The notes under the pieces are model-generated. The model was not told where the DNA came from. It saw only the letters and a program-made list of their open reading frames with translations, and ran no database searches. Shown piece after piece: positions 1-32,991 of a stretch of DNA of 32,991 nt. Both the position numbers and the translations under genes were made by a program. Origin of the DNA: a bacterium (lineage in GTDB: Bacteria > KSB1 > UBA2214); NCBI GenBank assembly GCA_029560815.1, contig JAKQKF010000392.1, forward strand, positions 1 to 32,991, read 5' to 3'. The stretch's first letter is position 1; the number at the start of each line of letters is the position of its first letter.

Positions 1-141
1 CCGCTCTTGAGAATCACCACCCGGTAGGCGTCCTCATCCGGCGCCGAGCCAAACGCCACGTTGATCGTGTTCGTGTCCACAATCGTGATCGCGGTAGCGT
101 CCGCCGTCGCCTCCACCGGATCGGCACCGGTCAAGTCCCAA
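1..141. repeat. Terminal direct repeat, copy 1 (assembly overlap of a circular genome)
   Basis: These 141 bases are identical to the last 141 bases of the window (32851-32991). A reading frame passes through the repeat without a break when the ends are joined, so the repeat marks closure of a circular or circularly permuted molecule. A length of 141 matches a common largest k-mer of short-read assemblers, so it is more likely an assembly overlap than a biological terminal redundancy. Confidence 0.95.
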
Positions 142-881
142 AGCTGCACAATGATATCCTCTGTCCCCAGGTTGTGCACCACGTCGAAATCGCTCTCGAT
201 CCCATCCCCGATCGTCTCGGCGTAGGCCCCCGTCGGCAGCGTGACCTTTGTAGCGTCGTTCCCCGAATCGTCCTCGACCGTGAACCCGATCAGGTTCAGC
301 GCTGCCCGTTGCGTCATCGGCGTGCCGTTGTCCTGGATCTCGTGTCCGCCTCCACCTCCGCCGCCCTCGCCCGGTATGATCTTATCCTCATACGCGTCAT
401 AGACCAGCGCATCCCCGTCCGCGATGCCGGTCAGATCGACCTCGATCCCGTTGATCTTCGCCGCGTCATGATCCAGATCGGTGATGTCCGTTTCGGTATG
501 GGTGTGCGAGAGCGCGGCGTAGATCGTGTCGAAATATGTTTTCAGCGCCGCCTTGATGTTTGCCCAGCTCAGCCGCTTTTTAGCGTAGCTCGCACCGCTG
601 TCCTCGATGATCGTAACGTCGGCGTCATCCGGCGTGGTTTTCTCATCGATTGCCGCGATCTCGCCGGGCACATCATCATGGATCGCGTTGGCGTCGGTGT
701 GGTCCAGGTCGGTGATTTCCGCCTCCACGTGCGTGTGCACGCCCGGAGCGACCTGGCCCTCATCCGTCCCGATGGTGTGATGGATGCCGTCTGCCGCGTC
801 GATGTCGTTGGCGTGACGCTCCGGATAGCCGTCCGCGTCCCACGCCGCCCGGTCGCCCGCCAATGGAATCCCTTTAGGCAT
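1..881 (-). CDS. Long tail fibre / receptor-binding protein, N-terminal 293 codons (continues across the contig junction)
   Basis: The minus-strand frame starts at ATG 881 (MPKGIPLAGDR...) and is open to base 1. Joined to 32850 it continues in frame to the stop at 32055, giving a 558-aa protein. The N-terminal part has the repetitive look of phage fibre stalks: the motif HTHxExxITDLDH occurs twice (near residues 50 and 137), followed by a Gly-rich hinge and a segment of the type 'GTPMTQRAALNLIGFTVEDD' seen in many fibre proteins. The start overlaps the stop of the upstream gene (874) by 8 bases. It should form a homotrimeric shaft on the tail tip. Fibre identity is inferred from motif style and position; the receptor is unknown. 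Confidence 0.85.
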   Translation of the reverse strand, partial: MPKGIPLAGDRAAWDADGYPERHANDIDAADGIHHTIGTDEGQVAPGVHTHVEAEITDLDHTDANAIHDDVPGEIAAIDEKTTPDDADVTIIEDSGASYAKKRLSWANIKAALKTYFDTIYAALSHTHTETDITDLDHDAAKINGIEVDLTGIADGDALVYDAYEDKIIPGEGGGGGGGHEIQDNGTPMTQRAALNLIGFTVEDDSGNDATKVTLPTGAYAETIGDGIESDFDVVHNLGTEDIIVQLWDLTGADPVEATADATAITIVDTNTINVAFGSAPDEDAYRVVILKS

Positions 882-1209
882 ACGCCACCCCTTCCGTGAC
901 CAACCCTGCCCCCTCTCCCATCGCCGCCCCGCTCACAGACAGACCAGCCGCCTGCTCGAATGTCGCGTCATAGACGTACAGATAACCATGTACGTAGCGA
1001 TAGCCGATCTCGATCATTTGCTGGAACACCCGAATCGGCTTCGGATGTTGACCAAACCCAATCTCAATCAACTCCTGGTTAATTTTGATTGGCTTGGGAA
1101 TCTCACCAAAACCAACCTCAATTATTCCCTGATAAATCCGAAATGCCTTCGGGATCAGCTTGTGGCCTATTTCAATCGATTCTTGTGAGACCTTGATTGC
1201 TTTGGCCAT
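874..1209 (-). CDS. Small tail-tip protein built of four 18-residue repeats
   Basis: 111 aa. Residues 2 to about 75 are four tandem 18-residue units of the pattern K-x-[IF]-[KR]-[VI]-x-Q-x-x-I-E-[IV]-G-x-x-x-x-P/H, followed by a degenerate fifth (GYLYVYD). Each unit alternates polar and hydrophobic residues as in a beta-strand-rich solenoid or fibre. Short proteins with 'VSQ-x-x-IE' repeats are familiar among phage tail genes. The last 25 residues are Gly/Ala-rich and look like a flexible tail or a fibre docking peptide. ATG 1209 overlaps the upstream stop (ATGA), and the 3' end overlaps the fibre start by 8 bases, so translation is coupled. A structural or fibre-chaperone role is inferred from position only. 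Confidence 0.75.
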   Translation of the reverse strand: MAKAIKVSQESIEIGHKLIPKAFRIYQGIIEVGFGEIPKPIKINQELIEIGFGQHPKPIRVFQQMIEIGYRYVHGYLYVYDATFEQAAGLSVSGAAMGEGAGLVTEGVAYA

Positions 1210-2516
1210 CAGGATGCTCCTACCAGTTCTACGCCGATATCCATGTTGTCAATAACATCATCCGTCCACGGATTACCGTCCGGGTCGAGCAGGTCCATCA
1301 CAAATACATGACTGTCCGATGTATAGGCGTTTAGAGCGTCGCTCTTTTTTAGAGTGGCTCCGCTCTTTAGCAGCAGTTTAATCTGTTGAGAGTCTGCTGT
1401 GATTTTCTTGCAGTACACCCAATGAGTGACCATGATCGGTATCTTCTTGGTCGCATCCCAATCTTGGAGAGTGAACAAATCTTGCGCCTCATCAGTCCCC
1501 GTCCAAATGTAATCAGTGGTACTGCCAGGCTTCTCATCAATCTCCGTATAGTGAGGACTGTTGACAGGCAGAGTCGCGCCCAAAGCACCATCCGCAACCG
1601 TGTCGTTGTAGGTCGTGGTCGTGTTATCATTGATCGTGGTGACCAACTTATAGGTTGATCCTCCTGCCTCGGTGCGGTATATTTTCCGGGCAGTCGTGCC
1701 GTCCGGACCGATATCGATATTCGATAAATCCACACTCTGATTCGACGGTTGTACCAGAGCAGATGCGGAGCTTGCAGCCGTCTCTCCGTCTGTGTCCACG
1801 AAGGTCACTTTATAATAATAATCACCCGTCAGACCATCCCCCGCACCGGTCGCAACAGTTGGAGCATCCGGAGCAGCCGACAGTGAAAATCCGGTCTTCA
1901 TCCATTCCTGCGTGGCCGTGTCCCCATCCGGAACCAATCCATCAAAGCGGATGTCCCCCGGCCAGCCGCCCGTACCGATAACGATATCATCCAGTCCGTC
2001 CAGGTAGCTATTTTTATTCTGAATAGTGATCTTCTCAAACGTCACCGACGATCCAGGTTTCGTGTCCCCGCTGTACACAATATCCGCATTACCTTCGATT
2101 TGTGTATAAATATAACCAGAATCGGCAGCAATAAAACGAACCTGAATGTTTTGATAAACCTGCTTGGTAGTGACGATAATTCCACTCGCCTTCCAGACCT
2201 CGTTGACATACGCATCCCACTTAAAATCATCGTTATACTTCACCATCAAATAGTTGCCGTCTGAAAGATATGCCCTTACCTCAGACCCGAAAATTCCTTC
2301 TCTCGGCTTTATCCAGAACCCAACATCAATTTCGTCGGCTGTGTCAGGAATATAAACTGTAAAATACGCAGCCCCGACTGGTTTTCCCGCCAAGTGATAA
2401 CTGCCCGTGTGCGGACCGTCCGTGCTCTGCACAACGCAGTTGGTAGAAAACCAGTTCGGATTAACGGGTTTATTGCCGTACTCAAATCCAGTCCCAAAAA
2501 TCGGTACAAATGGCAT
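1209..2516 (-). CDS. Tail fibre-like protein with lectin-like N-terminus
   Basis: 435 aa. The N-terminal half (about residues 1-205) reads as a jelly-roll/concanavalin-like module (FGTGFEYG..., alternating beta-strands, 'YLDGLDDIVI'), similar in style to carbohydrate-binding domains of phage fibres. Residues about 215-320 form an Fn3/Ig-like region ('YYYKVTFVDTDGETA', 'ARKIYRTEAGGSTYKLV'). The C-terminal 100 residues form another beta-rich module. It lies among tail-tip genes, overlapping the next gene at 1209 (ATGA). Its base composition is visibly more AT-rich than the neighbouring tail genes, as expected for exchangeable receptor-binding parts. Function is inferred. Confidence 0.7.
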   Translation of the reverse strand: MPFVPIFGTGFEYGNKPVNPNWFSTNCVVQSTDGPHTGSYHLAGKPVGAAYFTVYIPDTADEIDVGFWIKPREGIFGSEVRAYLSDGNYLMVKYNDDFKWDAYVNEVWKASGIIVTTKQVYQNIQVRFIAADSGYIYTQIEGNADIVYSGDTKPGSSVTFEKITIQNKNSYLDGLDDIVIGTGGWPGDIRFDGLVPDGDTATQEWMKTGFSLSAAPDAPTVATGAGDGLTGDYYYKVTFVDTDGETAASSASALVQPSNQSVDLSNIDIGPDGTTARKIYRTEAGGSTYKLVTTINDNTTTTYNDTVADGALGATLPVNSPHYTEIDEKPGSTTDYIWTGTDEAQDLFTLQDWDATKKIPIMVTHWVYCKKITADSQQIKLLLKSGATLKKSDALNAYTSDSHVFVMDLLDPDGNPWTDDVIDNMDIGVELVGAS

Positions 2517-2524
2517 TCTTCACC

Positions 2525-3205
2525 TCACTCGTTGAACGGATCGTCCGCGTTTGAACCCAACGCCGTCCCGCCGATGATCTTCAAATTCCCGGCGCTTTCC
2601 GGGTCGCGGTAGCCGGCGTAGCCGCTCCCGCCCCCCAGCGCCCCGCTGCCGTCCAGATAGCAGTTATGACAGACCAGATCGCCCGATGAACTGACATGCA
2701 CCGCGTGTACGCCGCCCGCCCCGTTGTTGACCGGCGCGATCCGGCAGTTGTATATCCGCGCTTCCCCGCTCGACGGCGCTGCGACGCCGACCAACGGATT
2801 TCCATCCGTGGCAGTCGGCGCAACGGCGATATCCATCAGCGCCGCCCCTTCCCCCAGCGTCAGCGTGCCGGTCAGGATGCAGCTCTCTGGAGAAATTCCC
2901 AGCAGCGTCACCCCCGCCGGCACGCTGTGATTGCCCGCGATCGTCACCGCCGGAAGCAGCACCACATTTCCGCTCGCCGCCGCCGCCAGCGCCGCGGTCA
3001 GCCCCGCCTCCGTCGCCGCAAACTCCGCAACCGGGTCCCCATTGGATTTGTACAGCAGGATCGCATCCCCGCCCAGCCCAACCTTGTTATCGGCGATGTC
3101 GATCCCAGGCCCTTCGCCGGCGGTCAGGGTCGCCTCCGAGACCGCCACCATCAGCGGCCGCAGGCGTTTGGCCAGCGTGGTCAGCAGATCGTTGATATTA
3201 GCCAT
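2525..3205 (-). CDS. Minor tail protein, beta-helix (pectate-lyase-like) type
   Basis: 226 aa from ATG 3205 (MANINDLL). The frame extends five codons further upstream, but this start overlaps the preceding stop (3198) by only 8 bases. After an N-terminal helix, residues about 60-226 show short beta-rungs spaced by turns ('VVLLPAVTIAGNHSVPAGV', 'CILTGTLTLGEGAAL', 'IYNCRIAP', 'LVCHNCYLDGSG'), the signature of a right-handed parallel beta-helix used in phage tailspikes. No catalytic motif is recognised, so binding rather than cleavage of a surface glycan is the safer reading. Confidence 0.7.
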   Translation of the reverse strand: MANINDLLTTLAKRLRPLMVAVSEATLTAGEGPGIDIADNKVGLGGDAILLYKSNGDPVAEFAATEAGLTAALAAAASGNVVLLPAVTIAGNHSVPAGVTLLGISPESCILTGTLTLGEGAALMDIAVAPTATDGNPLVGVAAPSSGEARIYNCRIAPVNNGAGGVHAVHVSSSGDLVCHNCYLDGSGALGGGSGYAGYRDPESAGNLKIIGGTALGSNADDPFNE

Positions 3206-4265
3206 CCCTCGGCACTCCAATATCCCACGGGCTTTGCTCGCCTCGTGGGGTCAAAATCAGCCGATCATCCGCCGGCGTGTATTCCGCCTCCTCGATGAAC
3301 ATCAGCGACGGATCCGCCAGTTTCGACGTATCCAGGCTGCCCGGGATCACGTCCTTCAATCTGGCGTACACCCCCACCGGGCACTGCTCCCGGCGAACTG
3401 GCACATCAAACGCGTCCCGCAGCTCGCCCCGCTTGGTGATCAGGTATGGGTTAGCGGAAGTCGGCTCCTCGTACACCCGCAGCCGGCGGTTGATGGCCAC
3501 CGTGGCCAGCATGCGCCTATAATTCGAAGTTCCCATATTGAGCAGCTCCTCGATCTCGTAAAGCGCCAGCCCGTCCCCGTCCCTGAATTCGGAGATCGAC
3601 AGCCCGCTGGCGATATCCAGATCGACCGCGGTGACAAATTCCCCCGCCGCGGTTGCGATCTCGGAGATCTGCGTGGCCGTGTCCACCAGATCCGTGCCCA
3701 CGTTCTGGTAATAGCACCAGCCCAGGGTATCGTACCAGCCGCGCCCGCGCAAAACCACCCCCAGCTCGCCGCCCTCCGCCGGCGCGATGGTCGGGATCGG
3801 GTATTTTTTCTGCGCCAGCAGCATCGCCCGCGCCGCCTCGGCGTGCGCCTGGGCCGAGCCCGAGCTGGTGAAGAGCAGCTCCTTTTTGCCGTACTCCCCT
3901 GACGAATCAGTATCCTCCAGCCAGCCCGTGGTCTGCCTTCCGGCGTCGGATGTGTAGGCAACGGCGATTCGGTTGTACATCGAATCGATATTCACGCCCA
4001 CGGTCCAGGCCGGCAGGCTCAGCTCGACCTCGGCGATGTAGCCCCACCAGACCGCATCCCCCCGGGTGGAGTAGAGGATCAGCGGGCATCTCAGCCGCTC
4101 GATCATCTCCCACAGGTCATTTTCATCCTCCGCCATCACGCTTACCTCGGCCTGTTTTGGCCCGCCGAACACCGACCAGGAGTAGCGCTGGACTTTGTAG
4201 CGGACCGGTAAAGTCTGCAGCTCATCCGAAAATGCCCGGCTCTGGATGTGGACCGTCAGGCTCAT
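3198..4265 (-). CDS. Tail-tip / baseplate hub-like minor tail protein
   Basis: 355 aa, starting at ATG 4265 that overlaps the upstream stop (ATGA). The first 90 residues resemble the N-terminal beta-barrel region of tail-associated (hub) proteins ('VQRYSWSVFGGPKQAEVSV', 'LILYSTRGDAVWWGYIAEV'). This type of protein typically plugs the tail tube and organises the tip. It lies two genes downstream of the tape measure, the usual position of the hub after the distal tail protein. No hydrolase motif is visible. The family could not be named with certainty. Confidence 0.65.
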   Translation of the reverse strand: MSLTVHIQSRAFSDELQTLPVRYKVQRYSWSVFGGPKQAEVSVMAEDENDLWEMIERLRCPLILYSTRGDAVWWGYIAEVELSLPAWTVGVNIDSMYNRIAVAYTSDAGRQTTGWLEDTDSSGEYGKKELLFTSSGSAQAHAEAARAMLLAQKKYPIPTIAPAEGGELGVVLRGRGWYDTLGWCYYQNVGTDLVDTATQISEIATAAGEFVTAVDLDIASGLSISEFRDGDGLALYEIEELLNMGTSNYRRMLATVAINRRLRVYEEPTSANPYLITKRGELRDAFDVPVRREQCPVGVYARLKDVIPGSLDTSKLADPSLMFIEEAEYTPADDRLILTPRGEQSPWDIGVPRDG

Positions 4266-5800
4266 ACCGTCAGCCTCCGCGGGCGGTAGTAGATTTTCAC
4301 GCTCAGCGTGCGGTAGATCACGAACGATCCTGCCTGCGGCATATGCAGGAAATACAGCCGCTGCAGCTTGCCGGGCTGCAGCAGGATCGGCTCGCCGTAG
4401 CCGACATAGTGCCCGGTTTTTCCAGCCGGCGTCCAGCCGTCGGTGTAGAGATAGCCGTCGATGGCGTCGTCCACGATTCGCGCCTCATATCCCAGGCCGT
4501 AGCCCTTGTGGGTCAATTTGCGCCAGCCGTCCAGCGGCGTGAGCTGCAGAAAGTCCAGCTCGAACGAATGGCTCACGCTGGATTTGGCCGAGAGCACCAG
4601 GTCCAGCGGATATAGATCTCCAGCCCCGACCAGGTAGGGCGGCAGGCGCATACTGACCAGCTCCTGCAGGGAGATCGTTCCGAGCAGCGTCAGCGGCCCC
4701 TCCCAGATTGTGGTCAGAGCAAACTTAACTTTGAACCTGAGCCAGGTGCTGGAAGATACTGATCCGGTAATGTTCCCGATGATGCGCACATAACGACCCG
4801 CCAGTTTGTTGAGCAGCTCCGTGGAGAGCGTCCAGGTCAGCAGATCCACCTCAGTCGATCCTTCCCACGCGCAGTCTTTATACTGGTTCCCGGATAAAAA
4901 ATAGCTGTCTTTTGTGGTTTCTCCGCTGGCATCCTCGGCCTCGAGGATGTGCTCGAAATTGGCCGGATCGCTCTCCACGTTGTGCCCGATCCAGATATAG
5001 CCGCAGCGGGTGGCCGAATCATAGTTATTCGTGATCTCGATCCTGGCCGCACCCGGCAGATCGCCCTCCACGTCTCCCTCGGCGATCTCTACATAATTAC
5101 ACACCGGCCCATCGATCCCGATGTATGATCCAGCCGCCGCGTCCTGCACATCCTCGGCCACCACAAAATAACCGGCGTGCCCGCCGTCGGTGATGGTGTA
5201 ATCGCCGTCGTTGGCCGCCGAGCCGTATATGTTGACCGTCATCCCGGTCAGAAAATCCGCCAGCCCGTTGCCCGAATCCAATACCTTTTTCGTCCCCGCC
5301 TCGAAGCTGATCGTGTTGGCGGTCCTGTGCAGCCGCGGGTTATAGATCGGCAACCCGTCTGTGTTGGCCGTGTCCAGCGGATTGCTCAGCGCCAGCTGCG
5401 CCTCCGGCCCCTCCCAGTATGGCGCCCGCTCGATAATCAGGCTGGCCAGCGCCTTGTACTCTTTCCAGCGCCGGGTCAGCCCGGTATCCAGGCGCAGCTC
5501 GCCGTCAGAGATCCGCGAGCGCCAGGCGTCCAGGCTTTCATCCACTGCGAAATTCAGGTACACCCCATCCGGGCCGGTTTTGTGATTCCGCGCCCACTCG
5601 AACGCCCGGTTAATTGCCCGGATTTTCTCGGCCAAGTCCTCGTGCGAGCTGCCGCGGATGATCAGCTCCACCTGGTCCGAAGTCGGCTCTGCCTGACTGA
5701 CCGGCGTATCCGGGTAAAACCCGTCCCGCACCGCGTAGGAGATCCTGTCGTGCAGATCGATCGTTGTGCTGCCGTAGGTGATGGTCATATATAGGCTCAT
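4262..5800 (-). CDS. Distal tail (Dit)-like minor tail protein
   Basis: 512 aa from ATG 5800 (MSLYMTITYG). The open frame runs further upstream but there overlaps the tape-measure gene, and this ATG sits one base from its stop (5802). The first 130 residues look like a Dit N-terminal ring domain ('ITYGSTTIDLHDRISYAV', 'RISDGELRLDTGLTRRWK'). A long beta-rich insertion or C-terminal region follows that may bind carbohydrate ('YVRIIGNITGSVSSSTWLRF', 'SFELDFLQLTPLDGWRKL'). Position directly after the tape measure is the canonical Dit location in siphophages. Length exceeds minimal Dit proteins, as in 'evolved' Dit proteins with added modules; that is an inference. Confidence 0.7.
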   Translation of the reverse strand: MSLYMTITYGSTTIDLHDRISYAVRDGFYPDTPVSQAEPTSDQVELIIRGSSHEDLAEKIRAINRAFEWARNHKTGPDGVYLNFAVDESLDAWRSRISDGELRLDTGLTRRWKEYKALASLIIERAPYWEGPEAQLALSNPLDTANTDGLPIYNPRLHRTANTISFEAGTKKVLDSGNGLADFLTGMTVNIYGSAANDGDYTITDGGHAGYFVVAEDVQDAAAGSYIGIDGPVCNYVEIAEGDVEGDLPGAARIEITNNYDSATRCGYIWIGHNVESDPANFEHILEAEDASGETTKDSYFLSGNQYKDCAWEGSTEVDLLTWTLSTELLNKLAGRYVRIIGNITGSVSSSTWLRFKVKFALTTIWEGPLTLLGTISLQELVSMRLPPYLVGAGDLYPLDLVLSAKSSVSHSFELDFLQLTPLDGWRKLTHKGYGLGYEARIVDDAIDGYLYTDGWTPAGKTGHYVGYGEPILLQPGKLQRLYFLHMPQAGSFVIYRTLSVKIYYRPRRLTV

Positions 5801-5801
5801 C

Positions 5802-8054
5802 TCATCTCGCCTTCTGTGCCTCCTGCAGGACGATCCGCGCCAGCCGGCGCATGTCCATGTCCCGCGAAAGCGTCGCATGGATCGTGATGTTGACCGGCGC
5901 CGGCTGAGCTACGCCGGCCCCCGCCGCGCTCACGGTCAGCCCGCCGGTCGATATGCCCTCCGTCAGCCCGTTGATCGACCGGCCGATATCCCGCTGGATC
6001 TGGCGGAACGAATCGATCCAGCCCTGGCCCAGCCCGAGCGCCATGTTTCGGCCAATATCCATGAACACCCCGGACGGTGAATGCTCATCCAGCTGATTCG
6101 TGACCCCTCCAACAATTCCCTGGATGAATTTCTTGACTTGCTCTCCGAGCCACCCTGCTTTTTCTTTGATCCCTTCCCAGATGCCGGTCACGATATTCCG
6201 CCCAACATCATAGATTTGCTCGGCCAATTCGACCACTCCATCCACCAGCGCGGTGATGATATCCCCGGCCGCCTGGCCGAGCTGCGGCAGCATTCCGCCA
6301 ATCCCCTCGATCAGCGCCAGCACCAGCTCCACCGCCGCCTCGCCGATCATCGGCAGCATCTCGATGATCGCCTCGATCAGCGCCGTGATCAGCTCCGGCA
6401 CCGCCTCGATCAGCGTCGGGATGGCCGTGATCAATCCCTGCACCAGCGCCAGGATGATCTGCAGCGCAGCGTCTAAGAGCAGCGGCAGATTCTCGATCAG
6501 CGTCTGGATGATCTTGGGGATGATCTCGATGATTGCCGGGATCAGCTGCGGCAACGCCTGGGCGATGCCCAGCGCCAGGGTGATGATCAGTTTCAATCCG
6601 GCGTCCAGGAGCATCGGCAGCTGCCCGAGCAGCCCCGTGGCCAACGCCGTGATCAGCTGGATGCCCGCCGTGATCAGCATGGGCAGGTTTTCCAAAATAA
6701 ACGCCACGATTGATTGGATGATCGACAGCAGCGCCGGGATCATCGCCGGCAGGTTGACCAGTATGGCGTCGATGATCCCCTGCAGGATCCCCAGACCGGC
6801 CTCCATGATCTCCGGCGCCTTTTTGGCGATGTCCGCGATGATCTTGCCCAGCAGCCCGCCGATCCCCTCGGCCATTTTTCCCAGGTCGCCGTCCGCGCCG
6901 CCCACGATGTTCGCCAGGTCCTTCATGTAGCCCTTGAGCGTGCCGCTGATCCCCCTAAACCCGGGCAAAAACGCAGCCGCCAGCGTACCCATGATGCCCT
7001 GGGCTGAGCCTTTCAGCCCCTCGATCTCATCCCCAAACGCCTCCAGTCCCTCGACCGCCTCGGTGCTCATCACCGCGCCGGTCTCGTGCGCCTCATCCGT
7101 CAGCCGCGCCAGCTCATCCGAGCCGGCCTTGATCAGCGGGTTCAGGTCCATCGCTGAGCGCCCAAAAATCTCCATCGCCAGCGCGTCCCGCTCGGTCTCG
7201 TTGTCCACTTTCCCCAGCGCGTCGATCAACTCGCCGAATACCGTCTCCGAATCGCGCAGCTCGCCGTTGGCGTCACGAACGGACACCCCGAGTGTTTCAA
7301 ACGCCGCGGTGATCTCTTTGGAGGTGCCAACGTCGCTCATCGAGCGCGTCATCCGCGCCAGGCTGCGCGCGATCGTATCCACGTCCGTGCCGACCTGCCC
7401 GCCGATGTACTGCAGCTCCTGCAGTTTCTCCACCGAAAGCCCGGTCTGCAGGCTCATATCCACCAGCTCGCCGGCCGCGTCCGCGGCCTTCATCACCATC
7501 CCGCCGATCGCCCCGGCAGCCGCCAGCGCCGCCGTTCCCACCGCGGCGATCGCCTTTGCGCCTGTTTTCAAAACCTTGCCCAGCCCGCCGGCGATGGATT
7601 TGAGTTTCTCCAGCTTCCCGCCGGCGTGGTCGGTTTTATCCCCCAGTTCCTTCATTTCATTGCCGGCTTGGTCGGCCTCTTTGCCCATCTCATCCAGCGC
7701 CCGCTCGGACTGGCCAAGCTCCGTCTGCATCTTACCAAGCGTCTCGGTTTCCCGGTTAATTTTGATCTGCAGCTCCGCCAGCTCTTTCGCGCTCGCCTTG
7801 CCGCTCGAGGCCAGCTCGTTGTATACCCCCTGCAGCCCGTCCACTTTTTTTCGCTGCAGCTCAATGGTCTGGGTAAGCGAGGATATTCGCTTCTCGAGCC
7901 CCTCCTGCGATTTACCCCAGTCTCCTATTGCGGCCGCCGACGCGCGGAATCCGGATTCGATCACGCGGATTTCGCGCTGCAGATCAGCGACGCCCGCTTT
8001 GTAGTTCGTCGAATCAAACTGGACGCGCTGCGAGAGAGGGGGCAGGTCGCTCAT
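5802..8054 (-). CDS. Tail tape measure protein
   Basis: 750 aa, the longest gene in the genome. Residues 1-150 form a charged coiled coil ('IELQRKKVDGLQGVYNELA'). Residues about 150-330 resemble the TP901-type core ('AADAAGELVDMSLQTGLSVE', 'AMEIFGRSAMDLNPLIKAGS'). Residues about 400-640 are a striking run of hydrophobic helices with a repeating LP-M/L-L-x-A-x-x-I-I-x-A-L pattern. The end carries 'HSPSGVFMDIGRNMALGLGQGWIDSF', the conserved C-terminal motif of many tape measures. It determines tail length and helps deliver DNA through the membrane. ATG 8054 abuts the methyltransferase stop (TAATG). Confidence 0.95.
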   Translation of the reverse strand: MSDLPPLSQRVQFDSTNYKAGVADLQREIRVIESGFRASAAAIGDWGKSQEGLEKRISSLTQTIELQRKKVDGLQGVYNELASSGKASAKELAELQIKINRETETLGKMQTELGQSERALDEMGKEADQAGNEMKELGDKTDHAGGKLEKLKSIAGGLGKVLKTGAKAIAAVGTAALAAAGAIGGMVMKAADAAGELVDMSLQTGLSVEKLQELQYIGGQVGTDVDTIARSLARMTRSMSDVGTSKEITAAFETLGVSVRDANGELRDSETVFGELIDALGKVDNETERDALAMEIFGRSAMDLNPLIKAGSDELARLTDEAHETGAVMSTEAVEGLEAFGDEIEGLKGSAQGIMGTLAAAFLPGFRGISGTLKGYMKDLANIVGGADGDLGKMAEGIGGLLGKIIADIAKKAPEIMEAGLGILQGIIDAILVNLPAMIPALLSIIQSIVAFILENLPMLITAGIQLITALATGLLGQLPMLLDAGLKLIITLALGIAQALPQLIPAIIEIIPKIIQTLIENLPLLLDAALQIILALVQGLITAIPTLIEAVPELITALIEAIIEMLPMIGEAAVELVLALIEGIGGMLPQLGQAAGDIITALVDGVVELAEQIYDVGRNIVTGIWEGIKEKAGWLGEQVKKFIQGIVGGVTNQLDEHSPSGVFMDIGRNMALGLGQGWIDSFRQIQRDIGRSINGLTEGISTGGLTVSAAGAGVAQPAPVNITIHATLSRDMDMRRLARIVLQEAQKAR

Positions 8055-8833
8055 TACATCACCTCAAGATTTTCCACCGCCGCGATTTCATTTTCACCAG
8101 TGATGAATATTTCCGGCGCCGGATATTCGGCCTCGCCCGTGACAGCGATCTCCGGGATTTCGACGGCGGCATCCTCGCCTGTCACGATGATTTCCGGCCT
8201 GGGGACAAACACCCGCTTGACCGTCGTGATCGGCAGCGGCGGGTAATTCTCGCAGGTCTCCATCTCCACCTGCATCCAGCCCAGCGATTCGAAAATCTCC
8301 TGATAATTCCGATTCCAGGCGTGTTCCGAAACCACCCCGCGCGATTCGCCCTCCACCGTGACGATCAATTTCCTGGCCTTTTGCGCGATCCGCTCGAACA
8401 GCCACTCATGCTCGGGTGGGATGTGCATCAGCAGCCCCGACGTGTAGATCACGTCGAACTCATCCACCTCCTCGATCACCCGCTCGGCTGGCCCGATCAG
8501 CACCTGGGTGCGTTTGTATGTTGGGAAATGCTCGCGCCCCACCTCCACGGTTTTCGGGCTGATCTCGATCCCGGCCACGTGTTTGAACCCGGCTTTTTTC
8601 AGCGCCACCAGATTCCGCCCGGTCCCGCAGCCGATCTCGAGGATCGTGTCGGTTTTGTCCGCATACAGCTCCATCGTTTTCACCCACAGCTTGGAGACCT
8701 CATCCAGCGTTAAGTAAAACTCCGGCCGGCAGGTGCGGATCCGTTTCTCCGGCGCGCCGGAGGTAGTCGGATCCAGCCAGAACTGGATCCGGTTGAATAC
8801 ATACGGTTTTGGTTTTTTCGATTTGGTTTTCAT
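8054..8833 (-). CDS. Class I SAM-dependent methyltransferase with a C-terminal triple repeat
   Basis: 259 aa. Motif I of class I methyltransferases is clear at residues 63-74 (TILEIGCGTGRN). An acidic residue follows at the next strand ('VAGIEISPKTVEVGREHF'), and 'FDVIYTSGLLMHIPP' matches the motif IV region of small-molecule or protein methyltransferases rather than a DNA methylase (no DPPY/NPPF). Residues about 210-250 hold three copies of P-E-I-x-[VI]-T-G-E, absent from ordinary methyltransferases. The gene overlaps the glycosyltransferase-like gene (ATGA at 8830-8833) and abuts the tape measure. It probably acts with its neighbour on a sugar or virion protein. The substrate is unknown. 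Confidence 0.85.
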   Translation of the reverse strand: MKTKSKKPKPYVFNRIQFWLDPTTSGAPEKRIRTCRPEFYLTLDEVSKLWVKTMELYADKTDTILEIGCGTGRNLVALKKAGFKHVAGIEISPKTVEVGREHFPTYKRTQVLIGPAERVIEEVDEFDVIYTSGLLMHIPPEHEWLFERIAQKARKLIVTVEGESRGVVSEHAWNRNYQEIFESLGWMQVEMETCENYPPLPITTVKRVFVPRPEIIVTGEDAAVEIPEIAVTGEAEYPAPEIFITGENEIAAVENLEVM

Positions 8834-9732
8834 AGGTAGCTCTCCAAAATAGTTACGAATTTTTTAGCGTCCCACGGCGTCGAGATAAACCGCTCTCGCC
8901 AGGCCGCCGCGGCTGCGTCTCCCTGACAGGCCCGCCGGATCAGCTCGGCCGGTTCGCCCGCCAGGATATCCAGCGGATACATCATCAGATCGGCATATTT
9001 TTCCCACGACTGGGCGTACACGGTCTGGCCGTGGCTGACTGTGTGCGGGGGCAGATCCTCGCGCATCATCAGCGTGGGTTTTCCGCGCGCCACCGCCAGA
9101 TAGGCAAATGTCTGGTGACCGATCACCACATCCGCCTGGTCGATCTCGCGGATCGCCAGGTCCGGCCGGCCCATCACGTAGGTCACCCCTGATACCCGCG
9201 GCAGCCCGTTGCGCTCCAGCGCCTGGATGTGCCGCACAGTCAGCTTCGCGCCGGTCTCCCGGCAGTACGCCAGCAGCAGCTTGAATGTCCGCTGGTTGGC
9301 GTCCTTGTCCTCTTTGCAGATCCAGCCGCTCGCCGAGGGATGGATCGGCCCGAACAGGATATTTTTCGGTTTCACGATCGGCTGAAACGGCAGCATCCCG
9401 CAGTAGGTCCAGCCGGTCACTTCCAGCGGCAGCTCGTAACCGTAGCGCCGCATCACCTCCACGTGCCCCGGCCCGGGCACAAAGTTGCAGCGGGTATGCG
9501 GCCATACTTCCCAGATACCGTCCCAGATGATCTGCGGCCGCGCCGCGTGTGGATACAAAAATATCGGCGTGCCCTGGCTGTGAAAGCGCTCCAGCTGGGC
9601 CGTTCTCCGTCCGCCGTCCATGTCGAACAGCACAAACTTGACCCGCGCCCGGTTCTGGACCGACGGGCGGTAGCCCGCCCTGCGCAGCGCGTCCACGTAG
9701 GCCTTTTCTTTGCCCTGGTGTGGGCGGATCAT
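8830..9732 (-). CDS. Glycosyltransferase-like (GT-B / glycerophosphotransferase-like) protein
   Basis: 300 aa from ATG 9732 (MIRPHQGKEK). A longer frame overlaps the tail chaperone extension and is rejected. The protein looks like a GT-B fold: an N-terminal Rossmann-like half ('VKFVLFDMDGG', 'PIFLYPHAARP'), a mid-segment 'ILFGPIHPSASGW', and a C-terminal donor-site-like region 'DVVIGHQTFAYLAVARGKPT' where glycosyl- and glycerophosphotransferases of capsule and teichoic acid pathways keep a conserved His/Glu cluster. It sits between the tail chaperone and the tape measure, a place normally free of enzymes. It may decorate virion proteins or alter the host surface. The family assignment is tentative. 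Confidence 0.6.
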   Translation of the reverse strand: MIRPHQGKEKAYVDALRRAGYRPSVQNRARVKFVLFDMDGGRRTAQLERFHSQGTPIFLYPHAARPQIIWDGIWEVWPHTRCNFVPGPGHVEVMRRYGYELPLEVTGWTYCGMLPFQPIVKPKNILFGPIHPSASGWICKEDKDANQRTFKLLLAYCRETGAKLTVRHIQALERNGLPRVSGVTYVMGRPDLAIREIDQADVVIGHQTFAYLAVARGKPTLMMREDLPPHTVSHGQTVYAQSWEKYADLMMYPLDILAGEPAELIRRACQGDAAAAAWRERFISTPWDAKKFVTILESYL

Positions 9733-9757
9733 GAAAAACCGCTGCGAGTGTGACGTG

Positions 9758-9991
9758 TTATAGCCAGGACGCCCCCGGGGCGTCGCAAAAGATCTTTGGT
9801 CCTTTCGGCGTAATGCTGGCATGCGCTCCTCTCCCGTTCGATGATGTTTTCAACTGCCTGCTCACGAACGGCAGCAGGCTCTGGATGTCCGTCTGGTCGA
9901 TATCCAGCAGTGACCAGCCGTACAGCTTCACCAGCCGGATCTTAAGGTCGACCAAGGCCGCCAACGCGTCTATTTCTGCCGGGTTTTCCCC
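9758..9991 (-). CDS. Tail assembly chaperone gpT-like extension (reached by -1 frameshift)
   Basis: This frame overlaps the end of the gpG-like gene and continues about 70 codons past its stop at 9970. It contains 'LVKLYGWSLLDIDQTDIQSL', the hallmark 'W-S-x-x-D-I-D-x-T-D-I' pattern of the T part of siphophage gpGT proteins. It has no ATG and no Shine-Dalgarno of its own; the first possible initiator is TTG 9964. Expression as a -1 fusion with the upstream gene is therefore expected. The candidate slip site is the G4A4 run at 9984-9991. The fusion binds the tape measure and tail tube during assembly. Confidence 0.75.
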   Translation of the reverse strand, partial: GENPAEIDALAALVDLKIRLVKLYGWSLLDIDQTDIQSLLPFVSRQLKTSSNGRGAHASITPKGPKIFCDAPGASWL

Positions 9992-10299
9992 GGCCGCGTA
10001 GGGTTTGCCGGCATCAGCTCGGCCACTCGCGCCGCGATGCCCTCGATCACCGCGATCATCTCGCCCAGATCCGCCCCGGCGCGCAGCTGCTCGATCGTGA
10101 ATTGACCTCCGTAGAAGTCCACGATCAGCTGGTACAGCGCCGTAAGCTGTTCCTGGGTCAGATCGCCCTCGCCGAGCGAGCTCGAAAACTCAATCGCCCG
10201 CTCGGCGAAAACGAGGGGGATCCGCGCGCGAGAGTAGGTCTCGAGCGGAGCGTCCTGGTCGTCATACAGCGTCAGAACGATCGGCGTCCCCAGCGGCAT
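9970..10299 (-). CDS. Tail assembly chaperone gpG-like protein
   Basis: 109 aa, encoded right after the major tail protein (ATGA overlap at 10299) and ahead of the tape measure, the fixed place of gpG in siphophages. The N-terminal half is beta-rich and the C-terminal half helical ('EGDLTQEQLTALYQLIVDFY', 'AVIEGIAARVAEL'), as in gpG proteins. It ends in a Lys/Arg-rich tail read from a G/A-rich stretch where ribosomes can slip into the gpT frame. It should coat the tape measure until the tube polymerises. Confidence 0.8.
   Translation of the reverse strand: MPLGTPIVLTLYDDQDAPLETYSRARIPLVFAERAIEFSSSLGEGDLTQEQLTALYQLIVDFYGGQFTIEQLRAGADLGEMIAVIEGIAARVAELMPANPTRPGKTRQK
9984..9991 (-). promoter_or_regulatory. 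Candidate -1 ribosomal frameshift site (GGGGAAAA run)
   Basis: On the minus strand the zero-frame codons here read CCG GGG AAA ACC. A -1 slip moves Gly GGG onto GGG perfectly and Lys AAA onto GAA, entering the gpT frame before the gpG stop at 9970. It is not the strict X-XXY-YYZ heptamer of lambda, so the exact slip point is uncertain. It is, however, the only homopolymer-rich stretch in the short window where the two frames overlap near the end. Confidence 0.5.
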
Positions 10300-10922
10300 C
10301 AGGCACTCTCCGAGGCAACCGGCGGCACCTGCACGGTCGTGAACCAGTCAGTCGGATCGAACGCGGCGATGTCATCGTCGCCAACGACCCGCTGCAAACC
10401 TTCCTCCAGCCCGTAGTCATCCAACTGGAATTTGCACACGGTTTTGATCGCGTGGACGTTCAGCTTCTGCAATTTGGGCTCCGGCGTCTCTCCTCGGGTG
10501 ACGGCCTCTTCATCCGGGACATCGAATTTCACCTTGGGGAAGAGGTAATACCTATAGCTGCCGTTGCTCTTAAGCGAGCGGAACATCAGCGCGTAATAGG
10601 GCGGCACCCCGCCGTGCTCATACATCACGCCGCTCGCTTCATCGAACACCTGGCCGGTGAGTTTGGCAGCCATCCCAAGCGGGAGGCCGGTCACGATCAT
10701 TGCGATCGCAGTCTCTCCCCGGGTTGTAAATGTTTCATAGGCCTGGTCATCGGCGTAGATCGTCTCAGAGTTGGTCGTAGAGCTCGGGGTCACTTCCGCC
10801 GCCGGCGCCAGGTACTCCGGCGTCCCGACGGTATAGACGCCCAGCTCATCCGCTATGACCTCAGCGACATAGATACTATCGACGCCGACTCGCGGTTTAT
10901 ATTCTCCTGCATCGTAAGCCAT
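10299..10922 (-). CDS. Major tail (tube) protein
   Basis: 207 aa. The composition and motifs match tail tube proteins of the phi13 / TP901 type: an N-terminal 'GVDSIYVAEVIADE' strand pair, a central 'TTRGETAIAMIVTGLPL', 'YYALMFRSLKSNGSYRYYLF' and 'VKFDVPDEEAVTRGE', with a C-terminal 'PPVASESA' tail. It polymerises into the tail tube around the tape measure. It lies between the tail terminator and the gpG chaperone, as in other siphophages. Confidence 0.85.
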   Translation of the reverse strand: MAYDAGEYKPRVGVDSIYVAEVIADELGVYTVGTPEYLAPAAEVTPSSTTNSETIYADDQAYETFTTRGETAIAMIVTGLPLGMAAKLTGQVFDEASGVMYEHGGVPPYYALMFRSLKSNGSYRYYLFPKVKFDVPDEEAVTRGETPEPKLQKLNVHAIKTVCKFQLDDYGLEEGLQRVVGDDDIAAFDPTDWFTTVQVPPVASESA

Positions 10923-10931
10923 TGTTATCTC

Positions 10932-11294
10932 CTAATAACTCTCGATTAGTTCCTCCTCATCGGAGGTGTATATGAAATCCAGCGCCAGGCCGAAGTGCCT
11001 GGTCTCCGGGTTATAGGGCAGCTCGCGGATCGAGCTGCGCGCAAAACCGGCATCCACCATTACGCCTTTGATATCCGGCATCCCGCTCAGCCCGTTGCGG
11101 TTGTAGTAGGCCACCTGGACGCGGTACATCCGCATCGTTTCAAAGTTATCGGCATGCACGATCGGCGGCGAGCTGATCAGCTGGTGGACAATGTACTCAT
11201 CCGGCAGCTGTTCGCCGGTGGCCAGGATCATCGTGTTGGCCGCCAAAGGCAGACCCAGCCCGCTCAGCGCGTCCTGCACCAGGTCCCAGATCAT
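10932..11294 (-). CDS. Tail terminator / completion protein
   Basis: 120 aa. The N-terminus 'MIWDLVQDALSGLGLPLAAN' and the mixed alpha/beta pattern fit small tail-terminator (gpU-like, DUF3168-type) proteins that cap the tail tube and join it to the head. It follows the HK97 gp10-like gene with an ATGA overlap (11291-11294) and precedes the tube gene, the usual position. The assignment rests on position and length more than on a diagnostic motif. Confidence 0.7.
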   Translation of the reverse strand: MIWDLVQDALSGLGLPLAANTMILATGEQLPDEYIVHQLISSPPIVHADNFETMRMYRVQVAYYNRNGLSGMPDIKGVMVDAGFARSSIRELPYNPETRHFGLALDFIYTSDEEELIESY

Positions 11295-11683
11295 TTGGCC
11301 AGCTCCTCGGCCAGTTTGGCCTTCATCGCCTTGCTGACCTTGCTCTTGTCCTCATCCACCGTCGGGCGGATGTAGGGCTGGGCCGCCATCGAGCTGGAGC
11401 CGTACTCCTGCGCGTTGCCGTAGCGGGCCGTGTCCGCGTCCGCTCCGATCACGCCGACCTCGATGTAGGTCAGGTTGCCGTCCCGGTGCGGGCCGTCGAT
11501 CCTGATGTGATCCTCCAGGTTGTGTGTATCCTTGGGCACTCTGCGTTTCATCCCGTCTTTGAGCACCTCCCCGCCCGCCAGCAGCGCCCCGCCGGCCGCG
11601 GCGTCCATATCACGCCCCAGCTGCGCCAGCGCCTCGAGCGATTCGGCGATGCCCTTGGTGGAGATCTTTACCCGGCTTGCCAT
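11291..11683 (-). CDS. HK97 gp10-like head-tail joining protein
   Basis: 130 aa. 'GIAESLEALAQLGRDMDAAAGGALLAGGEVLKDGMKRRVP' followed by 'HIRIDGPHRDGNLTYIEVGVIG', 'AQEYGSSSMAAQPYIRPTVD' is the typical pattern of the HK97 gp10 family, including the conserved E-[YF]-G-[ST] and QP-[YF]-[LI]-RP motifs. It joins head and tail at the neck. It starts 16 bases inside the upstream gene. Confidence 0.9.
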   Translation of the reverse strand: MASRVKISTKGIAESLEALAQLGRDMDAAAGGALLAGGEVLKDGMKRRVPKDTHNLEDHIRIDGPHRDGNLTYIEVGVIGADADTARYGNAQEYGSSSMAAQPYIRPTVDEDKSKVSKAMKAKLAEELAK

Positions 11684-12012
11684 TTGCGCACCTTCAGCTC
11701 GATGTACTCATGCCGCTCCTGGATATCATCCAGGGAGATAATCTCATACAGCTGACCGCCTTTCTCCACCACACAGGTGCGGTCCAGCCCGGCCCGGTAG
11801 CGGATCAGAACCGTGGCCGCGTCCAGCGCCTGGATCGCCGCCGCCTGCAGCGCCTCCGAGCCGTGCACGTTGGTCCACCGCGCCCACACGTCCGCGATCT
11901 TGGTCAGGCTGGGCTTTTGAAACCCGCCCGTTTCCGCGGTTACGGCCCTGCTATACAGCGCGATTTTCAGCCGCAGATCGCCCGGGTTGCTGACCTTGCC
12001 GCCGATGATCAT
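11668..12012 (-). CDS. Head closure / head-tail adaptor (SPP1 gp16-like)
   Basis: 114 aa. 'NPGDLRLKIALYSRAVTAE', 'IADVWARWTNVHGSEALQAA', 'VLIRYRAGLDRTCVV' and a C-terminal 'YEIISLDDIQERHEYIELKV' form the beta-barrel pattern of phage head closure proteins, with the characteristic W-A at the middle and R-Y-x-x-G-[LI]. It seals the connector after DNA packaging. Its ATG overlaps the upstream stop (ATGA at 12009-12012). Confidence 0.85.
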   Translation of the reverse strand: MIIGGKVSNPGDLRLKIALYSRAVTAETGGFQKPSLTKIADVWARWTNVHGSEALQAAAIQALDAATVLIRYRAGLDRTCVVEKGGQLYEIISLDDIQERHEYIELKVRKWQAG

Positions 12013-12323
12013 GCGCTCTCCTCGAGCTCGGCCAGCTCCAGCGCCAGCGCTTTCAGCTGCATCAGCACTGCCCGCAGCCCGAAACTGAGCGCATCCTCGG
12101 CGGATCCAGCCATGCCCGGGTTTTCATGCCATTTCACGATCAGCATCCGCGCCGCGGATTTCGCCTGCGGATAGGCTTCATCCGGATACTCCGCTCGCCA
12201 GTCCCAGCCGGTGGCGTCGTTGATATACGCGTCCACCTGGTCCAGGAGCTGCAGCATCAGGGCGTCATCCTCTTCGCAGCGCAGAACCGTTGCGGCTTCC
12301 TCGGCAGTCAGGATATGGGCCAT
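12009..12323 (-). CDS. Head-tail connector (HK97 gp6 / gp15-like)
   Basis: 104 aa, mostly helical, with the pattern 'LTAEEAATVLRCEEDDALML...DAYINDATGWDW', 'AKSAARMLIVKWHENP'. This is the familiar form of the gp6-like connector that forms the ring below the portal. It is located directly downstream of the capsid gene and begins the connector cluster. The 61 bases between it and the capsid gene contain only its leader. Confidence 0.85.
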   Translation of the reverse strand: MAHILTAEEAATVLRCEEDDALMLQLLDQVDAYINDATGWDWRAEYPDEAYPQAKSAARMLIVKWHENPGMAGSAEDALSFGLRAVLMQLKALALELAELEESA

Positions 12324-12384
12324 TTTGGCGCTCCATCCGGGGCCGGACTTTCAGCCCGGCCCCATGTCCATTACAAATTTCCGC

Positions 12385-13722
12385 TTATGCCGATTCGGCA
12401 GCGAACTGCAGGTATTTCACCGGCGCCGATTCATTGGCGGATTGCTCGCTCGAGCCCTCGATTTCGGTCGGGGAGGCGAACAGGCCGTCTGTGCGAAAGA
12501 ACATCAGGAACCCAACCTGCAGGTACTCGGCGAACCGTTCCTCCAGGCGCAGGATGCGAGTGTCCGCCATCACGTCGCGGATGAAATAGTAAGAAAAATC
12601 GCCGAACAGGATGCCCTTTTCCTCGGCAGCCGCCTCCGGCATGGCCTGATTGATCACATACGGATAACCCAAGATGGTGTCCGGCGCGTTCACCGCCAGG
12701 CCGGGCAGCCACAGCGGGCGGCCGTCCTCGACGGCCTTCATCTGCTTGAGTGTTAGCAGGGTTGTGTCGTGGAACATCCACTCGGCGTTGGCGCGATAGG
12801 CATCATCTACCGAATGCTCGAGGGCGATGAGGTCGGCATAATCGATAGTCAGCGAGGCGTCCAGAACGCCCGCTCCGGCCGCGGTCACGATGCCCTCCGG
12901 CTGGGTAGTCCCGTTGCCGATCGTAAAGTGGCGATTGGTGACGCGGCCGATGCGGGTGGCCAGCGCTTTTATTAGCCAACTCTCGATGTCGAATGCGGCA
13001 TCCTGCAGCAGTTGGACCGATAACCGAACCATCTTCGAGGTGTACATATAAGCACCCAGGGTCTTGCTGCCGTATTCGGGATCGGTCCCGTCGGTATCGG
13101 TGTTCGAACCTTCCCCTAGGATCTCGCCTTCGTTGTGAGTGTCATCTACCAACGGGATCGGAAGCGATGCGCCAGTCGTTGTTTCGAGCTTGGTCGTGCG
13201 CGCCTTTCGCATCCCGCCCCAGGCTTTCATCGCCTCTACCAGTCGGCGGTAAAAATCCTCGGGTACCGTCGCCCCGGCGGAGCCGGTGGTGAGCAGTGCG
13301 CGGGTCTGGATATTGGCAGGGGTGGCCCCGTAATAGGGCTGCAGGACCGCCCGCTGCTCCGGTTTCATTCCGCCCAAACCGTATAACAGGTACGAGCGGT
13401 ACGCCCGCTTGTACTCGTCGCTGTTGGGCAGCGGGCTCTCGGGCTGGTCGGCCGCGAAATTCTGGCCGTGCTGTTCGAACTTGGCGATATCGCCGCGCAC
13501 AACCGGCGCCGGCGTCTCCTCCAGCTCGTTATCGATGGCGGCGATCCGCTCCTCGCGGTCGATGCGCGCCTTGAGATGGTCGATCTCCGCGTTGATGCGA
13601 TCCCACTGCTCCCGCTCCTCGGCGGTGAGCTCGCGCTTTTCCTTTTCAGCCAGCGTGTGGATGGATTTGGCCTCCTCCCACAGGTTTGCGCGTTGCTGGC
13701 GTAATTCGATGATCGTAGGCAT
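12385..13722 (-). CDS. Major capsid protein, HK97 fold
   Basis: 445 aa. Residues 1 to about 70 are a charged coiled coil (delta/scaffold domain, 'RELTAEEREQWDRINAEIDH'), which the prohead protease should remove. The mature part starts near residues 110-140 and includes 'LLTTGSAGATVPEDFYRRLV', 'PIPLVDDTHNEGEILGEGSN', 'IGRVTNRHFTIGNGTTQPEG' and 'FGDFSYYFIRDVMADTRILR', all standard HK97-type blocks. It builds the icosahedral head. The genes for portal, protease and capsid are in the classic order. Confidence 0.97.
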   Translation of the reverse strand: MPTIIELRQQRANLWEEAKSIHTLAEKEKRELTAEEREQWDRINAEIDHLKARIDREERIAAIDNELEETPAPVVRGDIAKFEQHGQNFAADQPESPLPNSDEYKRAYRSYLLYGLGGMKPEQRAVLQPYYGATPANIQTRALLTTGSAGATVPEDFYRRLVEAMKAWGGMRKARTTKLETTTGASLPIPLVDDTHNEGEILGEGSNTDTDGTDPEYGSKTLGAYMYTSKMVRLSVQLLQDAAFDIESWLIKALATRIGRVTNRHFTIGNGTTQPEGIVTAAGAGVLDASLTIDYADLIALEHSVDDAYRANAEWMFHDTTLLTLKQMKAVEDGRPLWLPGLAVNAPDTILGYPYVINQAMPEAAAEEKGILFGDFSYYFIRDVMADTRILRLEERFAEYLQVGFLMFFRTDGLFASPTEIEGSSEQSANESAPVKYLQFAAESA

Positions 13723-13737
13723 TTTTTATCTCCTGTC

Positions 13738-14667
13738 TCACATTGGTAAGCCGTTTTCACGGCTGATCGATTCCAACCTGCGCATCCGCTCGAGCGCCGA
13801 GTAGTGTCCGTCAGGCTCTGGCTCAGTGCCCGCCCCGGAGTGGTCGCCGGCGTTGGGCCCCGGCTCCAGGAGATAGGGTTGGTACAACTCTACAGCAGCG
13901 GCCAAAATTTGCCGCTGTTCGCTGGTCAGTTTCATCCCGCGCTCGGCGCAGCGCACTAGCCGCCGCGCCTCCTCCAGCGGGTCAATCTCACCATTTGGCA
14001 TAACTAGAAAATAAGACCGGGCGCTGATCGAGGTGGCCTCGAAGGCCGGGAACGTCACCGGCGAGACCTCATACAGTTTGGCCTCTTTGATGGTCCGCAC
14101 CGGCAGCTCTTTTTTATCTTCCGGGTAAAACCATTCCTGCTTGATTGCTTGAAATGCGATACTCATCTGCGACACGTCTCCGCGCTTGATCGAGGTCAGC
14201 GCATCCCGCCCCGCCTGCGTGTCCGGAGGAACGATCTCAGCTTTCAGCCCTTTTTCATCCTCGGCCAATGTGAGCGTGCCAGCCTTATTGCGTCCGAGCA
14301 CCAGGTCGGTATTGTGATTCCACAGCGCGCGGATGTCGTTTTCGCGTATGGTCTTTTTGAACGCCCCGGGAGCGACCTGCTCGAGCCACCAGCCTGCAAT
14401 GTCCGCTTTTTTATTGAATACGCTGGCATAGCCGACCAGCCTGGGCGGTTTATCCTGATCCTCGCGCAATTCGAAATCTTCGAACGGGATGTAGCGCAGT
14501 TCTTTTTCGTTTTTCATGGTCTTTTTATCCTTATCCTTCCACTGCTGCTCGCAGACCGCCGCCCGCTGTTTCTCATCGGGATATTCATCGTTCATCACGT
14601 CATCGCCCATGCAGCGGTCCATAAATTCATCGTGATCTTCGTCATTCTTCGGTTTCGGAATCGGCAT
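13738..14667 (-). CDS. Prohead protease (HK97 family) with N-terminal extension
   Basis: 309 aa from ATG 14667 (MPIPKPKNDED), chosen because a GAGGAGGG Shine-Dalgarno lies about 8 bases upstream; the frame extends eight codons further. Residues 1-50 are an acidic Cys-containing module ('DEFMDRCMGDDVMNDEYPDE') often fused to phage proteases. The serine protease domain follows, with the catalytic His in 'ALWNHN' (H118) and Ser in 'VSQMSIAF' (S159). It cleaves the capsid scaffold domain during head maturation. The start overlaps the portal end by 26 bases. The C-terminal tail is not conserved. Confidence 0.93.
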   Translation of the reverse strand: MPIPKPKNDEDHDEFMDRCMGDDVMNDEYPDEKQRAAVCEQQWKDKDKKTMKNEKELRYIPFEDFELREDQDKPPRLVGYASVFNKKADIAGWWLEQVAPGAFKKTIRENDIRALWNHNTDLVLGRNKAGTLTLAEDEKGLKAEIVPPDTQAGRDALTSIKRGDVSQMSIAFQAIKQEWFYPEDKKELPVRTIKEAKLYEVSPVTFPAFEATSISARSYFLVMPNGEIDPLEEARRLVRCAERGMKLTSEQRQILAAAVELYQPYLLEPGPNAGDHSGAGTEPEPDGHYSALERMRRLESISRENGLPM

Positions 14668-15931
14668 CGTCGCTGCCCTCCTCATCCTCATCGCCCGGCT
14701 CGGGTTCAGGTTCCGGCTCGGGCTCCGTCCTCTGTCCGGCCTGATCCACCGGGATCATATTTCCGTTGACCAGGTACGCGTCCAGCCCGTCCACCGGATC
14801 CATGTTCTCCAGCACCCGGATATCGTTCCCGCTCAGCCAGCCGTTCTGCCTGGCAATCTGATAATTTTTGTAGCGCGTCTGCGCATCTCCGCGCAGCAGC
14901 CCGTCCACCAGGTGCTCAGCAAAGTAATCCTTCCGTTCATCCGCGCTCAGCAGCGTCTGGTGGATCGCCTGTTCCCAGCGCACCATCCAGCTGCGTAATG
15001 AATAGGTAATAAATCCGATGTTCTGCTGCTCGATCCCGGTGCCCCAGGAGGTGCTCTTTTCCACATCGCCGATCATATGCGGCGGTACTCTAAAAATGCG
15101 GGCGATCTCGCCCACCTGGAACTTGCGCGTCTCCAGCATCTGCGAATCTTCCGGCGAGATCCCGATCTGGTGCCATTTCATCCCCTCCTCGAGGATCATC
15201 AGCCGGTGTTTTTTGCTCAGCCCCTGGGTCTGCTGCTCGATCTGCGTTTTAATCCGTTCCTGCGCTTCTGGTGACAAATTGCCCGGGTGCTCGACAATCC
15301 CGCCCGGTGTCGAGTCGTTGGCAAAAAACCGCGCGCCGTATTCCTCCGAGGCCATCGTCAGCCCCAGCGCCTCGCGCGCCTGGGCGATCGGCGACAGCCC
15401 CAGCGGCGCCTGAACGTGCAGCACCCGGCTGGCGCTCAGATTCTGCGCGCCCTTTTCCGGCAGCCGCACCACATATACCAGATCATTCCGTGAATTGCGG
15501 CTCTCCGTCACCAGCCAGGGTGGGATTGGCCACAATTCCTTGACCTGGCCGGCGCCGTTGCGGACCACCTCAGCGTATCCGTGGCCGTAGAGCAGAACGT
15601 GCGCCATGACCAGCGAGCGAAAATCCACGCTGGTCTGCTCATCGTTTGGCCAGTCATGCAGCACGCTGTATAAGGTGTGAGTAACCGCCCGGGTCTTGCC
15701 GCGCTCCATTCTGCGGTACAGAATCAACGGCAATGAACCGATTGTCTCGGAAATGAGGGTCACGCAGGCATAAACGGCGGTCAACTGCATCGCCGTTGAA
15801 GGGTTGACGGCCCTGCCGGTGATCGACGCCGAGCCGCTGGAGAGGATATCCGCCAGCGCCTGCCAGTTGATCGGTACGTTTGGATCTTCGACGGTCGTGC
15901 GCGGCTCGATCATGCGAGTTAAGATGCTCAT
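14642..15931 (-). CDS. Portal protein
   Basis: 429 aa from ATG 15931 (MSILTRMIEPR); the frame runs 87 codons further but there overlaps another small gene and the terminase. Recognisable blocks are 'YACVTLISETIGSLPLILYR', 'LPEKGAQNLSASRVLHVQ', 'FANDSTPGGIVEHPG', 'FQVGEIARIFRVPPHMIGD' and 'STSWGTGIEQQNIGFITYSL', diagnostic of HK97/phage_portal family proteins. The last 40 residues are a run of Pro-Glu and Asp/Glu repeats. It forms the DNA entry ring. The start overlaps the small upstream gene (ATGA at 15928-15931). Confidence 0.95.
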   Translation of the reverse strand: MSILTRMIEPRTTVEDPNVPINWQALADILSSGSASITGRAVNPSTAMQLTAVYACVTLISETIGSLPLILYRRMERGKTRAVTHTLYSVLHDWPNDEQTSVDFRSLVMAHVLLYGHGYAEVVRNGAGQVKELWPIPPWLVTESRNSRNDLVYVVRLPEKGAQNLSASRVLHVQAPLGLSPIAQAREALGLTMASEEYGARFFANDSTPGGIVEHPGNLSPEAQERIKTQIEQQTQGLSKKHRLMILEEGMKWHQIGISPEDSQMLETRKFQVGEIARIFRVPPHMIGDVEKSTSWGTGIEQQNIGFITYSLRSWMVRWEQAIHQTLLSADERKDYFAEHLVDGLLRGDAQTRYKNYQIARQNGWLSGNDIRVLENMDPVDGLDAYLVNGNMIPVDQAGQRTEPEPEPEPEPGDEDEEGSDDADSETEE

Positions 15932-16083
15932 CTGCCACCCCCGATCGTGGTCACGGCAATCAGCACCAGACCAATCGCGATAAATGCGGCCGGGGGGTAT
16001 ATCATATAAGCCCCGGCGAATAACGAAGCTATGCCGGCGATGAAAATGATCAGGTCGAGGGAAATTCGCTTCGCAATTTTCAT
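15928..16083 (-). CDS. Small two-pass membrane protein between terminase and portal (51 aa)
   Basis: A 51-aa frame fills the gap between the large terminase and the portal gene. It starts at ATG 16083, overlapping the terminase stop (ATGA), and its own stop overlaps the portal start (ATGA). Two hydrophobic segments (about residues 9-28 and 31-46), separated by 'MIYPP', predict two membrane helices, and a basic N-terminus (MKIAKR) suggests an inside N-terminus. The perfect double overlap makes it a real gene. The function is unknown; small membrane proteins are often encoded here in other siphophages. Confidence 0.8.
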   Translation of the reverse strand: MKIAKRISLDLIIFIAGIASLFAGAYMIYPPAAFIAIGLVLIAVTTIGGGR

Positions 16084-17696
16084 ATAACGACCAACCCTCT
16101 CTCCTCATAAACGCTTTTACCGTTTGCAGAGGCGCCAGCCGATAGAGCATCGCTCCGGGCCTGCCAGGAAAGGATTCCGGCCATTGCCGCATCGATTTTA
16201 TGAGGCGAATCGGCCCGCTCTTTGTAGATCACCCATAACGGTTCACCGTCCTCATCAACCATGTTTAGCTTTTTACGGACGGCATTACCGATGTGCCGGG
16301 AATATTTTTCATTTCCATCGTGGCTCAGTTCCCGCGCTAAAATCGCATTATTGAACGATTTGATCGCATATGCCATTTGCTTCATCCGATTAGTCCACCA
16401 GGCAATGACCCGTTTTTCTCCATACCGACCCGACCAGGTTGCCACTTGAGTTTCCCAGTAGGGTGGATCGCAGTACATCCGCCAAACATTCCAGATGCTG
16501 AAAGCCTCATCGACCGCGGCGCTCACCTCTTCCTCTGGAACTTCCCATTCATCCACTTTTTCGGGTTTTTCCCACAATCCGACCAGCCATTGATAGCCGG
16601 TTTGCAGATGGGTGGCCACGATGGCCGTCGAATCTCGCCAGCGGGCTCCATCAAAACCTAATGTGATCGTGTCTCCTGGTGGAGGTACAAATTCTCGCTT
16701 GAGAGAGGCCCAGATCTCGTAGTCAAAGGCTCTCTCCGAACTACGCACCAGACGGTTGAGCCATACGCGCTCCAAGTACGATCGGTCGGCTGTGGGATCG
16801 CGCCACTGCTCGCAGATCGAATCAATGTCGCTCCAGGCAGCCACGGGACCGCTCGCTTCCAAAACAGCGGCTCTGATTCCCTCGGGTGTTTCCAGGTCGT
16901 GATGATCAGATGCCTGGCGGTGGAAGAAAAACAAACGGCTATCCTGAACTTCACCGCCGGCCACCTTGCGGGCATATTCCATCGTATCCTCAGCGATGGA
17001 CCCCTCTCCTGGCGAGGGTGCCGTGGTTACCTCGAGACTCCACGCATCCGCACGATATCGTTTTGGAATATTGGCTAGCATGGTGCGATGTGCATTTTTT
17101 AACCGCGGAGCTGTCCATCGATGCGTTTCATCACAGACCTGAAATGTTGTGCGAGCTCCGTCTCTGGCATCTGGAGAGGAAGATAACGATACCGCTTTCC
17201 CGTCTCCACCAATGCGCATGATCCGCTCGATGCCGATATCGAAATCCTCTGCGACTTTGCTGTACATCAAAATGATTCGCAGAGCGCCATAAGCGAGCTC
17301 ATCAGACTGCTCTTCTGTATATGCCACCAGCGGGATATATGGATCGATCAGGCCAATCCCGACCGGCTCGCCATTCGCATCAAACCCATCGCAGCGGACC
17401 GGGCCATCAGGATGCAGCTCTACAGCGGCGATCAACGCCGCCAGCTCCGTTTTCGCTGATCCTTTACGCAGGCTGAGAGCGACACGCTTAAATCGACGCC
17501 TTCCAGCCCATTGGTGGTCCTGGGGATAAACTTCATACATGCGGTAAATGAGTGCACGTTTTTCCTGGTCCAATTGGACCGGCTGACCACGGAGATCGCC
17601 TGGACCATGCACCAGGTTCTCCTCGATCCATGCGCACACCTGCCGCCCCAAGCTGGGGAATGGGCTCTGATCCTTGGGTACCATCAGCGTGGTCAT
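16080..17696 (-). CDS. terL: Terminase large subunit (ATPase / nuclease)
   Basis: 538 aa. A deviant Walker A lies at residues about 73-84 (ALSLRKGSAKTE). The adenine-side segment 'LVAYTEEQSDELAYGALRII' follows. Walker B with the catalytic Glu is 'FQVCDETHRW' (D189-E190). The nuclease domain starts at 'TLGFDGARWRDSTAIVATH', continues with 'MYCDPPYWETQV' and ends with 'HKIDAAMAGILSW', supplying the metal-binding acids. It packages DNA into proheads and cuts it. The sequence type resembles terminases of actinophages and other Gram-positive phages. It overlaps the small subunit by 4 bases. Confidence 0.95.
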   Translation of the reverse strand: MTTLMVPKDQSPFPSLGRQVCAWIEENLVHGPGDLRGQPVQLDQEKRALIYRMYEVYPQDHQWAGRRRFKRVALSLRKGSAKTELAALIAAVELHPDGPVRCDGFDANGEPVGIGLIDPYIPLVAYTEEQSDELAYGALRIILMYSKVAEDFDIGIERIMRIGGDGKAVSLSSSPDARDGARTTFQVCDETHRWTAPRLKNAHRTMLANIPKRYRADAWSLEVTTAPSPGEGSIAEDTMEYARKVAGGEVQDSRLFFFHRQASDHHDLETPEGIRAAVLEASGPVAAWSDIDSICEQWRDPTADRSYLERVWLNRLVRSSERAFDYEIWASLKREFVPPPGDTITLGFDGARWRDSTAIVATHLQTGYQWLVGLWEKPEKVDEWEVPEEEVSAAVDEAFSIWNVWRMYCDPPYWETQVATWSGRYGEKRVIAWWTNRMKQMAYAIKSFNNAILARELSHDGNEKYSRHIGNAVRKKLNMVDEDGEPLWVIYKERADSPHKIDAAMAGILSWQARSDALSAGASANGKSVYEERGLVVI

Positions 17697-18142
17697 TCGT
17701 CTAGCACTCCCCGTGGATCTACAGCGTCTATAACTTTTGCCCTCTTAATCCGGTTGATCTCGCGGCGGTCTTTCGCCTCTTCGGTTTGTACAACCGTCCA
17801 TTCCAGCCTTCGACGGCTGAGAGGCGTTAGACCAAATTCTCGCTCCAACAGGCGGATCTCCTTGGCAGTATCCACTTTCATCGTTTTCCAGTAGATATCG
17901 ACCAGAGATACCAGCCTGAGCAGGGCGGGCAGGTCCGCCCTCTGATATTGATTGCTCACGGGCGACGACCAAATGATCCGCCAGAACATCCTGGCAATGG
18001 GGTGCCATTTTTCATCGCCGGGTAATGCTGGCAACTTTGGACGCCCACGATCAATCAACGCATCCGACGGTAGAATTGCCCGTGTGGTTGATTTATTCCT
18101 ACGTTGCCGGATAGCCGGATCTTTGGGCAATGGGCCAGCCAT
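17693..18142 (-). CDS. terS: Terminase small subunit (P27-like)
   Basis: 149 aa from ATG 18142 (MAGPLPKDPAIRQRRNK); the frame opens eight codons earlier but those overlap the HNH gene. The N-terminal 'GPLPKDPAIRQRRNKSTTR' is the common start of P27-type small terminases in HK97-like phages, followed by helices ('LPALLRLVSLVDIYWKTMKV') and a C-terminal basic helix ('DRREINRIKRAKVI'). It should recognise the packaging site and recruit TerL, with which it shares an ATGA overlap. Confidence 0.8.
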   Translation of the reverse strand: MAGPLPKDPAIRQRRNKSTTRAILPSDALIDRGRPKLPALPGDEKWHPIARMFWRIIWSSPVSNQYQRADLPALLRLVSLVDIYWKTMKVDTAKEIRLLEREFGLTPLSRRRLEWTVVQTEEAKDRREINRIKRAKVIDAVDPRGVLDE

Positions 18143-18144
18143 AG

Positions 18145-18990
18145 TCACATCCACCATCCTGTACATAAAATTTTCTGAGGCCCTCGCCGCTCGACAACTC
18201 CCACTTTCTGAACTTTAGATGGGGCCATACCTAGATCAAACGATGGTTGACCACAGATAGTTGCCCCTTTGAGTTGATTACACTTTCTGCATAAAGTTTG
18301 TACATTAGCAGAAGTGTGGGGGCCGCCTAATGACAGAGGAACAATGTGATCGAGCTCTGGTGCTTTATCATCTATTGTCCCGCGCAATTTCTTCGGTGTC
18401 TTTTGTCCGCATAATCGACAGCGCCATCCATCTCTAATAAATATAATAATCGGATCAATTGATTCGGCCTTCCCATTATTTACTCTATGGGCACGCCGCT
18501 TTGCTTTAGCAATTCTTTTGTTTCTTTTATCGGCACAGTCATCAGAACAATATTTTTTACGCTTATCACCATAAGTAGTTACCACCTGACAGTCGCATTC
18601 AATACAGGTGAATTGACGTGGAGTTTTACGTTTTTTGCTTAAATTGTAGGCATATTGTTTGAGACAATTTTCATCGTTACAAACTTTCTGATTTATTCTG
18701 TTCTGTTTGAAATCATGTCCACAAATGGGGCATCGAATGATCTCCAAGCCCCTTTTCTGTGGTTTACATTTATCTGAGCAATATATCTGATAATGTTTTG
18801 AAGAGATAAAGAAATTACCACATTTTTTACATGTTTTTGAGGCTTTATTTTCTCTCTCCCTTATATTTCTTGTCCCATTTGGCCCGCGTTCTTTTTGATG
18901 ATGAGCTCTATTTCTATGCGCAGAACAACAATATTTTTGATTTAGGTGATTTGAGACAAAATTGATTCCACAAAAAGCGCAGGTTTTCAT
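18145..18990 (-). CDS. HNH endonuclease with several zinc-ribbon repeats
   Basis: 281 aa. The first 180 residues hold four successive Cys-rich motifs of the C-x2-C ... C form ('CAFCGINFVSNHLNQKYC', 'CKKCGNFFISSKHYQIYC', 'CPICGHDFKQNRINQKVC', 'CIECDCQV...KYC'). The HNH nuclease core is C-terminal: 'WRCRLCGQKTP', 'ELDHIVPLSLGGPHTSANVQ', 'LCRKCNQLKG'. Repeated DNA-binding ribbons plus HNH are typical of free-standing homing-type endonucleases. The gene is clearly more AT-rich than all late neighbours, suggesting recent arrival. It overlaps the upstream HNH gene by 4 bases and ends 2 bases before the terS start. Confidence 0.9.
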   Translation of the reverse strand: MKTCAFCGINFVSNHLNQKYCCSAHRNRAHHQKERGPNGTRNIRERENKASKTCKKCGNFFISSKHYQIYCSDKCKPQKRGLEIIRCPICGHDFKQNRINQKVCNDENCLKQYAYNLSKKRKTPRQFTCIECDCQVVTTYGDKRKKYCSDDCADKRNKRIAKAKRRAHRVNNGKAESIDPIIIFIRDGWRCRLCGQKTPKKLRGTIDDKAPELDHIVPLSLGGPHTSANVQTLCRKCNQLKGATICGQPSFDLGMAPSKVQKVGVVERRGPQKILCTGWWM

Positions 18991-19331
18991 CGTTCCCCCC
19001 GACGATTTTCAGTGTTCGTTATCCGAGAATGGCAGGAGTGACATAATGATTCAAGCTGAGACGATAAAAATACCTGGCGATTTCCACGGTGCGGATTTAT
19101 ATGATGAACGTCAGTAGCGGGAACATATAATCCATTGAGCAAGCATTCCTCACACCAGGGGTGTTCAGCGAGCCATTTGCGACGCCGCGCCTGCCATTTT
19201 CGATCATATAATCGCTGCCGCTCAGGATCGTGTTTGTTCCCGATCTCTCGCCGGTGAGAATCACAATATCCAGAGCTGACCAAATTATGACAGCCTATTT
19301 GAGAACAGGTTCGAAGCGCCGGCTTTGGCAT
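18987..19331 (-). CDS. HNH endonuclease of the terminase-associated type
   Basis: 114 aa from ATG 19331 (MPKPALRTC), two bases after the endolysin stop; the longer frame would run into the endolysin gene. A zinc-binding N-terminus ('CSQIGCHNLVSSGYCDSH') is followed by 'RRRKWLAEHPWCEECLLNG', 'ATDVHHINPHRGNRQVF' and 'LESLCHSCHSRITN', the H-N-H core. Small HNH proteins next to terminase genes are needed for specific DNA packaging in HK97-like phages (gp74 type), and position supports that role here. Confidence 0.9.
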   Translation of the reverse strand: MPKPALRTCSQIGCHNLVSSGYCDSHRREIGNKHDPERQRLYDRKWQARRRKWLAEHPWCEECLLNGLYVPATDVHHINPHRGNRQVFLSSQLESLCHSCHSRITNTENRRGER

Positions 19332-19333
19332 TA

Positions 19334-20317
19334 CTAAACTAACTCCATATAAACCTTGCCTCCATAGCGATAAGCAGCCCATTTGCCAGGCTCGATCTCT
19401 ACCCACACATCCGAGCCAGCCAGGCCAGTGATATCGACCAGGCTGCCTGCCTGCAAACGACCCACTGCAGGGTAGCCAGTGCCTGGACCAGATCGCACAT
19501 TTAAACTATCAACCAACACCCGCGCCCTCAGCGCTTCCGGCATAGGAACAGGCGCAGGTACAGGCACAGGCGCTGGGGGTGTAGCCCAGCTGGTAGAGCG
19601 GATCACCTCCCATCCGTCCTGCACATACAGGCGGGCGTTGCCCCACTCCCAGAAGTTACAGCCCTGCAGGGACAGGTCCTTGCAGGCCTGGATAAACTCG
19701 CTCACATCCGCGGCCGTCGGCCACCAGCCGTGTTCCCTGAAACAGGCCCCGGTCGGAAAGACCGGCCGATTAAACTGTTTATATTCCGCCAGCGTCCGCA
19801 CCAGCTGCTCCCGCGGATTGTGCGCCTGCATCCAGTACACCTGCGGCATAGCAAAATCACAGTAGGCCAGGAACGATTTAAACGGAAATTCAGGATGATA
19901 GGATGGCCAGCGGTATGTGCTGAGCGCAATGGGGAGATCGTTCCCTACGCCAGCCCGGAGCGCCTTCATGTAGGCCTCTGCCTGGGCCGGCTTGTTTTTG
20001 TACTCCACCTCTGCGTTGACCACAAATCCAGCCGGCTGCAGCCTCTGGACCCGCTCGATTGCCGCCATTGCCTCGCTGGCCGGATTGCCATAGATATACT
20101 GCCAGAACCAGACCTGTATGCCGGCATCCCTTAAAGCAGAGACCAGATCCGGCAGCAGATCACGGCCTTCGTACACGTTATAGCGATAGGGGCCGTCAGC
20201 GGCCTTAATCAGCACGTGCGAGAGCTGCAATCGAATGGCCTGCTCAACAATGGCAAAAACGTTGCCACCCTCACAGTAGCGAATTTTCCAGATGTAAAAA
20301 CCCTTGCCGGCAATCAT
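19334..20317 (-). CDS. Endolysin: TIM-barrel glycoside-hydrolase-like domain plus SH3 cell-wall binding domain
   Basis: 327 aa from ATG 20317 (MIAGKGFYIWK), which overlaps the upstream stop (ATGA). Residues 1 to about 235 look like a glycosidase-type barrel ('LSHVLIKAADGPYRYN', 'IQVWFWQYIYGNP', 'GFVVNAEVEYKNK' with a likely catalytic Glu, 'DFAMPQVYWMQAH'). A Pro-Ala-Val linker (about 242-257) leads to a bacterial SH3 domain ('DSLNVRSGPGTGYPAVGRL', 'DVWVEIEPGKWAAYRYGG'). This arrangement degrades peptidoglycan and anchors in the wall. It belongs to a holin-lysin cassette at the head of the late operon. The bond specificity cannot be told from the sequence. Confidence 0.85.
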   Translation of the reverse strand: MIAGKGFYIWKIRYCEGGNVFAIVEQAIRLQLSHVLIKAADGPYRYNVYEGRDLLPDLVSALRDAGIQVWFWQYIYGNPASEAMAAIERVQRLQPAGFVVNAEVEYKNKPAQAEAYMKALRAGVGNDLPIALSTYRWPSYHPEFPFKSFLAYCDFAMPQVYWMQAHNPREQLVRTLAEYKQFNRPVFPTGACFREHGWWPTAADVSEFIQACKDLSLQGCNFWEWGNARLYVQDGWEVIRSTSWATPPAPVPVPAPVPMPEALRARVLVDSLNVRSGPGTGYPAVGRLQAGSLVDITGLAGSDVWVEIEPGKWAAYRYGGKVYMELV

Positions 20318-20724
20318 CCCTTGATATCCTCTGGCGACCATTCATCCGGTCGCCAATTGGGCTGGATATGATTTGTCTCCAGCTGCTCAATCAGGATTTT
20401 GATCCCTCGCATAAGGGTTTCGATCCTGCGCAGCAGCTGCTCAATGGCCAAATTTTTCTTTTCGTTTTCGCAGCGGAGATCTGCCATTTGGTTTTCGACT
20501 TCCTCCAAGCGTTTCTCGAGACGGGTCATCAACCCCGTTGCGGTCTCGGCCGTTTTGCTGGAGGCGCTTGCAACCCGGTCGGCCGCGCTGGCCTCTTCAT
20601 TGGCCGCCTCCGCGTGGATTTTTCGGCGGTGCGCCCGATAAAACAGCAAAAATCCAATAAAGCCGCCGGCACCTAACAACCCGCCGATGCTGGAGAGGAT
20701 CGCAGCAGGATCCATCCGTTTCAC
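20314..20724 (-). CDS. Membrane-anchored coiled-coil protein, holin/spanin-like candidate
   Basis: 136 aa. One hydrophobic segment at residues about 9-29 ('LSSIGGLLGAGGFIGFLLFY') is followed by basic residues and a long coiled coil (about 45-115, 'LMTRLEKRLEEVENQMADLR'). It lies between a multi-pass holin candidate and the endolysin with ATGA overlaps on both sides. A role as second holin, antiholin or lysis regulator is plausible by context; no family is recognised. Confidence 0.65.
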   Translation of the reverse strand: MKRMDPAAILSSIGGLLGAGGFIGFLLFYRAHRRKIHAEAANEEASAADRVASASSKTAETATGLMTRLEKRLEEVENQMADLRCENEKKNLAIEQLLRRIETLMRGIKILIEQLETNHIQPNWRPDEWSPEDIKG

Positions 20725-21092
20725 CCATAACTCTGCACAGAGTGCTCATCCGGCGGTGTGGGTGCTGGTTGTTTGGCGGGGAAAAATTTGCTGATGAACT
20801 GGTGGATATAGGCCGCGCCCATGCCAATCGCCACGCCCGTGATCACCAGCCCATACGGCGTAATTTTTACCGGCGCTTCGACAAATTTTCCCAGAATGTA
20901 AAGCAGATCAATCTGATAGACGAATGCGCCGCCCAGGCCGACTGCCACTGCCAGATATACCAGTGCCCACCTGAATTTCGCCAGCTGCGGGACGTTATCG
21001 ATGATCCTGCCGAAAAACGCCTCTACCAGCGTTTCGGCCAAAAACGCGAGCGCCAGAACGAACGCCAGATATCCAAAAATCTCTCCCACCAT
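20721..21092 (-). CDS. Multi-pass membrane protein, main holin candidate
   Basis: 123 aa with three hydrophobic segments: residues about 4-22 (FGYLAFVLALAFLAETLVE), 43-64 ('ALVYLAVAVGLGGAFVY') and 80-100 ('YGLVITGVAIGMGAAYIHQF'). The C-terminal tail is short, soluble and Pro-rich. Small size, three helices and position as first gene before the endolysin fit a class I holin. It starts at ATG 21092 after a GGAGG Shine-Dalgarno and is the first gene of the late operon. Confidence 0.7.
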   Translation of the reverse strand: MVGEIFGYLAFVLALAFLAETLVEAFFGRIIDNVPQLAKFRWALVYLAVAVGLGGAFVYQIDLLYILGKFVEAPVKITPYGLVITGVAIGMGAAYIHQFISKFFPAKQPAPTPPDEHSVQSYG

Positions 21093-21115
21093 GTGTACCT
21101 CCCATCAGTTAACAA

Positions 21116-21170
21116 CAAAAATCCCGGGCCGCTGAGCCACTCCAACTCTGGAGTGACACAGCCCCGGGAT
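21116..21170 (-). terminator. Intrinsic terminator / attenuator in the late leader
   Basis: On the minus strand an 8-bp stem (ATCCCGGG with CCCGGGAT) encloses a further 4-bp (CAGC/GCTG) and 7-bp (CACTCCA/TGGAGTG) stem with a 4-base loop. It is followed by TTTTTGTTGTT at 21120-21110. It ends only about 25 bases before the holin start, so transcripts from upstream must pass it to express late genes. Confidence 0.8.
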
Positions 21171-21193
21171 CAATGCCTCGTGAGCTAAAATTA

Positions 21194-21221
21194 ATTATAG
21201 TCTAATTTTCTGGATTTACAA
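21194..21221 (-). promoter_or_regulatory. Putative late promoter
   Basis: Minus-strand -35 TTGTAA (21216-21221), 16-base spacer and perfect -10 TATAAT (21194-21199) predict a start near 21,187. The transcript would enter the leader terminator after about 17 bases. No other convincing promoter lies between the early genes and the holin. Confidence 0.55.
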
Positions 21222-21234
21222 CCCCCGACCACAA

Positions 21235-21266
21235 CGTTATATGTTATTTGTCAATAACATATAACG
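21235..21266. promoter_or_regulatory. 32-bp perfect palindrome upstream of the late promoter (candidate operator)
   Basis: Arms of 14 bp (CGTTATATGTTATT and its exact complement) flank a 4-base centre TGTC. The centre on the minus strand contributes TTGACA. It lies about 15-45 bases upstream of the late -35 box, the place for an activator or repressor site. The plus-strand arm is followed by CTTTTTG, so a weak plus-strand terminator is an alternative. Confidence 0.6.
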
Positions 21267-21303
21267 CTTTTTGTAAAACTCTAATGATATTTTCTATTTT
21301 GTT

Positions 21304-21510
21304 CTATTTCACGCGAGGTTTCAGCGTCTCCGATATCGTGATTTTATCCACGCGGCGGTTTTTGATCGTGGTCACAATCTCCCCGTACCCCGATCTTTGT
21401 ACGATCGTCTCAATCGCATGGACCAGATCCTCGAGCTCCTCAGTCATGAGCAGCTCAGCCAGGCGCTGCAGAGATTCCCGTGCATCCACCACCGGCGCCG
21501 GCGTGGTCAA
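21304..21510 (-). CDS. Small hypothetical early protein, last early gene (68 aa)
   Basis: 68 aa, starting at TTG 21510, which overlaps the upstream stop (TTGA) and has GGAGG four bases before it. Helical and acidic in the first half ('ESLQRLAELLMTEELEDLVH'), with a basic end ('TTIKNRRVDKITISETLKPR'). It is the final gene before the late control region, so it is one of the candidates for a late regulator. No family is recognised. Confidence 0.6.
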   Translation of the reverse strand: MTTPAPVVDARESLQRLAELLMTEELEDLVHAIETIVQRSGYGEIVTTIKNRRVDKITISETLKPRVK

Positions 21511-21683
21511 ACAGCCTCCAGCTGCTCAGCTGGTGCTGGCTGGATCTCCGCCTGGATCTGCTCCCAGCTCACCCCCTCGAGGATCAGCGCCACGGCCGGC
21601 CCTCGCGAACCCCAGATCGGCGCCACGCTGACGCGGATCCCCGCCCGGCGCAATATCCGCAGGACCTCATGCAGCCATTTCAT
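21507..21683 (-). CDS. Small hypothetical early protein (58 aa)
   Basis: A 58-aa frame from ATG 21683, overlapping the DUF5131-like stop (ATGA), to TGA 21507, which overlaps the next TTG start. The N-terminal helix is amphipathic and basic ('KWLHEVLRILRRAGIRV') and the C-terminus acidic ('WEQIQAEIQPAPAEQLEAV'). The overlaps on both sides support it as real. Not recognised. Confidence 0.65.
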   Translation of the reverse strand: MKWLHEVLRILRRAGIRVSVAPIWGSRGPAVALILEGVSWEQIQAEIQPAPAEQLEAV

Positions 21684-22261
21684 GGATTGATCTCCGGATA
21701 CTCATTCCACTCCCGGCCGTCCAGCAGCCGGCCGGCAGCCTTTTTGCCAACCCTTTCAAATAAAACCCGCCCGGGTTCGTGGTTGTCCATAACGTGTTTC
21801 CACTCTCCCCATTGCTTAAAGTAGAACGACACCCCAGCCGCCTGGCACTGATCCCGGATCGACCGCGCCCAGCCTGGGTGCATCGGCCGCGCCCCCGGGC
21901 CACTTTCCCCGCCCACGATCACCCAATCTAATCCAATCTTTGCTTTGTTGTAGTCATCCGCTGGACGGGAGACTAACACATTATTCAGTGACCACATTTC
22001 ATCCGGTGCGGGAACACCATGCCTGGCATAATTAGCTGGGTCAACGGGTATCTTAGCCCACTTCACTCTCGTAAAATCCACCGGTCCCAACATCGGCTCG
22101 ACGCTGACAAACCGTACCGCAGCCGGTGTCTCCAGCAGCAGCTGGATATTGCGGTCGGCGTCCTCTTGGGTCGAGATGGACACGCCGGGCCAGACATTTT
22201 TCAGCGGCCACTCTCCAACCCCTATCATCAGCGACAGGGATGTTCGGATTGCAAATCTCAC
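21680..22261 (-). CDS. DUF5131 (phage Gp37/Gp68-like) protein, N-terminally truncated
   Basis: Up to 193 aa from GTG 22261 (or 182 aa from ATG 22228). 'WPLKNVWPGVSISTQEDADR', 'LLETPAAVRFVSVEPMLGPV', 'LDWVIVGGESGPGARPMHPG' and 'WARSIRDQCQAAGVSFYFKQ' are the conserved C-terminal two-thirds of DUF5131. The usual N-terminus with the 'TGCTKVSPGCxxCYA' cysteine motif (about 100-120 residues) is missing. No Shine-Dalgarno is seen at either start, and another frame (22053-22400) runs over the same DNA. It is probably a remnant or a fused product. The family's function is not known. Confidence 0.75.
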   Translation of the reverse strand: MRFAIRTSLSLMIGVGEWPLKNVWPGVSISTQEDADRNIQLLLETPAAVRFVSVEPMLGPVDFTRVKWAKIPVDPANYARHGVPAPDEMWSLNNVLVSRPADDYNKAKIGLDWVIVGGESGPGARPMHPGWARSIRDQCQAAGVSFYFKQWGEWKHVMDNHEPGRVLFERVGKKAAGRLLDGREWNEYPEINP

Positions 22262-22400
22262 AGTAAGCCCGGTGGCGCTCGTAGTCCAAAAACTCCGCCC
22301 GCGCGGTCGTCACCAAATCCCAGCCGCCCAGGCTCGCCTCGCGGATCTTCGCCCAGTAGGCATCGTGCAGTGCCTGGCCAGTCGAGCAGCGCGTCGTCAT
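22053..22400 (-). CDS. Hypothetical protein overlapping the truncated DUF5131 gene
   Basis: Starts at ATG 22400, overlapping the upstream stop (ATGA). The first 60 residues look like a genuine protein ('LHDAYWAKIREASLGGWDLV', 'LDYERHRAYCEICNPNIP', with a CxxC motif). From about 22,230 on, the frame lies over the DUF5131 reading frame and its composition becomes Arg/Gly-rich as expected for a shadow. Either a real 115-aa protein or the 5' part of a gene whose original end was lost at the DUF5131 junction. Confidence 0.5.
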   Translation of the reverse strand: MTTRCSTGQALHDAYWAKIREASLGGWDLVTTARAEFLDYERHRAYCEICNPNIPVADDRGWRVAAEKCLARRVHLDPRGRRPQYPAAAGDTGCGTVCQRRADVGTGGFYESEVG

Positions 22401-22603
22401 CCCTTGTACCCCGCGCACTGAGCGCAATCCCGTTCGTGCTCTTTCCAGGCTCGAAACGCCGCCATCGTTTTAGCCCGCGCCTCACGCTTCGCCGTCTCAT
22501 CCCCGGCGGCGAGAATATCGCACTCCAAAGTGGCCTGATTCGCCCAGTCGAAATACAATTTTTCGCCGGGTTTGCAGCCCTGAAATTTCCGGATTTTACC
22601 CAT
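22397..22603 (-). CDS. Small hypothetical early protein with CxxC (68 aa)
   Basis: 68 aa, 'MGKIRKFQGCKPGEKLYFDW' at the start, helical middle and a C-terminal 'HERDCAQCAGYKG' with a CxxC pair, possibly half of a metal site. ATG 22603 overlaps the upstream gene by 8 bases, and its stop overlaps the next ATG. Unknown function. Confidence 0.65.
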   Translation of the reverse strand: MGKIRKFQGCKPGEKLYFDWANQATLECDILAAGDETAKREARAKTMAAFRAWKEHERDCAQCAGYKG

Positions 22604-22826
22604 TTTTCACCTCCCTCGGTGTCGCCTGTCTGGACCACCAACTGAAAATCACATACACCAGGTCCAGCGCGGAATCTGCGCCAAACTGGATTCGCGTCCC
22701 GCGCTGCGCGGCCCGTTTTTTAATCTCCAGCTCAACCGCATCCAGGAACGCCTGGTAGTAGGCCCGCTCCGGCTCGGGCAGCCCGGCCAGAAACTCGGTG
22801 AATTTTTCCACGCTGTTTTTCATCAT
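22596..22826 (-). CDS. Small hypothetical early protein (76 aa)
   Basis: 76 aa, helical and charged ('VEKFTEFLAGLPEPERAYYQ', 'LDAVELEIKKRAAQRGTRI'), ending in 'VYVIFSWWSRQATPREVKNG'. It lies 6 bases after the replication initiator stop and overlaps the next gene. No membrane helix or known motif is evident. Confidence 0.65.
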   Translation of the reverse strand: MMKNSVEKFTEFLAGLPEPERAYYQAFLDAVELEIKKRAAQRGTRIQFGADSALDLVYVIFSWWSRQATPREVKNG

Positions 22827-22832
22827 CCGCTC

Positions 22833-23528
22833 CTAATGCTCGATCCATCCGGCGTACTCCCCGGATACGTAAGCCCGCCGCTGCTCCTCTTCCGTCAGCG
22901 GTCGCTGGCGGTTGGCCAGCCGGTACAGGTAGATCGCCCCGCCGCGGCCCTCGCCGACCGACGCTATCACCTCCCGCGCCAGGTCGATCAGCGCCTCGCG
23001 CGGCCAGCCCGCCGCGGCCACGGCCGGGAACTTCACCCGGAAAACGCCCACCCGCCCCAGCAGCTCGGCCAGCTCGCCGTCGATTGCCTCCGTCTGGTTT
23101 TCTGGATTGCCGTCCAGATTTCTGGATTTCTGTCCAGATTTCTGGACGCCATGGGCAGGGTTAAGAGAATCATCAGGAGGATGAGGATTGTTTTGGTTAA
23201 CAGGATCCTCTTCATTAAGCGAATCCAGATTTCTGGACGGATCACGAGCCGCATCCGTGAACCGGACGGTTAAGCCGCCGCGCCAAGCGGTGCTGAACAG
23301 AAGCCAGCCCGTATCTCTCAACGCAGCCAGGTGCCCGTAGATCGTCGCCCTGGATTTTCCTGTTGTCTCAATGAGAGCGTTCATCGAAATATCGAATAGC
23401 TCCGACTGCCCCCACGCCAGCCCGCGCAGCTGGATGTAGGTATCCCTGACCGCCGGCGAGAGGCGCTGGTCATAAACCAGCCCCGCCGGGATGTTGACGT
23501 ACCGCGGAGGCAAAACTGGTCTGCTCAT
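22833..23528 (-). CDS. Replication initiator-like protein with winged-helix domain and internal iterons
   Basis: 231 aa. Residues 1-95 form a winged-helix DNA-binding domain ('YVNIPAGLVYDQRLSPAVRD', 'ISMNALIETTGKSRATIYGH', 'LAALRDTGWLLFSTAWRGGL'). Residues about 95-145 are a low-complexity Asn/Pro/Ser linker, and the C-terminal 85 residues are helical. This is the domain plan of lambda O-type initiators: DNA-binding head, linker, helicase-loading tail. The DNA coding for the linker contains four copies of a TCCAGA-TT-TCTGGA palindrome, which looks like the origin. No helicase or polymerase is encoded, so the host machinery must be recruited. Confidence 0.7.
   Translation of the reverse strand: MSRPVLPPRYVNIPAGLVYDQRLSPAVRDTYIQLRGLAWGQSELFDISMNALIETTGKSRATIYGHLAALRDTGWLLFSTAWRGGLTVRFTDAARDPSRNLDSLNEEDPVNQNNPHPPDDSLNPAHGVQKSGQKSRNLDGNPENQTEAIDGELAELLGRVGVFRVKFPAVAAAGWPREALIDLAREVIASVGEGRGGAIYLYRLANRQRPLTEEEQRRAYVSGEYAGWIEH
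23093..23237. repeat. Iteron array: candidate origin of replication
   Basis: TCCAGATTTCTGGA occurs exactly at 23113-23126, 23133-23146 and 23224-23237, with a degenerate copy (TCTGGTTTTCTGGA) at 23093-23106. The first three are spaced exactly 20 bp. Each unit is an inverted repeat (TCCAGA/TCTGGA). Between the third and fourth lies a purine/AT-rich stretch (23,160-23,222) suited to melting. Since 20 is not a multiple of three, the copies are read in three different frames of the initiator, so selection must be on the DNA. Confidence 0.75.
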
Positions 23529-23695
23529 CGGGCGCCAGCCACACTCCGGTTACCGCAGACGTGATGATGCCAGTTGCCCGCCGCGGTCAGCGTCCACAGC
23601 TTGGATCCGCACCAGGCGCACAGGCACTCACAGCGCGGATAGGGATTGCCGCACAGCGCGCATTTGCGCTGCGCGGCAGTCGGCTCGTGGTGCAT
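23525..23695 (-). CDS. Small zinc-ribbon protein (56 aa)
   Basis: 56 aa from ATG 23695, overlapping the upstream stop (ATGA). It is almost entirely a Cys/His metal site: 'CALCGNPYPRCECLCAWCG' and 'WHHHVCGN'. Longer upstream frame is only a shadow. Overlaps the initiator start by 4 bases, so the two are co-translated. May assist DNA binding or regulate the initiator; unknown. Confidence 0.7.
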   Translation of the reverse strand: MHHEPTAAQRKCALCGNPYPRCECLCAWCGSKLWTLTAAGNWHHHVCGNRSVAGAR

Positions 23696-24156
23696 CACCC
23701 GCCGACCTCTGATCCCTCTGAGACGGCCTCCGCCGATTCCTCGAAAGGGTCCGCGGTTGCCCGCCCTCCGGTGGCTCTGCTTTCCGCCTTCTGCGCCTGG
23801 TACTGCCGCGCATAGCGGCGCGCTTTTTCTTTCAGGCACTCCCGGCTGCAAACCTTCGCTCTTGGCCTGGTGACCGGCTTTCCACAGATCTCGCAGCTGC
23901 GGATGCCGCTATCAGTCTCCTGGCGAACCGGATTCACAACGACTGTATCGCCAAGAGCGATGAGTTCGCCAGCTCCGCGAGGCTCCGCCAATTCCGTCAG
24001 TTCCTCCGCGCCCAGCCCGCGGGCGATCAGCGCCAGGTTCTCGTGATCGCCAATATCCACCAGGCGCGCACTAGTAGCCATTATCATGTGCGCGTTCAAA
24101 TGGTATAGTACATGGGTGAATATCTCATAGGTTTGATCATTCATCAAAAATTTCAC
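23695..24156 (-). CDS. Hypothetical protein with C-terminal zinc finger (153 aa)
   Basis: 153 aa from GTG 24156, chosen because GAGGAG lies 6-7 bases upstream; an ATG follows four codons later. N-terminal helices ('TYEIFTHVLYHLNAHMIMAT') are followed by an acidic middle. A compact C-x2-C ... C-x3-C ribbon lies at residues about 89-110 ('CEICGKPVTRPRAKVCSREC'), followed by a basic helix ('KEKARRYARQYQAQK'), as in many phage DNA-binding proteins. The last 25 residues are acidic. Exact role unknown. Confidence 0.7.
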   Translation of the reverse strand: MKFLMNDQTYEIFTHVLYHLNAHMIMATSARLVDIGDHENLALIARGLGAEELTELAEPRGAGELIALGDTVVVNPVRQETDSGIRSCEICGKPVTRPRAKVCSRECLKEKARRYARQYQAQKAESRATGGRATADPFEESAEAVSEGSEVGG

Positions 24157-24159
24157 TGC

Positions 24160-24267
24160 CTACTCCTCCCGGTCCAGCTGACCGACTATACATTCGATTG
24201 CCCAGACGATCACGCCGACCAGGACCGCCAGGACCCACCAGCTGACCAGCGCCAGGATCTTCCTCAT
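24160..24267 (-). CDS. Tiny single-pass membrane protein (35 aa)
   Basis: 35 aa from ATG 24267, which overlaps the winged-helix gene stop (ATGA), to TAG 24160, 3 bases before the next start. Residues 4-28 are one hydrophobic helix ('ILALVSWWVLAVLVGVIVWA'), with a basic start (MRK) and acidic end (LDREE). One of a group of such proteins in the early operon. Function unknown. Confidence 0.7.
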   Translation of the reverse strand: MRKILALVSWWVLAVLVGVIVWAIECIVGQLDREE

Positions 24268-24653
24268 ATCCCCAACCCCAGCTGGTGGCCATCCCCAAAC
24301 TGCTCGCGCGCCGATTTGTCCATCGCGGATTTCGTCTCGAGCATGTCGTAAATCTTCGCGCCAAACTCGATTCGCATGAACTCCTCGTACTCATCGCGGG
24401 TCCGTACCATGTAATAGCCGCCATCCTCGCCGGCCGCGCTGCCGATCAGATGCCCCTGCCGCCTGAGCTGCTTGATCGCCTCTCGCACCACCCGCTCGGT
24501 CGTGCGCACTCCGAGCATCGCGCAGTGAGCCGTCAGGTTTCCGCGGGATATCGGATTGGCCCGGGTGTACTGCGTGACTATGCGCAATATAGCCCTCTCC
24601 AGCCCGGGCGGCAGGGAAATTTTCCGCTCTTCATCAGGATATTTTCTCGCCAT
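24264..24653 (-). CDS. Winged-helix DNA-binding protein
   Basis: 129 aa. After a Lys/Arg-rich start, residues about 20-85 form a winged helix: 'ERAILRIVTQYTRANPISRG', 'TTERVVREAIKQLRRQGHLI' (recognition helix) and 'GSAAGEDGGYYMVRTRDEYE' (wing). The fold suggests a regulator of replication or transcription, and it is a candidate early-to-late regulator. It has a clear GGAGGT Shine-Dalgarno and a private leader with two hairpins (24,660-24,733), unlike most neighbours. Confidence 0.75.
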   Translation of the reverse strand: MARKYPDEERKISLPPGLERAILRIVTQYTRANPISRGNLTAHCAMLGVRTTERVVREAIKQLRRQGHLIGSAAGEDGGYYMVRTRDEYEEFMRIEFGAKIYDMLETKSAMDKSAREQFGDGHQLGLGI

Positions 24654-24732
24654 CGCACCTCCACTGTGCTATACTGGAGGCGTGGGGCTTCGCCAGTTCC
24701 ACGCCCGATCCGCCGTTCCAGCGGCGGATCAT
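24654..24732 (-). promoter_or_regulatory. Structured leader with two hairpins before the winged-helix gene
   Basis: Two perfect inverted repeats lie here: GATCCGCCG/CGGCGGATC around TTCCAG (24707-24730) and GGCGTGG/CCACGCC (24680-24706 region). A third, CTCCA/TGGAG, flanks the Shine-Dalgarno. There is no U-tract on the minus strand, so it is unlikely to be a terminator. It may stabilise or attenuate the mRNA. Confidence 0.45.
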
Positions 24733-25008
24733 TTATTCCGGCAACTGGCCGACCGCGCTCACGCCGGCCTGCGCCAGCCGCGTCTGCGCCGCCTGCTCGC
24801 GATAGATCCACACGACTACCCATTCGACCAGGATCATCGCCAGCCAGTTGCTGTTCGCCGGCAAAGCACTGAGGATATCATCCAGGATCAGCCTGCGGAT
24901 CGCCAGCTCGGCCTCATCGTGCACCGCCGATCGGCGCGTCAGCAGCCAGGCCGCGATCAGCACCCATAGCGGCAGAGTAAATGTCATCTCTAGTGTTTTA
25001 CTTTTCAC
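24733..25008 (-). CDS. Two-pass membrane protein (91 aa)
   Basis: 91 aa from GTG 25008, supported by GGAGGT upstream and an overlap with the preceding stop (GTGA); the long frame before it is a shadow of the neighbour. Hydrophobic helices at residues about 10-26 ('FTLPLWVLIAAWLLT') and 55-70 ('NWLAMILVEWVVVWIY') flank an acidic helix. Unknown function. Confidence 0.65.
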   Translation of the reverse strand: MKSKTLEMTFTLPLWVLIAAWLLTRRSAVHDEAELAIRRLILDDILSALPANSNWLAMILVEWVVVWIYREQAAQTRLAQAGVSAVGQLPE

Positions 25009-25463
25009 TGTAGCACCTCCGGGGTTGGTATCAGCAGCCCGGCCGGCAGGATCACCACCGTGGTCAGCGCCTGGCTGCCCTGGATCACGCTCCACATCAC
25101 CTGGCCGAGCAGCACCTGCCCGATCGACACCGGCAGCTGCGCCCCAGAGATCCGCTGCCAGCCCTGGCTCTCCATCCATTTGATCAGATCGCTCATTTTG
25201 TAGATGCTGGTTCCGGTCCCGTTGACCATCCTGGCCAGATCATCCACCAGATCGCCGCGCTGATTGATCACCGCGAACGCATACCCGCCGCGCTGCGGCC
25301 AGGCCAGCATGTACAGCCCCTGGCCCGAGTAGATCATCGTGCCGGGCTTATCCGCCGCGGCTGACCGCATCCCGGCCAGCGTGCCGTGAAATCCAACCGG
25401 CCATACGGCGGCCCCAAAGACGAATAACAGAAACAACAGGATTGGTATGATCAGCTTTTTCAT
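25005..25463 (-). CDS. Membrane or exported hypothetical protein (152 aa)
   Basis: 152 aa from ATG 25463 with GGAGGA 4-5 bases upstream. A signal-anchor-like N-terminus (MKKLIIPILLFLLFVFGAAV) is followed by a soluble domain ('GTMIYSGQGLYMLAWPQRGG', 'MSDLIKWMESQGWQRI') and a hydrophobic C-terminal segment ('VILPAGLLIPTPEVL'). It overlaps the preceding gene by 116 bases, which is unusual. No family recognised; a periplasmic-side or exclusion role is possible. Confidence 0.65.
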   Translation of the reverse strand: MKKLIIPILLFLLFVFGAAVWPVGFHGTLAGMRSAAADKPGTMIYSGQGLYMLAWPQRGGYAFAVINQRGDLVDDLARMVNGTGTSIYKMSDLIKWMESQGWQRISGAQLPVSIGQVLLGQVMWSVIQGSQALTTVVILPAGLLIPTPEVLQ

Positions 25464-25794
25464 CTGTCCTCCATATGGGAATAACCAGAAAATCCCGCCG
25501 CTGACGCATCAGCTCAGCCGCCCGCGGGTGAAACTCCGCATCTGCCTGGAATTGCTCCACCACCGGCGCCAGTTCCTCATTCCCGTCCAGCAGCCGGCCG
25601 TTGACCTGAATCAACGGGTACTCCGGCCAGGCGTGGATCTGCATCACGTCGCACGCCACTGTGTACCGCACCCGCTTGATCGGCTCGAGATGCAGCGCCC
25701 GGTGGGTGATTTCCTTGACTTCGAATGGGCAGCCGTTGATCAGCATCCGCTGCCCCTCGCGCACACGCAGGGAGTGATTATTTTCCATGTGCAC
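25348..25794 (-). CDS. Hypothetical early protein (148 aa)
   Basis: Starts at GTG 25794 or ATG 25788 (146 aa). A compact beta-rich first half ('QRMLINGCPFEVKEITHRAL', 'VRYTVACDVMQIHAWPEYPL') and a helical middle ('ELAPVVEQFQADAEFHP') look genuine. The last 38 residues are encoded over the start of the next gene and are Arg-rich, so a shortened functional protein or a later frameshift is possible. Unknown function. Confidence 0.55.
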   Translation of the reverse strand: MHMENNHSLRVREGQRMLINGCPFEVKEITHRALHLEPIKRVRYTVACDVMQIHAWPEYPLIQVNGRLLDGNEELAPVVEQFQADAEFHPRAAELMRQRRDFLVIPIWRTDEKADHTNPVVSVIRLWGRRMAGWISRHAGRDAVSRGG

Positions 25795-26056
25795 CTATTT
25801 GCTCCGTCATCATGTGCTCCGCCGCCTGCAGGATCCGCAGCTGGAATTGCTCGCGCACGTCCCAGCCGAAGATCCTGCGCAGCATACGCTGGATATCCTC
25901 GACCGTCCTCCCGGCTGCCAGCTCCTGCTGCAGCGCGTCGTACACGCTCGGATAGACCGATTCCAGCCACTCGGCGCTCTGCTGGGCGATCGCTTTAGCC
26001 AGTGGGCTGGGTATCTCCAGCCTGGGTTGTGCTAAATTACGAAATTTTGTGAACAT
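25778..26056 (-). CDS. Hypothetical early protein (92 aa)
   Basis: 92 aa, helical ('PLAKAIAQQSAEWLESVYPS', 'AAGRTVEDIQRMLRRIFGWD', 'ILQAAEHMMTEQIGAHGK'). ATG 26056 is preceded by AAGGAG 8 bases upstream, and this Shine-Dalgarno is the end of the pentamer tract described separately. No family recognised. Confidence 0.65.
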   Translation of the reverse strand: MFTKFRNLAQPRLEIPSPLAKAIAQQSAEWLESVYPSVYDALQQELAAGRTVEDIQRMLRRIFGWDVREQFQLRILQAAEHMMTEQIGAHGK

Positions 26057-26068
26057 GATCTAAACTCC

Positions 26069-26138
26069 TTGCCTTGCCTCGCCCCGCCTCGCCTTGCCTC
26101 GCCAAGCCGAGCCGGGCCAAGCCGGGCCACGCCTTGCC
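26069..26138. repeat. Tandem pentanucleotide tract, 14 units of NNGCC
   Basis: Fourteen consecutive 5-base units all end in GCC while the first two bases vary (TT, TC, CC, AA, GA, GG, AC). On the minus strand they read GGCNN and merge into the AAGGAG Shine-Dalgarno of the next gene. Only the GCC phase is kept, which points to constraint on a 5-base helical or protein-binding period rather than simple slippage. Confidence 0.85.
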
Positions 26139-26143
26139 CATGA

Positions 26144-26208
26144 TGGAGAGGGCGGATTCGAACCGCCGCAGGCTGTGAGGGATGGCAGCCCGCCGTCCAC
26201 GCTTCTCC
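26144..26208 (-). ncRNA. tRNA-like element with canonical T-arm, no D-arm
   Basis: Minus strand. A perfect T-arm (GGCGG-TTCGAAT-CCGCC, 26167-26151) is followed by CTCTCC and preceded by an 8-bp hairpin (GCGGGCTG/CAGCCTGC) with a 10-base loop in place of a 7-base anticodon loop. The 5' strand GGAGAAG pairs imperfectly with CTCTCC. Only about 11 bases stand where a D-arm should be. It may be a degenerate tRNA or a tRNA mimic. Confidence 0.35.
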
Positions 26209-26227
26209 GTGTTAAAGTTCGCTTCTA

Positions 26228-26279
26228 CCGATAATCCCCGCCGGCGAGGTCTTGCCCCGATAATCCGCGCCGGCGGGGT
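26228..26279. repeat. Pair of 23-bp direct repeats, 29-bp period
   Basis: CCGATAATCC-[CG]-CGCCGGCG-[AG]-GGT occurs at 26228-26250 and 26257-26279. Each holds the palindrome CGCCGGCG. They lie in the leader between the 79-aa gene and the tRNA-like element and may be protein-binding sites. The 26,057-26,303 interval contains only these repeats, the tRNA-like element and the pentamer tract; no gene is seen. Confidence 0.6.
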
Positions 26280-26303
26280 GGCTCCGGCCGGGCCCTGGAG
26301 GTG

Positions 26304-26543
26304 TCAGCCCGGCCGGCGATCCACAACTCTCAGCTGCTCGAGCGAATACTCCAGCAGGTAGCACGGTCCCTCTGGATGAGGCGGCAGCAGCTCCGCGGGC
26401 AGCCTGACTTTTTTGGGGTCATGCGACACCAGAATCCCGCGAGTCTTGCCTTCGCTATCCACGACCTTACCAGCCGCGATGCCAGGCCCGTATGGCGTCA
26501 TGATTTCCTGATTGACCACAATTTCCAAAATTTCGTCGCTCAT
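26304..26543 (-). CDS. Small hypothetical early protein (79 aa)
   Basis: 79 aa from ATG 26543 with AGGA just upstream. Beta-rich and acidic: 'ILEIVVNQEIMTPYGPGIAA', 'KTRGILVSHDPKKVRLPAEL', 'YLLEYSLEQLRVV', a pattern like a small barrel (KOW/SH3-like) domain, but the family is not certain. It stands alone between the two tRNA-like elements. Confidence 0.6.
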   Translation of the reverse strand: MSDEILEIVVNQEIMTPYGPGIAAGKVVDSEGKTRGILVSHDPKKVRLPAELLPPHPEGPCYLLEYSLEQLRVVDRRPG

Positions 26544-26604
26544 CGTTCCTGGCCAATCCTGGTAGCGATAATATGGATTATCGATGCCATATAATCAGAA
26601 TTAA

Positions 26605-26673
26605 TGGGGCAGGGAGGCCTCGCACCTCCCTTACGGCCAAAGGAGGGAATGCCGCTGCCACTCTAGCGCCCCA
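26605..26673 (-). ncRNA. Second tRNA-like element
   Basis: Minus strand, 69 bases closed by TGGGGCG/TGCCCCA (7 bp with one wobble). A 6-bp T-arm-like hairpin GGGAGG-TGCGAGG-CCTCCC lies at 26630-26612 (loop differs from TTCGANN at one key base). A D-arm-like GAGT/ATTC and a CCTT-TGGCCGT-AAGG hairpin complete a cloverleaf-like outline. The anticodon loop lacks U33, and the variable loop is absent. Its 5' end overlaps the stop of the 110-aa gene. Degenerate tRNA or mimic. Confidence 0.3.
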
Positions 26674-26995
26674 TCCAGTTGCGTTTACCATTCGGCCGAT
26701 CCTCGTTATACGCTCCGGGATTGGAGCGGATCTGGCGCAGGATCTCTGATGCTCGTTTCAGCCGCAGATCCTCCACCTCCCGGTTCTGCAGCACGTCCAG
26801 CAGCACCGCGATCGCGTCCTCGATGCCGGCGTTGGTCAGATGAGGATTTTTCACCCGCCCATCATTATTGGCGCTGTCCTCGAGCTTCTTAATCCGCCGC
26901 CGGTGATCCTTGATTTCCGCTTTGATCCCTCCCGCGAGGTATGTCAGGAATAAAGCTACCATGATCAGGATCACGCCGATAACCGTCATCTCCAT
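26663..26995 (-). CDS. Membrane-anchored coiled-coil protein (110 aa)
   Basis: 110 aa. One N-terminal hydrophobic helix ('VIGVILIMVALFLTYLAG') is followed by a basic coiled coil ('EIKDHRRRIKKLEDSANND') and a soluble helical part ('IEDAIAVLLDVLQNREVEDL', 'LRQIRSNPGAYNED'). The plan resembles the coiled-coil protein of the lysis cassette but it is an early gene. Unknown function. Confidence 0.65.
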   Translation of the reverse strand: MEMTVIGVILIMVALFLTYLAGGIKAEIKDHRRRIKKLEDSANNDGRVKNPHLTNAGIEDAIAVLLDVLQNREVEDLRLKRASEILRQIRSNPGAYNEDRPNGKRNWMGR

Positions 26996-26999
26996 GAGA

Positions 27000-27107
27000 T
27001 CAACTCCAGGAAATCAGCAATACAATGACGCCCAAGATGAAAATTACAATCGCTGATATGAACAGCATCAAAACCGAGATCGAAACATCCACCTTTTTAT
27101 TGCCCAT
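27000..27107 (-). CDS. Tiny single-pass membrane protein (35 aa)
   Basis: 35 aa from ATG 27107, preceded by GGAGG six bases upstream, to TGA 27000, just before the next start. After MGNKKVDVS, residues 10-33 are a single hydrophobic helix ('LMLFISAIVIFILGVIVLLI'). The good Shine-Dalgarno and tight packing support it. Unknown function. Confidence 0.75.
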   Translation of the reverse strand: MGNKKVDVSISVLMLFISAIVIFILGVIVLLISWS

Positions 27108-27168
27108 CGCGCCCTCCAGTTTCTGACAGCCACCTCAAAACCTGCTACCATGAATCCATGAATAAAAA

Positions 27169-28137
27169 TTACGATTCCAATCCGAGCATCTCCGCCACCG
27201 TCTGCCAGGTGGTATCCTGGCGGCCTTTGATGGCGTGCAGATAGATCTGTGTAGTGGCGAGGTTGTTATGCGACAAAAACTGCTGAATTTCCTCTGGCGA
27301 ATCGCCGGCCTTCTCCCGCAGCAGAGCCGCGGTGTGGCGCAGCGAGTGCACCCGCAGGGACCGCCAATCCAGCCCTGCCTTCCGGGCATAGTATTTGAGA
27401 GCCGAGCGGACCGTCACCCCGGCCACCGGCTGCTCGAGGATCTGGCCGCGAAAATCGTAGGAGTGAAACACGTAACCAGATGAGCGATCGCCCTCGAGCG
27501 CGGCATATTCCTGGATGGCCGCCAGGACGATCTCCGGCAGCTCCTGGACCATCCGGGTTTTCCCTTTGCCAGTCCAGCGGAACACGATCCCAGTCGGGCG
27601 CAGCTCGATATCCTCATACTGCAGTGTTCGCCACTCTGAGTTTCGCCTGCCTGTCAGCAGGTAGCCCAGGAACAGGGCATAATCCCGCTTACCGATTACA
27701 GTATCAACCGGGATGGCTTCCAGGAATGCCCGCGCGCCTTCCACCCCCATCACCGTGGCTTTATTGTATGGATTTATCCGTGGCCGGGCTGCCCCGGTCA
27801 TCGGATTATTCGGACACAGCGGGATCTCCGACCCGTCCGCCTGGGTCAGGGTGTAGTCCTGAGAACAGAAGCGGTAAAACGAGCTCGCCCCCGCCAGCCG
27901 GGCGGCGATGGTGGTATCCGCCACGTTGCGCTTTAAGTGTGCGGTCCAGCGGACAATATCGATCCTGCGGATTTGCCACGGGGCCGCCCCGCAGAAGGCC
28001 AGCAGCTGCTGGATCGACTGGTCATACAGCCGGCGCGTGTTCGGGCTTGTCTGCAGCTCGAGCCACAGGCGGTGCGCGTCGTTCCATAGATCCGCTTTTT
28101 GCGGATCCACGCCGGCCGGGACCAGATCACTCGCCAT
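27169..28137 (-). CDS. Tyrosine recombinase (second, early-operon)
   Basis: 322 aa. A SAM-like N-terminal core-binding domain (residues 18-115) precedes the catalytic domain. Catalytic residues are visible: Arg in 'LTGRRNSEW' (about R164), Lys in 'TGKGKTRM', H264-x-x-R267 in 'HSLRHT', H290 in 'LSHNNL' and Tyr 299 in 'QIYLHA'. All are present, so it should be active. It is transcribed with the replication genes and not next to attP, so a XerC/D-like dimer resolution, excision or inversion role is more likely than integration. It starts 11 bases inside the upstream gene. Confidence 0.9.
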   Translation of the reverse strand: MASDLVPAGVDPQKADLWNDAHRLWLELQTSPNTRRLYDQSIQQLLAFCGAAPWQIRRIDIVRWTAHLKRNVADTTIAARLAGASSFYRFCSQDYTLTQADGSEIPLCPNNPMTGAARPRINPYNKATVMGVEGARAFLEAIPVDTVIGKRDYALFLGYLLTGRRNSEWRTLQYEDIELRPTGIVFRWTGKGKTRMVQELPEIVLAAIQEYAALEGDRSSGYVFHSYDFRGQILEQPVAGVTVRSALKYYARKAGLDWRSLRVHSLRHTAALLREKAGDSPEEIQQFLSHNNLATTQIYLHAIKGRQDTTWQTVAEMLGLES

Positions 28138-28360
28138 TGACCGCCTCGGCCAGCTCCGCGTTCAGCAGCGCAATCTCGATGGGGCTGACCCCCGCGGCGA
28201 CGCCCGGGATCTCCACCACCGGCTCGTCGATGTACTCGATCACCAGATCGCCTGCCACGGTCAAAAAAATATTCCGCACGTTGCGGATGCTCACGGTATG
28301 GGATCGGATCTGGATAAACGGCCCGACCTCGCAATCGACGGTTACAGGATTAGCTAACAA
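28127..28360 (-). CDS. Small hypothetical early protein (77 aa)
   Basis: 77 aa from TTG 28360, supported by GGAGGT six bases upstream. Beta-rich first part ('GPFIQIRSHTVSIRNVRNIF') and a Glu/Ala-rich helix at the end ('PIEIALLNAELAEAVNGE'). Its end overlaps the recombinase start by 11 bases, so the two may work together, for instance as an accessory protein. Not recognised. Confidence 0.65.
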   Translation of the reverse strand: MLANPVTVDCEVGPFIQIRSHTVSIRNVRNIFLTVAGDLVIEYIDEPVVEIPGVAAGVSPIEIALLNAELAEAVNGE

Positions 28361-28384
28361 TTCACACCTCCAGTTTGCGATATC

Positions 28385-28474
28385 TCAGGAAAGCAGCGCG
28401 GCCAGCAGGCCCACGATCAGGAACAACGCCGCCAGCAGCCAGTTATCAAGGTCAGATTTGATCGCTTTGATCAT
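28385..28474 (-). CDS. Tiny single-pass membrane protein (29 aa)
   Basis: 29 aa from ATG 28474, directly after the Cro-like gene stop (TAG-ATG) with GGAGGG as Shine-Dalgarno. Nearly all of it is one hydrophobic helix ('NWLLAALFLIVGLLAALLS') after a short charged start (MIKAIKSDLD). Second gene of the early operon; unknown function. Confidence 0.7.
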   Translation of the reverse strand: MIKAIKSDLDNWLLAALFLIVGLLAALLS

Positions 28475-28732
28475 CTATCCCTCCGGTTGTGATACTTCCG
28501 GGTAAAAAATATCCATTGCTACCAGGCATTCTTCCGCCCATTTGCGCGCCCATTTTTCAGCGGATGGACTGTTACGCACTCCGAATAGCGTGCCCAGGCT
28601 GGGATTTTGTCGCCCCTCTTTCCAGTACCAGACCATCTGCCGGCTGCATTCGATCCCCAACCCCTGCGCAAATTCTTCGAGGGATTTGCCGTCCAAAAAT
28701 TTTTTCGTGATTTCGGGGATTGATTCGGGCAT
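28475..28732 (-). CDS. HTH protein, Cro-like, first gene of the early operon
   Basis: 85 aa. Residues about 8-50 resemble a helix-turn-helix ('KKFLDGKSLEEFAQGLGIEC', 'SRQMVWYWKEGRQNPSLGTL'). It is divergent from the XRE repressor and first in the leftward operon, the position of Cro in lambda-like switches. It probably binds the operators between 28,733 and 28,830 to shut off the repressor. Assignment is by position and motif. Confidence 0.7.
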   Translation of the reverse strand: MPESIPEITKKFLDGKSLEEFAQGLGIECSRQMVWYWKEGRQNPSLGTLFGVRNSPSAEKWARKWAEECLVAMDIFYPEVSQPEG

Positions 28733-28744
28733 ATTGCTAAGCTC

Positions 28745-28826
28745 TTGTTAGATTAATTTCTTTTTAAATTATAACAACATACTATCAATTTGTCAATACC
28801 AATTAACAAATTCGTGCAGATTGTTA
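28745..28826. promoter_or_regulatory. Lysis/lysogeny operator region
   Basis: Four TTGTTA half-sites: 28745-28750 (+), 28772-28777 (as TAACAA), 28804-28809 (as TAACAA) and 28821-28826 (+), plus a variant TTGTCA at 28790-28795. An inverted pair AATTTGT/ACAAATT surrounds 28,788-28,813. They overlap the -10 of the leftward promoter and the -35/-10 of the repressor promoter, so one bound protein would control both. Confidence 0.65.
28768..28796 (-). promoter_or_regulatory. Leftward early promoter, consensus sigma70
   Basis: Minus-strand -35 TTGACA (28791-28796), exactly 17 bases, -10 TATAAT (28768-28773): a perfect match to the consensus. Predicted start near 28,761, giving a leader of about 28 bases to the Cro-like gene. 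Confidence 0.88.
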
Positions 28827-28830
28827 TAGT
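28803..28830 (+). promoter_or_regulatory. Putative repressor promoter
   Basis: -35 TTAACA (28803-28808), 16-base spacer, -10 TATAGT (28825-28830). The -10 directly touches the annotated ATG (28831), so transcription would start inside the first codons, around GTG 28837. The message may be leaderless, or another promoter may exist. Confidence 0.5.
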
Positions 28831-29274
28831 ATGTATGTGAAGACCCCACTCTCAGAATGGTTCGAGAAAGCTCTTATTAGGTATCAATTTGAAATCGGAG
28901 AAAGGGTTTCCCTCGATCAATTTGCCGATTATTTGGGAATAAGCCAGGGCTATCTAAGCCAGTTGATGAATGGGGCTAGAAAGGGGATGGGCAGAGCCAC
29001 CGCGATTGTGATCTGCCAGAAACTGAACGATTATTCGCTGCTGGATATTTTGGGATATGCCCGGCCTCAGCCCGAAGAGATCCCGGTCCCATTCTCCTCG
29101 CTGCCGCCCGAGCTGCAGTCGCTTCTCCGTGCAGCCCTGCTCGAGATCGACCAGGCGCTCAAGGCAGCCGGCGCCCAGGCCGATTCCGCCGAGGCCTTGC
29201 GGATCTCCACGGAGATCCTAAAAAAACATGGCCTTTCGATCGAATCCGTCGAGATCGACGATTCGGACGCGTAA
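28831..29274 (+). CDS. XRE-family phage repressor (CI-like)
   Basis: 147 aa. Residues about 20-70 form an HTH_3 domain ('GERVSLDQFADYLGISQGYL', 'SQLMNGARKGMGRATAIVIC'). The C-terminal half is acidic and helical ('LPPELQSLLRAALLEIDQAL') with no S24 peptidase Ser/Lys motif, so it cannot be an autocleaving LexA-type repressor. Induction would need another trigger. Plus strand, opposite to the early operon, next to attP and integrase: the immunity region. Start ATG 28831 or, if leaderless, GTG 28837. Confidence 0.85.
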   Translation: MYVKTPLSEWFEKALIRYQFEIGERVSLDQFADYLGISQGYLSQLMNGARKGMGRATAIVICQKLNDYSLLDILGYARPQPEEIPVPFSSLPPELQSLLRAALLEIDQALKAAGAQADSAEALRISTEILKKHGLSIESVEIDDSDA

Positions 29275-29494
29275 AGTGAGGTGATGAGGATTTTCACTGG
29301 TGACCCCTTGATCGAACTTCTGTTCTATATAGTACGACAATTGCATCCAGAATGCAATCCTTCCCTATGCAATACGATATGCAGTTTTCTGCAGCCGCTC
29401 CCTAACAAAAGTGCAAACTCCCCCGAAATTAAGAATTCCCTTGTAACACGGGCTCCCCAAAACCGAACCGTCGTGCCCACGGTTACACGCACCA

Positions 29495-29711
29495 CCGACC
29501 ACAAGGAATCGTCAAAAACGTGACCTTGTGTACGAAGGTAAAGAAATCAGATATCCCGTCTCATAACCGCTTGGTCGAAGGTTCGAATCCTTCCGGGCCC
29601 ACTAGAGCACACCTCCGACCACACGGATTATCGGTAGAGGGAGACATGTGGTCGGAGGTTCGCTCCAGAGCGACCATCGACCACACGGATTTTTTACCAT
29701 CGACCACACGG
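29495..29711. repeat. Integrase arm-site repeats (CGACCACACGG) around attP
   Basis: CGACCACACGG or near copies occur at 29496-29506 (one mismatch), 29616-29626, 29678-29688 and 29701-29711. ACCATCGACCACACGG is exact at 29673-29688 and 29696-29711 (23 bp apart). An inverted copy (TGTGGTCGGAGGT, 29647-29659) mirrors ACCTCCGACCACA at 29611-29623. They flank the tRNA-derived core, as arm-type sites of tyrosine integrases do. Confidence 0.75.
29560..29602 (+). other. attP core: 3' half of a tRNA-Met(CAT) gene
   Basis: The sequence starts at a CTCATAA anticodon loop. It continues with the 3' anticodon stem CCGCT, variable loop, a perfect T-arm (GAAGG-TTCGAAT-CCTTC) and the acceptor 3' strand CGGGCCC-A. 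No 5' half is present. Phages that integrate into tRNA genes carry exactly this 3' part so that the tRNA is rebuilt after integration. It lies 209 bases before the integrase start, among arm repeats. Plus-strand ORFs over 29,275-29,810 are not convincing. Confidence 0.88.
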
Positions 29712-29810
29712 TTCAATATGCCCGAATCTTAAATTTCTGGCCATTTTGCCCAAATCACGCTCAAATTTGCATTATCGACACCGAATTTCGCGGAACCGGA
29801 GACCAAACGG

Positions 29811-30740
29811 ATGAATATTTCACTCACTTTATCCCAGGCCATCGACGGCTATCTCATGCACGCCGCCGCCCGTCATCTCTCGGAGGACACCATCCGAGAT
29901 TATTCCAATACGTTTCGCAAATTCACCAGCTTTTTCAAAACGGATCCGCCCCTCGCCTCGATCGATCATCTCCAGGTGGAGAGTTTCCTTTCTCAGCAGG
30001 ATGGGGTCAGCAATAAAACGCTGCTTAACTATCACATCGGCCTTTCCGCCCTCTGGACCTGGGCGGTCAAAGAGCGGATCGTCTCGGAGCACATCCTGCG
30101 CCAGGTCACCCGCCCCAAGCCCGAAAAGATGGAGATCATCCCTTTCACCGACTTGGACATTCGGGCGATGGCCAGCGTCCTCACCCGCTCGCGCGCCTAC
30201 TCCCGGCCGGGCAAGCGCGAGTCCCAACACACCCTGCGCCACCCCGAGCGCAATCTGGCCATGTTCTACTTGCTCCTGGATACCGGCATCCGCAATGGCG
30301 AGTTGTGCAATATGACAATCCGCGATTGCGACGTCAAGAATCTGCGCATCACTGTGTTTGGCAAGGGATCCAAAGAGCGCACCATCCCGATCTCTCACCG
30401 CACTGCGCAGGTCGTCTGGCGCTATCTCTCCAAACGGCCCGACGCCCGCCTGGACGCGCCTCTGATCGCCACCGAGCACAACCGCCCATTGGACCGTCAT
30501 AACGTCGATCACATTCTCGCGCGCATCGGCGAGCGCGCCGGCGTGCCCAACTGCCATCCGCACCGCTTCCGCCACACCTTTGCCATTCTCTACCTGCGCA
30601 ACGGCGGCGATCCGTTCACGCTGCAACGGATATTAGGCCACAGCACGTTGACGATGGTCAACCGCTACCTCTCCATCGCCCAGGCCGACCTGGCCACCGC
30701 CCACCGCCGCGCCAGCCCGGTGGATAATCTCCGCCTATGA
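29811..30740 (+). CDS. int: Phage integrase, tyrosine recombinase
   Basis: 309 aa. An N-terminal SAM-like core-binding domain (residues 5-95, 'ARHLSEDTIRDYSNTFRKFT') precedes the catalytic domain. Catalytic set: R161 ('DTGIRNGEL'), K188 ('GKGSKERTIPI'), H251 and R254 ('HRFRHT'), H277 ('LGHSTL') and Y286 ('NRYLSI'). All are present. It integrates the genome at the tRNA-Met 3' end through the adjacent attP. The style is XerC/D-like. The 3' end is partly duplicated downstream. Start ATG 29811 follows a weak GGAGA. Confidence 0.95.
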   Translation: MNISLTLSQAIDGYLMHAAARHLSEDTIRDYSNTFRKFTSFFKTDPPLASIDHLQVESFLSQQDGVSNKTLLNYHIGLSALWTWAVKERIVSEHILRQVTRPKPEKMEIIPFTDLDIRAMASVLTRSRAYSRPGKRESQHTLRHPERNLAMFYLLLDTGIRNGELCNMTIRDCDVKNLRITVFGKGSKERTIPISHRTAQVVWRYLSKRPDARLDAPLIATEHNRPLDRHNVDHILARIGERAGVPNCHPHRFRHTFAILYLRNGGDPFTLQRILGHSTLTMVNRYLSIAQADLATAHRRASPVDNLRL

Positions 30741-30762
30741 CCCGCCCTACCGGTCAAAGGCA

Positions 30763-30785
30763 CCCCTCTCCTCGTAGGAGAGGGG
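30763..30785. repeat. Dispersed hairpin repeat CCCCTCTCC-TCGTA-GGAGAGGGG
   Basis: A 9-bp perfect stem with a 5-base loop, followed by TAGGGGGTGAGGT. Repeats of this form are scattered in many Chloroflexota and cyanobacterial genomes, which is one hint to the host. It may also end the integrase transcript, although no U-tract follows. Confidence 0.75.
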
Positions 30786-30803
30786 TAGGGGGTGAGGTCA
30801 ATC

Positions 30804-30868
30804 TCGCCCAGGCCGACCTGGCCACCGCCCACCGCAAGGCCAGTCCGGTGGATAATTTGCGACTATGA
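30804..30868 (+). pseudogene. Duplicated 3' end of an integrase gene
   Basis: 65 bases repeat the last 65 bases of the integrase gene (30676-30740) at an offset of 128 with a few differences, and end with the same 'SPVDNLRL' stop. The differences (CGCGCC to AAGGCC, CTCCGC to TTGCGA) are mostly synonymous, so it is a diverged homologue and not a recent copy. The last stop overlaps the next start (ATGA). Confidence 0.85.
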
Positions 30869-31731
30869 AATCGATGAGTTGGAGAAAATTTGTCAAACCA
30901 ATGATCTGTCTGATGGTTTTTATTGCCGCCACATGGTTTTGGTATTCATTTATGCCGATGCGCCACCACTGGCCAGAAATTTTCCGTCCGGCAGTCTATA
31001 AACTTTTATCTTTCCAATCGCCGTATTTAATTGATCGTTTTTTCAATCCTCCCTGGGCATTAATCCCGCTCCTCCCATTTGCGCTGTTACCAGAACGTCT
31101 TGGATGGTCATTGCTGGCGGTAACAACGTTTTTTGTGCTCGGGTTTGTCGCGCATCGCATGGGCGCAAAGTGGTGGATGGTCATGGCATTGCTCTTGCTG
31201 CCCCACACGCTGTACAATGGATTGCAGGTTAATGTGGATTGGCTGGCAGCACTCGGTTTTATCATGCCCCCACAGATTGGATTGTTTTTCATCCTGCTCA
31301 AGCCGCAACTCGGAGCGCCACTGGCGTTATTCTGGCTTATCGAAACTTGGCGCACAGGCGGATGGAGAAAAGCAATAAAAATCTTTGCGCCAGTAACGAC
31401 TGCTTTTTTGATCTCATTCCTAATATATGATCTGTATATCACTCGTTCTACTGAGCTAATTTTGCAAGATGGTAAATCGTTTTGGCCGTTCTCGATCCCG
31501 ATTGGCGTCATTCTGTTGTTTTTGTCTATTCGTTCCCGCAAACCCGCGCTGTCGATATTCAGTGCACCGTTTTTATCTCCCTACACTCAACCATATTCAT
31601 GGCCCTATTCGCTTCTTGGTTTGATCAACCGCCCAAAAATATTCCTGGTTTTTATCCTAATCATGTGGATAATACAAGATCGCGACGGCCCCTGGATGTT
31701 AAGAATGATCCTTGCTCCGTTTTTTGATTAG
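30865..31731 (+). CDS. Multi-pass membrane protein, GT87-like; cargo (moron) candidate
   Basis: 288 aa with about 7-8 hydrophobic segments. 'RFFNPPWALIPLLPFALLPE' matches the conserved loop-helix region of GT87/DUF2029-type polyprenol-phosphate mannosyltransferases, but it is shorter than usual for that family (about 400 aa) and lacks an obvious acidic catalytic site, so a truncated or partner-type protein is possible. Plus strand, AT-richer than the integrase, between lysogeny and tail genes: typical for a gene expressed in the prophage that changes the host envelope. It is ATGA-coupled to the integrase remnant. Confidence 0.6.
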   Translation: MKSMSWRKFVKPMICLMVFIAATWFWYSFMPMRHHWPEIFRPAVYKLLSFQSPYLIDRFFNPPWALIPLLPFALLPERLGWSLLAVTTFFVLGFVAHRMGAKWWMVMALLLLPHTLYNGLQVNVDWLAALGFIMPPQIGLFFILLKPQLGAPLALFWLIETWRTGGWRKAIKIFAPVTTAFLISFLIYDLYITRSTELILQDGKSFWPFSIPIGVILLFLSIRSRKPALSIFSAPFLSPYTQPYSWPYSLLGLINRPKIFLVFILIMWIIQDRDGPWMLRMILAPFFD

Positions 31732-31890
31732 GTCTTCAGCCCATAAATTTTGATAAAGCTACCCGCTACAATATTGCCGGCAGAAGTAAAAATTCTTATT
31801 CCATCAACGTCGCCCGTGTTTTTCCACAAGCCCCATATCTCATTAAATCTATATCTGCTACTAGAATGGAAACCGCCTCCATGCAAACTT
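31728..31890 (-). pseudogene. Relic of a second tail-fibre C-terminus
   Basis: The minus-strand frame reads 'GGGFHSSSRYRFNEIWGLWK' and ends 'VDGIRIFTSAGNIVAGSFIK' plus IYGLKT, the common end of many phage fibre and structural proteins (I-x-I-x-S-x-G-x-[FI]-x-x-G-S-x-[IF]-x-IYG). It has no start of its own and overlaps the end of the 64-aa gene. It converges on the cargo gene, sharing its last bases. Probably the leftover of an earlier fibre tip. Confidence 0.55.
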
Positions 31891-32055
31891 TCTGAAAAGC
31901 CAGTCTGCAAACCGTGCCCCGTACAGCCCCCAGCCGTAGATGACCGCCGCAACGTAGAGAGTCGAGATAATCACCAGCGTCCAGTATTCCACCGCGCCGC
32001 GCCCGCCGCTGAGGATCGCGCCGGAGAGAAGGGAGAGGGAGATGAAGGATTTCAT
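31861..32055 (-). CDS. Small membrane protein after the fibre gene (64 aa)
   Basis: 64 aa from ATG 32055, overlapping the fibre stop (ATGA). Hydrophobic segments at residues about 3-15 and 24-43 ('YWTLVIISTLYVAAVIYGWG') and a strongly basic end ('WLFRKFAWRRFPF'). Its last codons overlap the fibre relic. Last gene of the late operon; function unknown. Confidence 0.6.
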   Translation of the reverse strand: MKSFISLSLLSGAILSGGRGAVEYWTLVIISTLYVAAVIYGWGLYGARFADWLFRKFAWRRFPF

Positions 32056-32991
32056 CAACTCACCCTGAAATATTCCACTAGAAATTTGGCATAACTTTTT
32101 GAGTTGGGGTGCAATGCAATTCCAATGCGGCTCGGCGTTAAATTCAATGAGCCTGAATATACCGTTTGCCACAACAATCCATGATTGGAATACTCAACTG
32201 TGTATGTGCCTGGAATAGATGAGGGCGTAGTCACCCTGATAAAAGCAGGTCCGGTATCATACTTGTTGACGTATCTACTTATGTCATATCGGTCTGAGCC
32301 GAGAGCTTTGCCCCACCAGCGCAGACTGCTATTGTGGATAAAACCAAATATAGCCTCATTGCTCCCGTCTTGATAAATATATATTCCCCCCAGTGAAAAA
32401 TTGGCTTTAAACAATGCGTGTGCTTTTATTTCAATTGTAAACGGCAGGCTGGGCGGCGTTTGATATATATACGCTTGAGCATTTGACGCGCCGCCATTAA
32501 TATCCATGTATAAATATCCGGGCAGCGATGTTTCGCTGAGCGTCGTGAACGTACCGGATTGCGTCCATTTACCCGTATCAAACGACTCGTCATCAAACTC
32601 ATCGTCTTTGGCATTGGCGGAGGTAGGCGGGGTTTCTCTGAAATATTGTGCCAGTTGCGGCCTGATAATTTCAGCCGATAATGTACCGTTGGCTGAAGTT
32701 ACAACGTATGTGGCATCTGTCGGAGCGCCGCCACCCCCCGGCGCCCCGCCGTCCTTGATCACTTTTCCTGTCACACCGTCGAACACCGCCAGATGCCCGT
32801 CTGTTGCCCCGTCCGGGCCGACCACGTCGCCCGATCCGCCCCCGCCGCCTCCGCTCTTGAGAATCACCACCCGGTAGGCGTCCTCATCCGGCGCCGAGCC
32901 AAACGCCACGTTGATCGTGTTCGTGTCCACAATCGTGATCGCGGTAGCGTCCGCCGTCGCCTCCACCGGATCGGCACCGGTCAAGTCCCAA
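32055..32991 (-). CDS. Long tail fibre / receptor-binding protein, C-terminal part (continues into base 1)
   Basis: This is the second half of the fibre that starts at 881. In the circle it spans 32850 to 32055 (bases 32851-32991 repeat 1-141). After a Gly-rich hinge and 'GDVVGPDGATDGHLAVFDGV', a common fibre motif, the last 190 residues form a concanavalin-like lectin domain ('DEFDDESFDTGKWTQSGTF', 'LPFTIEIKAHALFK', 'YTVEYSNHGLLWQTVYSGSL', 'GIALHPNSKSYAKFLVEYF'). It is probably the receptor-binding tip. This end is more AT-rich than the shaft part, suggesting exchange. Confidence 0.85.
   Translation of the reverse strand, partial: WDLTGADPVEATADATAITIVDTNTINVAFGSAPDEDAYRVVILKSGGGGGGSGDVVGPDGATDGHLAVFDGVTGKVIKDGGAPGGGGAPTDATYVVTSANGTLSAEIIRPQLAQYFRETPPTSANAKDDEFDDESFDTGKWTQSGTFTTLSETSLPGYLYMDINGGASNAQAYIYQTPPSLPFTIEIKAHALFKANFSLGGIYIYQDGSNEAIFGFIHNSSLRWWGKALGSDRYDISRYVNKYDTGPAFIRVTTPSSIPGTYTVEYSNHGLLWQTVYSGSLNLTPSRIGIALHPNSKSYAKFLVEYFRVS
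32851..32991. repeat. Terminal direct repeat, copy 2
   Basis: Exact second copy of bases 1-141. When it is collapsed the genome is a circle of 32,850 bp. Both copies lie inside the long tail-fibre gene, so they should be counted once. Confidence 0.95.

Follow-up and report, generated by a model that had tools for sequence, protein, structure and literature searches.

Does a palindrome that recurs inside a protein-coding gene, in more than one reading frame, belong to the protein or to the DNA? The question is raised by the gene of a 231-aa protein in the window, the whole stretch of 32,991 bp analysed here, for which an initial annotation had proposed an origin of replication hidden in the gene of its own initiator. 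We reach a similar view and put at roughly 85% the probability that the region is a phage replication origin situated inside its own initiator's gene and selected as DNA, a reading built on sequence comparison.

The window itself appears to be a small temperate phage. Its genes include those for a terminase, a portal, a head protein, a tape measure, integrases and a repressor-like protein, and its ends are identical over 141 bp (1–141 = 32851–32991), which indicates a circular assembly with a unit of 32,850 bp. Two integrase-like genes lie on opposite strands of this one small phage genome (27169–28137, minus; 29811–30740, plus), and a low-GC patch at 18145–19406 (about 0.41–0.43), perhaps a recent arrival, holds two HNH endonuclease genes. 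The AT-richest part of the window is 18.0–19.5 kb, not the spacer described below, and Rfam had no match in the window. Since relatives of the 231-aa protein were found in IMG/VR contigs and in two Anaerolineae metagenome-assembled genomes (MAGs), the phage host is probably a member of the Anaerolineae.

An initiator-like gene with palindromes in its linker

The best profile match of the 231-aa protein is to phrog_270, 'replication initiation protein' (E 2.9e-8), over residues 9–141, which span the N-terminal part and the linker only. The same profile was matched at E ≤ 0.01 by 11 of the 24 members of A1, the window protein included, and the 'O-like' phrog_678 was likewise matched by 11 of 24. 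As to whether the N-terminal part adopts a winged-helix fold, its Pfam HTH_36 match falls below the curated cut-off. Relatives of the protein numbered 30 at E ≤ 1e-3. A phylum sample gave matches in 4 of 400 genomes at E ≤ 1e-3, only G001 being strong and L017–L019 weak, and a class sample gave 6 of 396 at 1e-10 with A1 and 7 of 396 at 1e-8 with A3. Collections of named phage and plasmid records held no protein match at E ≤ 1, and the best hit of a PDB sequence search with A1 reached an E value of only 0.071.

In three more distant relatives, L024 (835–1737, minus strand), P0041 and P0043, the homologous N-terminal domain is joined to a C-terminal DnaA_N domain that scores above the Pfam cut-off. 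The DnaA_N domain recruits the helicase in DnaA, and its presence in these relatives fits an initiator role. The tail of another homologue, L039, resembles the C-terminal domain of the window protein, by eye only. We infer that this C-terminal domain could be the part that recruits the host replication machinery.

Table 1. Features of the initiator-like gene, with positions in the window
Feature	Position	Strand	Description
Initiator-like gene, 231 aa	22833..23528	-	helix-turn-helix segment, repeat-holding linker, C-terminal domain
Helix-turn-helix segment, residues 22-76	23301..23465	-	Pfam HTH_36 E 0.0018; alignable in 24 A1 rows
Iteron 1 (coding order)	23224..23237	-	perfect palindrome, frame 0, encodes SRNLD
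AT-richer spacer, candidate unwinding element	23147..23223	-	GC 0.45 vs 0.66 in rest of gene
Weak dyad in spacer (hairpin if single-stranded)	23183..23210	-	folding z -2.18; 2/200 shuffles fold as well
Iteron 2	23133..23146	-	perfect palindrome, frame 1, encodes VQKSG
Iteron 3	23113..23126	-	perfect palindrome, frame 0, encodes SRNLD
Iteron 4, degraded	23093..23106	-	3/12 arm positions differ, frame 2, encodes NPENQT
C-terminal domain, residues about 149-231	22836..23084	-	partly conserved in A1

The repeats lie where the initial annotation had placed them, in the linker between the helix-turn-helix segment and the C-terminal part (Table 1). They have the palindromic form TCCAGA-NN-TCTGGA, with a 6-2-6 geometry and 12 arm bases, and of the four TCCAGA-TT-TCTGGA copies claimed there, three hold up: TCCAGANNTCTGGA occurs exactly three times in the window (iterons 1 to 3), against 0.00 expected from 100 dinucleotide-preserving shuffles of the window, none of which contained it. 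No further copy with ≤1 mismatch was present elsewhere in the window, and one with 2 mismatches was found at 2878. The fourth claimed copy is degraded. At ≤3 mismatches the whole window contains 12 palindrome matches against 12.17 expected, which is chance level, and the status of this copy as an iteron would rest only on its 20-bp phase and on the peptide NPENWT at the equivalent place in the close relative P0002, a protein-level comparison.

Read in coding order on the minus strand, the four copies encode SRNLDS (frame 0), VQKSGQ (frame 1), SRNLDG (frame 0) and NPENQT (frame 2). The proposal that one motif is read in all three frames is thus borne out in the window for frames 0 and 1, which the intact palindromes occupy, whereas frame 2 is represented by the degraded copy alone, the single such case among 67 sites in 18 genes. 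The 20-bp period put forward with it joins the three clustered copies, but the remaining site lies 91 bp from its neighbour.

Conservation of the sites as DNA

We compared 18 genes carrying the motif, the window included. They comprise 17 distinct genes, L026 being a truncated identical copy of L029 that is counted in the recoding, spacer GC3 and 67-site tallies; other loci repeating another's gene (L005, L014, L015, L016, L025, L031, L032 and L034–L038) were counted once. Seven of the 18 recoded genes (L011, L012, L026, L027, L028, L029 and L030) were fetched by the motif and are biased toward it. When each gene was recoded synonymously 2000 times with its contig's own codon usage, 52 sites with ≤1 mismatch were present against 2.6 expected, and 63 against 11.3 with ≤2 mismatches. 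With L026 removed, 49 sites stood against 2.4 at ≤1 mismatch, and the window together with the 10 genes found by protein gave 24 against 1.1 (recoding sums). At ≤1 mismatch, fewer than 1% of recodings reached the observed number in 16 of the 18 genes, the exceptions being L004 (8.4%) and L010 (4.1%); the test was not significant for L004 at ≤1 mismatch (0.084), nor for L001 (0.123) and L004 (0.066) at ≤2.

Codon choice was examined in 62 gene pairs with <50% amino acid identity, drawn from 15 of the 18 genes (L010, L011 and L026 omitted) and not independent of one another. At identical residues, the codon was also identical in 591 of 687 cases (86%) within the sites, compared with 43–51% in the flanks (1512/2996 in the N-domain, 727/1689 in the C-domain); the spacer gave 363/563. 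Among the 25 frame-1 sites, the V/F, S and G codons each end in the same base throughout (25/25 each), and the final base of the Q codon is variable (14 G, 10 A, 1 T). The 67 sites divide into 41 in frame 0, 25 in frame 1 and the one in frame 2, with two to nine sites per gene at ≤2 mismatches. L008, L026/L029 and L011 have their last site in frame 1, most relatives have it in frame 0, and L010 keeps all its sites in one frame. The right arm is perfect in 58 of the 67 sites and the left arm in 38, so the sites are not strictly symmetrical.

These data bear on the alternative that the linker peptides are what is selected, the DNA similarity stemming from recent duplication or shared ancestry. 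Peptides resembling SRNLD and VQKSGQ do recur at corresponding places in most A1 rows, and the K/R exchange in SKNLD preserves the chemistry at the cost of the left arm. However, such a protein-level repeat is strongly disfavoured, and we regard it as barely tenable: the sites exceed the expectation from synonymous recoding, third bases free to vary are near-fixed, codon identity is 86% within the sites against 43–51% in the flanks, the same DNA encodes different peptides in different frames, and the distant homologues described below have different peptides with an unchanged palindrome geometry. In relatives the arms persist as DNA even at codon positions that are free to change, and they survive radical substitutions of the central residue (SRNLD, SRFLD, SRYLD and SRSLD, with perfect arms, in L002, L003, L007 and L009), the reverse of a conserved peptide with a lost DNA repeat, which the initial annotation had named as telling against its reading. 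Its statement that only selection on DNA can keep the motif is well supported by the recoding, the codon identity and the frame changes, though short of proof, and we likewise consider maintenance of the iterons by selection on DNA a well-supported interpretation of these patterns.

Two loci display other arrangements. L012 (8287–9198, minus strand) has nine iterons in two groups, spaced 20–21 bp and mostly 21 bp apart, which keeps the frame. In L013 (6957–8105, minus strand) the window palindrome forms a head-to-tail array with a 15-bp period in a single frame, giving QKSGL repeats; the protein has no Pfam match and a PHROG match at chance level (E 0.062). It is perhaps another initiator with coded iterons. 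The locus came from a search with the motif itself, so the sequence it shares carries no independent weight.

The spacer between the site groups and its counterparts in distant homologues

In each of the 18 genes, the spacer that separates the site groups has a higher AT content than the remainder of the gene. Its GC3 is 7/25 in the window against 140/175 in the rest of the gene, and a dip is present in all 18 spacers (0.14–0.31 versus 0.48–0.80), although the genes are related and the spacer counts are not independent. In the largest gaps of the distant homologues L021, L022 and L023, GC3 is 0.56 versus 0.82, 0.22 versus 0.75 and 0.47 versus 0.87, respectively.

This spacer is one of the observations that weigh on a second alternative, in which the palindromes are operators and a helix-turn-helix regulator binds inside its own gene to control transcription, no origin being involved. 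Binding of palindromes by a dimeric helix-turn-helix protein is typical of regulators, and Pfam regulator helix-turn-helix models match the protein weakly. We nevertheless judge this explanation improbable, in view of the position of the sites in the middle of the gene, the low-GC3 spacer between their groups, the phrog_270 initiators as best profile match and the DnaA_N domain in some relatives. In addition, a simple consensus scan of 22700–24300 found no sigma-70-like promoter on the minus strand, its single match being on the plus strand. Plasmid iteron arrays, for their part, can serve both replication and partition or copy control, so that the sites might form a partition or copy-control (incompatibility) locus and not a replication start. 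This is very improbable in our estimation: PHROGs scans of 39 distinct ORFs gave no recognisable partition protein, the integrase genes suggest an integrating prophage, and the AT-rich spacer fits an origin.

The dyad in the window spacer is marginal. By folding it reached p 0.044 under a synonymous null and 0.156 under codon permutation, and by stem score it was not significant under either of two nulls (p 0.37 and 0.43). Across 20 genes (L026, L024 and L039 omitted), spacer folding gave p ≤ 0.05 in 15 under the synonymous null and in 11 under codon permutation, compared with 5 of 60 control segments from the same genes (folding, synonymous null), one of which (L011) overlaps iterons. A gapped-stem score passed p ≤ 0.05 under both nulls in 13 of the 20. 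L027, L028 and L030 pass by stem score but fail by folding, L007 and L010 have no dyad signal by either measure, and a perfect-repeat test was mixed, with 3 of 18 genes (L001, L003 and L011) at ≤0.05 under the synonymous null. The dyad was tested in several versions and is therefore a weaker result than the sites and GC3. Its stems differ between lineages and are often triplet repeats, such as AGGAGG/CCTCCT, GAAGAAGA/TCTTCTTC (L001), GTAGTAGTAG/CTACTACTAC (L011), GCTGCTGCTGTT with its complement (L021, L023) and TGTTGTTGTTG with its complement (L022); these triplets may partly reflect low-complexity coding.

L021, L022 and L023 share a homologous N-terminal domain with A1 (hhalign 99.4%, E 6.5e-22), and their linkers carry palindromes of the same 6-2-6 geometry as the window but of other sequence, namely GGCAAA-NN-TTTGCC in L021 and L023 and TGCAAA-NN-TTTGCA in L022. 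L023 is the cleanest three-frame case. It has eleven palindromes without a mismatch between their 6-base arms, of which two read GGCAGA/TCTGCC; six lie in frame 1, three in frame 0 and two in frame 2, and they encode peptides such as RQSFAE, SGKVLPE and ESANFCR. In L021 and L022 all palindromes keep to one frame each. Of five distant homologues compared, two (L024 and L039) lack iterons within the gene, and the GGCAAA tandem pattern was found in no viral contig.

We tentatively suggest, while considering it rather unlikely, that one initiator family, to date recorded from viral contigs and Anaerolineae MAGs, has replaced its origin sequence (TCCAGA, GGCAAA, TGCAAA) around a fixed plan, with iterons on both sides of an AT-rich stretch that has complementary triplet repeats at its flanks. 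These repeats would act as single-strand landing sites through which the initiator enters from both sides on opposite strands, as a two-sided counterpart of the DnaA-trio, and the linker peptide would be largely a by-product of the DNA.

A proposed in-gene origin and its known counterparts

We propose the following hypothetical sequence of events for an origin within the initiator gene, in which (i) the helix-turn-helix domain would bind the palindromic iterons of the two groups that flank the AT-rich stretch; (ii) initiator loaded on both sides would open this stretch, where many relatives have a dyad; (iii) the C-terminal domain would recruit the host replicative helicase; and (iv) replication would start at the iteron region. 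Recruitment of a host helicase is proposed because PHROGs scans of 39 distinct window ORFs, the initiator-like gene and its neighbours among them, gave no profile match to a phage helicase, loader or primase at E limits of 1, 0.001, 0.01 and 0.01; several structural-region ORFs fall outside these scans, and a divergent loader could escape them. The GC skew switch that the initial annotation had anticipated at 23.1 kb did not appear; the skew was negative in every measuring interval but one.

On this proposal, an origin for Anaerolineae phages, a single stretch of DNA would be under double selection, for its origin function and for the linker it encodes, and the origin sequence would differ between homologues while the initiator domain and the layout stay. 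The joint evolution of an initiator and of binding sites located in its own gene thereby becomes testable, as does the share of the linker peptide that is a by-product of DNA constraint.

Internal origins occur in SPP1 gene 38 and in lactococcal rep genes. The lambda O/ori plan invoked by the initial annotation fits the layout. In lambda (J02459), too, the initiator gene has the origin at its centre, with palindromic iterons about 20 bp apart between the DNA-binding and C-terminal parts, an AT-rich tract beside them and a dyad just beyond the tract. The lambda iterons start at 39034, 39054, 39078 and 39101, in frames 0, 2, 2 and 1 of the O gene; they occupy all three frames, so frame rotation itself is not new. 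Lambda differs from the window phage in that its iterons have another sequence and lie on one side of the AT-rich stretch and not on both, and in the helicase-loader (P type) gene beside O, none being recognised in the window phage. Homology to lambda O was not detected with hhalign (probability 0.3%, against a single lambda O sequence) or BLASTP (best E 37). The weak 'O-like' phrog_678 matches (best 8.9e-4 in A1, 2.8e-5 in L011) leave open a possible remote link. On the evidence of layout, the window system would work like lambda O/ori, and membership of the O family by descent is unsupported.

An account of lambdoid phages places the origin, made up of iterons and an AT-rich tract, centrally in the O gene, and describes in-gene origins with 6 iterons in which the two extra iterons add 13 residues (PMC7466680). 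Iteron number thus varies among relatives there, as in the window family with its two to nine, whereas the iteron sequence is almost constant across the phages compared there and the distant members of the window family use other palindromes (PMC7466680). With the DnaA-trio, as outlined in a second source, there is an analogy only: triplet-like repeats stand beside double-strand binding sites at the presumed unwinding region, the trio consensus being a repeating 3'-GAT-5' trinucleotide beside the boxes that is bound as single-stranded DNA (PMC6669920). The triplets of the window family differ from that description in forming an inverted repeat, in varying between lineages and in lying in coding DNA (PMC6669920). 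Titles and abstract openings from the open-access literature gave no description of an in-gene origin in Anaerolineae phages, which does not prove absence. The novelty lies in the family, in a layout with iterons on two sides, and in iterons that differ in sequence while keeping their geometry.
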